Shown piece after piece: positions 1 through 64,000 of a stretch of 64,000 nt of DNA. This stretch comes from Amycolatopsis sp. FBCC-B4732. Lineage in GTDB: Bacteria > Actinomycetota > Actinomycetes > Mycobacteriales > Pseudonocardiaceae. The notes beneath the pieces are model-generated. The model made no database searches and was not told the DNA's origin. It worked only from the letters and a program-made list of their open reading frames with translations. The position numbers and the translations under genes were made by a program. Numbering within the stretch: position 1 is the stretch's first letter; each line of letters starts with the position of its first letter. The stretch is taken from contig NZ_CP095376.1 in NCBI RefSeq assembly GCF_023008405.1, forward strand, positions 8,102,501 to 8,166,500, read 5' to 3'.

Positions 1-303
1 GTGCTGGCGGGCTGGGGCAGCCTCACCGCCGTCGACCCGACGCCGGGCACGAAGCTCCAGCAGGGCCTGATGAAGGTGGCCACCGTCGACCCGCAGTACG
101 TCGGCGTGAAGGGTTTCGCCCCGACGTCGACGACGAGCGCCTGCACCTACGACTCCGGTGCGCCGTACTTCGTCCCGGCGGGCAAGAACGGCGGACGTCT
201 GGTGTCCGTCGAAAGCGACGGACCGGACTGCCCGCACGACCAGGCCGAAACCACCGCGCGCGTCGACGTCGTGGCGGACTGGATCGCTTCGCACTTGGGC
301 TGA
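1..303 (+). CDS. trypsin-like serine protease, C-terminal part (5' end outside window)
   Basis: This is the C-terminal 100 residues of a secreted chymotrypsin-fold protease. The nucleophile Ser sits in the motif YDSGAPYF, after a conserved LAGWGSLT strand. The last residues, VDVVADWIASHLG, match the C-terminal helix of the next gene. The reading frame is open at base 1, so the true start, signal peptide and catalytic His/Asp lie upstream. It is the first of three tandem paralogues and is closely similar in sequence to the second, which indicates recent local duplication. Its substrate cannot be inferred. Confidence 0.85.
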   Translation: MLAGWGSLTAVDPTPGTKLQQGLMKVATVDPQYVGVKGFAPTSTTSACTYDSGAPYFVPAGKNGGRLVSVESDGPDCPHDQAETTARVDVVADWIASHLG

Positions 304-392
304 ACGGCGTCTTTTCCCGCGCCCCGGCGTCACTACCCTCGAAAGTGATCACCGGCCTTCGACCGCCGGTGCGTGACAAGGGGGATCCACCG

Positions 393-1145
393 ATGCGCGC
401 ACGCGCTGTGTTCTCTGCTGTCCTTTTGACGCTGGCCGCCGGCCTCGCCACGGCGGGGCCGGCTTCGGCCGTGGCGAACGGTTCCGACGTCCCCGCGGGG
501 ACGTTCAGGTTCGCCGCGAAGCTGACCATGACGAACATCCCGAAGCCCGACGGGACGAAGTACAACAGCGCGTGCTCCGGCGCGCTGATCGCGGCGAAGT
601 GGATCATCACCGCCGGGCACTGTTTCCACGACGCCAACCGCAACCGCGTCTCCGGCCCGGTGCCGTACCCGACGTCGGTACTGCTGGGCACGGTCAACCA
701 GAGCACGCCGGGCGTGACGCGCAACGTCGTCACCGTGTACCAGGCGAGCGCCAACGACATCGCGATCGCGACCCTCGACGCGGACGTCACCGGCATCACG
801 CCGCTGACCGTCAACCGCGTCACGCCGTCGGTCGGGCAGCTGCTGACGCTCGCCGGCTGGGGCAGCCTCACCGCCACCAACCCGGCGCCGTCGACGAAGC
901 TGCAGCAGGGCACGGTGAAGGTCGGCCAGGTGGCCACCTCGACGCTCGGCGTGCAGGGCGTCGCCCCGACGACGACCACGAGCGCGTGCGTGTACGACTC
1001 GGGCGCGCCGTACTTCGTCGCGGGCGGCACCGGCGGGCAGCTGGTGTCCGTCGAGTCGACCGGCCCGGACTGCCCCCACAACCAGCTCGAGACGACCTCC
1101 CGGGTGGACGTCGTGGCGGATTGGATCGCTTCGCACCTCGGCTGA
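393..1145 (+). CDS. secreted trypsin-like serine protease (paralogue 2)
   Basis: A 250-residue exported S1-family protease. ATG 393 is chosen over upstream GTG 345 because an AAGGGGG ribosome site precedes it and a typical signal peptide follows (Arg residues, hydrophobic core, cleavage near PASA-VANG). Catalytic residues are visible: His in TAGHCFHD, Asp in SANDIAIATLD, and Ser in YDSGAPYF. The usual GDSGGP around the nucleophile is replaced by YDSGAP in all three copies. It has the same orientation and domain order as its neighbours. It should act outside the cell, but its specificity and target are unknown. Confidence 0.9.
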   Translation: MRARAVFSAVLLTLAAGLATAGPASAVANGSDVPAGTFRFAAKLTMTNIPKPDGTKYNSACSGALIAAKWIITAGHCFHDANRNRVSGPVPYPTSVLLGTVNQSTPGVTRNVVTVYQASANDIAIATLDADVTGITPLTVNRVTPSVGQLLTLAGWGSLTATNPAPSTKLQQGTVKVGQVATSTLGVQGVAPTTTTSACVYDSGAPYFVAGGTGGQLVSVESTGPDCPHNQLETTSRVDVVADWIASHLG

Positions 1146-1260
1146 CCACCGTCCGGGCGTCACCCGGGTACGACATCGGGTGACGCCCGGCCAGGGAATT
1201 CCCCGCTGGCCGCGGCGGCCCTAACGTCGAACGTCGATGTCGACTCGACGAAGGGGAAGA

Positions 1261-1992
1261 ATGCGCCTGCGCGCCCTGCTCGCTGCTGCTGTCCTGACCA
1301 TCACCACCGCACCGACGGCCTGGGCCGTCGCCCACGGCACCGACGTCCCACCGGGGCAGTTCGGGAACGTCGCGAAGCTTTCGATGACGAAGATCCCGCG
1401 CCCGGACGGCTCCACGTACAGCAGTTATTGCACCGGCGCGCTGATCGCACCGGCCTGGGTGCTGACGACCGGGCACTGCTTCCACGACGCCAACCGCAAC
1501 CGCGTCGCGGGCAAGGTCCCGTACCCGACGACGGTGACGCTGGGCCTGGTCGACGAAGCGGTCGAATCGGGCGTGGCCCGCAAGGCGACCGAGGTCCTCC
1601 AGGCGAAGGAGAACGACGTCGCGCTGATCCGCTTGGACACCCCGGTGACGACGGTGCCCCCGCTGGCGGTGAGCCGCGCGGTCCCGAAGGTCGGCCAGCA
1701 GCTGACCCTGGCCGGCTGGGGCAGCCTGACGGGCACCGACCCCAAGCCGGCGATCCGCATGCAGCAGGGCACGGTGGCGGTGGCGAAGGTGGACCCGGCC
1801 ACGCTGGGTGTCCGCGGCGCGGCCCCGGAGATCACGACGAGCGCGTGCACGTACGACTCGGGAGCCCCGTACTTCACGGGCGGCAAACTGGTCGCCCTGG
1901 AGGCAACGGGCCCGGGCTGCCCCCACGCGGGCATCGAAACGACGAGCCGAGCGGACGTGATAGCGGACTGGATAGCCACCCACACGGCGTAA
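1261..1992 (+). CDS. secreted trypsin-like serine protease (paralogue 3)
   Basis: A 243-residue exported S1-family protease. ATG 1261 follows a GAAGGGGAAG ribosome site and opens a short signal peptide ending near APTAWA. The triad is His in TTGHCFHD, Asp in ENDVALIRLD and Ser in YDSGAPYF. It is about as long as paralogue 2 but more diverged, so it is probably the older copy. The 115-bp gap before it suggests its own promoter or weak read-through. A shared hairpin terminator (2119-2150) closes the cluster before the opposing tRNA-Leu. Confidence 0.9.
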   Translation: MRLRALLAAAVLTITTAPTAWAVAHGTDVPPGQFGNVAKLSMTKIPRPDGSTYSSYCTGALIAPAWVLTTGHCFHDANRNRVAGKVPYPTTVTLGLVDEAVESGVARKATEVLQAKENDVALIRLDTPVTTVPPLAVSRAVPKVGQQLTLAGWGSLTGTDPKPAIRMQQGTVAVAKVDPATLGVRGAAPEITTSACTYDSGAPYFTGGKLVALEATGPGCPHAGIETTSRADVIADWIATHTA

Positions 1993-2070
1993 CTTCGCCC
2001 AGGGCGAACAACCCAAACCCCCGTGACATTCCCCACCGGACCAAGCTGGAAGCCGCACGTGAGGCGCCGT

Positions 2071-2100
2071 GGGGGGTCCGGGGGGCTCGGCCCCCCGGGA
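2071..2100. repeat. GC-rich extragenic palindrome, copy 1
   Basis: An intergenic stretch containing GGGGTCCGGGGGG followed by CCCCCCGG, forming an 8-bp-arm hairpin. A closely similar block (GGGGGTCCGGGGG then CCCCCGG) occurs at 25266-25313, also between genes. Two copies in 64 kb suggest a dispersed REP-like element. Confidence 0.5.
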
Positions 2101-2118
2101 GAGATCGGGCCAACGGGA

Positions 2119-2150
2119 AAGGGGCCGGTCGCGCAAGCGACCGGCCCCTT
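2119..2150. terminator. bidirectional hairpin terminator
   Basis: Perfect 14-bp arms (AAGGGGCCGGTCGC / GCGACCGGCCCCTT) with a GCAA loop, between the protease cluster on plus and tRNA-Leu on minus. It is flanked by A and T on the two sides, so it could stop transcription from both directions. Confidence 0.8.
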
Positions 2151-2158
2151 GAACAGCG

Positions 2159-2241
2159 TGGGCGAGGAGGGAGTTGAACCCTCACGTCCTTTCGGACACA
2201 CGGACCTGAACCGTGCGCGTCTGCCATTCCGCCACTCGCCC
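2159..2241 (-). tRNA. tRNA-Leu (anticodon CAG)
   Basis: Read on the minus strand it begins GGGCGAG, and the matching acceptor half CTCGCCC is followed by discriminator A. The anticodon loop TTCAGGT gives CAG, reading CUG leucine codons. A long variable arm (CCGAAAGG) is typical of class II tRNAs, and the T arm is GGGTTCAACTCCC. CCA is not encoded. Confidence 0.95.
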
Positions 2242-2370
2242 GAGTGCTTCTCTGACAGCGAGGAGAAGACTAGCAGGTGGTTTGAACGGGTTTCACCGGG
2301 GGCCGTGTAGAGGCTCGCTCACCCGGATAGGATCGATGCGGAAGCACGAGCGTGAAGGAGGTTTTCCCCG

Positions 2371-3606
2371 GTGGGCCGCGCCGAGAGATTCGACAGGCGA
2401 CTCGAGAACCTGGTGGGGAACACTTTCGCGCGCATGTTCGGTGGCAACGTCGTCACGCAGGAAGTGGCGATCGCCCTGGAGCGGGAGAGTGAGGAGAACG
2501 TTCGTGAGCTGGCAGGCGGTCGGCAGCTCGCCCCGAATCACTACATCGTGTCCTTGGGGACGGCTGACCACGAGCGCATGGCCGGTGACGAGCAGCGGGT
2601 CACCCAGGTGCTGGCCGAGGCGGTGGCGGAACACCTCGCCGCCGAAGGCCTGGACACCTATGGTGACGTCGTCGTATCACTCGAGCGCAACGAGGCGCTG
2701 CATACTGGACAGTTCAAGACCCGTTCGTCCGTCGATCCCGACGCCCGCCCCGCGGCCGCCGGTTCACCGCGGTCGGCACGACCCAGCAACGCAGGAGACC
2801 CAGCAATGAGCCAGCCCCCCGGCTACGGCCAATACGACCAGGGTGACCCGTACGGCCAGCAGGGCCAGTACGGCTACGGACAGCAGGGTGGCCAGCAGCC
2901 CGGGTACGACCAGGGTTATGGCCAGCAGCAGGGCGGCTACGACCAGTACGGCCAGCAGCAGCCGGGTGGTGGTTACGACCAGTACGGCCAGCAGCAGGCC
3001 GGTTACGACCAGGGCGGCTACGCCCAGCCCCAGCAGGGCGGCTACGACCAGTACGGCGGCCAGCAGCAGCCGGGCTACGACCAGGGCGGCTACGCCCAGC
3101 CCCAGCAGGGCGGTTACGACCAGGGCGGCTACGCCCAGCCCCAGCAGGGCGGCTACGACCAGTACGGCGGCCAGCAGCAGGGCGGGTACGACCAGTACGG
3201 CGGCCAGCAGCAGGCCGGGTACGACCAGTACGGCCAGCAGCAGGCGTACGGCCAGCCGGCCGCCGACCCGTACGCGCAGCAGCAGGGCGGCTACGCCCCG
3301 CCCGCGGCGGGCCGTCAGCTCGCGGCGAGCCTGCAGCTGGACGACGGCTCGAACCGCACGTACTCGCTGAAGCAGGGCGGGAACGTCGTGGGCCGCGGCC
3401 AGGACGCGGACTTCCGCCTCCCGGACACCGGTGTCTCCCGCCGGCACCTGGAGATCACCTGGGACGGCCAGAGCGCGACGCTCGCCGACATCGGTTCGAC
3501 CAACGGCACGACCGTGAACGGGACTCCGGTCCAGACCTGGCAGCTCGCCGACGGCGACGTCATCCGGGTGGGCCATTCGTCCCTCGTGTTCCGTACACAG
3601 GGCTGA
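2371..3606 (+). CDS. fhaA: FHA domain protein FhaA
   Basis: A 411-residue cytoplasmic phosphothreonine-binding scaffold, first gene of the envelope-signalling operon. GTG 2371 follows AAGGAGG by nine bases. Residues 1-110 are the DUF3662 N-terminal domain of the FhaA family. About 150-310 is a low-complexity linker of Gly, Gln, Tyr and Asp with repeated GGYDQYG and GGYAQPQQ units. About 325-411 is an FHA domain with [19 protein letters not shown] and STNGTTVNG. In mycobacteria FhaA binds phosphorylated partners of PknA/PknB such as the MurJ pseudokinase domain. That role is inferred here from the family and the downstream genes. Confidence 0.95.
2875..3290 (+). repeat. in-frame repeats encoding the Gly/Gln/Tyr linker of FhaA
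   Basis: Imperfect tandem units such as GGCTACGACCAGTACGG and GGCGGCTACGCCCAGCC recur about ten times in frame. They encode alternating GGYDQYG and GGYAQPQQ blocks. The DNA repeats are close enough to recombine, so linker length may vary between strains. Confidence 0.8.
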
Positions 3607-3706
3607 CTCGGGGCACGGAATACTGTTCCCGCAGAATTGACGTGCGGGGGGACCGCGGCGTACCCGCGCCGCGGCTGCACGGACGAGTCGGGAGCGGACA
3701 CACCAA

Positions 3707-4168
3707 GTGCCAGAGCTGGTCGTACAACTCACCAGGGTGGGCTTCCTCGTGCTGCTCTGGCTCTTCGTGTTCGCCGCGCTCAGAGTCGTCCGCTCGGACC
3801 TCTACGCGGCATCGGGCATGCGCGTCCAGGTTCCGACCTTCGGGCGCAAGAAGGAGAAGAAGCCGCGCAACAGCAAGTCCCCGCAGCAGCTGCTGGTCAC
3901 CCACGGCGCACTGGCGGGGACGCGCATCGCGCTGGACGGCCGGCCGATCCTGATCGGCCGGGCCGACGACTCCACGTTGGTGCTCGACGACGACTACGCG
4001 TCGACCCGGCACGCGCGGATCGCCCAGCGCGGTGAGGACTGGTACGTGGAAGATCTGGGCTCGACGAACGGGACGTATCTCGACCGGGCTAAGGTCACTG
4101 CACCCCTCCGGGTCCCGCTCGGAGTCCCCATCCGGATCGGCAAGACGGTGATCGAGCTTCGCCCATGA
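3707..4168 (+). CDS. fhaB: FHA domain protein FhaB (FipA-type)
   Basis: A 153-residue membrane-anchored FHA protein. It starts at GTG 3707, has one hydrophobic segment at about residues 8-27, then a basic linker (KKEKKPRNSK), and a C-terminal FHA domain at about 60-150 with LIGRADDSTLVL, STRHARI and STNGTYLD. It binds phosphothreonine on substrates of the neighbouring kinases. In mycobacteria the orthologue links PknB signalling to FtsZ and FtsQ at the septum. It ends in a 4-bp ATGA overlap with pstP, so the two are probably translationally coupled. Confidence 0.93.
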   Translation: MPELVVQLTRVGFLVLLWLFVFAALRVVRSDLYAASGMRVQVPTFGRKKEKKPRNSKSPQQLLVTHGALAGTRIALDGRPILIGRADDSTLVLDDDYASTRHARIAQRGEDWYVEDLGSTNGTYLDRAKVTAPLRVPLGVPIRIGKTVIELRP

Positions 4169-5562
4169 CTCTCGTCCTCCGCTACGCAGCCCGCAGCGAC
4201 CGGGGCCTGGTGCGTTCGAGCAACCAGGACTCCGTGTACGCCGGCCCTCGCCTGCTCGCGCTCGCCGACGGGATGGGTGGCCACGCGGCGGGTGAAGTGG
4301 CCAGCAAGGTCGTCATCGCCTCCCTCGCTCCCCTCGACGACGACGAACCGCGCGACGACCTCCTCGCCCAGCTCCGGGAGGCGGTGGCCAACGGCAACGC
4401 CGCCATCGCCGAACTCGTCTCGCAGGACCCCGATCTCGACGGCATGGGCACGACGCTCACCGCGGTGCTCTTCGCGGGCACGCGCCTGGGCCTGGTGCAC
4501 GTCGGCGACTCGCGGGCGTACCTGCTCCGTGGCGGTCAGTTCGCGCAGATCACGCGCGACGACAGCTTCGTCAACGAACTCCTCGAACAGGGCCGCATCA
4601 CGCCGGAAGAGGCGGCGGTGCACCCGCAGCGGTCGCTGCTGCTCAAGGCGCTCACCGGGCACGAGGTGGAACCGAGCCTGACCGTGCGCGAAGCCCGCGC
4701 CGGCGACCGGTACCTGATCTGCTCGGACGGCCTGTCCGGCATGGTCAGCGACGAGACGCTCACCGAAGCCGTGCAGATCCCGGACCCGCAGCAGTGCGCG
4801 GACCGGATGATCGAGCTGGCGCTCAAGGGCGGCGGCACGGACAACGTGACCGTGATCATCGCCGACGTGGTCGACGTCGACTTCGGCGAAGACGCGCCCA
4901 TCGTGGGCGGCGCCGCCGGGGACGGCAGCGACGAGCTGCACCAGGGTGATTCGCCCGCGGCGCGGGCCAGGGCGCTGACCCAGCCGCCGCCGCAGCAGCG
5001 CCCGGAGCTCCCGCAGCCGACCGAAGACCCGAAAGCCAAGCGCCGGAAGCGGTTCCGCTGGCTCGCCGGCGCGCTGGTGGTCCTAGTGGTGCTCGCCGCG
5101 GCCGCCATCGCCACCCGGTACTTCGTGCTGAGTCAGTACTATGTCGGCGAAGGTGCGGACGAGGAAGTCGTGATCTACCGCGGCGTCCCCGGCAGCATCC
5201 TCGGCATCGACCTGCACACCTACGAGCAGGGCTCCTGCCCGCCCAACCAGGTGTGCACGGACAAGCTGCGCGTCGACCAGCTCCAGGAGGACGCGCGGCT
5301 GGCGGTGCAGAACGGCGTCAAGAAGGACAGCCTCGACGACGCCCGGAAGTACATCGACGACTTCCTGCAGCTGCACAAGCGCCTGAACAACTGCGCGCCG
5401 ACGGGCGGTCAGACCTCGCCGACGCCGACCAACCCGGTCTCGCCGACGACCACTCCGACGGCACCGGCCGGTTCCACCGCTCCATCGTCGGCGAACCAGC
5501 CAGCGGGGAGGGACTGCTCGACGCCGAGTTCGACGGCACCGACGACGGGAGGCGGTAACTGA
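4165..5562 (+). CDS. pstP: membrane PP2C-type Ser/Thr protein phosphatase PstP
   Basis: A 465-residue phosphatase that reverses PknA/PknB phosphorylation. The cytoplasmic PP2C domain occupies residues 1 to about 240, with metal-binding Asp22 (SNQDSVY) and Asp35 (LADGMGGH), a VGDSRAYL strand and the late motif GGGTDNVTVI. A basic linker (KAKRRKRFRW) leads into one transmembrane helix at about 295-317. A roughly 150-residue extracytoplasmic tail follows, ending in a Ser/Thr/Pro-rich stretch. It overlaps fhaB by 4 bp and ends on the base where rodA begins. Confidence 0.95.
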   Translation: MTLVLRYAARSDRGLVRSSNQDSVYAGPRLLALADGMGGHAAGEVASKVVIASLAPLDDDEPRDDLLAQLREAVANGNAAIAELVSQDPDLDGMGTTLTAVLFAGTRLGLVHVGDSRAYLLRGGQFAQITRDDSFVNELLEQGRITPEEAAVHPQRSLLLKALTGHEVEPSLTVREARAGDRYLICSDGLSGMVSDETLTEAVQIPDPQQCADRMIELALKGGGTDNVTVIIADVVDVDFGEDAPIVGGAAGDGSDELHQGDSPAARARALTQPPPQQRPELPQPTEDPKAKRRKRFRWLAGALVVLVVLAAAAIATRYFVLSQYYVGEGADEEVVIYRGVPGSILGIDLHTYEQGSCPPNQVCTDKLRVDQLQEDARLAVQNGVKKDSLDDARKYIDDFLQLHKRLNNCAPTGGQTSPTPTNPVSPTTTPTAPAGSTAPSSANQPAGRDCSTPSSTAPTTGGGN

Positions 5563-7049
5563 TGGGCCAGCCCGTCGCGCGTTCCGCCGAACCGCTCGCC
5601 GCGCAGTTCCAGACGAACCCGCCGCGCGAGGTCCCGACCCGGCGCAACACCGAGCTCGTCCTGCTGGGCTTCGCGGCGTTCATCGTCACGATCGCGCTGG
5701 TGCTCGTCGAGGCGAACCAGGAGCAGGAGCTCACCGCCTCGATCCTCTGGCTCGGGCTGGCCTACCTCGGCATCTTCGCCGCCGCGCACCTCGCCGTCCG
5801 CAAGTGGGCGCCGTACGCGGATCCGGTGCTGCTCCCCTGCGTCGCGCTGCTCAACGGCATCGGCCTGGTGATGATCCACCGGATCGACCTGGCGCTGGCC
5901 GAACGGGCCCTGCAGAACGGCAAGGACTACACGCCCGCCGTCACCGCGCAGGTCCTGTTCACGGTGATCTCGCTGGTGTTCTTCGTCGCCGTGCTGGTCG
6001 TGGTCAACGACCACCGCACCCTGACCCGCTACGGCTACACCGCGGGCCTGGTCGGGATCGTCGCGCTGGCGCTGCCCGCGCTGCTGCCGTCGAGCCTCTC
6101 CGAGGTCAACGGCGCCAAGGTGTGGCTGAAGCTGCCGTTCTTCTCGATCCAGCCGGGCGAGTTCGCGAAGATCCTGCTGATGGTCTTCTTCGCTTCGTTC
6201 CTGGTGTCGAAGCGGGACCTGTTCATGGTGGCGGGAAAGCGGCTCGTCGGCGTCGAGCTGCCGCGCGCCCGCGACCTCGGCCCGATCCTCATCGCCGCGT
6301 TCGTCTGCATCGGCATCCTGGTGTTCGAGAAGGACCTCGGCACCTCGCTGCTGTTCTTCAGCGTCATCCTCGTGATGCTGTACGTCGCGACCGAGCGGGC
6401 CATCTGGGTCGTCCTCGGCCTGAGCTTCTTCGCGGTCGGCTGCGTCATCGCCTACAACCTCTTCGGGCACGTCCAGCAGCGCGTCGCGAACTGGCTGGAC
6501 CCGCTGGCCACCTACGACGAGGCGGGCGGCGGTTACCAGCTCGCCCAAGGCCTGTTCGGGCTCGGCACCGGCGGCGTCGGCGGCACCGGGCTCGGCGCCG
6601 GCCGGCCGGACATGGTGCCCGAGGCCAACACCGACTTCATCACCGCGTCGATCGGCGAAGAGCTCGGCTTCATCGGGCTGGCCGCCGTCCTGATGCTGTA
6701 CTTGCTGGTCGCGATGCGCGGCATGCGCAGCGCGCTCGCGGTGCGCGACACGTTCGGCAAGCTGCTCGGCGGCGGGCTCGCGTTCACCATGGTCATGCAG
6801 ATCTTCGTCGTCGTCGGCGGGGTCACGAAACTCATCCCGGAGACCGGTATCACCGCGCCCTTCCTGTCCAAGGGCGGCTCGTCGCTGCTCGCGAACTACA
6901 TCCTGGTCGCGCTGCTGCTCCGGATCTCCGACGCCGCCCGCAAGCCGGCCGCCCGCCCGAAGCCGCAGCAGCAGCCCCAGGCGCCGATCGCGGAAGCGCA
7001 CACGGTGCTCGTGCAGCGCCCGCCGGCGGACGGGGGCGCGCAGGCATGA
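5562..7049 (+). CDS. rodA: peptidoglycan polymerase of the SEDS family, RodA
   Basis: A 495-residue polytopic membrane glycosyltransferase that polymerises lipid II for elongation. About twelve hydrophobic segments are visible. Family motifs include the WLKLPFFSIQPGEFAK stretch, FEKDLGTSLLFF and the C-terminal GITAPFLSKGGSSLLANY. It should work with the adjacent class B PBP (pbpA), whose start overlaps this stop by 4 bp. The C-terminal tail after the last helix is Pro/Gln/Ala-rich and probably cytoplasmic. FtsW is the only close alternative, but operon position favours RodA. Confidence 0.95.
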   Translation: MGQPVARSAEPLAAQFQTNPPREVPTRRNTELVLLGFAAFIVTIALVLVEANQEQELTASILWLGLAYLGIFAAAHLAVRKWAPYADPVLLPCVALLNGIGLVMIHRIDLALAERALQNGKDYTPAVTAQVLFTVISLVFFVAVLVVVNDHRTLTRYGYTAGLVGIVALALPALLPSSLSEVNGAKVWLKLPFFSIQPGEFAKILLMVFFASFLVSKRDLFMVAGKRLVGVELPRARDLGPILIAAFVCIGILVFEKDLGTSLLFFSVILVMLYVATERAIWVVLGLSFFAVGCVIAYNLFGHVQQRVANWLDPLATYDEAGGGYQLAQGLFGLGTGGVGGTGLGAGRPDMVPEANTDFITASIGEELGFIGLAAVLMLYLLVAMRGMRSALAVRDTFGKLLGGGLAFTMVMQIFVVVGGVTKLIPETGITAPFLSKGGSSLLANYILVALLLRISDAARKPAARPKPQQQPQAPIAEAHTVLVQRPPADGGAQA

Positions 7050-8515
7050 ACACCCCGCTCCGCAAGGTCGGCATGGCGATGCTCGTCATGGTCGTCCTGC
7101 TGCTGGCCAACGCCACCTACATCCAGGTGGTGAAGGCCGACGACTACCGCACCGACTCGCGCAACGCGCGCGTGCTCTACGACGAGTTCGCCCGCCAGCG
7201 CGGCAAGATCGTGTCGCAGGCCAACGGCGAGGTGCTGGCCAGCGTCGACCCGTCCAACGACAAGTACAAGTACATCCGGACCTACGCCGACGGCCCGATG
7301 TACGCGCCGGTCACCGGCTACTACTCGATCAACTACGGCGCCGGCGGCCTCGAGCGCTCCGAGGACGACGTCCTGAACGGCTCCGACCCGCGGCTGTTCG
7401 TGCGGCGGCTCTCGGACATGGTCACCGGCCGCGACCCCAGCGGCGGCAACGTCCGGCTGACCATCGACCCGGCCGTGCAGAAGGCCGCGTACGACCTGAT
7501 GACGCAGAAGGGCTACACCGGCTCCGTCGTCGCGCTGGAGCCGAAGACCGGCCGGATCCTGGCGATGGTCTCGACGCCGTCGTACGACCCGAACAAGCTG
7601 GCTTCGCACACGTCGAAGGCGCAGACCGACGCCTGGAACGCGAACAACAAGGACCCGAAGAAGCCCATGCTGAACCGGGCGATCTCCGAGACCTACCCGC
7701 CGGGTTCGACGTTCAAGCTCGTCACCGCGGCGGCCGTGCTCGAGGACGGCAAGGGCCCGGACACCCCGGTCGACCCGGCGCCGAACACGAAGCTCCCCGG
7801 CACCAGCGTGACGCTGGAGAACTACGCCGGCGCCGCGTGCCCGGGCACCACGTTCAAGGACGCGCTCGCGCACTCCTGCAACGTGCCGTTCGCGCAGTTC
7901 GCCGGCCAGCTCGGCGCGGACAAGATGAAGAAGACGGCGGCGAACTTCGGCATCGGGCAGACCGACCTGACCGTGCCGATGAAGGTCGCGCCGTCGACGG
8001 TCGGCCCGCTCGACTCGCAGGGCGCGCTCTACCAGAGCGGCATCGGCCAGCGCGACGTCCGGCTCACGCCACTGCAGGACTGCCTGCTCGCGGCCACCGT
8101 GGCCAACGGCGGGATGGCGATGAAGCCGCAGCTCGTGCAGTCGGTGCTGGCGCCGGACCTGTCGACCATCGAGGACTACAGCCCCACCGAGCTCACCGGC
8201 ACGGCGGCACTTTCGTCGTCGAACGCCGCGATCCTCAAGGACATGATGATCGCTTCCGAGGGCTTCACCAAGGGCGGCGGCAAGCGCGCGGACATCCAGA
8301 TCGCGTCGAAGACCGGCACCGCCGAACACGGCACGGACTCCAAGAACACCGCACCGCACGCCTGGTACACCGGTTTCGCCCCGGCGAACGACCCGCAGAT
8401 CGCGGTCGCCGTCATCGTCGAAGACGGTGGCAACCGCGGGCTCGCGGCCACCGGCGGTACCGTCGCGGCGGAAATCGGCCGCGCGGCGATCAACGCCAAG
8501 CTCGGGGGTGGATAG
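7046..8515 (+). CDS. pbpA: class B penicillin-binding protein PbpA (peptidoglycan transpeptidase)
   Basis: A 489-residue transpeptidase anchored by one N-terminal transmembrane helix (about residues 8-28). A dimerisation/pedestal domain follows and the transpeptidase domain runs from about 150 to the end. The three catalytic motifs are clear: SxxK with nucleophile Ser221 (STFK), SxN at 277-279 (SCN) and KTG at 422-424. It crosslinks peptidoglycan made by RodA and is a beta-lactam target. The mycobacterial orthologue is needed for normal division. ATG 7046 overlaps the rodA stop (ATGA). Confidence 0.95.
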   Translation: MNTPLRKVGMAMLVMVVLLLANATYIQVVKADDYRTDSRNARVLYDEFARQRGKIVSQANGEVLASVDPSNDKYKYIRTYADGPMYAPVTGYYSINYGAGGLERSEDDVLNGSDPRLFVRRLSDMVTGRDPSGGNVRLTIDPAVQKAAYDLMTQKGYTGSVVALEPKTGRILAMVSTPSYDPNKLASHTSKAQTDAWNANNKDPKKPMLNRAISETYPPGSTFKLVTAAAVLEDGKGPDTPVDPAPNTKLPGTSVTLENYAGAACPGTTFKDALAHSCNVPFAQFAGQLGADKMKKTAANFGIGQTDLTVPMKVAPSTVGPLDSQGALYQSGIGQRDVRLTPLQDCLLAATVANGGMAMKPQLVQSVLAPDLSTIEDYSPTELTGTAALSSSNAAILKDMMIASEGFTKGGGKRADIQIASKTGTAEHGTDSKNTAPHAWYTGFAPANDPQIAVAVIVEDGGNRGLAATGGTVAAEIGRAAINAKLGGG

Positions 8516-8518
8516 CGG

Positions 8519-9840
8519 ATGCTGTCCTCGGGCCAGCTGCTGGCCGAGAGGTACAAGCTGACGAGCCGGATCGCCGTCGGCGGGATGGGCGAGGTCTGGC
8601 AGGCCAGCGACACCCGCCTGGACCGGACCGTGGCTGTCAAGATCCTCAAGGCCGAGCTCTCCGGTGACGCCGAGTTCCTCCACCGCTTCCGGACCGAAGC
8701 GCGGATGACGGCGTCGCTCAACCACCCCGGCATCGCCGCGGTGCACGACTACGGCGAGACCCTGTTCGACGGCGACCTGTCGATCGCGTACCTGGTGATG
8801 GAGCTCGTCGACGGCGACCCGCTGGCCGGCTTGCTGGCCAAGCACGGGCGGCTGTCGGCGGAGTTCACGCTCGACATGCTCGAGCAGGCGGGCAACGCGC
8901 TGCAGGCCGCGCACGAACAGGGCCTGGTCCACCGCGACGTCAAGCCGGGCAACATCCTGGTGACGTCGGCGGGCCAGGTGAAGATCACCGACTTCGGGGT
9001 GGCGAAGGCCGCGGACGCGGCCCCGGTCACCCGGTCCGGCATGGTCATGGGCACCGCGCACTACATCGCGCCGGAGCAGGCGCTCGGCTCCCCGGCCGAG
9101 CCGGCGTCCGACGTCTACTCGCTCGCGGTGTGCGGGTACGAATGCCTCGCCGGGCACCGGCCGTTCCTTTCCGAGAACGCCGTCACGGTCGCGATGATGC
9201 ACATCCGCGACATCGCGCCGCCGCTGCCACCCGACGTGCCGCCCGCGGCGCGCGCGGTGATCGAAGCGACGCTGGTCAAGGACCCGCGGCAGCGCTACAA
9301 CAACGGCGGCGAGTTCGCGGCCGCCGTCGCCGCGGTCCGCGCGGGGCTGCCGCTGCCGGCCCCGTCCGGTCTGGTCAACGCCGCCTACGCGACCGGGCAG
9401 CAGCCGCAGCAGCAACCGCCGCCGCAGCAGCAGGTTCCGCAGCAGCCGGTCCCGCCGCAGCAACAGCACATGCCGGTCGGTCCGCCGTCGCCCGCGGTGA
9501 ACCCGATGGTCGTCATCGGCCCGCCGTCCCGCCCCGCGGTGCGGCCGGTCATGATGCCGGTCCCGAAGAAGAAGTCCCAATGGGGCTGGTGGGCGCTCCT
9601 CGCGGCGATCCTGCTCGTTGTCCTGGTGGCGGGGATCGTGCTGATCGCGAAGATGATCGGCAGCTCCGGCTCGCCGCCGCACACCGGCCAGACGACGAGC
9701 CAGGTGGTCCCGGGCAGACAGCCGCCCACGGAAGAGCCGCCCGCTACGAGTGTCCTACCGGCGGAGTCTCCCGGCACGACCGACGATGGCCAGCAAGGCA
9801 TCATGACCACACCTTGGACGGAATGGAACGGCACCCAGAG

Positions 9841-9844
<4 letters not shown>
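8519..9844 (+). CDS. pknA: eukaryotic-type Ser/Thr protein kinase PknA
   Basis: A 441-residue transmembrane kinase. The kinase domain covers about residues 10-275, with the Gly loop [11 protein letters not shown]-binding Lys41 (VAVKIL), catalytic HRDVKPGN with Asp140, and DFGVA. A Pro/Gln-rich juxtamembrane region precedes one transmembrane helix at about 355-378, and the short external tail has no PASTA domain. That architecture, together with its place between pbpA and pknB, fits PknA. It probably phosphorylates division and wall-synthesis proteins. It overlaps pknB by 4 bp. Confidence 0.95.
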
Positions 9845-11811
<1,967 letters not shown>

Positions 11812-11822
11812 CGGAGGACAGC

Positions 11823-11859
11823 GAAAAGGCCCGCACGGTTCGCCGTGCGGGCCTTTTTC
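11823..11859 (+). terminator. rho-independent terminator after pknB
   Basis: Arms AAGGCCCGCACGG and CCGTGCGGGCCTT with a TTCG tetraloop, followed by TTTTTCG. It ends the fhaA-pknB operon and also lies just past the stop of the converging minus-strand gene. Confidence 0.9.
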
Positions 11860-11864
11860 GTTCG

Positions 11865-12182
11865 TCAGGCTTTGTCGAGGAATCCCCGGACGGCGCCGAG
11901 CACCTGTTCGGCGTCGCTCGAAGGGCCGCAGTCGAGTTCGAGTTCCTCGGCCGCGCCGGAGCGCTTCACCTTCAGGGAGACGCGGGATTCGCGGCAGCGG
12001 TGCAGCCACGCGAAGAGCGAGCTGCAGAAGACGCCGGCGGAGTTGCTCGTCACGCCGACCACGACGGCGTCGAAGAGCTGGACGCGGCCCCGGAGTTCGT
12101 CTTCCCCGCGCAGCCAGGCGGCGAGCTCCGGGAGCTCGCCGTCGGAATCCGGCACGGTGATCGCGACGATCCCAGCCGTCAC
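11865..12182 (-). CDS. EACC1-like small protein (effector-associated constant component)
   Basis: A 105-residue protein, probably starting at GTG 12182 because AAGGGAG lies six bases upstream; GTG 12197 is an alternative. It begins with a beta strand, then LPELAAWLRGEDELRGRV, a Ser/Gly-rich turn, SSLFAWLHRCRES, a strand VSLKVKR and a last helix. This resembles the EACC1 family that partners effector domains in actinobacterial NTP-dependent conflict systems. The assignment is by eye and needs a profile search. No CHAT, trypsin or NTPase effector is adjacent. The upstream same-strand neighbour is an ABC permease 100 bp away. Confidence 0.5.
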   Translation of the reverse strand: MTAGIVAITVPDSDGELPELAAWLRGEDELRGRVQLFDAVVVGVTSNSAGVFCSSLFAWLHRCRESRVSLKVKRSGAAEELELDCGPSSDAEQVLGAVRGFLDKA

Positions 12183-12282
12183 CCGTTCTCCCTTCACCCA
12201 GAACCGGAGAGGCCCCGAACCTTAGTCGGCCGCGGGCTCCCGCAGGAAGCCCGGTGCGGAAATTGAATTCTGCAAGTTGCCA

Positions 12283-12915
12283 TCACGAGCGGCGGCGCAC
12301 GAGAGCCGAGACGCCGGAGAAGCTGGCGGCCAGCAGGACCACCGACGTCCCGAGCGCCAGCGCCAGCGGGCCGGCCACCGGTTCTTCGTCGGTCAGGGCG
12401 TGCAGCAGCGGGTGGACCAGCGGGATCTTCGCCAGCAGCACGACGACCAGCGTGATGACGGCGGCGAGCACCGTCCAGCCGATCCGGCCCACCAGCAACC
12501 GCGAGCACGGGAGGGCGATCGCGATGCCCAGCAGCGCGCACGCGAGGTGGGCGAGCAGCCCGATGCCCAGCGCGGACGGCTGGACCTTGAACGACTTGAG
12601 CGCCGACCACACCTCGGTGATCACCGTGAGGACGAGCGAACACGCCAGCACCGCGAGGATCGCGCCGGTGATCATCCGCCGCCACTGGCGGGCGTGGCTG
12701 AGGGTCACCAGGCGCTGGACCGGGTCTTCGATGTCGAGCAGGGCGATCGTCAGCCAGCACGAGACGACCAGCAGGCCGCCGGCGCTCACGCCGAACAGCG
12801 GCAGCGGCGGCGAATTCGGGTCGGCGTAGAGGATCACGCAGAGCGCGAGGTAGGCCAGGAGCGCGGGCAGGTACCGCTGCGAATGGCCGAGCAGCACGAA
12901 GTAGTAGCGGGTCAT
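12283..12915 (-). CDS. polytopic membrane protein, probable ABC transporter permease
   Basis: A 210-residue membrane protein with about six hydrophobic segments, for example LPALLAYLALCVILY and VLAAVITLVVVLL. ATG 12915 overlaps the stop of the upstream ATPase (ATGA), indicating coupled translation and a two-gene transporter. It starts MTRYYFVLLGHSQRYLPALL, an N-terminus common in small permeases paired with CcmA-like ATPases in actinobacteria. The substrate is unknown. Confidence 0.75.
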   Translation of the reverse strand: MTRYYFVLLGHSQRYLPALLAYLALCVILYADPNSPPLPLFGVSAGGLLVVSCWLTIALLDIEDPVQRLVTLSHARQWRRMITGAILAVLACSLVLTVITEVWSALKSFKVQPSALGIGLLAHLACALLGIAIALPCSRLLVGRIGWTVLAAVITLVVVLLAKIPLVHPLLHALTDEEPVAGPLALALGTSVVLLAASFSGVSALVRRRS

Positions 12916-13703
12916 GGCGAGCACGGCGCCACCTCCCGCACCGACCAGCCGTCCTTCAACGCCCGCAGCAGCACCGCGTCCACCGCGGCGACCTCGACGG
13001 TGAGCACCACCTGCGCGCCTTCGACGACGGCGTGCCGGACGCCGGGCTCGCCGGCCCAGCCGGTACCGCCGCCGCGCAGGACGATCCGGGTGGTCGGCTC
13101 GGTGCTTTCCGCCGTGAGCCTGCCTTCGTCGATGAGGTGGACGACGTCGGCGTGGTCGTGCACGACCTGCGGGCGGTGGTCGGTGAACACGACGCTCGCC
13201 CCGCGCGCCCGCGTCTCGGCGACGAGCTCGCCGAGGATCGCGTGCGTGCCGACGTCGAGCCCGGACCACGGCTCGTCGAGGACCAGCAGGTCGGGGCGCA
13301 CCATGACGGCCTGCGCGAGCCCGACCTTCTGCGCATTGCCCTTGGACAGCGTGCGCAACGGCGCCGTCGGGCCGCCGACCAGCGCGAGCCGCTCGAGCAG
13401 CGGGTCGATCATCGAGAGGTCGGTGAGCCCGTGGATGCGGGCCATGTGCCGCAGGTACGCCCGCGCGCCCATCCGCTGGCCGGCCGGGAAGCGGTCCGGC
13501 AGGTAGCCGATCCGCGGGGTGCCGGTGAGGGAACCGGTGGTCGGGTGCGAGACACCGGCCATGATCCGCAGCAGCGTCGACTTGCCGGAGCCGTTGCTGC
13601 CGAGGACGCCGACGACGTGCCCGGACTCGACGGTCAGGTCGACGTCGCGGAGGACGAAGTCACCTCGCCCGTACCGCTTGCCGACCCCCTCGAGCCGGAT
13701 CAC
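12912..13703 (-). CDS. ABC transporter ATP-binding protein
   Basis: A 263-residue ATPase starting at GTG 13703, whose start overlaps the trpG stop. Walker A is GSNGSGKST (about residues 34-42), the signature is LSKGNAQK in place of LSGGQ, Walker B is LLVLDEP, and the H-loop is TDHRP. The weak signature is typical of small export-type systems. The last 60 residues after the ATPase core form a strand-rich extension seen in some CcmA-type subunits. Gene order trpG-ATPase-permease suggests one minus-strand operon. Confidence 0.88.
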   Translation of the reverse strand: MIRLEGVGKRYGRGDFVLRDVDLTVESGHVVGVLGSNGSGKSTLLRIMAGVSHPTTGSLTGTPRIGYLPDRFPAGQRMGARAYLRHMARIHGLTDLSMIDPLLERLALVGGPTAPLRTLSKGNAQKVGLAQAVMVRPDLLVLDEPWSGLDVGTHAILGELVAETRARGASVVFTDHRPQVVHDHADVVHLIDEGRLTAESTEPTTRIVLRGGGTGWAGEPGVRHAVVEGAQVVLTVEVAAVDAVLLRALKDGWSVREVAPCSP

Positions 13704-14344
13704 GCAACAGCGGCCTTCTGGAGCGCCTGGGTCGCGCGCTCGAGTTCGTTCACCCGGACCGGGTCGACGGGGTGCCCGGCCGCGGCCAGCCAGTTCGCCA
13801 GCATCCGGTGGCCGCCCTCGGTGAGCACGGACTCCGGGTGGAACTGCACGCCTTCCAGCGGCAGCTCGCGGTGGCGCATGCCCATCACGATGCCGGACTC
13901 GGTGCGCCCGGTGACCTCGAAGACGTCTTCGGCGATCGTCTCGGGCAGCACGGTCAGCGAGTGGTACCGGGTGGCCGTGAACTCCGCCGGCAGGTCCTTG
14001 AGGATGCCGGCGCCGGTGTGGCGCACCTGGCTCGTCTTGCCGTGGAGCAGCTCGGGCGCGCGGTCGACGGTGGCGCCGTAGACGACGCCGAGCGCCTGGT
14101 GCCCGAGGCAGACGCCGAGCATCGGCGTGTGCGTCTCGGCGCACTTGCGGACGACGTCCATGCTCTGACCAGCGCGTTCGGGCGTCCCGGGGCCGGGCGA
14201 GACCAGCACGGCGTCGAACTCGGGCACGCGGTCGAGGTCCACGACGTCGTTGCGCCAGACCGTGCAGTCGGCGCCGAGCTGGGCCAGGTACTGGACCAGG
14301 TTGTAGACGAAGCTGTCGTAGTTGTCGACGACGAGGACGCGCAT
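13700..14344 (-). CDS. trpG: glutamine amidotransferase, anthranilate/aminodeoxychorismate synthase component II
   Basis: A 214-residue class I amidotransferase that hydrolyses glutamine and passes ammonia to a chorismate-using partner. ATG 14344 opens MRVLVVDNYDSFVYNL, the canonical family start. The catalytic triad is Cys79 (GVCLGHQ), His169 and Glu171 (VQFHPES). In actinobacteria this near-origin copy sits next to pknB and is called trpG or pabA. No component I gene is nearby, so whether it serves folate (PABA) or tryptophan synthesis cannot be settled from the window. Confidence 0.92.
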   Translation of the reverse strand: MRVLVVDNYDSFVYNLVQYLAQLGADCTVWRNDVVDLDRVPEFDAVLVSPGPGTPERAGQSMDVVRKCAETHTPMLGVCLGHQALGVVYGATVDRAPELLHGKTSQVRHTGAGILKDLPAEFTATRYHSLTVLPETIAEDVFEVTGRTESGIVMGMRHRELPLEGVQFHPESVLTEGGHRMLANWLAAAGHPVDPVRVNELERATQALQKAAVA

Positions 14345-14512
14345 GGCGCCGAGCTTACCGGCTCCCCACGGCCGGTGATCCCGGCGCAATTTCCGTCCGA
14401 CCACAAGCGGGCCGGGTAGTCGCTGCCGTTCCCGGCGGCCTCGCCGACGCTCGCAACCATCGCTGCGCGGCCCCTCCCACCAGGTGGACCGTACGCGAGA
14501 TCACATTTCAAG

Positions 14513-14531
14513 TTAGGTGACCCTAACTTAC
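14513..14531 (+). promoter_or_regulatory. iron-box-like operator (IdeR/DmdR/DtxR type)
   Basis: TTAGGTGACCCTAACTTAC matches the DtxR/IdeR consensus TTAGGTTAGSCTWACCTWA at about 15 of 19 positions. It lies inside a perfect palindrome with 8-bp arms (AAGTTAGG/CCTAACTT, 14510-14529). It abuts the GTG start of the ferredoxin reductase gene, so a bound regulator should block its transcription when iron is plentiful. Confidence 0.65.
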
Positions 14532-14532
14532 G

Positions 14533-15888
14533 GTGGAACGTGTGAGCCGAACTCTTCGCGTAGCCGTGGTGGGCGCCGGTCCCGCCGGGATCTACGCCGC
14601 CGACATCCTCGACAAGTCCGACGCCGACGTGCAGATCGACCTGTTCGAGCGCATGCCGGCGCCGTTCGGGCTGATCCGCTACGGCGTCGCCCCCGATCAC
14701 CCGCGCATCAAGGGCATCGTGACCGCGCTGGAGAAGGTGCTGTCGAAGCCGAACGTCCGGCTGCTGGGCAACATCGACTACGGCACCGACATCAAGCTCG
14801 ACGAGCTGCGCGAGTTCTACGACGCGGTGATCTTCTCGACCGGTGCGTCGGCCGACCGCGCGCTCGACATCCCGGGCGCCGACCTCGACGGCAGTTACGG
14901 CGCCGCCGACTTCGTGTCCTGGTACGACGGGCACCCGGACGTGCCGCGGACCTGGCCGCTGACGGCGTCTTCGGTCGCGGTCCTCGGCGTCGGCAACGTC
15001 GCTCTCGACGTCGCGCGCGTCCTGGCGAAGACGGCGGACGAGCTGCTGACCACGGACATCCCGGAGAACGTCTACCAGGGCCTCAAGGCCAGCCCGGTGA
15101 CCGACGTGCACGTGTTCGGCCGCCGCGGGCCGGCGCAGGCGAAGTTCACGCCGCTGGAGCTGCGCGAGCTCGACCACTCGCCGAACGTCGAGGTCATCGT
15201 GTACCCCGAGGACATCGAGTTCGACGAGGGCAGCATCGCGGCGCTGCGGGCGTCGAAGCAGATCGACATGGTCGTGAAGACGTTGCAGGAGTGGGCGATC
15301 CGCGAGCCCGGTACCCGGCCGCGGCGGCTGCACCTGCACTTCTTCCACTCCCCCGCGGAGATCGTCGGCACCGGCGGCCGCGTCACCGGGCTGCGCACCG
15401 AACGCACCGAGCTCACCGGCGACGGGAACGTCCGCGGCACGGGCGAATTCCACGACTGGGACGTCCAGGCGGTCTACCGCGCGGTCGGCTACCTGTCGTC
15501 GCACCTGCCGGAGATCCCGTTCGACCACACGGCGGGCGTCGTCCCGAACCAGGCCGGCCGTGTGCTGGACCTGGACGAAAACCAGCTCCCCGGCGTGTAC
15601 GTGACGGGCTGGATCAAGCGCGGCCCGGTCGGCCTGATCGGCCACACGAAGGGCGACGCGGCGGAGACCGTCGCGAGCCTGCTGGCGGACGCGGACACGT
15701 TGACGGCGCCGAAGTTCTCCTCACCCGACGCGATCCTGGACTTCCTGGCCACGCGCGGGATCCCGTTCACGACGTGGGACGGCTGGGGCCGCTTGGACGC
15801 GCACGAGAAGTCGCTCGGTTCGGCGGCGGGCCGGGAGCGGATCAAGGTCGTCGAGCGCGAAGAGATGACGCGGGTTTCGCGCGGCTAG
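14533..15888 (+). CDS. fprA: FprA-type ferredoxin/adrenodoxin-NADP+ reductase
   Basis: A 451-residue FAD enzyme that moves electrons from NADPH to ferredoxins. The N-terminal FAD motif VVGAGPAG lies at residues 12-19. The NADPH-binding GVGNVALD is near 155, and ATG-like RRGPAQAKFT and GWIKRGPVGLIGHTKGDA are conserved in mycobacterial FprA and mitochondrial adrenodoxin reductase. GTG 14533 has no good ribosome site and directly abuts the iron box; GTG 14542 is an alternative, and a leaderless message is possible. It could feed P450s or Fe-S assembly. It converges with the response regulator with a 4-bp overlap. Confidence 0.9.
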   Translation: MERVSRTLRVAVVGAGPAGIYAADILDKSDADVQIDLFERMPAPFGLIRYGVAPDHPRIKGIVTALEKVLSKPNVRLLGNIDYGTDIKLDELREFYDAVIFSTGASADRALDIPGADLDGSYGAADFVSWYDGHPDVPRTWPLTASSVAVLGVGNVALDVARVLAKTADELLTTDIPENVYQGLKASPVTDVHVFGRRGPAQAKFTPLELRELDHSPNVEVIVYPEDIEFDEGSIAALRASKQIDMVVKTLQEWAIREPGTRPRRLHLHFFHSPAEIVGTGGRVTGLRTERTELTGDGNVRGTGEFHDWDVQAVYRAVGYLSSHLPEIPFDHTAGVVPNQAGRVLDLDENQLPGVYVTGWIKRGPVGLIGHTKGDAAETVASLLADADTLTAPKFSSPDAILDFLATRGIPFTTWDGWGRLDAHEKSLGSAAGRERIKVVEREEMTRVSRG

Positions 15889-16544
15889 GCGTCCGCGCCG
15901 AGGTAGGCGAGAACGGCCAGCACGCGGCGGTTCGTGTCGTCCGAAGCCGTGATCCCGAGCTTCGCGAAGATGTTCGCCGTGTGCTTGCCGACCGCCCCTT
16001 CGCTGAAGTGCAGCTTCGCCGCGATCGCCGCGTTCGAGCAGCCTTCGGCCATCAGGCCGAGCACCTCGCGTTCGCGGGCCGTCAACGCGGCCAGCGGGTC
16101 GGTGGCGTTGCCCGCCACCAGTTTCGCGATCACCTCGGGGTCCATCACCGTGCCGCCGGCGGCGACCCGGCGGACGGCGTCGATGAACTGGTCCGCGTTG
16201 AACACGCGGTCCTTCAACAGGTAGCCGATCGCGCCCGTGCCGTCGGCCAGCAGTTCGCGCGCGTACAGCTGCTCGACGTGCTGGGAGAGCACGAGGATCG
16301 GCAGCCCCGGGACCTCGCGGCGGGCGGCCAGCGCGACCTGGAGGCCCTCGTCGGTGTTCGTCGGCGGCATCCGGACGTCCACAATGGACACCTCGGGCCG
16401 GTGTTCCCGCAATGCGTCCGCCAGTTCGGGACCGCTGCCGACCGCCGCGACGACGTCGAAGCCGTGCGCCGCCAGGAGGTGCGTCAGACCGTCTCGGAGG
16501 AGGTACTGGTCTTCGGCGACAACGGTTCTGGGTCGATCTGACAC
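15885..16544 (-). CDS. NarL/LuxR-family response regulator
   Basis: A 219-residue regulator. The receiver domain (1-120) has acidic residues at 11-12 (AEDQ), phospho-acceptor Asp56 (SIVDVRMPP) and the conserved Lys in YLLKD. The C-terminal LuxR helix-turn-helix begins LTAREREVLGLMAEG. It starts at GTG 16544, 61 bp inside the end of the upstream histidine kinase gene, so the two are co-transcribed and translation is probably coupled. The obvious target is the divergent ABC-2 exporter at 18476-19920. Confidence 0.92.
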   Translation of the reverse strand: MSDRPRTVVAEDQYLLRDGLTHLLAAHGFDVVAAVGSGPELADALREHRPEVSIVDVRMPPTNTDEGLQVALAARREVPGLPILVLSQHVEQLYARELLADGTGAIGYLLKDRVFNADQFIDAVRRVAAGGTVMDPEVIAKLVAGNATDPLAALTAREREVLGLMAEGCSNAAIAAKLHFSEGAVGKHTANIFAKLGITASDDTNRRVLAVLAYLGADA

Positions 16545-18304
16545 GGGAGCTCCACGGTCGCCCTGGTCGGCCCGCCGATCGGGCTGGTCAGCGTCAACCT
16601 ACCGTCGAAGGCGCCCAGCCTGCGTTCGATTCCGCGGAGTCCCGACCCGCGGGCCGGGTTCGCGCCGCCCGGGCCTTCGTCGGTCACCACCAGCGTCAGC
16701 AGGTCCTCGTCGAAGGAAACCTCGATCGACGCCCGTTTCGCGCCGTGCTTCGCCGCGTTGCCGAGCAGCTCGGACACCGTGAAGTACGCGCACGCCTCCG
16801 CCGGCTCCTCGAGCCGGTCCGGCAGCGAGCCGGTGACCGGCACCTTCAGCGGGCTGTCCAGTGCCAGCGCGCGGATGGCGTCCAGCAGCCCGCGTTCGGA
16901 GAGCACCGGCGGGTGGATGCCGCGGATCAGCACCCGCAGCTCGGTGAGCGCCTCCGACGACGACGCGCGCAGCTCGGCCGCGAGCCGTTTCGCCGCGGCC
17001 GGGTCGGTGTCCACCAGCGCCTCGACCGCGCCGAGCTTCATGCCCATCGCGACCAGCCGGGACTGGATGCCGTCGTGCAGGTCGCGCTCGATCCGGCGCA
17101 GCTCCGCCGCCTGCGCGACCGTGACGTCGGTGCGCGTCTGCTTGAGCCGTTCGACGCGCCGGGCGAGCCGGGACGACTCGGTCGGCCCGAGCCACACCTT
17201 GACGAAGCGGGCCTGTTGGCGGGCGAGCCAGGTGGTCGGGACCAGGCCGGCGACGATCATCGCCAGCGCCAGCGGGGTCTGCGCGAGCGCACCCAGGTGC
17301 GTCGACACCTCGGGCAGGACCAGCCAGCGGACCGGGGAGCTCACGAACGGCCGCCACCCCCACAGCGTCACCAGGCCGACGAGCCCCCAGCCGAGCAACG
17401 CGACCGTCGGCAGGGTCAGCGCCAGCGAGACGAGCGGGATCAGGCCGCCGCCGGCGAGGTCGCGCCAGGTCGCCCGGTCGCGCAGGATCCACCGCCTGCG
17501 GGCGTGCTGCACCGGCCAGAACGGCTCGTCGTAGAGCTGCTTGCCGACCTGGTAGAGCCCGTCCGGTCGCGGCACCGGCAGGCCGGGCGGCGGCAGGTAC
17601 GGGCGGGCGATCCGCACCCCGGTCCAGTTCCCGGTTTCGCGGCGCAGCGTGTCGGTGATGGTCCGGCTCCACAGCACGACGGGGGCCGCCACCGGCGTGG
17701 CAACGGCGATGACGACCAGCTGCCACGCCGAAAAGACGAACTGCACCAGGGAAAGCACGAGGATGCCGATCTGGTGCCCCAGCGATTCCAGGTGCCGCTG
17801 CAGCCGGTTCCCGCGGCGTTCGACCACCGGCCGCGGGCCGAGCCACCAGCGCGTCCACCGGCCGTAGCCACGCAGCACCGACGGCCCGCCGACCAGCACG
17901 GCGACCGGCAGGAACAGCGTGAGCAGCGGGTTCACCAGCTGCCACGCGAACTCGCGCTCGGCCGCCGGGTCCTCCAGCGCCCAGGTGAGGCGGTGCTGCC
18001 AGCGGATCCAGAACGCCCGCTTGTAGAGCGTGTTGCCGTCGCGGTACCAGCCGTCGCGCTCGCGCACGGGCTCCGGCGGCTCGGGCTGGTACGGCGCTTC
18101 GACCTCGACGCCGCACCAGCGCCCGGCCAGCGCCCGGGCCGTCGTCGAGCGGCCGCGGGCCCATTCGACCGCGGGGCCCAGGAAGAACACCAGCCCGACG
18201 CAGAGCAGCGCGAACGCGATCAGCTCGACCAGCACGTCGAACCAGCTCAGCAGCGAACGCGCGGTCAGCGCCAGCGCCCGGCCGAGGGCACGCGGGTACG
18301 TCAT
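16484..18304 (-). CDS. sensor histidine kinase with two membrane sensor modules
   Basis: A 606-residue membrane kinase; ATG 18304 follows GGAGGT. The N-terminal half has two similar modules, each a hydrophobic pair, a soluble loop with WYRDGNTLYKRAFW or LYQVGKQLYDEPFW, and another hydrophobic pair. These resemble the putative sensor domain common in actinobacterial kinases of ABC-linked two-component systems. HisKA_3 follows with His410 in RDLHDGIQ, then an HATPase domain with ELLGNAAKH, DEGPG and GSGLRGIERRL. The stimulus is unknown; membrane or antibiotic stress is the usual inference for this architecture. Confidence 0.9.
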   Translation of the reverse strand: MTYPRALGRALALTARSLLSWFDVLVELIAFALLCVGLVFFLGPAVEWARGRSTTARALAGRWCGVEVEAPYQPEPPEPVRERDGWYRDGNTLYKRAFWIRWQHRLTWALEDPAAEREFAWQLVNPLLTLFLPVAVLVGGPSVLRGYGRWTRWWLGPRPVVERRGNRLQRHLESLGHQIGILVLSLVQFVFSAWQLVVIAVATPVAAPVVLWSRTITDTLRRETGNWTGVRIARPYLPPPGLPVPRPDGLYQVGKQLYDEPFWPVQHARRRWILRDRATWRDLAGGGLIPLVSLALTLPTVALLGWGLVGLVTLWGWRPFVSSPVRWLVLPEVSTHLGALAQTPLALAMIVAGLVPTTWLARQQARFVKVWLGPTESSRLARRVERLKQTRTDVTVAQAAELRRIERDLHDGIQSRLVAMGMKLGAVEALVDTDPAAAKRLAAELRASSSEALTELRVLIRGIHPPVLSERGLLDAIRALALDSPLKVPVTGSLPDRLEEPAEACAYFTVSELLGNAAKHGAKRASIEVSFDEDLLTLVVTDEGPGGANPARGSGLRGIERRLGAFDGRLTLTSPIGGPTRATVELPCQIDPEPLSPKTSTSSETV

Positions 18305-18475
18305 CCCGGCACCTCCTTTCCCCCGGAATCTTCGCCGGACCGCCGGCGCGGCCGCGATCCGCGAAGCCCCACGAACGGGGTGGGCCCAGCCCCACCCCCG
18401 CTTCAGCAAAACGCTACCTGAGCTGGGGTTTCAGCGTCATTCCGCGCGGGCGGGCCGATTCGTAGCTTTGTCGGC

Positions 18476-19189
18476 ATGCCCCTCATCGAAGTCACCGACC
18501 TCCGCAAGCGCTACGGCACCCGGGTCGCGGTCGACGGCGTTTCGTTCACCGTCGAGCGCGGCGAAATCTTCGGCATCCTCGGCACGAACGGCGCCGGGAA
18601 GACCACCACCGTCGAATGCCTCCAGGGCCTGCGCCGGGCCGACGGCGGCACGCTCTCCGTGCTCGGCCTCGACCCGGCGACCGACCGCGCGGCGCTGACC
18701 CGCCGCGTCGGCGTCCAGCTGCAGGAAAGCCAGCTGCCCGCGAAGCTGCGGGTGCGCGAGGCGCTGGAGCTGTTCGCTTCCTTCTACCCCGACCCGGCGG
18801 ACATCGACGTCCTGCTCGACCAGCTCGACCTGCGCGACCACGCCCGCAGCGCGTTCGGGAAGCTCTCCGGCGGCCAGAAGCAGCGCGTGTCGATCGCACT
18901 GGCCCTCGTCGGCCGGCCCGAGCTGGCGATCCTCGACGAGCTCACCACCGGGCTCGACCCGCACGCCCGCCGCGAAACCTGGCAGCTGGTCGAGGGCGTG
19001 CGCGACACCGGCGTCACGGTCCTGCTCGTCACCCACTTCATGGACGAAGCCGAGCGCCTCTGCGACCGCGTCGCGATCTTCGACGCCGGGCGCGTGGTCG
19101 CCACCGGCACCCCGGCCGAGCTCCGCCAGTCCGTCAACGCGTCCACTTTGGACGACGCCTTCGTCTCGCTGACCAGGAGTGCGCTGTGA
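18476..19189 (+). CDS. ABC transporter ATP-binding protein (DrrA/NatA-like)
   Basis: A 237-residue export ATPase. Walker A is GTNGAGKTT (about 38-46), the signature is LSGGQKQRV, Walker B is LAILDELTTGLDP and the H-loop is LLVTHFMDEAE. Leu replaces Pro after the catalytic Glu. It is divergent from the histidine kinase across a 171-bp gap that should hold both promoters. The next gene, its permease, starts at a GTG overlapping this TGA. Confidence 0.92.
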   Translation: MPLIEVTDLRKRYGTRVAVDGVSFTVERGEIFGILGTNGAGKTTTVECLQGLRRADGGTLSVLGLDPATDRAALTRRVGVQLQESQLPAKLRVREALELFASFYPDPADIDVLLDQLDLRDHARSAFGKLSGGQKQRVSIALALVGRPELAILDELTTGLDPHARRETWQLVEGVRDTGVTVLLVTHFMDEAERLCDRVAIFDAGRVVATGTPAELRQSVNASTLDDAFVSLTRSAL

Positions 19190-19920
19190 ACACCTTCGCC
19201 AAGATCACCACCACCGAAACGAAACTCTTCCTCCGCTCGCCGTTCATGGCGGTCGCCGGCGTCCTGCTGCCGTCGATCCTGCTGCTCGCGATCGGCGCCA
19301 TCCCCGGCATGACCGAACCCAGCGAGAAGACCGGCGGGTTCCGGTTCATCGACGCTTGGGTGCCGTCGCTGATCGTCGTGAGCCTCGCGATGCTCGCGCT
19401 GCAGTCGATCCCCGCCGCGGTCACCGCCTACCGCGAGCAAGGGGTGCTGCGCCGGCTGGCCACGACGCCGGTGCACCCGGCGAACCTGCTGGGCGCGCAG
19501 CTGCTCATCCACGTCGTGGTCGCGCTGGCGGGCATCGCGCTGGTGCTGGGGCTGGGCAACGCCGTCTACGACGTCCCGCTGCCGAAGCACCCGCTCTCGT
19601 TCGCGCTGACGCTGCTGCTCGGCGTCGTCTCGATGTTCGCGCTGGGCCTGGTCGCGGCCGCGGTCGCCCGCACTTCGAAGGCCGCGAACGGCGTCGCGAT
19701 GGTCGCGTTCCTGCCGACGATGTTCTTCGGCGGCGTGTACCTGCCGCGGCCGCTGCTGCCGGAGGTCGTCCGCCGGATCGGCGACTACGTGCCGCCGGGT
19801 TCGCAGCCGCTGCAGGACGCCTGGGTCGGCACCGGGGTGCAGCCGCTGCAGCTGGTCGTGCTCGCCGCCTTCGCGGTGGCCGGGACGGCGCTGGCGGCGA
19901 AGCTCTTCCGCTGGGAGTGA
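19186..19920 (+). CDS. ABC-2 type transporter permease
   Basis: A 244-residue membrane protein with about six transmembrane segments. It starts with a typical ABC-2 leader (ETKLFLRSPFMAVAGVLLPSIL) and has the family's late GVYLPRPLLPEVVRRIGDYVPPG stretch before the last helix. GTG 19186 overlaps the ATPase stop. With its ATPase it forms a likely drug or lipid exporter under the adjacent two-component system. Confidence 0.9.
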   Translation: MNTFAKITTTETKLFLRSPFMAVAGVLLPSILLLAIGAIPGMTEPSEKTGGFRFIDAWVPSLIVVSLAMLALQSIPAAVTAYREQGVLRRLATTPVHPANLLGAQLLIHVVVALAGIALVLGLGNAVYDVPLPKHPLSFALTLLLGVVSMFALGLVAAAVARTSKAANGVAMVAFLPTMFFGGVYLPRPLLPEVVRRIGDYVPPGSQPLQDAWVGTGVQPLQLVVLAAFAVAGTALAAKLFRWE

Positions 19921-20020
19921 CCAGGCCTTCCGCCATATTGGTGATGATCATCGTTTTCTCTTGTGGCCGGGCCACCCGGCCGGTAGCCAAGAGGGTGGCC
20001 CTGCTCAAACTGGAGGTTCG

Positions 20021-20413
20021 ATGTCCCTGGACGTGTCACCCGCGCTGCTGGAGAAGGCCGAGCGCGGGGAGGTCACCGACGCCGAGTTCGTCACCTGCGT
20101 CAAGGAATCCCTGCCGTACGCCTGGGAAGTCATCACCGGCGTCATCGCCGACGCCGAGGGCGCCGCGGACGGCTTCGCCGACAACGAGACGCCCCCGCCG
20201 AGCGAGGTCGCCCGCGGGCAGCTGCTGCGGGCGCTGGCCTCGGACGCGATCCGCGGCGGCCTCGAGCGGCACTTCGGCGTCAAGCTCGCGTTCCAGAACT
20301 GCCACCGGGTCGCCGTGTTCAAGAAGACCGAAGTGGATGGTGACCGCTACCGCGCGTTCGTCTCGCCACGCGGCCAGCTGCTCAACCAGAGCCCGGAACT
20401 GCGGGACTGCTAG
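20021..20413 (+). CDS. SCO5389-family conserved protein
   Basis: A 130-residue soluble protein starting MSLDVSPALL at ATG 20021 after GGAGG. The body includes VKESLPYAWEVI, RGQLLRALASDAIRGGLERHFGVKLAFQNCHRVAVF and the C-terminus QLLNQSPELRDC, which are near-invariant in the actinobacterial SCO5389 family as I recall it. The family has no established function. The last 32 bp overlap the convergent flavin oxidoreductase gene. Confidence 0.8.
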   Translation: MSLDVSPALLEKAERGEVTDAEFVTCVKESLPYAWEVITGVIADAEGAADGFADNETPPPSEVARGQLLRALASDAIRGGLERHFGVKLAFQNCHRVAVFKKTEVDGDRYRAFVSPRGQLLNQSPELRDC

Positions 20414-21371
20414 CCCGCAGCGCGGGCAGCACCTCGGTGCCGATCCGCGTGATGTTCGCGTAGGTCCCCTCCGGCGTACCCGACGCTTCCACGAGCATCA
20501 GCACGTGGGAGACGCCGGTGCGCCGGAGGCTCGTTCCCAGGGTCCGCACGCAGTGGTCCGCGGTCCCCACGGGGTGGATCGCGCAGAGCCGTTCGGTGTA
20601 CTCCCGCGGGTCCCGCGACGGCCCCGGCCGCCCGTCGACCGTGACGTGCGCCCCCAAACCGTCCTTCAGCCACGCGGGGAGCGCTTCGCGGACGACGGCT
20701 TCGTCGCCGACCTGGCAGAGCACGGTCGAGACGTGGTCCGCCGGCTTCCCGTAGGCCGCGACGGTGGCCGCCTTCTCCTCGTCGTCGGCGTGCAGCCCGA
20801 GCAGCAGCGGCAGGTTCCGGTCCGCGGCCTGGCGCACGGCGTCCGACTTCGGCCCGCCGCAGGCCACGACGACGTCCGGCCGCCGCTCCGGCGACGGCAC
20901 GACGGGCACCTCCCGGAACGCGAAGTGCCGGCCCCCGGCGTGCGCCCGGCCGGTGGTGGCGCGGAGGAAGACGTCGAGGGTCTCCTCGAAGCCGGTCTCG
21001 TAGCGGTCCAGCCCGGTGCCGAAGACTTCGAGGTCCTGCCAGGGGCCACCGCGCCCGACACCGAGCCGCAGCCGGCCGCCGGAGACGGCGTCGAGCAGGG
21101 CCCACTGCTCGGCCAGCGCCACCGGGTGCGTCGTCGACAGGACGCTCACCGCGGTCCCGACGCCGATCCGCGACGTCCGCCCGAGCACGTGCGCGGCCAG
21201 CGTGATGGCGGACGGGCAGACGCCGTAGGGCACGAAGTGGTGCTCGGCGAACCAGACGTCGTCGAAGCCGGCTTCTTCGGCCAGCTCGGCCGCGCGGACC
21301 GACCGGCGCAGGACGTCGGAGTCGCGTTGCCCGGGGAACCGGCCGCTGACCAGGAAGACCCCGAACCTCAA
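20382..21371 (-). CDS. LLM-class (luciferase-like) flavin-dependent oxidoreductase
   Basis: A 329-residue TIM-barrel enzyme of the luciferase-like monooxygenase class. It begins at TTG 21371 (RFGVFLVSGRFPGQ) and has the family's EEAGFDDVWFAEHHF, GTAVSVLSTTHPVALAEQ and LDAVSGGRLRLGVGRGG motifs. It could use FMN or F420. The TTG overlaps the stop of a small upstream ORF (TTGA), suggesting coupled translation. The substrate is unknown. Confidence 0.85.
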   Translation of the reverse strand: MRFGVFLVSGRFPGQRDSDVLRRSVRAAELAEEAGFDDVWFAEHHFVPYGVCPSAITLAAHVLGRTSRIGVGTAVSVLSTTHPVALAEQWALLDAVSGGRLRLGVGRGGPWQDLEVFGTGLDRYETGFEETLDVFLRATTGRAHAGGRHFAFREVPVVPSPERRPDVVVACGGPKSDAVRQAADRNLPLLLGLHADDEEKAATVAAYGKPADHVSTVLCQVGDEAVVREALPAWLKDGLGAHVTVDGRPGPSRDPREYTERLCAIHPVGTADHCVRTLGTSLRRTGVSHVLMLVEASGTPEGTYANITRIGTEVLPALRASSPAVPGSG

Positions 21372-21526
21372 GGGTCGAGCCCGACCAGCAGGCGCGCGGT
21401 CGGCACCGCGAACCGCTCGGCGCCGGCGATCTGCGCCTCGCTCAACGGCCCGTCCGGCATCTCGGCGAAGTGGTGCTCGACGCCGGGCGGCGGCCCGTGC
21501 CCTTCGCGCTGGTACAGGCTCGGCAC
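21368..21526 (-). CDS. small hypothetical protein coupled to the LLM oxidoreductase
   Basis: A 52-residue ORF from GTG 21526 whose TGA overlaps the TTG start of the flavin enzyme. The sequence VPSLYQREGHGPPPGVEHHF then DGPLSEAQIAGAERF is hydrophilic, with a plausible C-terminal helix. The frame stays open upstream to 21601 but would overlap the previous gene. I do not recognise a family. Coding status rests on the stop/start overlap and GC3. Confidence 0.45.
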   Translation of the reverse strand: MPSLYQREGHGPPPGVEHHFAEMPDGPLSEAQIAGAERFAVPTARLLVGLDP

Positions 21527-21555
21527 GAGGTCGTCCCGGTCCTTCCGCCGCGTCT

Positions 21556-21711
21556 TCAGTTGACCGCGACCTCGTTGAACCACAGCCGCGGCTCCAGCCA
21601 CGGGAAGATCACGAACATCAGCAGCGCGACCACGCCGAGCACGAGAACCACCGCGATCGTCAGCTTGACCGCGAAGGGGCCGGGGAACTTCCGCCAGAGC
21701 CAGGCGTACAT
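21556..21711 (-). CDS. single-pass small membrane protein next to the class E sortase
   Basis: A 51-residue protein from ATG 21711 (MYAWLWRKFPGPFAVKL), one hydrophobic helix of about 22 residues and a short outer tail ending NEVAVN. The ATG overlaps the sortase TGA. A similar small membrane protein follows class E sortase in many actinobacterial dnaA regions, so it is probably a conserved partner, but its function is unknown. Confidence 0.75.
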   Translation of the reverse strand: MYAWLWRKFPGPFAVKLTIAVVLVLGVVALLMFVIFPWLEPRLWFNEVAVN

Positions 21712-22784
21712 CAGGCCTCCCCGATCTTCGAAAGCAGGTCGCCGTAGTCCTTGACCTGGTTCTTCGGCACCTGCTGGGTCAGCACCGACGTGATGATGAG
21801 CCGCTCGCGGGCGGAGAACTGCGGGTGGCACGTCGTGAGCGTGAGCAGCGCCGCCTGCTGGGCCTTCGGGAGCGTCTCGGCGTCCTTGTACGGGACCGGG
21901 TTCACCGCGGTGCCCTGGCTGGGCAGCACGACCTTGCGGCCGAACGTCTCGCTGTACGCCCCGCCGTCTTCGGCGTTCGGGTCGCGCAGCGTCGAGACGC
22001 CCTTGCACTTCGGGTCGGCGCCCTTGGTGCCCGCCCAGTTCTCGATCTCGTCGTCGTAGGGCAGGACCTTGTAGATGTAGAAGTCGGTCGAGGTCTCGAT
22101 CACGATCTGGTCACAAGACGAGAGGTTGTCCAGGTCGTTGAACGGGGCGCCCTTGCCGACGCGGTGGCCGGCCACGGCGAAGTTGCCGGGCTCGCCGGGC
22201 AGCGACGTGCCCTTGTAGTGGCCCGGGCCGACCTCGAGCGCGGTCTCGTCGGTGCCTTCCTGAATGGTGAAGTTGTAGTCGACGCCGAACGTCGGGATGT
22301 GGATCCGGGCGAACGCCTTGCCGTCGATCAGCTCGGGGTGCAGCGTCCGGTCGTGCGCCCACTCGCCGTCGAGCTGGTCGCTCGCCTCGGACTGCTTGCC
22401 CGCCGAGAACAGGTCGGTCACGTACAGCTCGTAGACCATGAACAGCAGCACGACCAGGCCCAGCGTGATGAGGACTTCGCCGGCCGTCCGGATCGCGACG
22501 CCGCCCTTGCCCAGCGGGGCCGGGGCGGGCTTCTCCTTGGTCGCGGCGCCGCCCTTCCCGACCGGGGCGAAGACGATGGTCTCCTCGTTCGCACCCGCCG
22601 GCGGCGGGCTCGCGTACCGGCGGGGCGCCGGGGCGGGCGAACGCCGGGGCGGCTGCTGCCCCTGCGGCCCGCGCTGGGGCGGCCGGGGCGGCACCTGGCC
22701 GCGAGGGGGCGTGGCCGGACGACGCGGCGGCACCGGCCGCTGTCCTGGGTGTCTGCGCCGGTCGTCATCCGGTCCTTCGCGCAT
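21711..22784 (-). CDS. srtE: class E sortase
   Basis: A 357-residue transpeptidase anchored in the membrane. An N-terminal cytoplasmic Pro/Arg/Gln-rich tail of about 100 residues precedes one transmembrane helix (ITLGLVVLLFMVYELYV) and the sortase beta barrel. The active site is visible: His in VAGHRV, Cys319 in TTCHPQFS and Arg about nine residues later. Class E enzymes attach LAxTG-type proteins to peptidoglycan in high-GC Gram-positives. ATG 22784 is chosen by context, with GTG 22790 possible. It is divergent from crgA. Confidence 0.9.
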   Translation of the reverse strand: MREGPDDDRRRHPGQRPVPPRRPATPPRGQVPPRPPQRGPQGQQPPRRSPAPAPRRYASPPPAGANEETIVFAPVGKGGAATKEKPAPAPLGKGGVAIRTAGEVLITLGLVVLLFMVYELYVTDLFSAGKQSEASDQLDGEWAHDRTLHPELIDGKAFARIHIPTFGVDYNFTIQEGTDETALEVGPGHYKGTSLPGEPGNFAVAGHRVGKGAPFNDLDNLSSCDQIVIETSTDFYIYKVLPYDDEIENWAGTKGADPKCKGVSTLRDPNAEDGGAYSETFGRKVVLPSQGTAVNPVPYKDAETLPKAQQAALLTLTTCHPQFSARERLIITSVLTQQVPKNQVKDYGDLLSKIGEA

Positions 22785-22976
22785 CTCCACGCAAGCTCCT
22801 CTCAAGCCGCGCCGAACCCTGGGTGACGCCGTTGTCACGGTGCGGGAAAATCCGACCACTCCGGCCGCTGCTTTCCTGCGGTCGTTTACGTTAACGTGTG
22901 CACGTGGCGCTGGTTGCGCACCCTCAGCGGGACATCGCCACCAGACGAGCCCGAAGAGCACCGCGAGGAACACACG

Positions 22977-23243
22977 ATGCCCAAGTCCAAGGTCCGCAAG
23001 AAGACCGCTTACACCCCGCCTGCCGACCGGCGCACGCCGGTGAAGGTGCGGGCCGCCGGCCCGACCGGCCTCGCCTGGAAGATCCCCATGTTCGGGCTGA
23101 TGCTCGTGGGCCTGGTGTGGCTGCTGGTGAACTACATCGCCGGTGACAAGATTTCCTGGATGGCCGATCTGGGCAACTGGAACTTCGCCGGCGGTTTCGC
23201 GCTGATGATCGCGGGTCTGCTGATGACCATGCGCTGGCGTTGA
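22977..23243 (+). CDS. crgA: cell division protein CrgA
   Basis: An 88-residue protein from ATG 22977. It has a basic N-terminus ([15 protein letters not shown]) and two transmembrane segments (about 32-50 and 67-84) flanking a short loop with WMADLGNWN. Length and layout match CrgA, which helps place FtsZ, FtsQ and PBPs at the septum in mycobacteria and affects sporulation septation in Streptomyces. The neighbouring sortase matches the usual dnaA-region order. Confidence 0.93.
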
Positions 23244-23298
23244 TTATTACTCCGAACGGCGGCTTGACGCCGAATTACACCGGTGTGACTCATCCCCA

Positions 23299-23733
23299 GT
23301 GTGGATAACCCCTGTGGATAACTACCCCACCTCTTGGGCGCCCCGGCAGGCCGTTGTGGTATCGGCTTGGGCGGTCACGGCACTGCTGCTGGCCGGCGTG
23401 GTGTTCGACGCGCTGTCGGGCGACCGCGGTGGGCTGGTGCTGTTCGCGCTGGCGGCCGTGGCCGTCGGCGCGTTCGCGACCCACGCCACGCTCGTCCGGC
23501 CGCGGCTGGCGGCCGATGCCGAGGGCCTGGTGGCCCGCACGCTGGGTGGCACGCACCGGCTGCCGTGGGCGCAGACCCGCACCCGGCTGCGCACCACGCG
23601 CCGGCTGGGCCGTGACGGCGTCACCCTCGAGCTCGAGCACGACGAGCAGCTCTACGTCTTCGGGTGGCTGGACCTCGGCGAGGACCCGCGGGACGTCCTG
23701 GACGTCCTCAGCACGCTGCGTGCGCGCGGCTAG
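23299..23733 (+). CDS. bacterial PH-domain membrane protein (CFP6-like, bPH6)
   Basis: A 144-residue protein with two N-terminal transmembrane helices (about 20-60), then a small beta-rich PH-like domain: LVARTLGGTHRLPWAQ, VTLELEHDEQLYVFGWLDLGEDP. It resembles low-molecular-weight antigen CFP6 of mycobacteria. The start is uncertain: GTG 23299 or GTG 23311, both overlapping DnaA boxes. It converges on the rhomboid gene with a 4-bp overlap. Confidence 0.75.
   Translation: MWITPVDNYPTSWAPRQAVVVSAWAVTALLLAGVVFDALSGDRGGLVLFALAAVAVGAFATHATLVRPRLAADAEGLVARTLGGTHRLPWAQTRTRLRTTRRLGRDGVTLELEHDEQLYVFGWLDLGEDPRDVLDVLSTLRARG
23300..23321 (+). promoter_or_regulatory. two perfect DnaA boxes
   Basis: TGTGGATAA occurs at 23300-23308 and again at 23313-23321, the exact complement of TTATCCACA. 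They are in the same orientation, 13 bp apart, at the very start of the PH-domain gene. They could control that gene or titrate DnaA. Confidence 0.65.
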
Positions 23734-24686
23734 GCCGCGCAGACGTAGGTCTGGACGCCGCGGTACGGGAGGAAACCGCAGGTCGCCGTCCCGAACCGGG
23801 TGGCTTGGTAGGCCAGCAGGCCGACGATGGCGACCACGATGATCGCGATGCCGATGGCCTGCCAGCGCGCCTGGCCCTCCTGCGGGGCGTAGAGCAGCGC
23901 GACGGTGACCACCGCCCCGGTCACCAGGCCGCCGACGTGGGCCCAGATCGAGATGCCCGGGATGCCGAACGTGATGAAGGCGTTCAGGGCGAGGGTGATG
24001 ATCAGCCCGGTCGGGTTCAGCCGCAGCTTCAGCACGAGCACCGCGTAGGCGCCCATCAGGCCGAACAGCGCGCCGGACGCGCCGACCGTCGGCGGACCGT
24101 TCTGGTCGAAGATCAGGACGGCGGCGGACGCGCCGAGCATCGAGGTGAAGTAGAGGGCGAGGTAGCGGCCGCGGCCGCACACCTGCTCCAGGGCCCGGCC
24201 CATCATCCACAGCGAGAACGAGTTGACCGCGATGTGGATGAGCCCGTAGTGCAGGAACCCGTTGGTCAGGACCCGCCACCACTCGTCGTTGCCCAGGGTC
24301 GCGGCGACGTAGAGGCTGCCGCGCTGGAAGACGGCCGAGGTGTCGTTGTCGTTGAGGCTCTGCGCCTGGAACGCCGTGAAGAGGTAGACCAGGACGTTGA
24401 CCGCGAGGATGACCTGGGTGACGAGCACGGACTTCGACAGGCGCGCACCGAAGACCGTCCGCTGGCCGAAGCCGGCTTCCTGGTGTTCGCGGTGCTGACG
24501 GCGCTGCTGCTGGCCCCCGGCGTGCACGCAGTCGGTGCACTGGAAGCCGACGGGCGCTTCGCGGAGGCAATCCGGGCACGCCGGACGCCCGCACCGGGAA
24601 CAGCTCAATCCGGTCGGGCGGTTCGGGTGCCACCAGCACCCGGGGAGCGCGGCTTGTTCGGCGGCGGGGTTCGGCGGTTGGTTCAC
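23730..24686 (-). CDS. rhomboid-family intramembrane serine protease with N-terminal zinc-binding region
   Basis: A 318-residue protein from GTG 24686. Residues 15-55 form a Cys/His cluster (CWWHPNRPTGLSCSRCGRPACPDCLREAPVGFQC...C) resembling a B-box zinc finger. Seven hydrophobic segments follow, with rhomboid signatures HIAVNSFSLWMMG, the nucleophile Ser in GASGALFG and the catalytic His in AHVGGLVTGA. This B-box-rhomboid architecture is standard in actinobacteria. Substrates are unknown. Confidence 0.93.
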   Translation of the reverse strand: MNQPPNPAAEQAALPGCWWHPNRPTGLSCSRCGRPACPDCLREAPVGFQCTDCVHAGGQQQRRQHREHQEAGFGQRTVFGARLSKSVLVTQVILAVNVLVYLFTAFQAQSLNDNDTSAVFQRGSLYVAATLGNDEWWRVLTNGFLHYGLIHIAVNSFSLWMMGRALEQVCGRGRYLALYFTSMLGASAAVLIFDQNGPPTVGASGALFGLMGAYAVLVLKLRLNPTGLIITLALNAFITFGIPGISIWAHVGGLVTGAVVTVALLYAPQEGQARWQAIGIAIIVVAIVGLLAYQATRFGTATCGFLPYRGVQTYVCAA

Positions 24687-24724
24687 GATGTGACCAACCT
24701 ACCGAAACCTCGCCGAGTCAGCCG

Positions 24725-25243
24725 TCAGTGCTCGACGGTGACCTTCTCGATCACGACGTCGGTCAGCGGGCGGTCCGCCGGGCCGGTCGCGGTGCGCGCG
24801 ATCGCGTCGACGACGTTGCGCGACTCCTGGTCGGCCACCTCGCCGAAGATCGTGTGGCGGAAGTTCAGGTGGGCGGTCGGCGCCACGGTGATGAAGAACT
24901 GCGAGCCGTTGGTGCCCGGCCCGGCGTTCGCCATGGCCAGCAGGTACGGCTTGCTGAACTGCAGCTCCGGGTGGAACTCGTCGCCGAACTTGTAGCCGGG
25001 GCCGCCGCGGCCGGTGCCGGTCGGGTCGCCGCCCTGCAGCATGAAGCCGTCGATGACCCGGTGGAAGATCGAACCGTCGTAGAAGGGCCCGGAGTTCGTG
25101 CCCGCCGCGTTGGGCTGGGTGTACTCCTTGGTGCCTTCCGCGAGCCCGACGAAGTTCGCGACCGTCTTCGGCGCGTGGTCGGGGAGCAGGTTCAGGTGGA
25201 TGTCACCCTGGTTGGTGTGCAGCGTAGCTTTCACGAGACTCAT
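24725..25243 (-). CDS. ppiA: peptidyl-prolyl cis-trans isomerase, cyclophilin type
   Basis: A 172-residue cytoplasmic cyclophilin without a signal peptide, from ATG 25243 (GGGAGA upstream). Active-site motifs are present: FHRVIDGFMLQGGDPTGTG, FGDEFHPEL, MANAGPGTNGSQFFIT and FGEV. The actinobacterial orthologue in the dnaA region is PpiA. It is transcribed towards the rhomboid gene with a 38-bp gap. Confidence 0.95.
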   Translation of the reverse strand: MSLVKATLHTNQGDIHLNLLPDHAPKTVANFVGLAEGTKEYTQPNAAGTNSGPFYDGSIFHRVIDGFMLQGGDPTGTGRGGPGYKFGDEFHPELQFSKPYLLAMANAGPGTNGSQFFITVAPTAHLNFRHTIFGEVADQESRNVVDAIARTATGPADRPLTDVVIEKVTVEH

Positions 25244-25265
25244 CGTGCCATCTCCCACATCGTTC

Positions 25266-25313
25266 GGGGGTCCGGGGGCGCGCCCCCGGCTGGGGTCTGG
25301 GGTTTGACCCCAG
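25266..25313. repeat. GC-rich extragenic palindrome, copy 2
   Basis: A perfect 18-bp palindrome CCGGGGGCGCGCCCCCGG (25272-25289), followed by a second hairpin with arms CTGGGGT/ACCCCAG (25297-25313). The left part matches the block at 2071-2100. It lies between divergent genes, so it is probably a dispersed repeat and not a terminator. Confidence 0.5.
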
Positions 25314-25398
25314 AAGGACAGAGCGGGCGGCGCGGAAAAGGGGCACGATAGGTTACGGGTAACAGAGCAGTGTCAAAACGAATGATGAGGTGAAGCCC

Positions 25399-25935
25399 AT
25401 GTCCCGGGCGACAGCCCAGGCCGTCGAGACCGCCGACAAACTCGTCACCGAGGGTGTCAAGCAGGGGCGGCGCGCGCAGAAGAAGCTCGCGAAGAAGACG
25501 GAACTGACCCGCAAGGAGCTCAAGAAGAGCTCGAAGGCCGCTCGCCAGGAGGCGCTCGCGCGCCTGTCCGAGCTGCGCAAGCCGGGTCGCAAGGCGAAGA
25601 AGGCCGCCATCAAGGCCGCGAAAGCGGCCGGCGACTCGAAGCGCCGCGGCAAGAAGGACTTCAAGGCGGCGAAGAAGGACTTCTACGCTGCCGTGACCGA
25701 GGCCAAGTCGGCCGCGAAGGGCACCCGCAGCCGTCGCAAGTGGCCGTGGCTGCTCGGCCTGGTCGTGGTCGGCGCCGGCGCCGCCTACGCCCTCCGTTCG
25801 AAGCAGGAGCCGCCGGTCGCGCCCGCGCCGCCGAAGGCCACCCCGCCCGCGCCGAAGCCCGCCGAAACGGCGAAGCCGACCCCGCAGGCGAACGGCAAGG
25901 CGCCCTCCGCGGCGCCCGCCGAAAAGAAGAACTGA
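25399..25935 (+). CDS. Lys/Ala-rich membrane-anchored protein, histone H1-like N-terminus
   Basis: A 178-residue protein. Residues 1-115 are highly basic, with AKK, KAAK and RRGKK blocks in a predicted helical, H1-like composition. One transmembrane helix (WPWLLGLVVVGAGAAYAL) follows at about 117-134, then a Pro/Ala/Lys-rich tail. It starts at ATG 25399; GTG 25390 is possible. The basic part may bind DNA, RNA or phospholipid at the membrane. I do not recognise a named family. Confidence 0.75.
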   Translation: MSRATAQAVETADKLVTEGVKQGRRAQKKLAKKTELTRKELKKSSKAARQEALARLSELRKPGRKAKKAAIKAAKAAGDSKRRGKKDFKAAKKDFYAAVTEAKSAAKGTRSRRKWPWLLGLVVVGAGAAYALRSKQEPPVAPAPPKATPPAPKPAETAKPTPQANGKAPSAAPAEKKN

Positions 25936-25944
25936 TAGCGACGC

Positions 25945-25979
25945 GAAGAGGCCCCCGGGGGTGCACCGGGGGCCTCTTC
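25945..25979. terminator. bidirectional hairpin terminator
   Basis: Arms GAAGAGGCCCCCGG and CCGGGGGCCTCTTC with a short loop, between the Lys-rich gene (plus) and the converging DUF6918 gene (minus), placed to serve both. Confidence 0.85.
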
Positions 25980-25998
25980 AGTCGTGCTCCGAGCTAGC

Positions 25999-26451
25999 TC
26001 ACGCGTTGGCGGCGTGCTTGTCGACCAGCGCGCCGAGCCGCGGCAGCGCCTCCTCGACGTTCTTCTTGCCGTTCGGGCGCAGCTTGCCGTAGACCTTCTT
26101 GATGCTGTCACGGCTGCTGCGCTCCGCGCGCGAGTCGGTGACGCTCAGCAGCGCGTCGGAAGCCTCGTCCGAGCGGCTGGTCAGGTAGGCGCCGAAGTCG
26201 TTGCCACCCTTGGCGCGGTAGTCGCCGTAGAACGGCTCGAGCGCGACCACGAAGTCGGGGAGCAGGGTGTCGACGGCCGAGGGGATGATGCCCGGCTTGA
26301 TCTTCTTGACGGCCGCGAAGCCGGTCTTCACAACGGCACCCGAAACGCCGCCCTTGTCCGAGACCTCGGCGTCGACGAGGGTCTCGAAGTCGGTCACGAC
26401 CGCCGGGCGACGGCTGGAGTCGAGCAGGATTTCCTTGAGGGTGTCAGCCAC
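25999..26451 (-). CDS. DUF6918-family conserved protein
   Basis: A 150-residue soluble, mostly helical protein from GTG 26451 (AAAGGA eight bases upstream). It opens VADTLKEILLDSSRRPAVV and contains GAVVKTGFAAVKKIKPGIIP, YLTSRSDEASDALLSVTD and EALPRLGALVDKHAA. I recall this pattern from an actinobacterial family of unknown function (DUF6918); this should be confirmed. It is transcribed away from the lipoprotein gene upstream. Confidence 0.65.
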   Translation of the reverse strand: MADTLKEILLDSSRRPAVVTDFETLVDAEVSDKGGVSGAVVKTGFAAVKKIKPGIIPSAVDTLLPDFVVALEPFYGDYRAKGGNDFGAYLTSRSDEASDALLSVTDSRAERSSRDSIKKVYGKLRPNGKKNVEEALPRLGALVDKHAANA

Positions 26452-26598
26452 GAATCTTGTCCTTTGTCGTTGCAGAGTTGGTGCCCCGCCCCGGGGTGGG
26501 GATGCCCCGGTGGCTGCGGTGCGCGAGTCCACGAAGCCTGCGCGTGACGCACAGGGTAATACAAGATCAACATCACTCACCCGTGTGGAGCCCGCTAC

Positions 26599-27126
26599 CT
26601 AGAGCTTCAGGGCAGCGATAGCCTTCTTGACCACTGTGCGTGCCTTCACGCTTTGCTTCTGGTTCGTGGTCGCGATGACCGCCGCGGAGCCCTTGGCGAC
26701 AGCGTAGACAGCGCCGTCGTCGGTGGACAAATAGCCGCCCTTCCAGCCGGAAGGGTCGCTCGCCGGGTTCGACGAGTCCACCGGCGCCGCCTGGTTGACC
26801 AGCGCCGTCGCCGTTTTCGCGTCCCCGACGTACACCCGGACGGTGAGCTGGACCTTCCCGTCCGGGCGATAGAAGAAGCACGCCGGGTGGGGCTGGTCGG
26901 CGGACACGCGCACCTTCGACACGTGCTGGCCGTTCGAGTCGGCCACGAATTCGCTGCCGAGGTACGGGCAGTCCTCGGTCGCACCGGGTTGCGGCTCCGG
27001 CGGCAGCCCGGCGGCCGCGGCGGAGGAGGCGGACGGCGAACTGGGCGTCGCGGTGCCGGACACGATGGCGGGGCCGCAGCCGGCCAGCAGGACCGCGGCG
27101 GGCGCGAGAAGTACGAGTCGTCGCAT
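26599..27126 (-). CDS. DUF2020-type lipoprotein
   Basis: A 175-residue exported lipoprotein. ATG 27126 opens a signal peptide with lipobox LLAGC (Cys about 18), followed by a Ser/Thr/Pro/Ala linker. The mature domain has CPYLGSEFVADSNGQ, HPACFFYRPDGKVQLTVRVYVGDAKTA and a C-terminal AVIATTNQKQ strand, matching the actinobacterial DUF2020 family. Two conserved cysteines probably pair. The function is unknown. Confidence 0.8.
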   Translation of the reverse strand: MRRLVLLAPAAVLLAGCGPAIVSGTATPSSPSASSAAAAGLPPEPQPGATEDCPYLGSEFVADSNGQHVSKVRVSADQPHPACFFYRPDGKVQLTVRVYVGDAKTATALVNQAAPVDSSNPASDPSGWKGGYLSTDDGAVYAVAKGSAAVIATTNQKQSVKARTVVKKAIAALKL

Positions 27127-27242
27127 AGCGCGCACAGTCAACCATGCGGCGTGTGTGAAAACCGCTGGCTGAAGTCGCCGGGACGCCGAGGCGTGCGACG
27201 ATGGCGGCGAGTGGTCCGGTTCACGACCCGAGGAGGTCCGGC

Positions 27243-27929
27243 GTGCTCACCCCCGAGCAGTACCTCGGCGCGGTGGCCGAGCGCATCCAGCGCTCGGGCG
27301 GCCGGCTGAACTCCGTGCAGATCGGGCCCGCGACGGCCGTCGTCGGCCTGTTCACCGAGTCGGTGATGCTCTCGACGATGAACTACTGCGTCATCGCCGC
27401 GGCCGTGCCCGAGGTCAGCGCCGCGGCGCTGTACGACTTCACCGGCCGCGCCACGCAGCACGCCCGCGCGAACCTCATCGGCACCATGGGCTGGACCGCG
27501 GCGTCGGTGGTCATCGCCGGGCTGGTCGGCCGGCGCGTGTACCCGGACGCCGCGCAGGCCGCGTCCGCGAAGTCGGGCAACCAGTTCGGCGGCGAGACGC
27601 GGATGGTCGCGGTGGACCTCTCGGCCGGGCAGATGTTCGCGTTCGTCGGCGGGAAGTTCTGGGGCGCCGCGGTGCAGGGTTCGGTCAACGCCAAGCTGAC
27701 GTACTGCTTCCCGCAGCCCGCCGAGGTCTACCAGCAGGTGCAGTGGCAGCAGGCCCAGCACCAGCAGCAGCAACCGCCGGTCCAGCAGCAACCGCCGGCG
27801 CAGCAGCCGCCGCCGGGCTGGCAGCAGCAGGCGCCGATGCCGCAGGTGCCGCCCCCGCCGGCCGTCGGCCCGGGCGGTCCCCAGCCGCCCGTCTACCCGC
27901 CGCCGGGGCACCAGCCGTACGGTCAGTGA
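27243..27929 (+). CDS. hypothetical protein with Gln/Pro-rich tail
   Basis: A 228-residue protein from GTG 27243 behind a strong GAGGAGG site. Residues 1-165 form a globular domain of mixed hydrophobicity (TPEQYLGAVAERIQRSGG, GPATAVVGLFTESVMLS, VDLSAGQMFAFVGGKFWGA). The last 60 residues are Gln/Pro repeats, probably disordered. There is no signal peptide or clear membrane helix, and I do not recognise a family. It is followed after 1 bp by the flavin-type oxidase gene, so co-transcription is likely. Confidence 0.75.
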   Translation: MLTPEQYLGAVAERIQRSGGRLNSVQIGPATAVVGLFTESVMLSTMNYCVIAAAVPEVSAAALYDFTGRATQHARANLIGTMGWTAASVVIAGLVGRRVYPDAAQAASAKSGNQFGGETRMVAVDLSAGQMFAFVGGKFWGAAVQGSVNAKLTYCFPQPAEVYQQVQWQQAQHQQQQPPVQQQPPAQQPPPGWQQQAPMPQVPPPPAVGPGGPQPPVYPPPGHQPYGQ

Positions 27930-27930
27930 C

Positions 27931-28569
27931 ATGGTGCAGCTGCGCGGGTGGCCGTCGTTCCCCGAAGAACTCCCTGTGTTCACGCCGGAAACGGCGCCGC
28001 CGGACCCGCGGGCACTGTTCCTGGAGTGGCTGACCGAAGCCGGCGAGCACGTGCTCGCACCGCACGCCGTCACACTGTCCACAGTGGACGCCGATGGCGC
28101 GCCCGACGCCCGCGTCGTGATCCTCAAGGACGTCGGCCCGGCCGGCTGGGCGGTCGCGACCAGCTCCGAAAGCCCGAAGGGCCTGCAACTGAGCAAGGAC
28201 CCGCGGGCCGCGCTGACGTTCTTCTGGCCCGGCCGCGGCCGCCAGGTCCGGCTGCGCGGGCCGGTTTCCCCGGCCGCGCCCGAAGTTTCGGCGGAGGACT
28301 TCCTCGCCCGGCCGCCGGCGTCCCGCGTCGAGGCGTTCATCGGACGCCAGTCCCAGGTGCTGGCCGACCCGGCGGACCTCGTCGCCGCGGCCGCGGAAGC
28401 GGAGCGCTGGGTCGAAGAAAACCCCGGCACCGCCCCGGAAACGTGGACGCGGTACTTCGTGGACCCGGACGTCGTCGAGTTCTGGCAGGCGAGCCACGAC
28501 CGCCGGCACGTCCGGTTGCGGTACCGCAAGGCCGACGGCGGCTGGGTCCGCGAACGCCTCTGGCCCTGA
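27931..28569 (+). CDS. pyridoxamine 5'-phosphate oxidase family protein
   Basis: A 212-residue protein with the split-barrel PNPOx layout: AVTLSTVDADGAPDARVVILKDV, ATSSESPKGLQLSKDPRAALTFFWP and RQVRLRGPVSPA, ending RLRYRKADGGWVRERLWP like the C-terminal PNPOx dimerisation region. This fits an FMN-dependent PdxH-type oxidase making pyridoxal phosphate. The C-terminal substrate residues should be checked before calling it PdxH. Confidence 0.85.
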   Translation: MVQLRGWPSFPEELPVFTPETAPPDPRALFLEWLTEAGEHVLAPHAVTLSTVDADGAPDARVVILKDVGPAGWAVATSSESPKGLQLSKDPRAALTFFWPGRGRQVRLRGPVSPAAPEVSAEDFLARPPASRVEAFIGRQSQVLADPADLVAAAAEAERWVEENPGTAPETWTRYFVDPDVVEFWQASHDRRHVRLRYRKADGGWVRERLWP

Positions 28570-28623
28570 GAAGCCCTGATCGGGGGTATCCCGTACGCGG
28601 GCGGCTGTGCGCATGATGCACCC

Positions 28624-30015
28624 ATGCGCTCGAAGCTCCTGACCGCCGGGCTCGTCCTGGCGCTGACCGCCGCACTCGGGGGTGTGGCCTCGGCCGACGC
28701 GCGTCCTGGGGGACGACCGAAGCTGACGGATCCGCATCCGTGCCCGGGCCAACCGGGTTTCACCTGCTCGACGTTGACCGTGCCGCTCGACCACACCGGC
28801 CGCGTGCCGGGCACGCTCGACCTCGCCGTGGCGACCGCCGACAACGCCGACGCGCCCAAGGGCGTCCTGCTGTTCCTGACCGGCGGCCCCGGCCAGGGTG
28901 GCGTCGGCACTATCACGCGGATCGCGAAGCAGCGGCTGCCGGAAGTCGCGAAGGACTACCGGTTCGTCATGCTCGACCAGCGCGGCACCGGCCCGTCCGG
29001 CGCGCTGAAGTGCCCCGGGCTGCAGGAGCAGATGGGCAGCTCGGACATCGCGACGCCCTCCCGCGACGCGGTGCTCGAATGCGCGCACATCCTCGGCGAC
29101 ACGGCACCGCTGTACTCGACCGACCAGACGGTCGCGGACTTCGACCAGCTCCGGCGCGCGCTCGACGTGCCGAAGATGGTGGTCGACGGCGTCTCGTACG
29201 GCTCCTTCACGGCGGCCCGGTACGCGCTCGCGCACCCGGGCAACGTCAGCAAGGTCGTCCTCGATTCGGTGCTGCCGCACCACGCTTCGGCGTCGGCCTC
29301 GCTGTACCTGACGGGGCTGACGGCCGAAGCGCGGGTGCTGCGAGCGGCGTGCGCGGTAGCTCCCGCATGCGGCTACGACCCGGCTGACGACCTGGCGTGG
29401 GTGGTCCGCCACCGCAGTCCGGCCGACGGCGTGCGGATCTTCGACCTGGTCGTCACGTACGAGTTCGTCGACCCGACGTACCGCAACGAGGCGGCGGGCG
29501 ACCTCGTCGGCGCCGTCCACGAGGCCCGCGCGGGCGCCACGGCCCACCTGGACGGCCTGCTGGAGGCGTACAAGTCCGGCGGCGACGACCCGGCATCGTT
29601 CAGCGCCGGCCTCCACGCGGCGACGCTGTGCGCGGACCAGCGCTTCCCGTGGGGCTCCGCGGCGACGCCGGTGTCACTGCGGCGACCGCTGCTTTCGCTG
29701 GCCGCCCGCACGCTGCCGGCTCGCGCGACCTGGCCGTACACGACGGAAGTGGCTACGCAGCAGGGATTCATCCAGAGCTGCCTCCCGTGGCCGGCCGAGC
29801 GCCCCGCTTCGAACCCGGCCGGCCGGCTGCCGAACGTCCCGGTGCTGCTGGTGAACGGCGACCGCGACCTGTCGACGCCACTGGAGTGGGCTCGGGAGGA
29901 AGCGGCGCAGGCTCCGCGCGGTCAGCTGGTGATCGTCCCGGGCGAGTCCCACTCGATCCAGAACCGCGAGCGCGGCCACGCGGGCCGGGACGCGGTGATC
30001 AGCTTCCTGCGGTAG
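28624..30015 (+). CDS. secreted alpha/beta hydrolase, tripeptidyl-aminopeptidase-like
   Basis: A 463-residue exported hydrolase. A signal peptide covers residues 1-25 (cleavage near ASA-DARPG). The fold shows FLTGGPGQGG (oxyanion), MLDQRGTGPSGAL, nucleophile Ser in DGVSYGSFTA (GxSxG), a late Asp region VNGDRDLSTPLEWA and the His in GESHSIQ. The C-terminal part matches the TAP-like domain of Streptomyces secreted aminopeptidases. The last 17 bp overlap the convergent P450 gene. Confidence 0.9.
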   Translation: MRSKLLTAGLVLALTAALGGVASADARPGGRPKLTDPHPCPGQPGFTCSTLTVPLDHTGRVPGTLDLAVATADNADAPKGVLLFLTGGPGQGGVGTITRIAKQRLPEVAKDYRFVMLDQRGTGPSGALKCPGLQEQMGSSDIATPSRDAVLECAHILGDTAPLYSTDQTVADFDQLRRALDVPKMVVDGVSYGSFTAARYALAHPGNVSKVVLDSVLPHHASASASLYLTGLTAEARVLRAACAVAPACGYDPADDLAWVVRHRSPADGVRIFDLVVTYEFVDPTYRNEAAGDLVGAVHEARAGATAHLDGLLEAYKSGGDDPASFSAGLHAATLCADQRFPWGSAATPVSLRRPLLSLAARTLPARATWPYTTEVATQQGFIQSCLPWPAERPASNPAGRLPNVPVLLVNGDRDLSTPLEWAREEAAQAPRGQLVIVPGESHSIQNRERGHAGRDAVISFLR

Positions 30016-31225
30016 CCGTCCAGGTGACCGGCAGCTCGTGGACGCCGTAGATGTTCATGTCCGTCCGCAGCTTCACCTCCCCCGCGGGCACCGCGAGTGC
30101 CAGCGTCGGGAAGCGCCGCAGCAAGGCCTCGAAGCCGGCGCGCATCTCGATGCGGGCCAGCTGCTGGCCGAGGCACTGGTGGACGCCGTGGCCGAAGGAG
30201 AGGAGGCCGCGGGCGTTGCGGTGGACGTCGAGGGTGTCCGGGTTTTCGAAGCGGCGGGGGTCGTGGTTGGCGGCCAGCAGCGAAACCACGACCGTCGAGC
30301 CCCGCGGGATCGTTTCGCCGCCCAGCTCCAGGTCTTCGGTGGCGTAGCGGAAGAAGATGTCGGCCACCGACAGGTAGCGCAGGAGTTCCTCGACCGCACC
30401 CGCCAGCAGGTCCGGGTTCGCACGCACCTCCGCGGCCTGCTCCGGGTGCTCCAGGAGTGCGAAAGTGCCCAGCGACAGCATGTTCGCGGTCGTCTCGTGG
30501 CCGGCGAGCAGCAGCAGGAACGCGGCGCCGGTCAGCTCCTCGACGGCCAGGTCCTCGTGGCGGGCCAGGTCGGACAGGATGTCGTCGCCGGGCTCGGCGC
30601 GCTTGCTCGTGACCAGTTCGGTGAGGTACGTGTTCAGCGCGATGTACGCGCCCATCTTCGTCTCGAGCGGCTGGTCGCGGACCATGAACTGCGCCGAGTC
30701 GGCCTGGAAGCTTTCGCGGTCCTCGTACGGGACGCCGAGCAGTTCGCAGATCACCAGCGACGGCACCGGGAGCGCGAACTCCTTCACCAGGTCGATCGGC
30801 GGCGTCAGCTGTGCGAGGTGGTCCAGCTGCCGCTCGACGATCTCGACGATGTGGTCCTCCAGCGTCTTCATCCGCTTGACGGTGAAGGCGCCGGTCAGCT
30901 TGCGCCGCAGCCGGCCGTGGTCCGGCGGGTCCATCGCGATGAACATGCCCGGCAGCTGCGGGGACGGCTCCGTGGCGGCGGGCATGCCCGTCTCGTACGG
31001 CACGTGGATGACGTCGAGGTCCAGCCGCGAGCTGAACCGCGTGTCGGCCATCAGCTGCCGGACCTCTTCGTAGCCGGTGACGAGCCAGCCTTCGTGCCCG
31101 TCGGGAAACACGAGCGGGCTGACCGGGCGCGCGTCGCGCAGCCGGCTGATCCCGCTCGGCGGGTCGAAGGGGCCCGCGTCGCGCTCCATGGGCAGACCGT
31201 GCGGAACGTCGACCTTCTGGCTCAT
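29999..31225 (-). CDS. cytochrome P450 (CYP105/107-like)
   Basis: A 408-residue soluble bacterial P450 from ATG 31225 after AAAGGAAA. It has the I-helix LLLLAGHETTAN with the oxygen-activating acid/alcohol pair, the K-helix EELLRYLSV and haem ligand Cys351 in FGHGVHQCLGQQLAR. MFIAMDPPDHGRLRRKL is also typical. It needs a ferredoxin and reductase; none is adjacent, although an FprA-type reductase lies at 14.5 kb. It is divergent from a BTAD regulator, which probably controls it. The substrate is unknown. Confidence 0.93.
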   Translation of the reverse strand: MSQKVDVPHGLPMERDAGPFDPPSGISRLRDARPVSPLVFPDGHEGWLVTGYEEVRQLMADTRFSSRLDLDVIHVPYETGMPAATEPSPQLPGMFIAMDPPDHGRLRRKLTGAFTVKRMKTLEDHIVEIVERQLDHLAQLTPPIDLVKEFALPVPSLVICELLGVPYEDRESFQADSAQFMVRDQPLETKMGAYIALNTYLTELVTSKRAEPGDDILSDLARHEDLAVEELTGAAFLLLLAGHETTANMLSLGTFALLEHPEQAAEVRANPDLLAGAVEELLRYLSVADIFFRYATEDLELGGETIPRGSTVVVSLLAANHDPRRFENPDTLDVHRNARGLLSFGHGVHQCLGQQLARIEMRAGFEALLRRFPTLALAVPAGEVKLRTDMNIYGVHELPVTWTATAGS

Positions 31226-31323
31226 CGGATTTCCTTTCGTGGTGGTTGCCGCCACGATGGCCGGGCCGGCTGACACGGGCCTGACACCGCTCGGACACCG
31301 GCGTCCGTGGCAAGATCGGCCTG

Positions 31324-34300
31324 GTGCAGATCGGGATACTGGGCCCCTTCGAGGTCCGGACGGACGACGGCGCACTGGCCGACGTGCCGGGCGCCCGGTT
31401 GCGCGGCCTGCTGGCCGCCCTCGCGCTCGACCCGGGACACGTCGTCCCGAAGGCGACGCTGGTCGACTGGATCTGGGGTGAGCACCCGCCAGCCGATGCC
31501 GCGAACGCGTTGCAACGCCTGGTTTCCCGGCTGCGGAAAGCGCTACCGGAAGGGTCCGTCGACGGGCAGCCGACCGGCTACCGGCTGCTGCTCGGCCCCG
31601 ACGACGTCGACGCCGTGCGGTTCGAACGCCTCGCCGGCGAGCCGGGCCGGCTCCGGGAAGCGCTCGAGCTGTGGCGCGGTCCGGCCATGCAGGACGTCGA
31701 TCTGCCCGAAAGCGCGGCCCTCGAAGCCGCCGTCACCCGCCTCGAAGCCCTGCGCCTGACGGCCGTGGAGGAGTACTTCGACGCCGAGCTGAACCTCGGT
31801 CACGGCGCGAAGGTCGTCACCGAGCTGACCGATCTGGTCGCCGCCAACCCGATGCGCGAACGGCTCGTCGCCGCGTTGATGCGCGCCCTCGTCGCCAGCG
31901 GCCGCGACTCCGAAGCGCTGCTCCTGTACCAGCGCACGAAGGACGCGCTCGCCGATTCGCTGGGCGTCGATCCTTCGCCGGAACTCTCGGCGCTGCACGT
32001 CGCGCTGCTGCGGGGCGAGCTGGCGCGGCCGGAGGCGGACCGCAAGACCAACCTGCGGGCCGAGCTCACCAGCTACGTCGGCAAGGACGCCGACGTCACG
32101 GCGGTCAGCGAGCTCAGCTCCGGCCACCGGCTCACCACCGTGATCGGCCCGGGCGGCTCGGGGAAGACCCGGCTGGCCACGGAAACCGCGCGGCACCTGC
32201 TCGGCGACCTGCCGGACGGCGCCTGGGTGGTCGAGCTCGCGGCCATCGGCGCCGACGGCGACGTCGCGCAAGCCACGCTCGGCGCGCTCAAGCTGCGGGA
32301 CGCGCTCCTCGGCGAGGCACCGGACGCGGAGCCGACGGACCGGGTCATCGCGGCGCTGCGCGAGCGGTCGATGCTGCTGGTGCTGGACAACTGCGAGCAC
32401 GTCATCGAGTCCGCGGCGGCGTTCGCCCACCGCGTCCTCGGCGAGTGCCGTCGGCTGCGGATCCTGGCGACGAGCCGGGAACCGCTCGGCATCACCGGCG
32501 AGGCGCTGTGGCAGCTCGCTCCGCTGGTCCTGCCCGCGCCGGACGCCGATCCCGCCGAAATCGAGGCCGCCCCGGCCGTCCGGCTGCTGCGCGACCGGGC
32601 CGGCGCGGTGCGCAAGGAGCTCGCGACCGACGACGCCGCGCTGCCGACGTTGGCGCGGGTTTGCCGGGCGCTGGACGGGATGCCGCTGGCGATCGAACTC
32701 GCCGCCGCGCGGCTGCGCACCATGTCGCTCGACCAGCTCGCCCACCGGCTCGACGACCGCTTCCGCCTGCTGACCGGCGGCAGCCGCACCGCGCTGCCCC
32801 GGCACCGGACGCTGCGCGCGGTCATCGACTGGAGCTGGGAACTGCTCACCGACGCCGAGCGCGTCGTGCTGCGCCGGCTGTCGGTGTTCGCCGGCGGCGC
32901 GAGCCTGGAAGCGGCCGAGCGGGTATGCGGCGGCGACGTCGTCGAGGAGTGGGAAGTCCTCGAACTGCTGACGGCGCTGACCGAAAAGTCGCTGGTGGTG
33001 GTCAGCGAGCGCGACGGTGCGCAGCGGTACCGGATGCTCGGCACGATCAAGGAGTACGCCGAGCAGCGGCTCGCCGAGGCCGAGGAAACGACGCGGGCTC
33101 GGCACGCGCACCTCGCGTACTTCACCGAATTGGCCGAGACCGCGAAGCCGCACCTGCGCGGCGGCGAACAGCTGGACTGGCTGGCCAAGCTCGAAGCCGA
33201 GCACGAGAACATCGCGGCGGCGATGCGCGGTGCGCTCGCGGCCGCCGAAGCCGAGCCCGCGATGCGCCTGGCGGCCGGTGCCGCCTGGTACTGGTGGCTC
33301 GGCGGGCACCGGGCGGAGGGCAACGAGCTGGTCCTGGCGGCCACGGCCGTGCCCGGCGACGTGCCGGACGAGCTCCGCGGTGTCGTCTATTCGTTCGTCG
33401 TCCAGTTCGTGACGTCCGGGCAGCAGAGCGACGAGTCCCAGGCGGTGGACTGGATCCGGAAGGCCTACGAAATCAGCCTCCAGACCCCGGACGGCGACCT
33501 GGAGCTGCGGTTCGCCCCCGCGCTCGAACGCCTGCTGCACGGGCCGGACGCGGCGCTGACCGCGTTCGAACCGCTGCTCGCCGACGAAGACCCGTGGGCT
33601 CGCGCGGTGGCCCGGCTGCAGCTCGGCAAGATGCGGATCCAGTTCGGCCACGGCGATCGCGAGGCGGACGCGCACCTCGAGACGGCGCTCGCCGAGTTCC
33701 GCGCGATCGGCGAACGGTGGGGTATGTCGTTTGCGCTGACCGAGCTGGCCGACCGCATCGCCGTGCGCGGCGAGTTCGCCGGCGCCTGCGCGTACTACGA
33801 GGAAGCCGTCGTGGTGGTCACCGAGGTCGGGGCCATCGAGGACGTCGTCCGGATGCGGATGCGGCAGGCCCAGCTGTACTGGCTGCTCGGCGACGAGGAC
33901 GCGAGCGCGGTGGCGCTGGCCGAAGCGCAGCGAGCCGCGGAACGCGTCGCCTGGCCGAACGCGCTGGCCGAGCTGGCGCTGTCGAAGGCGGAACTCGCGC
34001 GCTGGCGCGGTGATTTCGAGCAGGCCCGCCGCCAGCTCGATGTCGCGACGACGATGCTGGGCGACGGCGCAGGGCTGCCGACCGTCCGCGCGGTGACCGG
34101 TGATCTGCTCGGCTACCTGGCCACGGACGTCGGCGAATCCCGCGAGCACCGGGCCGCGGCGTTCGCCGCGGCGTCCGAGACAGGCCACCCGCTCGTGCTC
34201 GCGCAGGTCCTCGTGGGAATCGCGGATCTGGCGCTGCGCACCGAAGAACCCGCGCAGGCCGCCCGCCTGCTCGCGGCGAGCGCCGGCCTGCGCGGGCTGG

Positions 34301-34440
34301 CGGACCGCTCCCACCCGGACTTCGGCCGGATCGAAGCGGACACCCGGAATCGCCTCGGTGACGAGGGGTTCACCGAGGCGACGCGGGAGGGAACGGCGGC
34401 GAGCTGGGACGAGCTGGCGGGCGTCACGCTCGCTTCGTGA
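31324..34440 (+). CDS. AfsR/SARP-like BTAD regulator with NB-ARC-type ATPase and helical repeats
   Basis: A 1038-residue regulator. An OmpR-type winged helix (1-90: ILGPFEVRTDDG, VPKATLVDWIWG, LVSRLRKAL) leads into a BTAD helical domain to about 240. A P-loop ATPase follows (VIGPGGSGKTRLATETA, about 273-288; MLLVLDNCEHV; RILATSREPLG), with a winged-helix part and a long TPR-like C-terminal half. Such proteins activate secondary-metabolism or efflux genes after ATP and ligand sensing. It starts at GTG 31324, divergent from the P450, and ends by overlapping the converging exporter gene by 17 bp. Confidence 0.9.
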   Translation: MQIGILGPFEVRTDDGALADVPGARLRGLLAALALDPGHVVPKATLVDWIWGEHPPADAANALQRLVSRLRKALPEGSVDGQPTGYRLLLGPDDVDAVRFERLAGEPGRLREALELWRGPAMQDVDLPESAALEAAVTRLEALRLTAVEEYFDAELNLGHGAKVVTELTDLVAANPMRERLVAALMRALVASGRDSEALLLYQRTKDALADSLGVDPSPELSALHVALLRGELARPEADRKTNLRAELTSYVGKDADVTAVSELSSGHRLTTVIGPGGSGKTRLATETARHLLGDLPDGAWVVELAAIGADGDVAQATLGALKLRDALLGEAPDAEPTDRVIAALRERSMLLVLDNCEHVIESAAAFAHRVLGECRRLRILATSREPLGITGEALWQLAPLVLPAPDADPAEIEAAPAVRLLRDRAGAVRKELATDDAALPTLARVCRALDGMPLAIELAAARLRTMSLDQLAHRLDDRFRLLTGGSRTALPRHRTLRAVIDWSWELLTDAERVVLRRLSVFAGGASLEAAERVCGGDVVEEWEVLELLTALTEKSLVVVSERDGAQRYRMLGTIKEYAEQRLAEAEETTRARHAHLAYFTELAETAKPHLRGGEQLDWLAKLEAEHENIAAAMRGALAAAEAEPAMRLAAGAAWYWWLGGHRAEGNELVLAATAVPGDVPDELRGVVYSFVVQFVTSGQQSDESQAVDWIRKAYEISLQTPDGDLELRFAPALERLLHGPDAALTAFEPLLADEDPWARAVARLQLGKMRIQFGHGDREADAHLETALAEFRAIGERWGMSFALTELADRIAVRGEFAGACAYYEEAVVVVTEVGAIEDVVRMRMRQAQLYWLLGDEDASAVALAEAQRAAERVAWPNALAELALSKAELARWRGDFEQARRQLDVATTMLGDGAGLPTVRAVTGDLLGYLATDVGESREHRAAAFAAASETGHPLVLAQVLVGIADLALRTEEPAQAARLLAASAGLRGLADRSHPDFGRIEADTRNRLGDEGFTEATREGTAASWDELAGVTLAS

Positions 34441-35167
34441 ACTTCGCCCGCGCCCACACGTAACCGACCACGGCGATCCCGACGCACCAGGCGACCGCGG
34501 CGATCGCGTAGCCGGTGGACGGCGTGCCGGTGAGCAGTCCGCGCACGGTTTCGATGATCGGCGTGAACGGCTGGTACTCGGCGAATTCCCGGAGGCCGGG
34601 ACCCATCTTTTCGGCTGGCACGATGGCGCTGCTGAAGAACGGCAGCATCACCAGCGGCACGGCGGCCATCCCCGCCGTTTCCGGCGTTTTCGCGGCCAGC
34701 CCCAGCGCGACGGTGAACCAGCCGGCCGCGAAACCGAGCAGCACGATCATGCCGACCACGCCGAGCCAGTCGAGGAAACCCGCGGACGGGCTGAAGCCGA
34801 GCAGGAAAGCGACGCCGACGAGCGCGGCGATGGCGATCAGGTTGGTCAGCACGCTCGCGACGACGTGCCCGGTCAGCACCGCGCCGCGCGAGACGTCCAT
34901 GACCTTGAAGCGGTTGATGATCCCCTTCGTCATGTCGGAGTTCACCGACGTCGCCGTGGCGCCGAGGCCGTAGCAAATCGCGAGGAGCATCAGGCCCGGC
35001 GTGGCGTAGTCGACGTAATCGACGCCGACGTCGAACGCGTCTCCGAGCATGTAGACGAACATCAGCATGATCACGATCGGCATCAGGACGGCGTTGAAGA
35101 CCGACGTCGGGTTCCGGGCGATGTGCTTGAAATTGCGGCGAAGCATGACCGTGGCGTGGGTGCTCAT
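34424..35167 (-). CDS. ABC-2 type permease, DrrB-like
   Basis: A 247-residue membrane protein with six hydrophobic segments. ATG 35167 overlaps the ATPase stop (ATGA). It begins with the family's LRRNFKHIARNPTSVFNAVLMPIVIMLMF pattern and has FINRFK-like IINRFKVMDVSR and a final EYQPFTPIIETVRGLL loop typical of DrrB-type drug exporters. It pairs with the preceding DrrA-like ATPase. Confidence 0.92.
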   Translation of the reverse strand: MSTHATVMLRRNFKHIARNPTSVFNAVLMPIVIMLMFVYMLGDAFDVGVDYVDYATPGLMLLAICYGLGATATSVNSDMTKGIINRFKVMDVSRGAVLTGHVVASVLTNLIAIAALVGVAFLLGFSPSAGFLDWLGVVGMIVLLGFAAGWFTVALGLAAKTPETAGMAAVPLVMLPFFSSAIVPAEKMGPGLREFAEYQPFTPIIETVRGLLTGTPSTGYAIAAVAWCVGIAVVGYVWARAKFTKRA

Positions 35168-36099
35168 CGGGAAACAACCTCCGTGGCGTGGCCGGTGAGG
35201 GCGAGGAAGACGTCGTCGAGATCGGGGGTGTGCACGGAAAACTCTTCGGCGGTGAGCGCGTATTCGTCGAGCCGGTCGAGCAAGGTGCGCAACGACTTCG
35301 AGCTGCCGTCGCCGGGAACGCGCAGAGCGAGTGCTTCGTCGTCGCGGGTGCCGTCGACGAGGACGCGCGCGGCGGCGTCGAGCTCGGCGGCGGTGGCGAA
35401 CCGGAGCCGGACGTGGGTGCCGGGCAGCCGGCGCTTGAGCTCGTCGGCGGTGCCCTCCGCGACGAGCCGGCCCTGGTCGAGCACGGCGATCCGGTCGGCC
35501 AGCTGATCGGCTTCCTCGAGGTACTGCGTGGTGAGGAAGATGGTGACGCCGTCGGCGACGAGGTCGCGGATGATCGCCCACATCGTCCGGCGGCTGCGCG
35601 GATCCAGACCGGTCGTCGGCTCGTCGAGGAAGATGATCCGCGGGTGGCCGACGAGCGTCATCGCCAGGTCGAGCTTCCGGCGCATGCCCCCGGAGTAGGT
35701 CGACGCCGGCTTGCGCGCCGACTCCGTGAGTTCGAAGCGCTCGAGCAGGTCGGCCACGACCCGCTTGCCGTCCTTGGTCCCGCTGAGGTCCACCATCAGC
35801 TGGAGGTTCTCTTCGCCGGTCAGGAGCTCGTCGACGGCCGCGAACTGCCCGGTGACCCCGATCGCGGACCGGACCTTCTTGGTCTCGGCCGCGATGTCGT
35901 GACCGGCGACGCTGATCGCGCCGCCGTCCGCCTTGAGCAGCGTGGTCAGGACGTTCACCATCGTCGTCTTCCCGGCGCCGTTCGGGCCGAGGAGGGCGAA
36001 GATCGTCCCCGCGGGTACCTGCAAGTCGATGCCGTCGAGCACGACTTTGTCCTGGTAGGCCTTCCGAAGCCCGGAAGCCGTGATCGCCATTTCTGTCAT
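35164..36099 (-). CDS. daunorubicin-resistance-type ABC ATPase, DrrA-like
   Basis: A 311-residue export ATPase from ATG 36099 (ATG 36090 possible). Walker A is GPNGAGKTT, the Q-loop region is IGVTGQFAAVDELLTGEENL, the signature is YSGGMRRKL, Walker B is IIFLDEPTTGLDP and the H-loop is LTTQYLEEADQ. The C-terminal 90 residues form the DrrA regulatory extension. The operon order ATPase-permease, next to a P450 and a BTAD regulator, suggests export of a small hydrophobic molecule. Confidence 0.93.
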   Translation of the reverse strand: MTEMAITASGLRKAYQDKVVLDGIDLQVPAGTIFALLGPNGAGKTTMVNVLTTLLKADGGAISVAGHDIAAETKKVRSAIGVTGQFAAVDELLTGEENLQLMVDLSGTKDGKRVVADLLERFELTESARKPASTYSGGMRRKLDLAMTLVGHPRIIFLDEPTTGLDPRSRRTMWAIIRDLVADGVTIFLTTQYLEEADQLADRIAVLDQGRLVAEGTADELKRRLPGTHVRLRFATAAELDAAARVLVDGTRDDEALALRVPGDGSSKSLRTLLDRLDEYALTAEEFSVHTPDLDDVFLALTGHATEVVSR

Positions 36100-36163
36100 G
36101 GGAGCACTGTGTTCGGCCGGCCTGACACCGACCTGACCTCACCCTGACACGGGCGCTGTCACG

Positions 36164-36610
36164 TCAGTCCTGCGGCGTGAGCAGCACGATCGGGATGACG
36201 CGCTCGGTCTTCTGCGCGTATTCGTCGTACAGCGGGAAGATGGCGGCCATCATCGGCCAGAGCGTTTCGCGCTCGGCCGCGGACGCCACCCGCGCACGGG
36301 CGGTGAACCGGCGCGTCCCGGCCTGGACGCCGACGCTCGGGTTCGCCTCGAGGTTCTTGAACCACGCCGGATCCTCGTCGGCCCCGGCCTTCGAGGCGAC
36401 GACGACGAAGTCGTCCCCCGAGGTCCCGTAGATCAGGCAACAGCGTCGCGGGGTCCCGGTCCGGCGGCCGGTGGTGGCGAGGATCAGCGTGTGCAGACCG
36501 TTCGACTCGTGCCCTTCGGTTCCCCCGGAGTCCAGGTAGGTGCGGGTTTGCTCGGCAACCCAGTCCCAAGCCGAGTCGGTGGCGCGGTCGAGGTCATCGG
36601 CGACGGCCAT
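36164..36610 (-). CDS. deazaflavin (F420)-dependent nitroreductase family protein
   Basis: A 148-residue split-barrel protein of the DDN/DUF385 family: LHTLILATTGRRTGTPRRCCLIYG, DFVVVASKAGADEDPAWFKNLEANPSV and RARVASAAERETLWPMM are the usual signatures. Members bind F420H2 and reduce quinones or nitro compounds. Its neighbours are the DrrA gene upstream on the same strand and a VOC protein gene with an 11-bp gap, so the two small enzymes may share an operon. Confidence 0.9.
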   Translation of the reverse strand: MAVADDLDRATDSAWDWVAEQTRTYLDSGGTEGHESNGLHTLILATTGRRTGTPRRCCLIYGTSGDDFVVVASKAGADEDPAWFKNLEANPSVGVQAGTRRFTARARVASAAERETLWPMMAAIFPLYDEYAQKTERVIPIVLLTPQD

Positions 36611-36621
36611 GGCAGTTCCCT

Positions 36622-37059
36622 TCAGCTGAGTTCTTCGACGAGCCCGACGATGACACCGGCGGGTCCGCGGACGTAGGCGTACCGGCAGTAGTCCTGGTAC
36701 CGCGCGATTTCGCCGACGAGCTCGCCGCCGTGCTCGCGCAGGCGCTTGACGAGGTCGTCGACGTCATCGATGACGAAGGTGATCCGCGGGATGCCCGGCG
36801 TGTTGACGGGCGCCCACGGCGCGGCCCCGGTGGCCGCGGGCTTCTCGAAGGTCGACAACTCGACCCGGCCGTGGCCGTCGGGCGTCTTCAGGAACGCGAT
36901 GTCCGCGCGGACGTCGTCGAGCCCGATGAGCTTGTCGGCCCAGTCCCCCTCGACGGTGGCTTCGCCTTCGAGCTCCATCCCGAGCTCGACGAAGAACGCG
37001 ACAGCGGCCGCGAGGTCCTCGACCACGTAACCGGTGTGGTCCAGCCGGTGGATCGCCAT
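36622..37059 (-). CDS. VOC-superfamily (glyoxalase/dioxygenase fold) protein
   Basis: A 145-residue metalloenzyme-fold protein from ATG 37059 after GGGAGG. It has two beta-alpha-beta-beta-beta halves: IHRLDHTGYVVEDLAAAVAFFVELGMELEGE and ITFVIDDVDDLVKRLREHGGELVGE...YAYVRGPAGVIVGLVEEL. Probable metal ligands are His7 (LDHTGY) and a late Glu (LVEEL). It may detoxify glyoxals or bind a small hydrophobic compound. Confidence 0.88.
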   Translation of the reverse strand: MAIHRLDHTGYVVEDLAAAVAFFVELGMELEGEATVEGDWADKLIGLDDVRADIAFLKTPDGHGRVELSTFEKPAATGAAPWAPVNTPGIPRITFVIDDVDDLVKRLREHGGELVGEIARYQDYCRYAYVRGPAGVIVGLVEELS

Positions 37060-37145
37060 GATTGCCTCCCGAGTCAGGCGGCCTCCGCAGCCGCTCACAC
37101 CCCTGGGACGGAGCCGCCTCCGGGATTTCGACAACCTCCCGGTAC

Positions 37146-37180
37146 GACGAAGGCCAGGTCTCGCGGACCTGGCCTTCGTC
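37146..37180 (-). terminator. terminator of tRNA-Ala
   Basis: Perfect 15-bp arms (GACGAAGGCCAGGTC / GACCTGGCCTTCGTC) with a 5-nt loop, 11 bp beyond the 3' end of tRNA-Ala on the minus strand. Confidence 0.8.
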
Positions 37181-37190
37181 GGACGTGATG

Positions 37191-37263
37191 TGGAGCTGAG
37201 GGGAATCGAACCCCTGACCCCCGCCTTGCAAAGGCGGTGCTCTACCAATTGAGCTACAGCCCC
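37191..37263 (-). tRNA. tRNA-Ala (anticodon TGC)
   Basis: On the minus strand it begins GGGGCTGTAGCTCAATTGG and has acceptor partner CAGCTCC plus discriminator A. The anticodon loop TTTGCAA gives TGC. The T arm AGGGGTTCGATTCCCCT is canonical. In an element-free chromosome it would lie close to tRNA-Ile. Confidence 0.96.
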
Positions 37264-37298
37264 GGACGCGAGCGGCGCACGGCCGCCCGCGCACAGCG

Positions 37299-37466
37299 TC
37301 AGTTGTGGGACGCGCCCGCCGGCTTGGCCGGCGTGGTGCCGTTGCTCGAGGGGACCGGCGCGGTCGCCTCGCGCCAGAGGTCGGCTTCCGCCTTGGCCGC
37401 CTTGTTGCGCTTCACGACGAACAGGACGCCGCCCGCGATGACCGCGAGTGCCAGCAGCTTCTTCAC
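37299..37466 (-). CDS. DLW-39 family small membrane protein
   Basis: A 55-residue protein from GTG 37466 with AAGGGGG five bases upstream. It has one short hydrophobic helix (LLALAVIAGGVLFVV), a basic stretch KRNKAAKAEADLW containing the Asp-Leu-Trp signature, and a Pro/Ser/Thr tail ending GASHN. This matches the very small DLW-39 proteins conserved near gyrA and tRNA genes in actinobacteria. The function is unknown. It is transcribed towards tRNA-Ala with a 35-bp gap. Confidence 0.8.
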   Translation of the reverse strand: MKKLLALAVIAGGVLFVVKRNKAAKAEADLWREATAPVPSSNGTTPAKPAGASHN

Positions 37467-37541
37467 CGAAGCCCCCTTCTCAGCTTGCTTCCCTTACCCC
37501 GCGATGTTACTGCACCGGCTCGGCGCGGTTGCCGGGTGCCG

Positions 37542-37561
37542 GTGGTTCCACGTGGAACCAC
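37542..37561. promoter_or_regulatory. parS-like ParB-binding palindrome
   Basis: A perfect 20-bp palindrome, GTGGTTCCACGTGGAACCAC. The core GTTCCACGTGGAAC is the parS sequence used in several bacteria and a two-base variant of actinobacterial GTTTCACGTGAAAC. It lies in non-coding DNA about 26 kb from the expected oriC, where parS sites cluster. Confidence 0.7.
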
Positions 37562-37742
37562 GGGTAATCGACGTCACACGCCCACGGAAATACCGCGGCC
37601 GGGCGTCCTGTTGTAACCATTGGTCGGTTCGCCCACCGTGTCCCCCGGGCCTCAACCACTGCCTTCGCGGAGTTCCGTCCGGCTGGAGCCGCGAAGCGCC
37701 ACCTCGCCGAGAGGCGACCGTGGTGCGTGCCGACCGTGACTG

Positions 37743-37779
37743 CTCAGCCCTGCCGGCCTTCTCTTCCCGGCAGGGCTGA
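37743..37779. terminator. hairpin, probable terminator
   Basis: Arms TCAGCCCTGCCGG (37743-37755) and CCGGCAGGGCTGA (37767-37779), 13 bp perfect, loop 11 nt. It lies about 90 bp downstream of the minus-strand small membrane protein gene. Confidence 0.6.
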
Positions 37780-37868
37780 CCTGTATCCGGGACAGCGCGA
37801 GTTCGGGCAGTTCCTCGACGCCGCCCAGCAGACGGGCGCGGTCCTTTCGACGGAACGGGATTGACGCG

Positions 37869-38051
37869 CTACCAGCTGCCCAGGTAGTTGCCCTGGTCGC
37901 CGACCTGCGGGTTCGGCACGACGTCGTCCTGCCGCGCTCGCCGCAGCCCGCCGGCGATCCGTTTCCCCTGGCGCCCCCGGTCCCGCAGGTCGACGACCAC
38001 AGCGATCGCCTGCAGCGCGACGAGCACGATTCCCGCGATGATCCACCCCAT
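37869..38051 (-). CDS. small single-pass membrane protein
   Basis: A 60-residue protein from ATG 38051 with GAAGGGGG upstream. Residues 2-22 form one hydrophobic helix (GWIIAGIVLVALQAIAVVV), then DLRDRGRQGKRIAGGLRRARQ and an Asp/Pro/Gly tail ending NYLGSW. There is no known family to my knowledge. It is the last chromosomal gene before the element's left end. Confidence 0.7.
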   Translation of the reverse strand: MGWIIAGIVLVALQAIAVVVDLRDRGRQGKRIAGGLRRARQDDVVPNPQVGDQGNYLGSW

Positions 38052-38141
38052 GTCCGGCCCCCTTCGTCTGCTTCGACGGTAAACCCGTTGGCTGCGAAGA
38101 GAACCCGCGCTTGATCGAGAATTAAGGAGCGGAAACGACGA

Positions 38142-38171
38142 AACCCGGCTCGCGCAGTGGCGAACCGGGTT
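38142..38171 (-). terminator. original terminator of tRNA-Ile, displaced by integration
   Basis: Arms AACCCGGCTCGC and GCGAACCGGGTT pair at 11 of 12 positions, just beyond the tRNA-Ile 3' fragment at attL. It is the chromosomal counterpart of the element-borne terminator at 55226-55261. Confidence 0.65.
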
Positions 38172-38179
38172 CTGTTCGA

Positions 38180-38222
38180 GTGGGCCTACCAGGACTTGAA
38201 CCTGGGACCTCTTCGTTATCAG
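38180..38222. repeat. attL: tRNA-Ile 3' half, 43-bp repeat
   Basis: Identical to 55269-55311. It covers the tRNA 3' end through the anticodon loop and then diverges. The tRNA 5' half is missing, so no functional tRNA is made here. Confidence 0.92.
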
Positions 38223-38320
38223 GCCAAGATCACCCTTTCGTGACCAAGAGGCGTGCCCGGTGACCTCGGGCTCGAACGTCCATGTAAGTCCACTAAGGTG
38301 CTCGCCAATACGGGATGATT

Positions 38321-38339
38321 GTCAGGCACTCTGTCAGGC
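38321..38339 (+). promoter_or_regulatory. GTCAGGC pair inside attL, possible integrase/Xis arm sites
   Basis: GTCAGGC at 38321-38327 and 38333-38339, spaced 12 bp, about 100 bp inside the left end. The same heptamer pair with the same spacing and orientation lies just inside the right end (55200-55218). Confidence 0.5.
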
Positions 38340-38371
38340 TACTCATGCTGCTCAACACGGCCGAAGAGACT

Positions 38372-38400
38372 CTCGGGTACCACCTGGGCGGCGACCCGAG
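38372..38400 (-). terminator. hairpin after the low-GC gene
   Basis: Arms CTCGGGT (38372-38378) and ACCCGAG (38394-38400) immediately after the stop of the minus-strand gene at 38401. The short stem makes this tentative. Confidence 0.4.
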
Positions 38401-39318
38401 TTAGCTTCCCGCACCTCCGGAGTTCTTAGGCAGTCTCTGGATCAGGCCAGCATCAAACCATTGGACCAATACGACAGCTAGAGACACAGCGACCTGCGCT
38501 TCAGCGAAGGAAACATTACCTGGCGCAAAGGGTTGGCCACCATGACGATCATGCTGCCCGTGCCAGAGCATTTTTAGCGTCGCGATAACAACATCGGATG
38601 ACGGAGCTTTACCATGCTCGCGATCCATAGGAAGACGCCAGTCTTTTTGATCCTCAATTTGCTTAATTACCGTTCCTAGTGTCGCACTCTTGTTACTCGG
38701 CGACACGACTGGAATAGCTGCATCCTCGACTGCAAGGATCGCCAATCGATAAGCCGCACTTGCATTCGAATTCACGCCATACAATTCTCCCCATGCACTC
38801 GACAGTCGCACACCAGCCTTACCTGCCCGGACCATGACCGACTCAGCCGCAACCTGAACCCCTTCAGGCACGCGGCGGCTCAACCCTGGGCGTCCGGCAC
38901 GTACGCCCACCCGGTATGCAGACCGGCTACGTTCAAGCAAAGAGTCCAGATTGTCCGAGGGCACCTTTCCGCCATGTGCAAGTAGATAATCAGCTATCTG
39001 GAGTGGCAGCGAGTGACCCCGCAAGGCTTGTATAGCCCTATTGAGTTGATCCTGACCGACCGAGTAATCCGCATAACTCTTGCGCAGACTAGGTAGAGGA
39101 ATTCGCAACATCTGACACATCTTCTCTGCAAGACTGACGTTCAGCATGTCCACCTGATTTCGACCAGTGGACGTGTATTCCCTAACAGTCAATACATCAC
39201 GAACCCAGGTCCAGTAAGCAGCGTCCATCCATGTTGGAACGCCATCATGGAGCGCATCGTATTCAGCAACTTGCTCTTCGGTATCGACACCAAGCGGCCG
39301 CCACACGTCATCGGTCAT
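38401..39318 (-). CDS. low-GC protein with abortive-infection/HEPN-like C-terminal domain
   Basis: A 305-residue cytoplasmic protein. Base composition is clearly lower in GC than anything else in the window, suggesting separate recent acquisition. The N-terminal half is helical (VPTWMDAAYWTWVRDVL, LNRAIQALRGHSLPLQIADYLL). The C-terminal 110 residues carry YRLAILAVEDAAIPVVSPSN, TLGTVIKQIED and ATLKMLWHGQHDRHGGQPFAPG, then a helix ending VLVQWFDAG. I recall this block from actinobacterial proteins of the abortive-infection type; the RHG could be part of a HEPN-like RNase motif. The family is unproven. Confidence 0.65.
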   Translation of the reverse strand: MTDDVWRPLGVDTEEQVAEYDALHDGVPTWMDAAYWTWVRDVLTVREYTSTGRNQVDMLNVSLAEKMCQMLRIPLPSLRKSYADYSVGQDQLNRAIQALRGHSLPLQIADYLLAHGGKVPSDNLDSLLERSRSAYRVGVRAGRPGLSRRVPEGVQVAAESVMVRAGKAGVRLSSAWGELYGVNSNASAAYRLAILAVEDAAIPVVSPSNKSATLGTVIKQIEDQKDWRLPMDREHGKAPSSDVVIATLKMLWHGQHDRHGGQPFAPGNVSFAEAQVAVSLAVVLVQWFDAGLIQRLPKNSGGAGS

Positions 39319-39943
39319 ACTTAGGCATTATTCCACTCAGCCATGGAATCGCCTAACATATTTCGAGCGTGGGAGAAATTATGAGCGCTGGCCAGCGCGA
39401 TGCGGTGCGGTTACACGGCAGCCACTTAACAACACCGGCTTCGGCGTCGGTCACAGCCGCGACGACGTCCGCAGGGTTGCGCGCCGGGTCGTACAGCAGA
39501 TTACCGACGACGAGTGCAAGCCGTCGCCACTGGTGCTTGGGTGTGTCGGTAAGCGAAACGTCCGTCGATCGGCCGACCCCGGACAGCGTTCACGGCCCTG
39601 GTGACCAGGAGGGCTTTCCTGGCGGGTAGCCACGAGGCCGGCAGCCGCGGCGAAGATCCGCGCAGCGACATCCTGGGCCGTGAGTGACGACGTCGTCGAG
39701 CCGGCCACAGTCGTAGTTCTCCCGTCAGCCCTCGGTCGGCGCCCGGCCCGATAGAGCGGTGCTGGCTCGCACTTCCCCTGCGAGCCAGCACCGCAATCCG
39801 ACTATACCTCATCGTCGAACCTATGTTCGATTTCGAGGGTGTCGGCGATGTACTGGCGCTGGTGTGCCCGAGCGAGTGAGACTGAGAACCGCCGACTTGG
39901 CAGGTGAAGGCAGCTGAATGGAGCGGCCTGTGGTGACGATGGC
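39319..39943. other. 625-bp region of degenerate coding remnants
   Basis: No intact gene is visible. Several short frames have protein-like segments without starts: the pseudogene at 39353-39589, a second minus frame with AQDVAARIFAAAAGLVATRQ (about 39610-39700), and one ending ARAHQRQYIADTLEIEHRF (about 39802-39880). This fits decay of one or two genes. Confidence 0.5.
39353..39589 (-). pseudogene. gene fragment without a start
   Basis: A 79-codon open stretch between an in-frame TGA (39590-39592) and TAG (39353-39355), with no ATG or GTG at its head. It encodes a convincing protein segment: TDTPKHQWRRLALVVGNLL, then YDPARNPADVVAAVTDAEAG and VVKWLPCN. The upstream AQDVAARIF frame may be its N-terminal part, separated by a frameshift. 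The family is unknown. Confidence 0.4.
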
Positions 39944-41158
39944 CTAGTCGAGGATTCCGTAGTGGGTGGCAAGCGTCGCAAAGTCCGGTCCGCGACGTCG
40001 CGCAGCCCGATCGACCAAGCGCCGCATGGTTGTCTTGCCAAGAGGTTGATACCGCACCCAGTCCGGCGCAAGGTCACGTGCTTCGGCAAGCCAAGCCAAG
40101 GCGTCCCGGTCATGCCTGATATCTGCGGCTGCAGCTGCTAGGAGCAGTCGGTGGCCGGCCTCCCAAAACGCCGGGACGTCACCGGTTGTGTCCGGGACGG
40201 CGGCCGCCAAGCGGAGTGCCTGTTCGGGGTCGCCAGCCCGCGCCGCAAGCTCGACGTTCTGCAGTGCGGCGACGCGCGGGCCGAAGATGGCGGCCTCCGA
40301 AGCCGTGTCACCCCGTGACCGAATCGCAGCAGCGTGAGCAGCGGCAAGCAAGTCCTCAGCGCGGCTGGCGCTCCCGGTTCGTAGAGCAGCGGTTGCGGCG
40401 TTGAACAGGAGGTTCCCAAAGACGCCCGCGCGTACCGGATCGCGGTCGAGCATCCGCGGTTCGATCGCGGCCGCCGACTGTGTCGCGACCCGCTCTGCAT
40501 CCTCCGCCCGGCCCTGGCGGACCAGCGTCCACGCCAGGTAGCGCAGCGATATTGCAGCCTCGACCTCGGGAGCGTCCGACTCGGTCGCGGCCTCGATCGC
40601 CCGCGCGGCGGATGTGTACGCCAAGTCGTCGAAGCCAAGTCGGCCCGCGATGCCGGCGCCAAGGCGGTACGCGGTCGACAGGACGCGGTGCGCGCCGGCG
40701 CGCTCTTCGTCGCGGGTATCGCGGACGCCTCGCCGCGCGTCGGCCAGGACGACCGGCAACGCGTGCAGCAGCTCGGCGTGGCGCCCGTCGACGTACGCCC
40801 TCCAGGCGGCGTGCGCGCTCGCCGTGAGTTCGGGGAGCGGCAACAGCTCGCGGGTGTCGGCCAGGTCTTCAAGGCCAGGGATGGACGCATCCGCGGTGAT
40901 CGCCCGGCGGAGCGGAGCCACGTCGACATCGCGCGAGTGCGGCGCCGGCATCGTGCCGAGCAGGGCATCGACCGGCACCCCAAGCGCGACCGCGAGCTTT
41001 CGGAGGGTGGTGGGGCGGCTGGTGGTCCGAGTGCCCTGCTCGATGCGCGCCACGGTGTCGACGCCGACCGCGGCAGCCTCGGCGAGCCCCTCTTGCGAGA
41101 AGTCGCGGGCTTTCCGGATGCGCGTCAGGTTCTCGGCGAGCGGGTTGTGAGCGGTCAT
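39944..41158 (-). CDS. XRE-family regulator with TPR-like C-terminal domain
   Basis: A 404-residue regulator from ATG 41158 (GGAGG four bases upstream). Residues 5-70 form a Cro/CI helix-turn-helix (NLTRIRKARDFSQEGLAEAAAVGVDTVARIEQGT). The remaining 330 residues are Ala-rich helical repeats resembling TPRs, as in Rap/PlcR/NsdA-like regulators that sense a peptide or partner protein. It lies head-to-tail after a NUDIX hydrolase gene on the same strand (33-bp gap), so the two probably form an operon. Confidence 0.85.
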   Translation of the reverse strand: MTAHNPLAENLTRIRKARDFSQEGLAEAAAVGVDTVARIEQGTRTTSRPTTLRKLAVALGVPVDALLGTMPAPHSRDVDVAPLRRAITADASIPGLEDLADTRELLPLPELTASAHAAWRAYVDGRHAELLHALPVVLADARRGVRDTRDEERAGAHRVLSTAYRLGAGIAGRLGFDDLAYTSAARAIEAATESDAPEVEAAISLRYLAWTLVRQGRAEDAERVATQSAAAIEPRMLDRDPVRAGVFGNLLFNAATAALRTGSASRAEDLLAAAHAAAIRSRGDTASEAAIFGPRVAALQNVELAARAGDPEQALRLAAAVPDTTGDVPAFWEAGHRLLLAAAAADIRHDRDALAWLAEARDLAPDWVRYQPLGKTTMRRLVDRAARRRGPDFATLATHYGILD

Positions 41159-41191
41159 CCGTCCTCCGGCTGTGTGCACGCAGTAACCAGC

Positions 41192-41680
41192 CTACCGCGC
41201 TATGCGCCGACCGTCCTCACATATCAGCAGCTCACCGGCGCGCGCAGCGTCGAGGGCTACCGCAACCCGGCGAGCAAGGATCGGCTTCAGGCGCGACGCC
41301 GCGGTGTCGACCGGCAGCAGCTCCACCGACAGGATCTCGGGGTCCGTGATCGTGAGAGCCTTGATCTCAGCCTCAGAGACCATGCCTCCGTCGAAGACGT
41401 AAGCCATCCCCTCCGGCATGCGCGCGTCGTCCGGGATGTAGTCGATCACCAGCAGGTCGCCGAGCGGCCGATCGATGCCGACCTCTTCCGCAACCTCGCG
41501 GACCGCCGTACGCCAGGGCGGTTCGCCTGCCTCGCACGCACCGCCCGGAATGTCCCAGTGCGACTTGTACGACGGCTCGACGAACAGCACTCGGTCGGCC
41601 TCGTCGCGGAACAGGACGCCGGCGGACATGCGCTTGCGGTTGAGCGAGCGCACGTAGTCGTCGAACGGGAGCAGGTCCAC
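41192..41680 (-). CDS. NUDIX hydrolase
   Basis: A 162-residue pyrophosphohydrolase. The Nudix box is intact: GGACEAGEPPWRTAVREVAEEVGI fits G-x5-E-x7-REUxEExGU. The start GTG 41680 opens MDLLPFDDYVRSLNRKRMSAGVLFRDEADRVLFVE. The substrate (nucleotide sugar, ADP-ribose or oxidised dNTP) cannot be told from sequence. It lies upstream of, and probably shares a transcript with, the XRE-TPR regulator. Confidence 0.88.
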   Translation of the reverse strand: MDLLPFDDYVRSLNRKRMSAGVLFRDEADRVLFVEPSYKSHWDIPGGACEAGEPPWRTAVREVAEEVGIDRPLGDLLVIDYIPDDARMPEGMAYVFDGGMVSEAEIKALTITDPEILSVELLPVDTAASRLKPILARRVAVALDAARAGELLICEDGRRIAR

Positions 41681-41813
41681 GAAGCGAGGTTACCGGCGGC
41701 CAGCGGCGCCCCGCTGATCTATGCCTTTGACGCCTAGTTCGCATACTCTGACCTGCCGAAATCATGGTTACCGGCTGTGTTTATGGCACCTTCGCTCAAC
41801 CAGAGTTGATCAG

Positions 41814-42029
41814 GTGACGGCACAAGACGGTGAGGCCACGACCGGGCGCAGCGACCGGTCGACATTCTGGTGCGGCGGCTCCCTGTTCAACACGAGTGGC
41901 CAGCGGCTGAACGAGATCGACTTGGAAGCCCTCCAGCCGGCACCGGCGATCGCCGACATGACGGACGATGACTGGAAGCAGGCCGCTATGGCGCTTCAGG
42001 CGTTCGAATGCGAACGAGGTTTCCAATGA
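41814..42029 (+). CDS. small hypothetical protein of mobile-element type
   Basis: A 71-residue acidic protein from GTG 41814. It contains STFWCGGSLFNTSGQRLNEID and ends DDDWKQAAMALQAFECERGF. The stop overlaps the next ATG (ATGA). I do not recognise a family. Such short ORFs commonly precede the zinc-ribbon peptide and DUF5753 regulator in Pseudonocardiaceae genomes. Confidence 0.6.
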   Translation: MTAQDGEATTGRSDRSTFWCGGSLFNTSGQRLNEIDLEALQPAPAIADMTDDDWKQAAMALQAFECERGFQ

Positions 42030-42283
42030 CGGCTCTGATCTACATCGACCCCGCAGCGATCCACCCCGTTGTCGACGGCGAGTGGCACCGAGCCCGGCTG
42101 ACCGGCATTCCGAAGCCTGGCCAGGGCATCACCATGCTGTGCGGTGTCACTGCGGCGGCCGCCTTCGAGCCGCTGTCCGAGCGTCGCGCGCATGGCATCC
42201 CCCGTCAATGCAGTCGTTGCGATGCGATCTGCCGGCGCGAGCGGGGTATCCCGCAGCAGCACACGCGGCAGAGCCGTCCCTAG
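42026..42283 (+). CDS. small zinc-ribbon-like protein
   Basis: An 85-residue protein from ATG 42026, translationally coupled to the upstream ORF. It has EWHRARLTGIPKPGQGITMLCG and a later Cys cluster RQCSRCDAICRRERGIP. His, Cys, Cys, Cys and Cys could bind one zinc ion. The pattern is like the small zinc-finger peptides that accompany DUF5753 regulators in actinobacteria. The following regulator starts 127 bp downstream. Confidence 0.65.
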   Translation: MTALIYIDPAAIHPVVDGEWHRARLTGIPKPGQGITMLCGVTAAAAFEPLSERRAHGIPRQCSRCDAICRRERGIPQQHTRQSRP

Positions 42284-42409
42284 GCGACGCACGCCGTGCC
42301 GACACCGTGACTACGAACTGCACGAATCGTGCAAATCCGCGATGGTGCGGACTGCCGTCCGCGACGGCCCGACGCGACAGACCGACGACAGAACGGAACA
42401 ACACCAACC

Positions 42410-43201
42410 GTGCCACGAGCTACCACGCGGCCAGCGATCATCGCCGTTGCTTACGCGCTTCGCGCACTGCGGGAGAAGCGTGGACTCAGCCTTCGTCGTG
42501 TCGCCAAGACAGCGAAGATGAGCCCTGCCAAACTGTCCGGGCTCGAAACCGGAGGCCGCCGACAGGAAGCCGCGGTGGTGGCTTATCTACTCGGACTTAT
42601 CGGTAGCCCAGAATCCACGATGAAGCAGATCGTAGACCTCGCAAACCGCGCCGACGACGCTGACCTAATTGTCCATACCGAACACGACGAGGACTTGCTG
42701 CACATCAGTTTCGAACAGCTGTCAACGCTGGTTTTCGAGTGGTCTCCAACACTGTTCCCGAACAGACTTCGTTCGGCCGCCTACTCCCGTGCAATCCAAG
42801 AGTCCAGCCTGCCCAACCCCGTCGCCACCTCGGAAAACCTCGTCCCTGCCCCGGCCCGCATCAGCTCATCGGACGGCCCCGAGCCGTTCTACGCGTTTCT
42901 TCTCGGCGAGTCCGCCACGCGCCCCGACGCCTGCTCACCAAGCGTGCTCTACGACCAGATTGAGGAAGTGGCGACGGTTTCTAAACTACTTCGCCTTTCC
43001 GTTGGTCTAGTTCCGGCAGCCTTCTGTCCACCCGGTTTGGTCGAACCTTTTACCATATATGAGGACCGCATTGGCCCCTTCGCTGTATCCGTACCGCATC
43101 ACAGCGGCGTAGCTTTTCTTACCGATCAAGCAGCTGTGAAACGCTACGCGAAGACTGCCAACTGGCTGCGAGGCGGCATCACCGACGACCTCTGGTCCTG
43201 A
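42410..43201 (+). CDS. helix-turn-helix regulator with DUF5753-like domain (Scr1 family)
   Basis: A 263-residue regulator from GTG 42410. The N-terminal XRE domain is IAVAYALRALREKRGLSLRRVAKTAKMSPAKLSGLETG. The C-terminal 180 residues follow the DUF5753 pattern, with EQLSTLVFEWSPTLFPNRLRSAAYSRAI, a mid LYDQIEEVATVSKLLRLSVGLVP and a final DQAAVKRYAKTANWL. Related proteins act with a DUF397 partner in actinobacterial control modules; none is seen here, only the zinc-ribbon peptide. Confidence 0.8.
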   Translation: MPRATTRPAIIAVAYALRALREKRGLSLRRVAKTAKMSPAKLSGLETGGRRQEAAVVAYLLGLIGSPESTMKQIVDLANRADDADLIVHTEHDEDLLHISFEQLSTLVFEWSPTLFPNRLRSAAYSRAIQESSLPNPVATSENLVPAPARISSSDGPEPFYAFLLGESATRPDACSPSVLYDQIEEVATVSKLLRLSVGLVPAAFCPPGLVEPFTIYEDRIGPFAVSVPHHSGVAFLTDQAAVKRYAKTANWLRGGITDDLWS

Positions 43202-43329
43202 CCAGCTCCCGGTCGACACACCCTGTCCTCCCTCCAGGCGGCGTGCCGACCGGGCCTCACCACCACATTCACCGTGCCGGCACTCAACCCCACGCTCTAG
43301 CCTGAGCAAGGCACCGATAGAGGAGTCTG

Positions 43330-44226
43330 ATGACCACGACGAAGGCCTTCACGTCAGAGCGGACACAAGCCGTCTTCGAGTCAGCGTGTGCTTTCGCCGG
43401 GCTCGACGCGGCCGGTGCGAAGCGGGTTCGATTCGGGGAGAACGCCATCTTCCGCCTAGCGGATGGCTCGGCTGTGGTCCGCGTCGGACGCTCGATCCCC
43501 GCGGCAACGAAAGAGGTGCTCGTCGCCGGTTGGCTCGCGGAAAACTCGTTCCCAGCCGCCACATCGCTACGCGGCGCTGAACAGCCGTTCATCGAAGACG
43601 GGCTACCCGTCACGTTCTGGAACTGCCTCGAAGAGGACGACACCCCGATCAGGCCGGCGGAGTTCGGGAAGTTGCTCCACGACCTGCACGCACTCCCCCA
43701 TCCGACGGACTTTCGTCTGCCGCCGTTCTCCCCGATGCCAAAAGTTGAACCGCGCCTGCAAGCCCTGAAGGGCAAGCTCCCCGAGGCCGACCTTGACTTC
43801 CTGCGCGAGCGGTACGAGGAACTCTCCGAGAAGTTCCAAGATCTTGAGTTCCCGCTTCCCGACGGCCCCGTACACGGCGACGCGCACCCGGGGAACGTCA
43901 TGCGCGCCCCGGACGGGACGCTAAACCTGATCGACTTCGAGGACTTCGCCTACGGGCCACGAGAGTGGGACGCGGCCGTGCTTTCGGTCCGTCACCAGGC
44001 GTTCGGCTGGGCTTCCGAGGCCGAGTACGACTCGTACACCGAGGCGTACGGGTTCGACCCGATCAGCTGGGACGGGTTCCCCGTCGTCAGGGCTACCCGC
44101 GAGCTGAACATGACCATGTGGCTCTCGCAGACCGTCGACGAGTCCGCCGAAGTCAAGGCCGAGGTGGAGAAGCGAATCTCCGACTTACGCAACGATCAGG
44201 CGCCCCGCCACTGGAAGGTTTTCTGA
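43330..44226 (+). CDS. aminoglycoside-phosphotransferase-fold kinase
   Basis: A 298-residue kinase-like protein from ATG 43330 after GAGGAG. The N-lobe has FGENAIFRLADGSAVVRVGR. The catalytic loop GPVHGDAHPGNVMR and metal-binding LIDFEDFAYGPREWDAA are intact, so it should transfer phosphate. APH-fold enzymes act on antibiotics, choline, homoserine or nucleosides; the substrate is unknown. It converges on a large regulator gene with a 42-bp overlap at the 3' ends, which may link their expression. Confidence 0.87.
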   Translation: MTTTKAFTSERTQAVFESACAFAGLDAAGAKRVRFGENAIFRLADGSAVVRVGRSIPAATKEVLVAGWLAENSFPAATSLRGAEQPFIEDGLPVTFWNCLEEDDTPIRPAEFGKLLHDLHALPHPTDFRLPPFSPMPKVEPRLQALKGKLPEADLDFLRERYEELSEKFQDLEFPLPDGPVHGDAHPGNVMRAPDGTLNLIDFEDFAYGPREWDAAVLSVRHQAFGWASEAEYDSYTEAYGFDPISWDGFPVVRATRELNMTMWLSQTVDESAEVKAEVEKRISDLRNDQAPRHWKVF

Positions 44227-45600
44227 CGGCAGGTGGATGCTTGCGAAGTCGAGGAACTCCTTCACTAGCGGGTCGCCAGCGTGCCCACCGAGCCGTCCGC
44301 GGAAGTCGTCGAGGTACGAGAGAACACGGAAGGACTTCAGCTTGGCCGCGGTCTCGACGACAGACCTGGCCACGTCCAACGCCTCTTCGAGGTTCCCGCC
44401 TTGGAGGTGCGCCGTGGCCAGCACCGTCCGGCAGAACGAGAGGCTCCTGACGTAGGTGGACGCCGAGACTGCGATGGACGCGGCGGCGTGATGGTTTGCC
44501 AGCTCGGCGTTCCCGATGTCGCGGAAGCAGTGCGCGAATTCGGCGTGCAGTTCAGCTTCGTCGAAATAGTGGATCCACTCGGGGTCGTTCGCCCGAATGC
44601 CCTGGCCGTGCCAGCGCTCGGCCGTCAGCAAAGCAGCCGTGACGTCCTCGTGCCGGCCGAGCGACGCCAGAGCCCTTGCTTCCATCGCGTGGAAGAGCGC
44701 CATCGTCGTCGGCGTGGCGTAGCCGTTGGCGCCTTTGTATGCGGCTCGTGCCAGGTCGACGGCGCGTTGGAAGTGCCCGAGGAAGTTCGCCTGGTGCGAC
44801 ATGCCTGCGAGGATTCGGCCGCACAGCGGCTTGTCGCCGGCCGCCTTCGCCAGGCGGAACGCCTGTGTCAGGTACCGCTGAGCGAGTCCGTGCGCGCCCG
44901 TGTCGTAGGCCGTCCAGCCGGCGAGCCGCGTCAGGGCAGCGACCTCCCGGAAGTACTCCCTGCCGACTGGGTCTTGCGGGGACACGTGCTTGATGTTCGG
45001 CAAGATCTCCTGGTCAAGGAACGAGGCGACGAGCGACTTCGGCCGGCCACCGCCGTACTTGTAGTCGAAGCTGCTGAACATCGCGGTTGCCTCGCGAACC
45101 GCCTCGACGTCCACGAGAGTGATCGAGCGCGGCTCGGACGGCGGCCGCGATCCTTCGTCGTCGGAGTCGGTCAGCCACCGGACGAGCAGGCCGCTCCATG
45201 CCTCCGGTACGACGGCCAGTGGACCGACCCGCTTCGGCGTCCGCAGCTCGAGTTCGGTGATTGCGCCCAGCGCGACCAGGCTGTGCGCGATCTCCTCCGG
45301 GTACTCCAGACCGACATCGTCCGAGGTGGTCTCGGCTGCTCCGCCAAAGCCGATCTCTTCCAGTCCCACGGGCCGGCCGAGCAGCTCGCCGAGAACGCCG
45401 GCGATCAGCTGGCAGGTGCGCGGGTGCGGCTTCGTACCGTCGAGCCAGCGCTTGACCGACACGTGGTCCGCGCTGACAAGCTCGCCGCCGTCTCTCAGGC
45501 TGCGCTCGCGCACACGGCGAGCGAAGCCCTTGTTAGTCGCCCCCGCCTGTCGCATAACCGCAGCTAGAAGTGCGTTCGGCTGCTTCCCCTTGTCGACCAC
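44185..45600 (-). CDS. TPR-containing transcriptional regulator (NsdA-like layout)
   Basis: A 471-residue regulator from GTG 45600. The N-terminal 85 residues hold a helix-turn-helix-like region (KGFARRVRERSLRDGG, VSADHVSVKRWLDGTKPHPRTCQLIAGVLGELLG). The rest is helical repeat, including AQRYLTQAFRLAKAAGDKPLCGRILAGMSH and LANHHAAASIAVSAST. This matches the actinobacterial HTH-plus-TPR regulators often found on AICEs. It is divergent from the transfer region across 185 bp that hold a phased GCACCCCC array, a likely operator. Confidence 0.82.
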   Translation of the reverse strand: MVDKGKQPNALLAAVMRQAGATNKGFARRVRERSLRDGGELVSADHVSVKRWLDGTKPHPRTCQLIAGVLGELLGRPVGLEEIGFGGAAETTSDDVGLEYPEEIAHSLVALGAITELELRTPKRVGPLAVVPEAWSGLLVRWLTDSDDEGSRPPSEPRSITLVDVEAVREATAMFSSFDYKYGGGRPKSLVASFLDQEILPNIKHVSPQDPVGREYFREVAALTRLAGWTAYDTGAHGLAQRYLTQAFRLAKAAGDKPLCGRILAGMSHQANFLGHFQRAVDLARAAYKGANGYATPTTMALFHAMEARALASLGRHEDVTAALLTAERWHGQGIRANDPEWIHYFDEAELHAEFAHCFRDIGNAELANHHAAASIAVSASTYVRSLSFCRTVLATAHLQGGNLEEALDVARSVVETAAKLKSFRVLSYLDDFRGRLGGHAGDPLVKEFLDFASIHLPSENLPVAGRLIVA

Positions 45601-45623
45601 CGGTACCTCCGAAGGTCATTAAA

Positions 45624-45685
45624 GCACCCCCCGTGCACCCCCCACGTGCAGAAATGCACCCCCGCGTGCACACTGCTGCACCCCC
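45624..45685 (+). promoter_or_regulatory. helically phased GCACCCCC array
   Basis: GCACCCCC starts at 45624, 45635, 45656 and 45678, spaced 11, 21 and 22 bp, that is one or two helical turns. Inverted GTGC copies lie between them (45646, 45666). It sits in the divergent promoter region between the TPR regulator and the small membrane protein, so it could be a multi-site operator or an iteron array. Confidence 0.6.
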
Positions 45686-45785
45686 ACCCCTGCGCGGTTT
45701 CCTGAGTTCATCAGCGACAACGCCGGATCGAAAACCCCGATCCGGACCGGCCTCCAGGCCCGTCGCGGAACGAAAGGAGACCGTG

Positions 45786-45986
45786 ATGGCGAAGAACAAC
45801 TTCCCGGTTATGAAGAGCGGGGGCGGCTTGGTCGGCAAGGCGATCAGTCTGGTCATCGGACTCGCGATCGTCGTGCTGATCGTCAAGTACCCGGCCGACT
45901 CGGCGACGTGGGCCAGCGGAGCCGCGCACGGCATCGGCGCGGTGATCGACGGCGTCGTGCAGTTCCTCCGCGCCCTGTTCGGCTAG
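45786..45986 (+). CDS. small membrane protein of the transfer region (Spd-like)
   Basis: A 66-residue protein from ATG 45786 behind AAAGGAG. A basic start (MAKNNFPVMKSGGG) precedes a hydrophobic helix (AISLVIGLAIVVLIV) and an amphipathic second segment (AVIDGVVQFLRALFG). Size and position fit the spread (Spd) proteins that accompany AICE transfer genes. It converges on the GntR gene with a 4-bp overlap. Confidence 0.7.
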   Translation: MAKNNFPVMKSGGGLVGKAISLVIGLAIVVLIVKYPADSATWASGAAHGIGAVIDGVVQFLRALFG

Positions 45987-46336
45987 TTCTTCCCCAGCTT
46001 CCGCTCGATCTCGCCGAGACGCTTCCTGATCTCGGCAATGGCCTGCCAGACCCGCTCATCTCCCGAGGCCTCGGGGCGAGCCGCGGAGTCACCTTCGACC
46101 GGCTGAGTGCGCACGAACGAGCCCTTGCCGTGCCGGATCACCACCAGGCCCTCTTCCCTGAGGTGGGCAACGGCGCTCTTGGCCGTGTTCACCGCCACCC
46201 CCCAGGAATCGGCCAGTTCCTGGTAGGTCGGCAGCTGCGCCCCGGGGGCGTACTCCCCCGACAGGATCGCGGCCCGGAGGCCGCCGGCTACTTGCAAGAA
46301 CGGCGCACGCGGGTCGTCCGGGTTCAGGGATGCCAT
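45983..46336 (-). CDS. GntR-family repressor, KorSA-like
   Basis: A 117-residue regulator from ATG 46336. The winged helix-turn-helix fills residues 10-80 (PFLQVAGGLRAAILSGEYAPGAQLPTYQELADSWGVAVNTAKSAVAHLREEGLVVIRHGKGSFV). There is no large ligand-binding domain, only a short coiled-coil-like tail (WQAIAEIRKRLGEIERKL) likely to dimerise. KorSA of pSAM2 is the same type and represses replication and transfer. It is divergent from the transfer operon, with repeated GTCAGTT boxes between them. Confidence 0.88.
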   Translation of the reverse strand: MASLNPDDPRAPFLQVAGGLRAAILSGEYAPGAQLPTYQELADSWGVAVNTAKSAVAHLREEGLVVIRHGKGSFVRTQPVEGDSAARPEASGDERVWQAIAEIRKRLGEIERKLGKN

Positions 46337-46352
46337 ACCACCAGCGTAGGCC

Positions 46353-46416
46353 AAGTCAGTTGGCTAAGTCAGTTCTCCCATGTCAGTTGACAGAGTTAAT
46401 AGACAGGACTTACGTT
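46353..46416 (+). promoter_or_regulatory. transfer-operon promoter with repeated GntR operator
   Basis: GTCAGTT recurs at 46355, 46368 and 46382 (13 and 14 bp spacing). The third copy is inside the palindrome TGTCAGTTGACA (46381-46392), whose right half supplies a perfect -35 TTGACA (46387-46392). A -10-like TACGTT lies at 46411-46416, 18 bp on. Repressor bound here would occlude RNA polymerase. Confidence 0.65.
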
Positions 46417-46479
46417 GGGTTCCGGCCGACACCGGCCGCTCCCGAGCGGGAGACCTACAAGTCGTTGGAGTTCACACCA

Positions 46480-46713
46480 ATGGATGACCTCATCCCTTTG
46501 CCCAGCTACGCGCCGGACGGACTGACCGAGTCGGACATCGACGCGATGATCGCCGAGTACTTCGTGACGGCTCACGACCAGGAAACGGCGAGCACCAGCC
46601 TGGCGCCGAGCACGGACCGAGCCGCGACGCATCGACACGTCCGGCGCATCTGTCGTCAGACCGTCAACTCGGCCCTCCGGGGCCGGTCGGACAGCCCCGG
46701 CGCGGCCGCTTGA
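46480..46713 (+). CDS. small hypothetical protein, first gene of the transfer operon
   Basis: A 77-residue acidic protein from ATG 46480 (MDDLIPLPSYAPDGLTESDIDAMIAEYF) with a more basic C-terminal half (HRHVRRICRQTVNSALRG). It is the first ORF after the GntR-controlled promoter. There is no recognisable family. It could be a regulator or transfer accessory. Confidence 0.6.
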   Translation: MDDLIPLPSYAPDGLTESDIDAMIAEYFVTAHDQETASTSLAPSTDRAATHRHVRRICRQTVNSALRGRSDSPGAAA

Positions 46714-46804
46714 AGCCGCCCCGGCCCGGCGCACGGAACCGCCAAGAACCACCCGCCGGACCGGGCTTCTCCCAACCACTTCCAAGCCAGTCAGGAGAAC
46801 ACCC

Positions 46805-47593
46805 ATGGTAGGGCTCGACACGCCCACGAACACCCGAAGCGCGTACCCGCCTTCGGTCACCGACCTGCTGCCCCGTGTCCGCGAGTTCGCCGCGGACCTG
46901 GGCGAGTGCCCCTCCCGGAACCGGATCATGACCGAGTTCAAGGTGGGTGCGCCGAAAGCCCGCGCCATCCTCGCCGCGCTGAACGAGGAGACCGACACCA
47001 AGCCCGTGCGGAAGCTGCACGCGGTGACGGAACCCACCGAGGTCGAGGACCCCGATCCAGAGTCCCAGATCACCGACGAACCGGTTTCCGATGAGGCAGA
47101 GTCGCAGGTCAACGTCACCGCAGACCCGGGCGCGACGCCGGAGAAGGTGCGGCGGATCAAGCTGTGGCCGGTGCTCCTCCTGGCCCTGCCGGCGTTCGTC
47201 GCCGTCTGGAGCGGCTGGGTCGGTCTCGGCAGGCTGACCGGGTTCGGCCCGATCCAGCTCCTGCCGGGGATCTGGGACCACCTGACGATCAACTCGGCGA
47301 TCACGCTCCCGATCGGGGTCGAGACCTACGCGGCGTTCGCCCTGCGGGTCTGGCTGTCCCCGGCGACCCGGACCCACCGAGTTCGCAGCTTCGCGAAGTG
47401 GTCCGCCCTGGGCTCGCTCGTCCTCGGGATGGTCGGCCAGGTCGCCTATCACCTGATGTCCGCGGCGGACGTCGAACGCGCTCCCTGGCCGGTGACCACG
47501 CTCGTCTCCTGCCTGCCGGTGGTCGTCCTCGGCTGTGGCGCTGCCCTCGCACACCTCGTACGCGACACCACCGACCAGGGGGTGAACGACTGA
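46805..47593 (+). CDS. membrane protein of the transfer operon (SpdB/DUF2637-like)
   Basis: A 262-residue protein from ATG 46805 after AGGAG. Residues 1-110 are cytoplasmic, with a probable helix-turn-helix-like LPRVREFAADLGECPSRNRIMTEFKVGAPKARAIL and an acidic linker. Four hydrophobic segments follow, including LWPVLLLALPAFVAVWSGWVGLG and a last VVVLGCGAALAHLV. The layout is typical of SpdB2-like partners upstream of the AICE translocase. The stop overlaps the tra start by one base (TGATG). Confidence 0.75.
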   Translation: MVGLDTPTNTRSAYPPSVTDLLPRVREFAADLGECPSRNRIMTEFKVGAPKARAILAALNEETDTKPVRKLHAVTEPTEVEDPDPESQITDEPVSDEAESQVNVTADPGATPEKVRRIKLWPVLLLALPAFVAVWSGWVGLGRLTGFGPIQLLPGIWDHLTINSAITLPIGVETYAAFALRVWLSPATRTHRVRSFAKWSALGSLVLGMVGQVAYHLMSAADVERAPWPVTTLVSCLPVVVLGCGAALAHLVRDTTDQGVND

Positions 47594-49764
47594 TGAGCAC
47601 CACCAACGAACCGCACGGCGGCCGCGTGATCGCGTTCCCCAGCACGGCTCCCGCCGAGGCCGACCCGTTCGTCATCGACGCCGAGCCCGGCGACGAGGCC
47701 GCGGAGCAGTCGCCGGCCGCCCCGGTGGACCGCCCGGTCACGGACGGCTCGTCGTGGCTGGACCGCCTCCGCTCGCAGAACCGCCAGGCGATCATCCCCA
47801 GCTACCTCAAGTCGACAGCCGACGCGAAGGACGCCGCGAAGTGGGTGGGGAAGCACTACGCGCACAAGGCCGGCTACCACGCGGCCCGGTCACCGCTCTA
47901 CGCGCTCCGGCTCGCGGTGCGCTCCCCTCGCGGCCTTTTCCTACTGCTCGCGGCGACTAGCCGATACGTGACCGACGCTGAGGGGCGCCCGGCCCGCTCG
48001 GAGACGGCCACGGCCGACAAGGCCGATGTCTACCTGAAGCTGTCACAGCAGCGGGATCGGCGAGTCGTACTCCGGCTGATTCAGCTCGGTCTCGTGTCGA
48101 CGGTCGGCCTGGTTCTGGTGTTCACGCTGCCAAACGTCCTGCCGGAGTGGGTGATCTGGGCCTGCGGCGCCATCGCAGTTGGCCTGCTCGGAAAGCTCGG
48201 GTCCACCCGAGACAACCCGGTGGTGTCGTCTCGCGCCGTCCTGTCCACGCAGGTCCAAAAGCTCACCAGTGACAACGTCGTTCAGGCGCTGTCGGTGCTC
48301 GGCATCGCGGGCATCAACCAGGCCCTCACCAAGAACCCGAACGCGATCGGGTTCACGGCGCCAATCACCCGCGACGGCCCTGGTTGGCGCGCGGACGTCG
48401 ACCTTCCGCCAGGTGTCACGGTCTCCGAAGTGGTCGAGCGGCGTGCGAAACTCGCGTCCGGCCTCGGCCGTCCCCTCGGCTGCGTTTGGCCGGAGGGCAA
48501 CGCCGAGGTTCACCCCGGGCGGATGGTCCTGTGGGTCGGTGACCAGGACCTGTCCAAGTCGCGGCAGGCAGCTTGGCCGCTGCGGAAGCCCGGCACCGTG
48601 GACTTGTTCAAGCCGCAGCCGTTCGGCACCGACCAGCGCGGCCGGTGGGTGGACATCACGCTGATGTTCATCTCGATGGTCATCGGCGCGATCCCGCGGA
48701 TGGGCAAGACGTTCACGCTGCGAGAGCTGCTGCTGATCGCCGCGCTGGACCCGCGGGCCGAGCTGCACTCGTTCGACCTCAAGGGAACCGGCGACCTCTC
48801 GCCGCTGGCGCCGGTGTCGCACCGGTACCGCGCTGGCGACGAGCCGGAGGACATCGCATATGCCGTCACCGACCTGCGCGCGCTCGCCGGTGAGCTGCGG
48901 CGGCGCGCAAAGGTGATCCGGGAGCTGCCGAAGGACCTGTGCCCGGAGAACAAGGTCACGCCGGAGCTGGCCGACAAGAAGTCCCTCGGCCTGCACCCGA
49001 TCGTGATCGGCGTCGACGAGTGCCAGAAGTGGTTCGAGCACCCGGAGTACGGCGCGGAGATCGAGGAGGTCTGCACCGACCTCGTGAAGCGCGGCCCGGC
49101 GCTGGGCATCGTGATCATCCTGGCGACGCAGCGGCCGGACGCGAAGAGCATCCCGACGGCGATCAGCGACAACGCGGTGATGCGGTTCTGCCTCAAGGTC
49201 ACCGGCCAGCAGGCCAACGACATGGTCCTCGGGACCTCGTCGTACCGCAACGGCATCCGGGCCACGACGTTGTCCTTTCGGGACAAGGGCATCGGTTACC
49301 TGGCCGGCGAGGGCGACGAGCCGCGCATCACCCGCGGCGTGTACATCGACGGCCCGGACGCGGAGAAACTCGCGGCCCGCGCACGAACCGCGCGGCTGGC
49401 GGCCGGACGGCTGACTGGCTACGCCGCTGGCCTCGACCTCACGCCCGAAGAGGACGAGGACACGAGCACCCTGCTCGCCGACGTGCTGACCGCGATCGGC
49501 GACGCCGAGAAGGCGTGGTCGGAACGCATCGTCGACCGGCTCGCCGAGCTGCGGCCGGCGGTCTACGGCCCGTGGGCCGAGCTACCGACCGGCGCGGCGA
49601 AGGCAACCCAGCTCTCCACCGCGTTGAAGCCGCTCGGGATCACCACCAAGCAGGTGTGGGGCAACGACGCCGACACCGGCAAGGGCGCCAACCGGATGGG
49701 CGTCAAGCGCGAATGGATCGCCGACGCATTGACCGAGCGTGACCGGAACCGCAAGAGCGGCTAG
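47593..49764 (+). CDS. FtsK/SpoIIIE-type conjugative DNA translocase (TraSA-like)
   Basis: A 723-residue ATPase that would move double-stranded element DNA between hyphae or cells. A soluble N-terminus is followed by two transmembrane helices at about 158-195. The motor has Walker A GAIPRMGKTFTLREL (about 364-378), Walker B PIVIGVDECQKW (about 471-482) and ATQRPDAKSIPTAISDN, all typical of Tra proteins of AICEs. The C-terminus has a gamma-like winged-helix region (LKPLGITTKQVWGNDADTG) likely to bind the clt repeats. It is transcribed with the upstream membrane protein gene. Confidence 0.92.
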   Translation: MSTTNEPHGGRVIAFPSTAPAEADPFVIDAEPGDEAAEQSPAAPVDRPVTDGSSWLDRLRSQNRQAIIPSYLKSTADAKDAAKWVGKHYAHKAGYHAARSPLYALRLAVRSPRGLFLLLAATSRYVTDAEGRPARSETATADKADVYLKLSQQRDRRVVLRLIQLGLVSTVGLVLVFTLPNVLPEWVIWACGAIAVGLLGKLGSTRDNPVVSSRAVLSTQVQKLTSDNVVQALSVLGIAGINQALTKNPNAIGFTAPITRDGPGWRADVDLPPGVTVSEVVERRAKLASGLGRPLGCVWPEGNAEVHPGRMVLWVGDQDLSKSRQAAWPLRKPGTVDLFKPQPFGTDQRGRWVDITLMFISMVIGAIPRMGKTFTLRELLLIAALDPRAELHSFDLKGTGDLSPLAPVSHRYRAGDEPEDIAYAVTDLRALAGELRRRAKVIRELPKDLCPENKVTPELADKKSLGLHPIVIGVDECQKWFEHPEYGAEIEEVCTDLVKRGPALGIVIILATQRPDAKSIPTAISDNAVMRFCLKVTGQQANDMVLGTSSYRNGIRATTLSFRDKGIGYLAGEGDEPRITRGVYIDGPDAEKLAARARTARLAAGRLTGYAAGLDLTPEEDEDTSTLLADVLTAIGDAEKAWSERIVDRLAELRPAVYGPWAELPTGAAKATQLSTALKPLGITTKQVWGNDADTGKGANRMGVKREWIADALTERDRNRKSG

Positions 49765-49772
49765 CTCGCGCA

Positions 49773-49814
49773 GGGCTCTAGGTCTAGAGCCTCGTCCCTC
49801 TAGACCTAGAGCCC
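49773..49814. repeat. perfect 17-bp inverted repeat in a CTAG-rich stretch
   Basis: Arms GGGCTCTAGGTCTAGAG (49773-49789) and CTCTAGACCTAGAGCCC (49798-49814), loop 8 nt. Including the next 45 bp, the tetramer CTAG occurs seven times in under 100 bp. It starts 9 bp after the translocase stop. It lacks a T tract, so it may be a cis-acting transfer or replication site more than a terminator. Confidence 0.75.
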
Positions 49815-49902
49815 TCCCTAGACCACCACAACACCGCTGATCAGCGCCCTAGCACCTAGAGGCGCGGGCCGAGTGCGGCCAAAAACAGCCCCGGAGGCTC
49901 CG

Positions 49903-50187
49903 TTGAACCCCCTCAGCAACCCGACCGTCCTGCTCCTGCTCGTTCTCACAATCGTCACTCTCGGCTACTTATGGTCGTGCGCGGTCTACCCCTACAAGCC
50001 GTGCCGCTCCTGCCGGGGCTTCGGCAATTTCCGCTCGCCACTGCTCCGCGCGATCCGGCTCTGCCGCCGGTGCGACGGCACCGGTCGCACGCTCCGCGCC
50101 GGCCGCCGCGCCTACAACTCCTGCCTCCGCGCCCGCCGGTCGTACCGCGATCTCCGTGACCGCGACCGCCGCGACAACAACCGCTGA
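49903..50187 (+). CDS. small membrane protein with two DnaJ-like zinc motifs
   Basis: A 94-residue protein. TTG 49903 is preferred because GGAGG lies five bases upstream; GTG 49873 is the alternative. One N-terminal helix (LLLLVLTIVTLGYLWSC) precedes CRSCRGFGNF and CRRCDGTGRT, two CxxCxGxG repeats as in the DnaJ zinc-finger domain, which could bind one zinc. A basic Arg-rich tail follows. Proteins like this recur in actinobacterial conjugative elements; the role is unknown. Confidence 0.7.
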   Translation: MNPLSNPTVLLLLVLTIVTLGYLWSCAVYPYKPCRSCRGFGNFRSPLLRAIRLCRRCDGTGRTLRAGRRAYNSCLRARRSYRDLRDRDRRDNNR

Positions 50188-50214
50188 CGCGCAGCTCAAC
50201 CGAAAGGCCACCCC

Positions 50215-50745
50215 ATGAAGACCACATTGCTCGACCCCGAGCGTCAGTTCCTGGGCTGCGTGATGCAGGTCCGGCTGACAGGGGCCCGCCGGCTGCTCGC
50301 CGGCATGCGCGCCGACGACTTCGGCTCGCCGATCGCCGCCCGCGTTCTTCAGCTGGTCATCGAGCTGACCGGCGCCGGTCACGCACCGACACCCATGGCC
50401 GTGATGGACCACGCCCGCGAGCGGACAGCGACCGAACCGCGGTCCGGCGGCGCACAGCGCCTGCACAGCCTCGGCCTGTGGATCGTCGAGACCTACACCG
50501 ACGGCCCGATCCTGCCGCCGCCGTACTACGGCGCCTGGCTGAAAGCCGTCGTGCTCAAGAACGCCTACCGCCGCGCCGTCCGGGAGCACGCGGCCCGCCT
50601 GATGCAGACGGTCGAAGACGACTCACCGACCGACGTCCTCCGCTACCAACTCGACGACACCGAGCGCCTTGACGACTTATGGCAGCGCTACCGCGAAGCC
50701 GGAGGCGACGACGAACCGACCGCCCGCCTGGAGGTGGCCGCCTGA
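50215..50745 (+). CDS. DnaB N-terminal-domain-like protein
   Basis: A 176-residue protein from ATG 50215. Residues 5-65 (LDPERQFLGCVMQVRLTGARRLLAGMRADDFGSPIAARVLQLV) fit the helical N-terminal domain of DnaB helicase, without the RecA motor. The rest is helical with an acidic end. It overlaps the next gene's start by one base. It may act as a helicase loader or primase partner for the downstream ATPase. Confidence 0.65.
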   Translation: MKTTLLDPERQFLGCVMQVRLTGARRLLAGMRADDFGSPIAARVLQLVIELTGAGHAPTPMAVMDHARERTATEPRSGGAQRLHSLGLWIVETYTDGPILPPPYYGAWLKAVVLKNAYRRAVREHAARLMQTVEDDSPTDVLRYQLDDTERLDDLWQRYREAGGDDEPTARLEVAA

Positions 50746-52301
50746 TGTCCGGATTCGATGACGCCTTGTCCGTGATCGACTCCGTAATCTCCGACGAGCC
50801 GGCACCGAACTGCCAGCAGTGCGGCCGGCCGCACGGTGACTCGCCGTCCGGTGACTTCTGCTCGGAGAACTGCCAGCGCGTCTGGCGCGGCCGCCACATC
50901 GCGGCCAAGCCAGCGGAAGACGGCGGCGCCCACCCGAGCGAGCTGCCGGAGGCCGCGCCGGTCACGCCGCTCACCTGGCTCGGACCAGCGCCGGCCGAGG
51001 CCTTCGCGAAGCCTGGTCACGAGGTGCTCGACGCGGTCGTGACATTCGTGTCGCGGTTCTCCGCCTTCGCCAACGAGCACGCCGCGCCGACGCTCGCCCT
51101 CTGGTACGCCCATACCCACGTGGCCGAGCGGCTCTACGTCACCCCGCGCCTGATCCTCGACTCGGCGGAACCGGGGAGCGGCAAGACGCGCGTGCTGGAG
51201 GTCGCGCAGTACCTCGTCGCCAAGCCCGAGATGACCATCAGCATCACGCCGGCAGCGATCTTCCGCATGCTCGCCGACGGCCCGATGACGCTGCTGTTCG
51301 ACGAGATCGACGCAGTCTTCAACCCGAAAACGGGAGGGAACAACGAGGACCTCCGCGCCTTGCTGAACGCGGGCTACAAGCGGTCGGCCACGGTGACGCG
51401 GTGCGTCGGCGACGCCAAGAGCATGAACGTCACGCGGTTCCCGGTCTATGCGCCGGTCGCGCTCGCCGGGATCGCCGGCGGAATGCCGGACACGATCACC
51501 ACCCGGGCGATCACCGTGCACATGCGGAAACGACGCTTCGACGAGGCCGTAGAGGAGTTCATCGAGGAAGACGTCGAGCGGGAGGCAGCTCCCGTGCGCA
51601 CCGAGCTGGAAGCGTGGATCAGCCGAGTCGGTGACGAGGTCAGCCGCGCCCGGCCGGACCGGCCGGAAGGTGTACGCGACCGCGCGGCGGAGATTTGGCG
51701 TCCGCTGCTCGCCATCGCGGACGCGGCCGGCGGGCACTGGCCGCAAACAGCACGCAGGGCTTGCCATCACTTCGTGATCGAAGCCACCGCGCAGCCCGCC
51801 TCGACGGGGGTTCGACTGCTGGCCGACATCCGGCAGATCTTCACCGAGCAGAAGGCCGACCGGATGGTCACGGCCGAGCTGATCCGCGAGCTACATGCCA
51901 TCGAAGACGGGCCGTGGACCGACCTCCAGGGCAAACCGCTCGACAGCCGCCGCCTGGCGAAAGAACTGGACCGGTACCTGGTCCGACCGAAGGACCTGAA
52001 GGTCAGCGGCAAGACGCTCAAGGGCTACCGCATCGACGGCGACGGCGGCCTCGCCGACGCCTGGAGCCGCTACCTCCCACCGCCCGAAACGGACGCGACC
52101 TCCGCGACCAGCGCAACCCCGCAGGTCAACGCCACCTCGGCAACCGCGGAGCCGCCGAACTCGGCCGCGACCTCCGCAACCGGGGTCGCGGAAGGTCGCG
52201 GCACCCAACAGCCGCTCGCACCCGTGCTGACCAGCCCGGTCGCGGAGGTCGCGGACGTCGCGCCCGCCAAGCCCAACCACGCCACCGAGGGGGAGCGATG
52301 A
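50745..52301 (+). CDS. zinc-finger DUF3631 ATPase, probable replication protein
   Basis: A 518-residue protein. Residues 23-43 hold a CxxC...C...C zinc motif (Cys23, 26, 39, 43). A P-loop ATPase follows: Walker A SAEPGSGKTR (about 139-148), Walker B LLFDEIDAVF (about 183-192) and a sensor-like KRSATVTRC. The DUF3631 C-terminal region starts near 300. The last 90 residues are Ala/Thr/Ser repeats (ATSATSATP) of low complexity. DUF3631 is often fused to primase-polymerases; here the primase part is missing. It probably replaces Rep in this element. Confidence 0.8.
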   Translation: MSGFDDALSVIDSVISDEPAPNCQQCGRPHGDSPSGDFCSENCQRVWRGRHIAAKPAEDGGAHPSELPEAAPVTPLTWLGPAPAEAFAKPGHEVLDAVVTFVSRFSAFANEHAAPTLALWYAHTHVAERLYVTPRLILDSAEPGSGKTRVLEVAQYLVAKPEMTISITPAAIFRMLADGPMTLLFDEIDAVFNPKTGGNNEDLRALLNAGYKRSATVTRCVGDAKSMNVTRFPVYAPVALAGIAGGMPDTITTRAITVHMRKRRFDEAVEEFIEEDVEREAAPVRTELEAWISRVGDEVSRARPDRPEGVRDRAAEIWRPLLAIADAAGGHWPQTARRACHHFVIEATAQPASTGVRLLADIRQIFTEQKADRMVTAELIRELHAIEDGPWTDLQGKPLDSRRLAKELDRYLVRPKDLKVSGKTLKGYRIDGDGGLADAWSRYLPPPETDATSATSATPQVNATSATAEPPNSAATSATGVAEGRGTQQPLAPVLTSPVAEVADVAPAKPNHATEGER

Positions 52302-52528
52302 ACACCCCACCCATGCCGGTCGCAGTGCCTGAAAGGCACCTCTACCGGATCACCGAAGCGATGCGGCTGCTCTCGATGAGTCGCTCGGTCATCTACGAGC
52401 AGCTGCGCTCAGGCCGCCTGCGCTCGGTCAAGCAGGGACGCGCCAGGCTGGTGCCGGCCGTCGCCATCCAGGAATACGTCCAGTTGCTCATGAACGAAGC
52501 GGGGGTCAGCTATGACGAAACGGCGTAG
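52298..52528 (+). CDS. xis: excisionase (Xis), helix-turn-helix 17 type
   Basis: A 76-residue DNA-binding protein from ATG 52298, overlapping the upstream stop (ATGA) and the integrase start by 17 bp. The MerR-like winged helix is RHLYRITEAMRLLSMSRSVIYEQLRSGRLRSVKQGRARLVPAVAIQEYVQLL. Gene order rep-xis-int is that of pSAM2. It should bend the att DNA and promote excision. Confidence 0.9.
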   Translation: MNTPPMPVAVPERHLYRITEAMRLLSMSRSVIYEQLRSGRLRSVKQGRARLVPAVAIQEYVQLLMNEAGVSYDETA

Positions 52529-53669
52529 CCGCGGAGACGGCGGCATCCGCTGGTCGGAGAGCCGTCAGCGCTGGATCGCGGAGATCACGATCGGCTACAC
52601 GCCAACCGGAAAGCGGAAGGTCCGCTCCGCTTATGGCAAGACGAAGACCGAGGCGAAAGCCAAGCTCAAGGAGATGCTCCGCGAGCACGAGGACGGATTG
52701 CCCCCGGAGGACCGGTCTTTCACGGTGGCCGAGGCAGTGCGAGACTTCCTCACGCACGGTCTGCCCCGGCGATCGGCCTCGACTGTGGAGAAGCTGACAA
52801 TTCTCGCCGACACGCACATCATTCCGCTCCTCGGGCGCCGCAACGCCCGCGAGCTGACTGCGGATGAGGTCGATACCTGGCTTGCTGGGCGGGCAAAGGT
52901 CGTGTCGACGCGGACGCTGCAAGAGCTGTTGTCGCTGCTCCGGCGGTCGCTGGCCAGGGCGCAGAAGCGGGAGAAGATCAAGCGCAACGTCGCACTCCTC
53001 TGCGGGGTCCCGGAGGGGCGTGCGGGCCGGCCGTCGAAGTCACTGACGTTCGAGCAGGCCGAGGCGGTCCTTGCAGCCGCCGAGTTCACCTCGATGCGGG
53101 CCTACATCGTGGTGTCCCTGCTGACGGGAGCCCGGACCGAGGAGATGCGGGCGCTCACCTGGTCGCACACCGACCTGGAGGGCAGGCCGGACCTCAACCC
53201 GCCGATCCCTCCGCACGTCATGGTGTGGCGATCGGTGCGCGAAGGCGGCGACACAAAGACGGCGAAGTCGCGCCGCTCGCTCGCGCTTCCGAAGCGGTGC
53301 GTGGACGCTCTGCGGGCGCACCAGCAGAAGCAAGCGTTTGCGCGCAAGCTGGCCGGCGACAAGTGGGAGGAGAACGGGTTGGTGTTCGCGTCCGCGGTCG
53401 GCCGTGAGCTGGACGCGGCCAACGTCCGCCGAGCGTTCCGGCGAGTCCTCAAGAACGCTGGCATGACACCGACAGCGTGGACTCCGCGTGAATTGCGGCA
53501 CAGCTTTGTGTCCCTGCTCTCCGACAGCGGTATGGAGCTGGAGAAGATCTCACGCTTAGTGGGCCACAACGGCACTACCGTGACGGAGAAGGTCTATCGA
53601 CACCAGTTGCGACCCGTGATCCAGCACGGCGCCGAAGCGATGGACAGGATCTTCGGCGTATATAGCTAG
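52512..53669 (+). CDS. int: tyrosine recombinase (integrase) of the AICE
   Basis: A 385-residue site-specific recombinase. An N-terminal AP2-like arm-binding region (RWIAEITIGYTPTGKRKVRSAYGKTKTEA) and a SAM-like core-binding domain precede the catalytic domain. Catalytic residues: Arg208 (LLTGARTEEMRAL), RELRH with Arg329, His352 (LVGHNGTT) and nucleophile Tyr362. The first His of HxxR is Arg326, as I recall from other actinobacterial AICE integrases. It recombines attP with the tRNA-Ile 3' end and lies 1.6 kb from attR. Confidence 0.95.
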   Translation: MTKRRSRGDGGIRWSESRQRWIAEITIGYTPTGKRKVRSAYGKTKTEAKAKLKEMLREHEDGLPPEDRSFTVAEAVRDFLTHGLPRRSASTVEKLTILADTHIIPLLGRRNARELTADEVDTWLAGRAKVVSTRTLQELLSLLRRSLARAQKREKIKRNVALLCGVPEGRAGRPSKSLTFEQAEAVLAAAEFTSMRAYIVVSLLTGARTEEMRALTWSHTDLEGRPDLNPPIPPHVMVWRSVREGGDTKTAKSRRSLALPKRCVDALRAHQQKQAFARKLAGDKWEENGLVFASAVGRELDAANVRRAFRRVLKNAGMTPTAWTPRELRHSFVSLLSDSGMELEKISRLVGHNGTTVTEKVYRHQLRPVIQHGAEAMDRIFGVYS

Positions 53670-53693
53670 CCCGAACGAACTATGGCGCGGTTG

Positions 53694-53732
53694 AGTGGGG
53701 CTGACGGCATCGTCGATGCCGTCAGCCCCACT
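53694..53732. terminator. long hairpin after int, probable bidirectional terminator
   Basis: Perfect 17-bp arms (AGTGGGGCTGACGGCAT / ATGCCGTCAGCCCCACT) with a 5-nt loop, between int (plus) and the converging small membrane protein gene (minus). Confidence 0.8.
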
Positions 53733-53754
53733 CCATACACTCCAGCTGTCACCC

Positions 53755-54009
53755 TTAGTCGTGCAGCTTCCGCTTAGGGATGGCTCCGGACGACGACTGC
53801 TCGCCTCGTTCAGCGAGAGTGAAGATCACCTGCAGGATGATCACTAAGAGGGTGGCGACTGCAGCCCCGACCAGAACACGGTCCGAAGGCACCACGGCAC
53901 CCACAACGAACCCCGCGACCGCCGCTGCCACTGTGAGGGTCACTTGCCGAGCCCCTCTTTCGCGGAAAGCCCTGCTTAGGGCATCCTGGATCTGCCGGAA
54001 GATGTGCAT
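53755..54009 (-). CDS. small two-helix membrane protein
   Basis: An 84-residue protein from ATG 54009. An amphipathic start (MHIFRQIQDALSRAFRERGARQ) precedes two hydrophobic helices (VTLTVAAAVAGFVVGAVV and VLVGAAVATLLVIILQVIF) and a short hydrophilic tail. There is no family match I know. It is divergent from the HTH gene at 54225, which may control it. Confidence 0.65.
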   Translation of the reverse strand: MHIFRQIQDALSRAFRERGARQVTLTVAAAVAGFVVGAVVPSDRVLVGAAVATLLVIILQVIFTLAERGEQSSSGAIPKRKLHD

Positions 54010-54224
54010 CTTGTCCCACTTTCGGTGAGGCGTCTGCCTGACCCTGGTGGCTTGAGTGTCGAGCCCATCGCCACCGGGTCCGGCAGACGCTGCCCGGATA
54101 GTCCGTACGGATACGGTTCTACTCCTCTACATAAGTCCTGGTAAGAGCTATAGTTAAGGCAGGTACATTTAGGTGACATAGCATGGACATGGTGCTGACG
54201 CCGTCGACCACGAGGGGATCGATC

Positions 54225-54911
54225 ATGGCGAAGAAGCCTCTCGGAACACCGCTCGCGCCGGCGGGTCCTCAGTACGCCTTCTTCGCGAAGATGCAAAGCC
54301 TCGTTCTCGAGTACGGCGACCCGTCTCTCGCGGAAATCGCCCGTAACGTGCACGTTTCCCGTCAGGTACTCCACCGGGCCCTTCGCGGTCCCAACCTGCC
54401 GAGCCGCGCACTCGTTGTCCGTGTAGTCGACCTGCTCACCAGCCAAGACGAAGGCCGCCAGCAGCAGGTTAGGCAAGACGTACTTCGCCACTGGACAGAT
54501 GCCGTCCGGAATCATCGCCTAAAATTACAGACATCGGCCCAATTCGGCTTAGATCACGAAGCAGCTGCACCCGAGGGCAGTAGCGCCGATGTCGCCGAGG
54601 ACTCTCGCCAGGCGTTCGCTGAATCGCTACGTCACCTTCGCACTCAAGCTGGCTCACCTACGCTGGCAGAGATCAGCGGCGCCATGGACGGATACGGTCG
54701 GGTTGCCACTCCCTCATCTCTGAGCGACTGGTTGAACGGAAAATCAGTCCCTCGGGACCGAGCTATCGTGCAAACCTTGGTCAAGACGCTCTTGAGGTTG
54801 CCATATGGCCGTTCGCACGAGGCTGAGCCACAACTCTTAGAAGCAACCTTGACTGCGTGGGACAAGTCTCACGCAGTCTCATCGAGGCGCGGTAACGCCA
54901 AACCCAAGTGA
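54225..54911 (+). CDS. HTH-type regulator with two DNA-binding-like regions
   Basis: A 228-residue protein. ATG 54225 is favoured by AGGGG eight bases upstream; ATG 54183 is possible. The first helix-turn-helix-like region is DPSLAEIARNVHVSRQVLHRALRG. The second is SPTLAEISGAMDGYGRVATPSSLSDWLNGKSVP. The paired layout is unusual for XRE proteins. It may control the divergent membrane gene or int. It is the rightmost element gene. Confidence 0.7.
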   Translation: MAKKPLGTPLAPAGPQYAFFAKMQSLVLEYGDPSLAEIARNVHVSRQVLHRALRGPNLPSRALVVRVVDLLTSQDEGRQQQVRQDVLRHWTDAVRNHRLKLQTSAQFGLDHEAAAPEGSSADVAEDSRQAFAESLRHLRTQAGSPTLAEISGAMDGYGRVATPSSLSDWLNGKSVPRDRAIVQTLVKTLLRLPYGRSHEAEPQLLEATLTAWDKSHAVSSRRGNAKPK

Positions 54912-55193
54912 GCCTTGGATGAGGTTCCTCAAACCTGATCTGGCTCAGTGGCTCAAGCCCTCGCTGGGTCGTATACGGCTTGCCCACGTTGGCAAGGCCG
55001 AGGCCTATACCCGAATATCCGGGTTTCGCCGAGCTCTTCCGCACCGACCCAGGATCACCCTCGGTGACCCACTCGACCATGACACGATGACGCGGCCGAA
55101 CAAGCGATGCGTGTAGATGTCGGAAGCTAAAGAACATTGTTCGCGTTCGGAAGCGACAGCCCTGGCTCAGGGCAGGCCGCCCGCCGTTCGGGC
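54912..55193. other. non-coding right-end segment of the element
   Basis: No gene is supported between the last HTH gene and attR. Short open frames here show no ribosome site or recognisable segment. The terminal repeats, a terminator and attR follow. Confidence 0.5.
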
Positions 55194-55218
55194 CAGTTAG
55201 TCAGGCAGTTAGTCAGGC
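55194..55218 (+). repeat. 12-bp tandem repeat with GTCAGGC pair inside attR
   Basis: CAGTTAGTCAGG is repeated at 55194-55205 and 55206-55217. This gives GTCAGGC at 55200-55206 and 55212-55218, the same 12-bp spacing as the pair inside attL. These are candidate arm-type sites for integrase or excisionase. Confidence 0.6.
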
Positions 55219-55225
55219 AGGCGGC

Positions 55226-55261
55226 AAAAAGCCCGGCCCACCAGAGAGGTGAACCGGGCTT
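55226..55261 (-). terminator. element-borne terminator for tRNA-Ile
   Basis: On the minus strand AAGCCCGG...CCGGGCTTTTT forms a rho-independent terminator immediately after the tRNA 3' end. The element thus restores not only the tRNA 3' half but also its terminator. Confidence 0.75.
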
Positions 55262-55268
55262 GACCTGC

Positions 55269-55311
55269 GTGGGCCTACCAGGACTTGAACCTGGGACCTC
55301 TTCGTTATCAG
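55269..55311. repeat. attR: 43-bp repeat within intact tRNA-Ile
   Basis: Identical to attL at 38180-38222. It spans the tRNA-Ile 3' end to the anticodon loop. Recombination between the two would excise about 17.1 kb. Confidence 0.92.
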
Positions 55312-55343
55312 CGAAGCGCTCTAACCACCTGAGCTATAGGCCC
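55270..55343 (-). tRNA. tRNA-Ile (anticodon GAT)
   Basis: On the minus strand it begins GGGCCTATAGCTCAGGTGG; the acceptor partner TAGGCCC is followed by discriminator A. The anticodon loop CTGATAA gives GAT. The T arm CCAGGTTCAAGTCCTGG is canonical. The 3' half is supplied by the integrated element. It lies next to DUF3566 and gyrA as in other actinobacteria. Confidence 0.96.
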
Positions 55344-55359
55344 TTGAACGAGGAGAACT

Positions 55360-55387
55360 TTACAGGACCCCCGGAGGGGTCCTGTAA
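55360..55387. terminator. terminator after the DUF3566 gene
   Basis: Arms TTACAGGACCCC and GGGGTCCTGTAA, 12 bp perfect, 4-nt loop, five bases past the DUF3566 stop on the minus strand, before tRNA-Ile. Confidence 0.85.
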
Positions 55388-55392
55388 CCGGG

Positions 55393-56076
55393 TCACTCTC
55401 GTTCCGACAGGGTGACTTCGAGGCCGCCGGCCAGGTCGGCGGACACGTTGTAGATGAACGCGCTCACCGTGGCCAGCGCCGACACCAGGACGATGTTGAT
55501 CGCGCCGAGGATGGCGGCGATGCCGAAGACGCGGCCCGCGCTGATCAGCGGCTCCGACGACGCGTTCGCGCCTTCGCCGCCGACCAGGGACGAGTACGTG
55601 CCGTTCAGCTTGTCCCACACGCCCATGCCGTCGAGGACCGTGTACAGGACGCCGACCGCGACCAGCCAGACGAAGAACATCGCCACGCCGAGGACCAGGC
55701 TCAGCTTGAGGACCGACCACGGGTCGAACCGCTTCACCTGCAGCGAGGCGCGACGCGGGCCGCGCCCCGGGCGACGCAGTGCGCTCGGGCGGGCTCGCTG
55801 GCTCGAGGCCGACGGGATCGCCTGCTCGCCGCCCGGTGGGGTGTCGCCGCTGCCGCCGAAGAGGCGGGGGGCGGCGCTTCCGGTCACCACCGGGCGCTGC
55901 TCCGGGGAGACCGGCTGGGTCTCCCCGGCCGGTGCCTCCGGCTTGTACAGCGCGGCGTCCTCCGTGGCCAGCTTGACCGTCGCTTCGGAGTCGCCTTCCT
56001 TGTCGACCCGCTGCCAGGGCGGGCTCGCCGGAGTCCCGTTCGAACCCGCTGCGTCGGGATTCTCGGATGGTGTCAC
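55393..56076 (-). CDS. DUF3566 transmembrane protein
   Basis: A 227-residue protein from GTG 56076. About 115 disordered residues rich in Pro, Ser and Gly precede a conserved basic patch RRASLQVKRFDPWSVLKLSL and two transmembrane helices (VAMFFVWLVAVGVLYTVL; FGIAAILGAINIVLVSALATVSAFIYN). The C-terminus DLAGGLEVTL is the family signature. It follows gyrA in most actinobacteria; the mycobacterial orthologue is the Rv0007 type. The function is unclear, though envelope association is likely. Confidence 0.92.
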   Translation of the reverse strand: MTPSENPDAAGSNGTPASPPWQRVDKEGDSEATVKLATEDAALYKPEAPAGETQPVSPEQRPVVTGSAAPRLFGGSGDTPPGGEQAIPSASSQRARPSALRRPGRGPRRASLQVKRFDPWSVLKLSLVLGVAMFFVWLVAVGVLYTVLDGMGVWDKLNGTYSSLVGGEGANASSEPLISAGRVFGIAAILGAINIVLVSALATVSAFIYNVSADLAGGLEVTLSERE

Positions 56077-56124
56077 GAAGAGTCAGTCCTTACCCGTGCC
56101 GTGGGGCCGCCGTCGAGAGCAAAC

Positions 56125-58701
<2,577 letters not shown>

Positions 58702-58755
58702 GGGGTCCTTCTCGGGTGCGGGTGGTCCTGGCGGCGGACGAGAGCGGGAGGACGC

Positions 58756-60822
<2,067 letters not shown>

Positions 60823-60920
60823 TCACAGACGGACGAAATCGGTTCGAGCCGAGTCTTGACGTAACTCGGGAGGTCTGGATGCGTTCTCGGGGCATTCAAC
60901 CGAGCAACGCGCAACCCGGG

Positions 60921-61646
60921 TCAGCCGTACGTGTCACGAGGGCCGCGCCCCGGCACGTGCCGGGGCCCTTTCCGCCAGCTCGGGGCGGTCGGACCCTGGA
61001 TCCGCATCCGTTTGACGACGCCGTTCCCGACGCCCGCGGCGATCTTGTGCAGCAGCTTTCCCTGCAGCAGCCGGAGCTGGGTGGCCCACGCCGTGGAACT
61101 CGCGCGCACGGTGAGTTCGCCGTCTTTCAACGCGACCGGTTGGGCGTGTTCCGCGACGTCTTCGCCGACCAGCCGCGCCCACTGGGCGAAGACGCGGGCG
61201 CTCGTGACGCTCTCGTTCCAGCCCCGGTCGGCGACCAGCCGGGAGACGAGCCGGCCGAGCGGCTGCGGGTCGCGCGCGTCCGCGCCCGGCCCTGACCAGC
61301 GGCGACGCCGGGGGTTCTGCCCGCTGCCACCGCCGACGGTGCGGCGCCGGTACCCGGGGGAAGTCCCCCGCTCCTTGGCCTTCGCCTTGGCCGCTTCGAG
61401 CGCGGCGTGGGCGAGGTCGCGCCCGGTCGGGGGTGCCTCGTTCGGCCCAGCGGCACCCTCGCGCTCAGTACTGACAGTGGGCTTGGAGTCGCCGCGGGGC
61501 GTTTTGTGCCACCCATCTGGCCGCACGGTCACGCGGGGCGATAACTCATTCACCGTGTTATCCACACTGTCCACAGGTTTGTCCCCAGATCGGGTGCGGT
61601 TTGTGCCGCCCGTCACACGGGGTACTCGTTCGTCCCGCTCAGTCAC
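60921..61646 (-). CDS. dciA: DUF721 replicative-helicase loader DciA
   Basis: A 241-residue protein by this start (GTG 61646, overlapping the recF stop as GTGACTGA); ATG 61661 is an alternative. The N-terminal 115 residues are basic and disordered. The conserved DUF721 domain starts [22 protein letters not shown] and ends [20 protein letters not shown], almost as in mycobacteria. DciA family members load or assist DnaB at the origin. DnaA boxes lie inside its 5' coding part. Confidence 0.93.
61558..61575. promoter_or_regulatory. two adjacent DnaA boxes inside dciA
   Basis: TTATCCACA (61558-61566, perfect) directly followed by CTGTCCACA (61567-61575, one mismatch to the actinobacterial TTGTCCACA). 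They fall in the 5' part of dciA, in codons for VDSVDN. DnaA could act here on dciA or gyrB expression. Confidence 0.6.
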
Positions 61647-62793
61647 GCGTGATCTCACCATCCGCCACCACGAACCGGCCGCCGGCCAGCTCGCTGGGCA
61701 CGTCTTCGTCGACCGCCGCGGTCACCAGCACCTGTTCGGCGCTCGCGGCCACCTCGGCCAGCCGGGCGCGGCGCTTGCGGTCCAGCTCGGCGAACACGTC
61801 GTCGAGCAGCAGCACCGGTTCGCCGGCCTCCCCGCGCAGCAGCTCGTAGCTGCCGAGCCGGAGCGCCAGCGCGAACGACCACGACTCGCCGTGGCTCGCG
61901 TAGCCCTTGGCCGGCGCCTCGCCCAGGATCAGCTCCAGTTCGTCCCGGTGCGGGCCGACCAGGCTGATCCCGCGCTCGAGTTCGGCCTTCCGGGCCTCAC
62001 CGAGCGCCTTGAGTAAGACGTCCTTGAGGACAGCGGGTTGCGCGCGTTCGCCATCCGGTACGCCGTACGTCTCCGGCAGGCCCGCACCCAGCGACGACCG
62101 GTACACGATCTTCGCCGGCCGGGAGTCCGGCGCCACCCCCATGTACGCCGCGGCCGCGTACGGCCCCAGGTCCGCGACGAGGTTCAGGCGCGCGGCCAGC
62201 AGCTCCGCGCCCGCCACCGAGAGGTGGTCGTCCCAGACTTCCAGGGTCGACAGCGCGTACGGGTCTTCGCGGCCCGTACGCCGTTTCCCGGCCGTCTTGA
62301 GCAGGGCGTTGCGCTGCTTCAGCACCTTCTCGTAGTCCGCGCGGACCCCGGCATACCGCGGCGCGCGCAGCACGAGCAGCTCGTCGAGGAACCGGCGTCG
62401 CTCGCCCGGGTCACCCCGCACGAGCGCCAGGTCCTCCGGGGAGAACAGCACCGTGCGCAGGATCCCGAGCACGTCACGCGGCCGGCCGACCGCGCCACGG
62501 TTGACCCTGGCGCGGTTCGCGCGGCCCGCCGTGATCTCGAGCTCGACGGTCAGCTCGCGGTCGTCGTTGACCACCGCGACCCGCACCAGGGCGCGCTCGC
62601 AGCCGTGCCGGATGAGCGGCGCGTCCGTCGCGACGCGGTGCGAGCCCAGCGTCGCGACGTACCCGATCGCTTCCAGCAGGTTGGTCTTGCCGCGACCGTT
62701 CTGGCCGACCAGCACGGTCGGCCCCGGTTCGAGCGCGAGATCGGCCTGCGGCCAGGAGCGGAAGTCGGTGACCTGCAGGTGTCGCAGATGCAC
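61639..62793 (-). CDS. recF: DNA replication and repair protein RecF
   Basis: A 384-residue SMC-like ATPase for recombinational repair. GTG 62793 follows AAAGGAG and opens [19 protein letters not shown]. Walker A is GQNGRGKT (30-37), with [32 protein letters not shown] and Walker [12 protein letters not shown]. The gene lies between gnd and dciA and overlaps the latter's start. The order matches mycobacteria. Confidence 0.96.
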
Positions 62794-62803
62794 CAGAACT
62801 CCT

Positions 62804-63694
62804 TTACCCGCCGACCTTCTTGACCGCGTGCCCGCCGAACTGGTTGCGCAGCGCCGCGACCGCGCGCATCGCGGCCGAGTGCTCCTGGCGCGAAGCGAAC
62901 CGCGCGAAGAGCGCCGCCGAGATGACCGGCGCCGGCACCGCGTTGTTGATCGCCTCTTCCAGCGTCCAGCGGCCTTCACCGGAATCCTCGACGTAGCCCT
63001 CGAGGTCGTCCAGCTCCGGGTCCTCGTCGAGCGCGCGCACGAGCAGGTCGAGCAGCCAGGACCGGACGACCGTGCCGCGCTGCCAGCCCTTGATGACGGC
63101 GGGCACGTCGTTGACGACCTTCGCGGCCTCGAGCAGTTCGAAGCCTTCGGCGAAGGCCTGCATCATGCCGTACTCGATGCCGTTGTGGATCATCTTCGCG
63201 TAGTGGCCCGCGCCGACGTCGCCGGCGTGCGAGAAGCCTTCTTCGCGCGGGCCTTCCGGGCGCAGCGCGTCGAAGATCGGCATCGCCCGCTCGACGTCGG
63301 CGGCCGTGCCGCCGACCATCAGGCCGTAGCCGTTGTCCTTGCCCCACACGCCACCGGACACACCGCAGTCGACGTAGCCGATTTCCTTCGCCGCCAGCAG
63401 ATCGGCGTTCAGCTTGTCGTCGGTGTACTTCGAGTTGCCGCCGTCGATCACCATGTCGCCGGCGGACAGCAGGTTGCCGAGCTCGGTGACGGTCTGCCGG
63501 GTCGGCTCGCCGGCCGGCACCATGATCCACACGATCCGCGGGCCGTCCAGTTTGGACACCAGGTCCTCGAGCGACGTCGTGTCGGTGACGTCCGGGTTGC
63601 GGTCGTACCCGACCACCTCGTGACCGGCCGCGCGCAGCCGCTCACGCATGTTGAAGCCCATCTTGCCCAGGCCGACCAGACCGAGCTGAACCAT
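62804..63694 (-). CDS. gnd: 6-phosphogluconate dehydrogenase, short (NAD-type) form
   Basis: A 296-residue oxidoreductase. The Rossmann motif GLVGLGKMG lies at 5-13, then [32 protein letters not shown] and the catalytic Lys in [14 protein letters not shown]. The length fits the short bacterial Gnd that converts 6-phosphogluconate to ribulose 5-phosphate. Its place between dnaN and recF is conserved in actinobacteria. A 10-bp gap to recF suggests co-transcription. Confidence 0.95.
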
Positions 63695-63726
63695 GAGATC
63701 CCCTTACGTGCTAAGAAAGTCGCGGG

Positions 63727-64000
63727 TCAGCCGGGAAGGCGGACCGGCATCAGGAGGTAGAGGTAACCGGGGACGAGGTTGCCCTCGGCGTCGGCGGGCT
63801 TGATCAGCGCGGGGCGGTTCGGCGTGGTGAACGTCAGCTCCGCCCGGTCGCTGTGGAGGGCGCCGAGACCGTCGACGAGGTAACCCGGGTTGAACGCGAT
63901 CGTCACCGGCTCACCTTCGTAGTCGACCTGAAGCTCCTCTTCGGCGCTTCCCTCGTCGTCGCCACCCGCGGACAACCGCAGCGTGTTGTCCCCGAACTCC
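63727..64000 (-). CDS. dnaN: DNA polymerase III beta clamp, C-terminal part (5' end outside window)
   Basis: The last 90 residues of the sliding clamp, cut by the window edge. Recognisable features are the NPGYLVDGL helix-strand, [14 protein letters not shown] and the C-terminal [13 protein letters not shown], which forms part of the pocket that binds clamp-interacting peptides. An acidic insert [11 protein letters not shown] is typical of actinobacteria. dnaA should be the next gene beyond the window. Confidence 0.96.

Follow-up and report, generated by a model that had tools for sequence, protein, structure and literature searches.

The window analysed here, a stretch of 64,000 nucleotides from Amycolatopsis sp. 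FBCC-B4732, contains a mobile element of about 17.1 kb bounded by identical 43-bp repeats. The left att repeat (38180..38222) corresponds to the right-hand 43 bases of a direct repeat termed D1 and is identical to the right copy (55269..55311), which lies inside a tRNA-Ile gene on the minus strand (55269-55343) and forms its 3' end. The genes at 46805..53669 lie on the plus strand and begin with one of membrane type by eye (46805..47593), without a Pfam family above cut-off, followed by a FtsK/SpoIIIE-type Tra translocase (47593..49764; PHROG 1358, E 4.5e-24; PF01580 sub-threshold) whose start is taken as the ATG at 47593 in a frame open from 47164. A small DnaJ-like CxxCxGxG zinc protein (49873..50187) is encoded between tra and rep, and similar genes are located upstream of the rep gene in L173, L205 and aligned close relatives. 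Next come a 176-aa protein with a DnaB-N fold and no ATPase domain (50215..50745) and a 518-aa P-loop/AAA+ ATPase of the DUF3631 family (50745..52301, start ATG 50745), both as described in the original prediction. The two genes share a single base in a TGATG junction. They are followed by an HTH_17 excisionase, Xis (52298..52528), which overlaps the ATPase gene by four bases, and by a tyrosine integrase (52512..53669). A stretch of about 1.6 kb (53670-55268) that includes an HTH gene (54183-54911) separates int from the right att, as opposed to a gap of only about 100 bp in the related locus L045. The element also carries a cargo gene of the phosphotransferase family (43330-44226, PF01636). 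The order tra, small zinc ORF, DnaB-N, DUF3631, xis and int is AICE-like.

Just after tra lies a perfect 17-bp inverted repeat, GGGCTCTAGGTCTAGAG-N8-CTCTAGACCTAGAGCCC (49773..49814), which is composed of two 14-bp CTCTAGxxCTAGAG units with starts 22 bp apart. Pairs with this spacing occur in 23 of 155 loci of the same ATPase family, nine with a DnaB-N gene and 14 with a primase-polymerase (Prim-Pol) gene. Compared with the window, the other 22 pair-bearing loci encode Tra proteins that are 54-98% identical and ATPases that are only 34-93% identical. The fit with Tra is imperfect, since some loci with a Tra 54-67% identical to that of the window do not have the pair. An origin recognised by the ATPase is not the leading reading of these repeats, because the pair tracks Tra better; from its position and distribution the repeat is likelier to be a transfer site and is a candidate clt. 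In locus L138, a Tra 83% identical to that of the window is joined to an ATPase only 38% identical, which indicates that these elements are mosaics.

The 518-aa protein matches PF12307 (DUF3631) with an E-value of 2.1e-62 and a score of 210.9 bits against a cut-off of 24. According to the main text of Ghinet et al. this is the profile that defines RepAM, which was first shown to be the replication initiator of pMEA300 from Amycolatopsis methanolica, an element for which autonomous replication has been reported (Ghinet et al. 2011, PMC3218068). The original prediction that no known AICE initiator is visible was thus mistaken, and judged by its sequence and gene context (neighbouring Tra, Xis and Int genes and flanking att repeats, of which the right-hand copy sits at tRNA-Ile), the module is a pMEA300/RepAM-type AICE replication module. 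The window lacks a Prim-Pol, and the scanned proteins of the element match no Pfam replication family apart from DUF3631 and, below threshold, DnaB. This would suit the new initiator or helicase-loading module that had been proposed, one without kinship to the AICE replication proteins already described; given the clear Rep match of one of the two proteins, with DUF3631 being the RepAM profile itself, this is barely credible. No RepSA-type family was found among the scanned element proteins, in a scan run without that study's own RepSA profile. The genome has a single Prim-Pol match (PF09250, AEP primase domain) and it lies outside the window, in agreement with the claim that the module has no primase-polymerase.

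The window's RepAM has an N-terminal CxxC-CxxxC motif, a P-loop/AAA+ ATPase and a C-terminal winged-helix-like domain. The zinc motif was considered and rejected as a hallmark of the DnaB-N/RepAM pair, and a suspected homology between the C-termini of Tra and RepAM was discarded, the profile match being sub-threshold (E 0.0019) and BLASTP negative. The nearest named relatives of the window's RepAM come from Amycolatopsis, the genus of the pMEA300 host, and A. methanolica itself is not among the 80 named RepAM loci listed. DUF3631 matches are present in 26 of 80 genomes of the genus and in 141 of 390 genomes of the family (139 above cut-off, with eight first-look candidates scored per genome). 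DUF3631 elements are also recorded as plasmids, namely the 14.3-kb circular NZ_CP108973 and another of 13.5 kb; two phage records match RepAM, neither of which covers 80% of the query.

A DnaB-NTD fold is predicted with high confidence by structure modelling for the 176-aa protein, which stands alone and has no RecA-type motor. At the sequence level the similarity is low, with 13% identity to the top match and a PF00772 score of 15 bits, below the cut-off of 23, so that the assignment is limited to a DnaB-N fold rather than membership of PF00772. A PDB profile search with the DnaB-N alignment found 2r5u at E 0.14; a match to a designed repeat protein, 7rdr (E 8.7e-9), was treated as an effect of composition, no stretch passing on its own. 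Both the DnaB-N and RepAM genes are under purifying selection, with dN/dS values of 0.10-0.14 against four close relatives.

The upstream partner of RepAM was compared across 155 loci including the window, of which 82 encode Prim-Pol, 41 (the window among them) DnaB-N, none both and 32 neither. The loci comprise the window, 35 genus-level regions and 119 of 130 family-level regions centred on RepAM, the family-level loci being the highest-scoring among the PF12307 matches listed; the remaining 11 of the 130 are centred on DnaB-N and have no RepAM listed. Seven seeds from these loci were used for the Prim-Pol profile, one of them being checked against PF09250 (E 3.1e-44); this profile and that for DnaB-N were then widened with matches from the loci themselves, so that partners of strong divergence may have escaped notice in the 32 loci with neither, a number of which show obvious decay. 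The picture is the same in a second, partly overlapping collection of 80 named loci, with 31 Prim-Pol, 19 DnaB-N, none with both and 30 with neither, seven of the latter having less than 3 kb of upstream sequence. Five loci (L033, L037, L041, L042 and L057) have neither partner and instead encode a protein of about 115-130 aa upstream of RepAM, possibly a third kind of partner; that of L041 has no Pfam match.

On a quick tree of 152 RepAM sequences, the partners require at least 19 switches over 122 labelled leaves, compared with 28-39 in 200 label shuffles, which implies that they are inherited in clusters yet have been exchanged repeatedly. The exchange is most apparent in the closest pair of loci, L043 and L044, which align over 10.8 kb (positions 6194 to 17001 of L043, with 4.1 kb at 90% and 6.2 kb at 93% identity) with the only interruption at the DnaB-N versus Prim-Pol gene; upstream of 6194 the two loci differ elsewhere too. 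Both are adjoined by tRNA-Tyr, and since the right block extends beyond the tRNA, part of it is probably chromosome. The junction of partner and RepAM reads GCCTGATG in both loci, the same TGATG junction as in the window. The one-base overlap highlighted by the original prediction is real and not peculiar to the pair, start/stop overlaps of -1 or -4 being found in 24 of 41 DnaB-N and 46 of 82 Prim-Pol loci. Taken together, it is well supported that DnaB-N stands in for the element's own primase in RepAM operons.

In the 390 family genomes, with eight first-look candidates scored in each, there are 52 DnaB-N places, 41 of which are on the same strand as RepAM and at most 6 kb upstream of it. 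For the other 11, the retrieved region contains no RepAM: a DUF3987 ATPase follows downstream in five and, by a partial match, in a sixth, two have uncharacterised P-loop proteins (motifs read by eye), and no clear partner was seen in three. In L224 DUF3987 is matched by the first 400 residues and not by the full ORF. Three RepAM loci with DnaB-N carry names from outside the Pseudonocardiaceae, one of which (L286) may equal L198 of the window's own family. At the level of the class, DnaB-N was found in six of 394 genomes including that of the window (eight first-look candidates scored per genome), one of them through a stop-containing frame and another as a short, weak match in a 486-aa frame. 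Stand-alone DnaB-N matches in mycobacterial and nocardial plasmids are weak, and no annotated ATPase lies within 5 kb of them in the two neighbourhoods inspected.

RepAM proteins have been predicted to initiate rolling-circle replication on the grounds of nick-like sites similar to those of pC194 plasmids (Ghinet et al. 2011, PMC3218068), and DnaB-N might then aid lagging-strand conversion. The same text reports that RepAM has no similarity to known initiators, and an alignment of 152 RepAM sequences (from residue 52 on, residues 1-51 lying outside) speaks against such a role. Walker A K147 (148/152), Walker B D186-E187 (150/152) and Arg254 (152/152) are near invariant, in contrast to the sole His-x-His of the window protein (residues 123-125), where H123 is kept in 80 and H125 in 128 sequences; no histidine reaches 90% over the aligned region and no conserved HUH metal motif was found there, which weakens the published assumption. 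The structure model of RepAM is weak in the ATPase core; its nearest predicted neighbours by VIA are the MCM and RavA AAA+ proteins, with phage helicase/primase proteins also near, while Foldseek places ORC/Cdc6 on top with poor TM-scores. The RepAM alignment, searched as a profile against the PDB, gave one insignificant match, which is not a helicase. The conserved ATPase motifs, the unconserved His-x-His and the structural neighbours favour a helicase/initiator role over that of an HUH nickase, and a rolling-circle RepAM appears improbable.

Within DnaB, the DnaB-N fold is the docking site for the C-terminal domain of the DnaG primase. If RepAM unwinds DNA, the element needs priming, which Prim-Pol can supply in 82 loci and which DnaB-N would most economically supply by docking host DnaG. 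We infer such docking and propose, at about even chances of being right, that in this RepAM-type module a stand-alone DnaB-N replaces Prim-Pol: RepAM would assemble on the origin, act there as AAA+ helicase/initiator and unwind the excised circle, and host DnaG would dock on DnaB-N and so be brought to the RepAM fork, filling in for the absent Prim-Pol. The main rival to DnaG docking is docking on host DnaB, whose N-terminal collar is contacted by another DnaB-N or by the DnaG C-terminal domain; DnaB-N would then recruit host DnaB, with RepAM acting as an origin-binding AAA+ loader and the host DnaB-DnaG primosome providing the priming. This is rather unlikely, as RepAM is shared with Prim-Pol elements and has motor helicases as its nearest VIA neighbours, so that a second helicase would be superfluous. 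Being stand-alone and motorless, DnaB-N might also be no replication partner and instead inhibit the host replisome or act as a decoy for it, so that the element replicates in preference to the chromosome. Such a role leaves the exchange with Prim-Pol in the same coupled slot unexplained and seems distinctly improbable.

DnaG docking at the RepAM fork can be extended, more tentatively and with somewhat less than an even chance, to a general principle in which the DnaB collar serves as a 'primase magnet'. Elements would repeatedly give up the primase they encode and take on a detached collar instead, which would hijack host DnaG for an unrelated AAA+ or P-loop helicase, be it RepAM or DUF3987, so that priming becomes a plug-in module, RepAM a helicase and RepAM AICEs replicons without HUH rolling-circle replication. 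If true, the DnaG-docking domain of DnaB can function detached from its motor. The mechanism of RepAM in print is a prediction only (PMC3218068), and the natural swap of primase and DnaB collar in close relatives renders it directly testable, since one set of elements is predicted to depend on host DnaG and the other to do without it.

The window's module resembles the published modules of the RepAM/pMEA300 type in having a PF12307 protein in a tra-rep-xis-int element and differs in the partner upstream of RepAM, which is DnaB-N rather than Prim-Pol. In the published modules, Prim-Pol is an occasional neighbour, with repAM immediately adjacent in 12 AICEs, and the word 'DnaB' does not occur in the main text (PMC3218068). 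RepAM and its pairing with Prim-Pol are hence known already, while the motorless DnaB-N at the rep position is, as originally suspected, unusual as an alternative partner, and no report of the pair was found among the best matches in the openly licensed literature. The RepAM plasmid NZ_CP108973 has the order tra, small ORF, partner, DUF3631, HTH and int, with the partner in the same slot as in the window; there it is a primase-polymerase instead of a DnaB-N domain and is separated from DUF3631 by one extra ORF. Unlike the N-terminal collar of a replicative DnaB helicase, the window protein is detached from any RecA-type motor and sub-threshold to its Pfam profile. The pair can further be likened to the primase-helicase operon of SCCmec, where the helicase initiator Cch2 has a dedicated priming partner, CCPol-MP; there CCPol-MP itself primes, whereas the partner in the window has no catalytic domain and would borrow the primase of its host (eLife 2020, PMC7581432).
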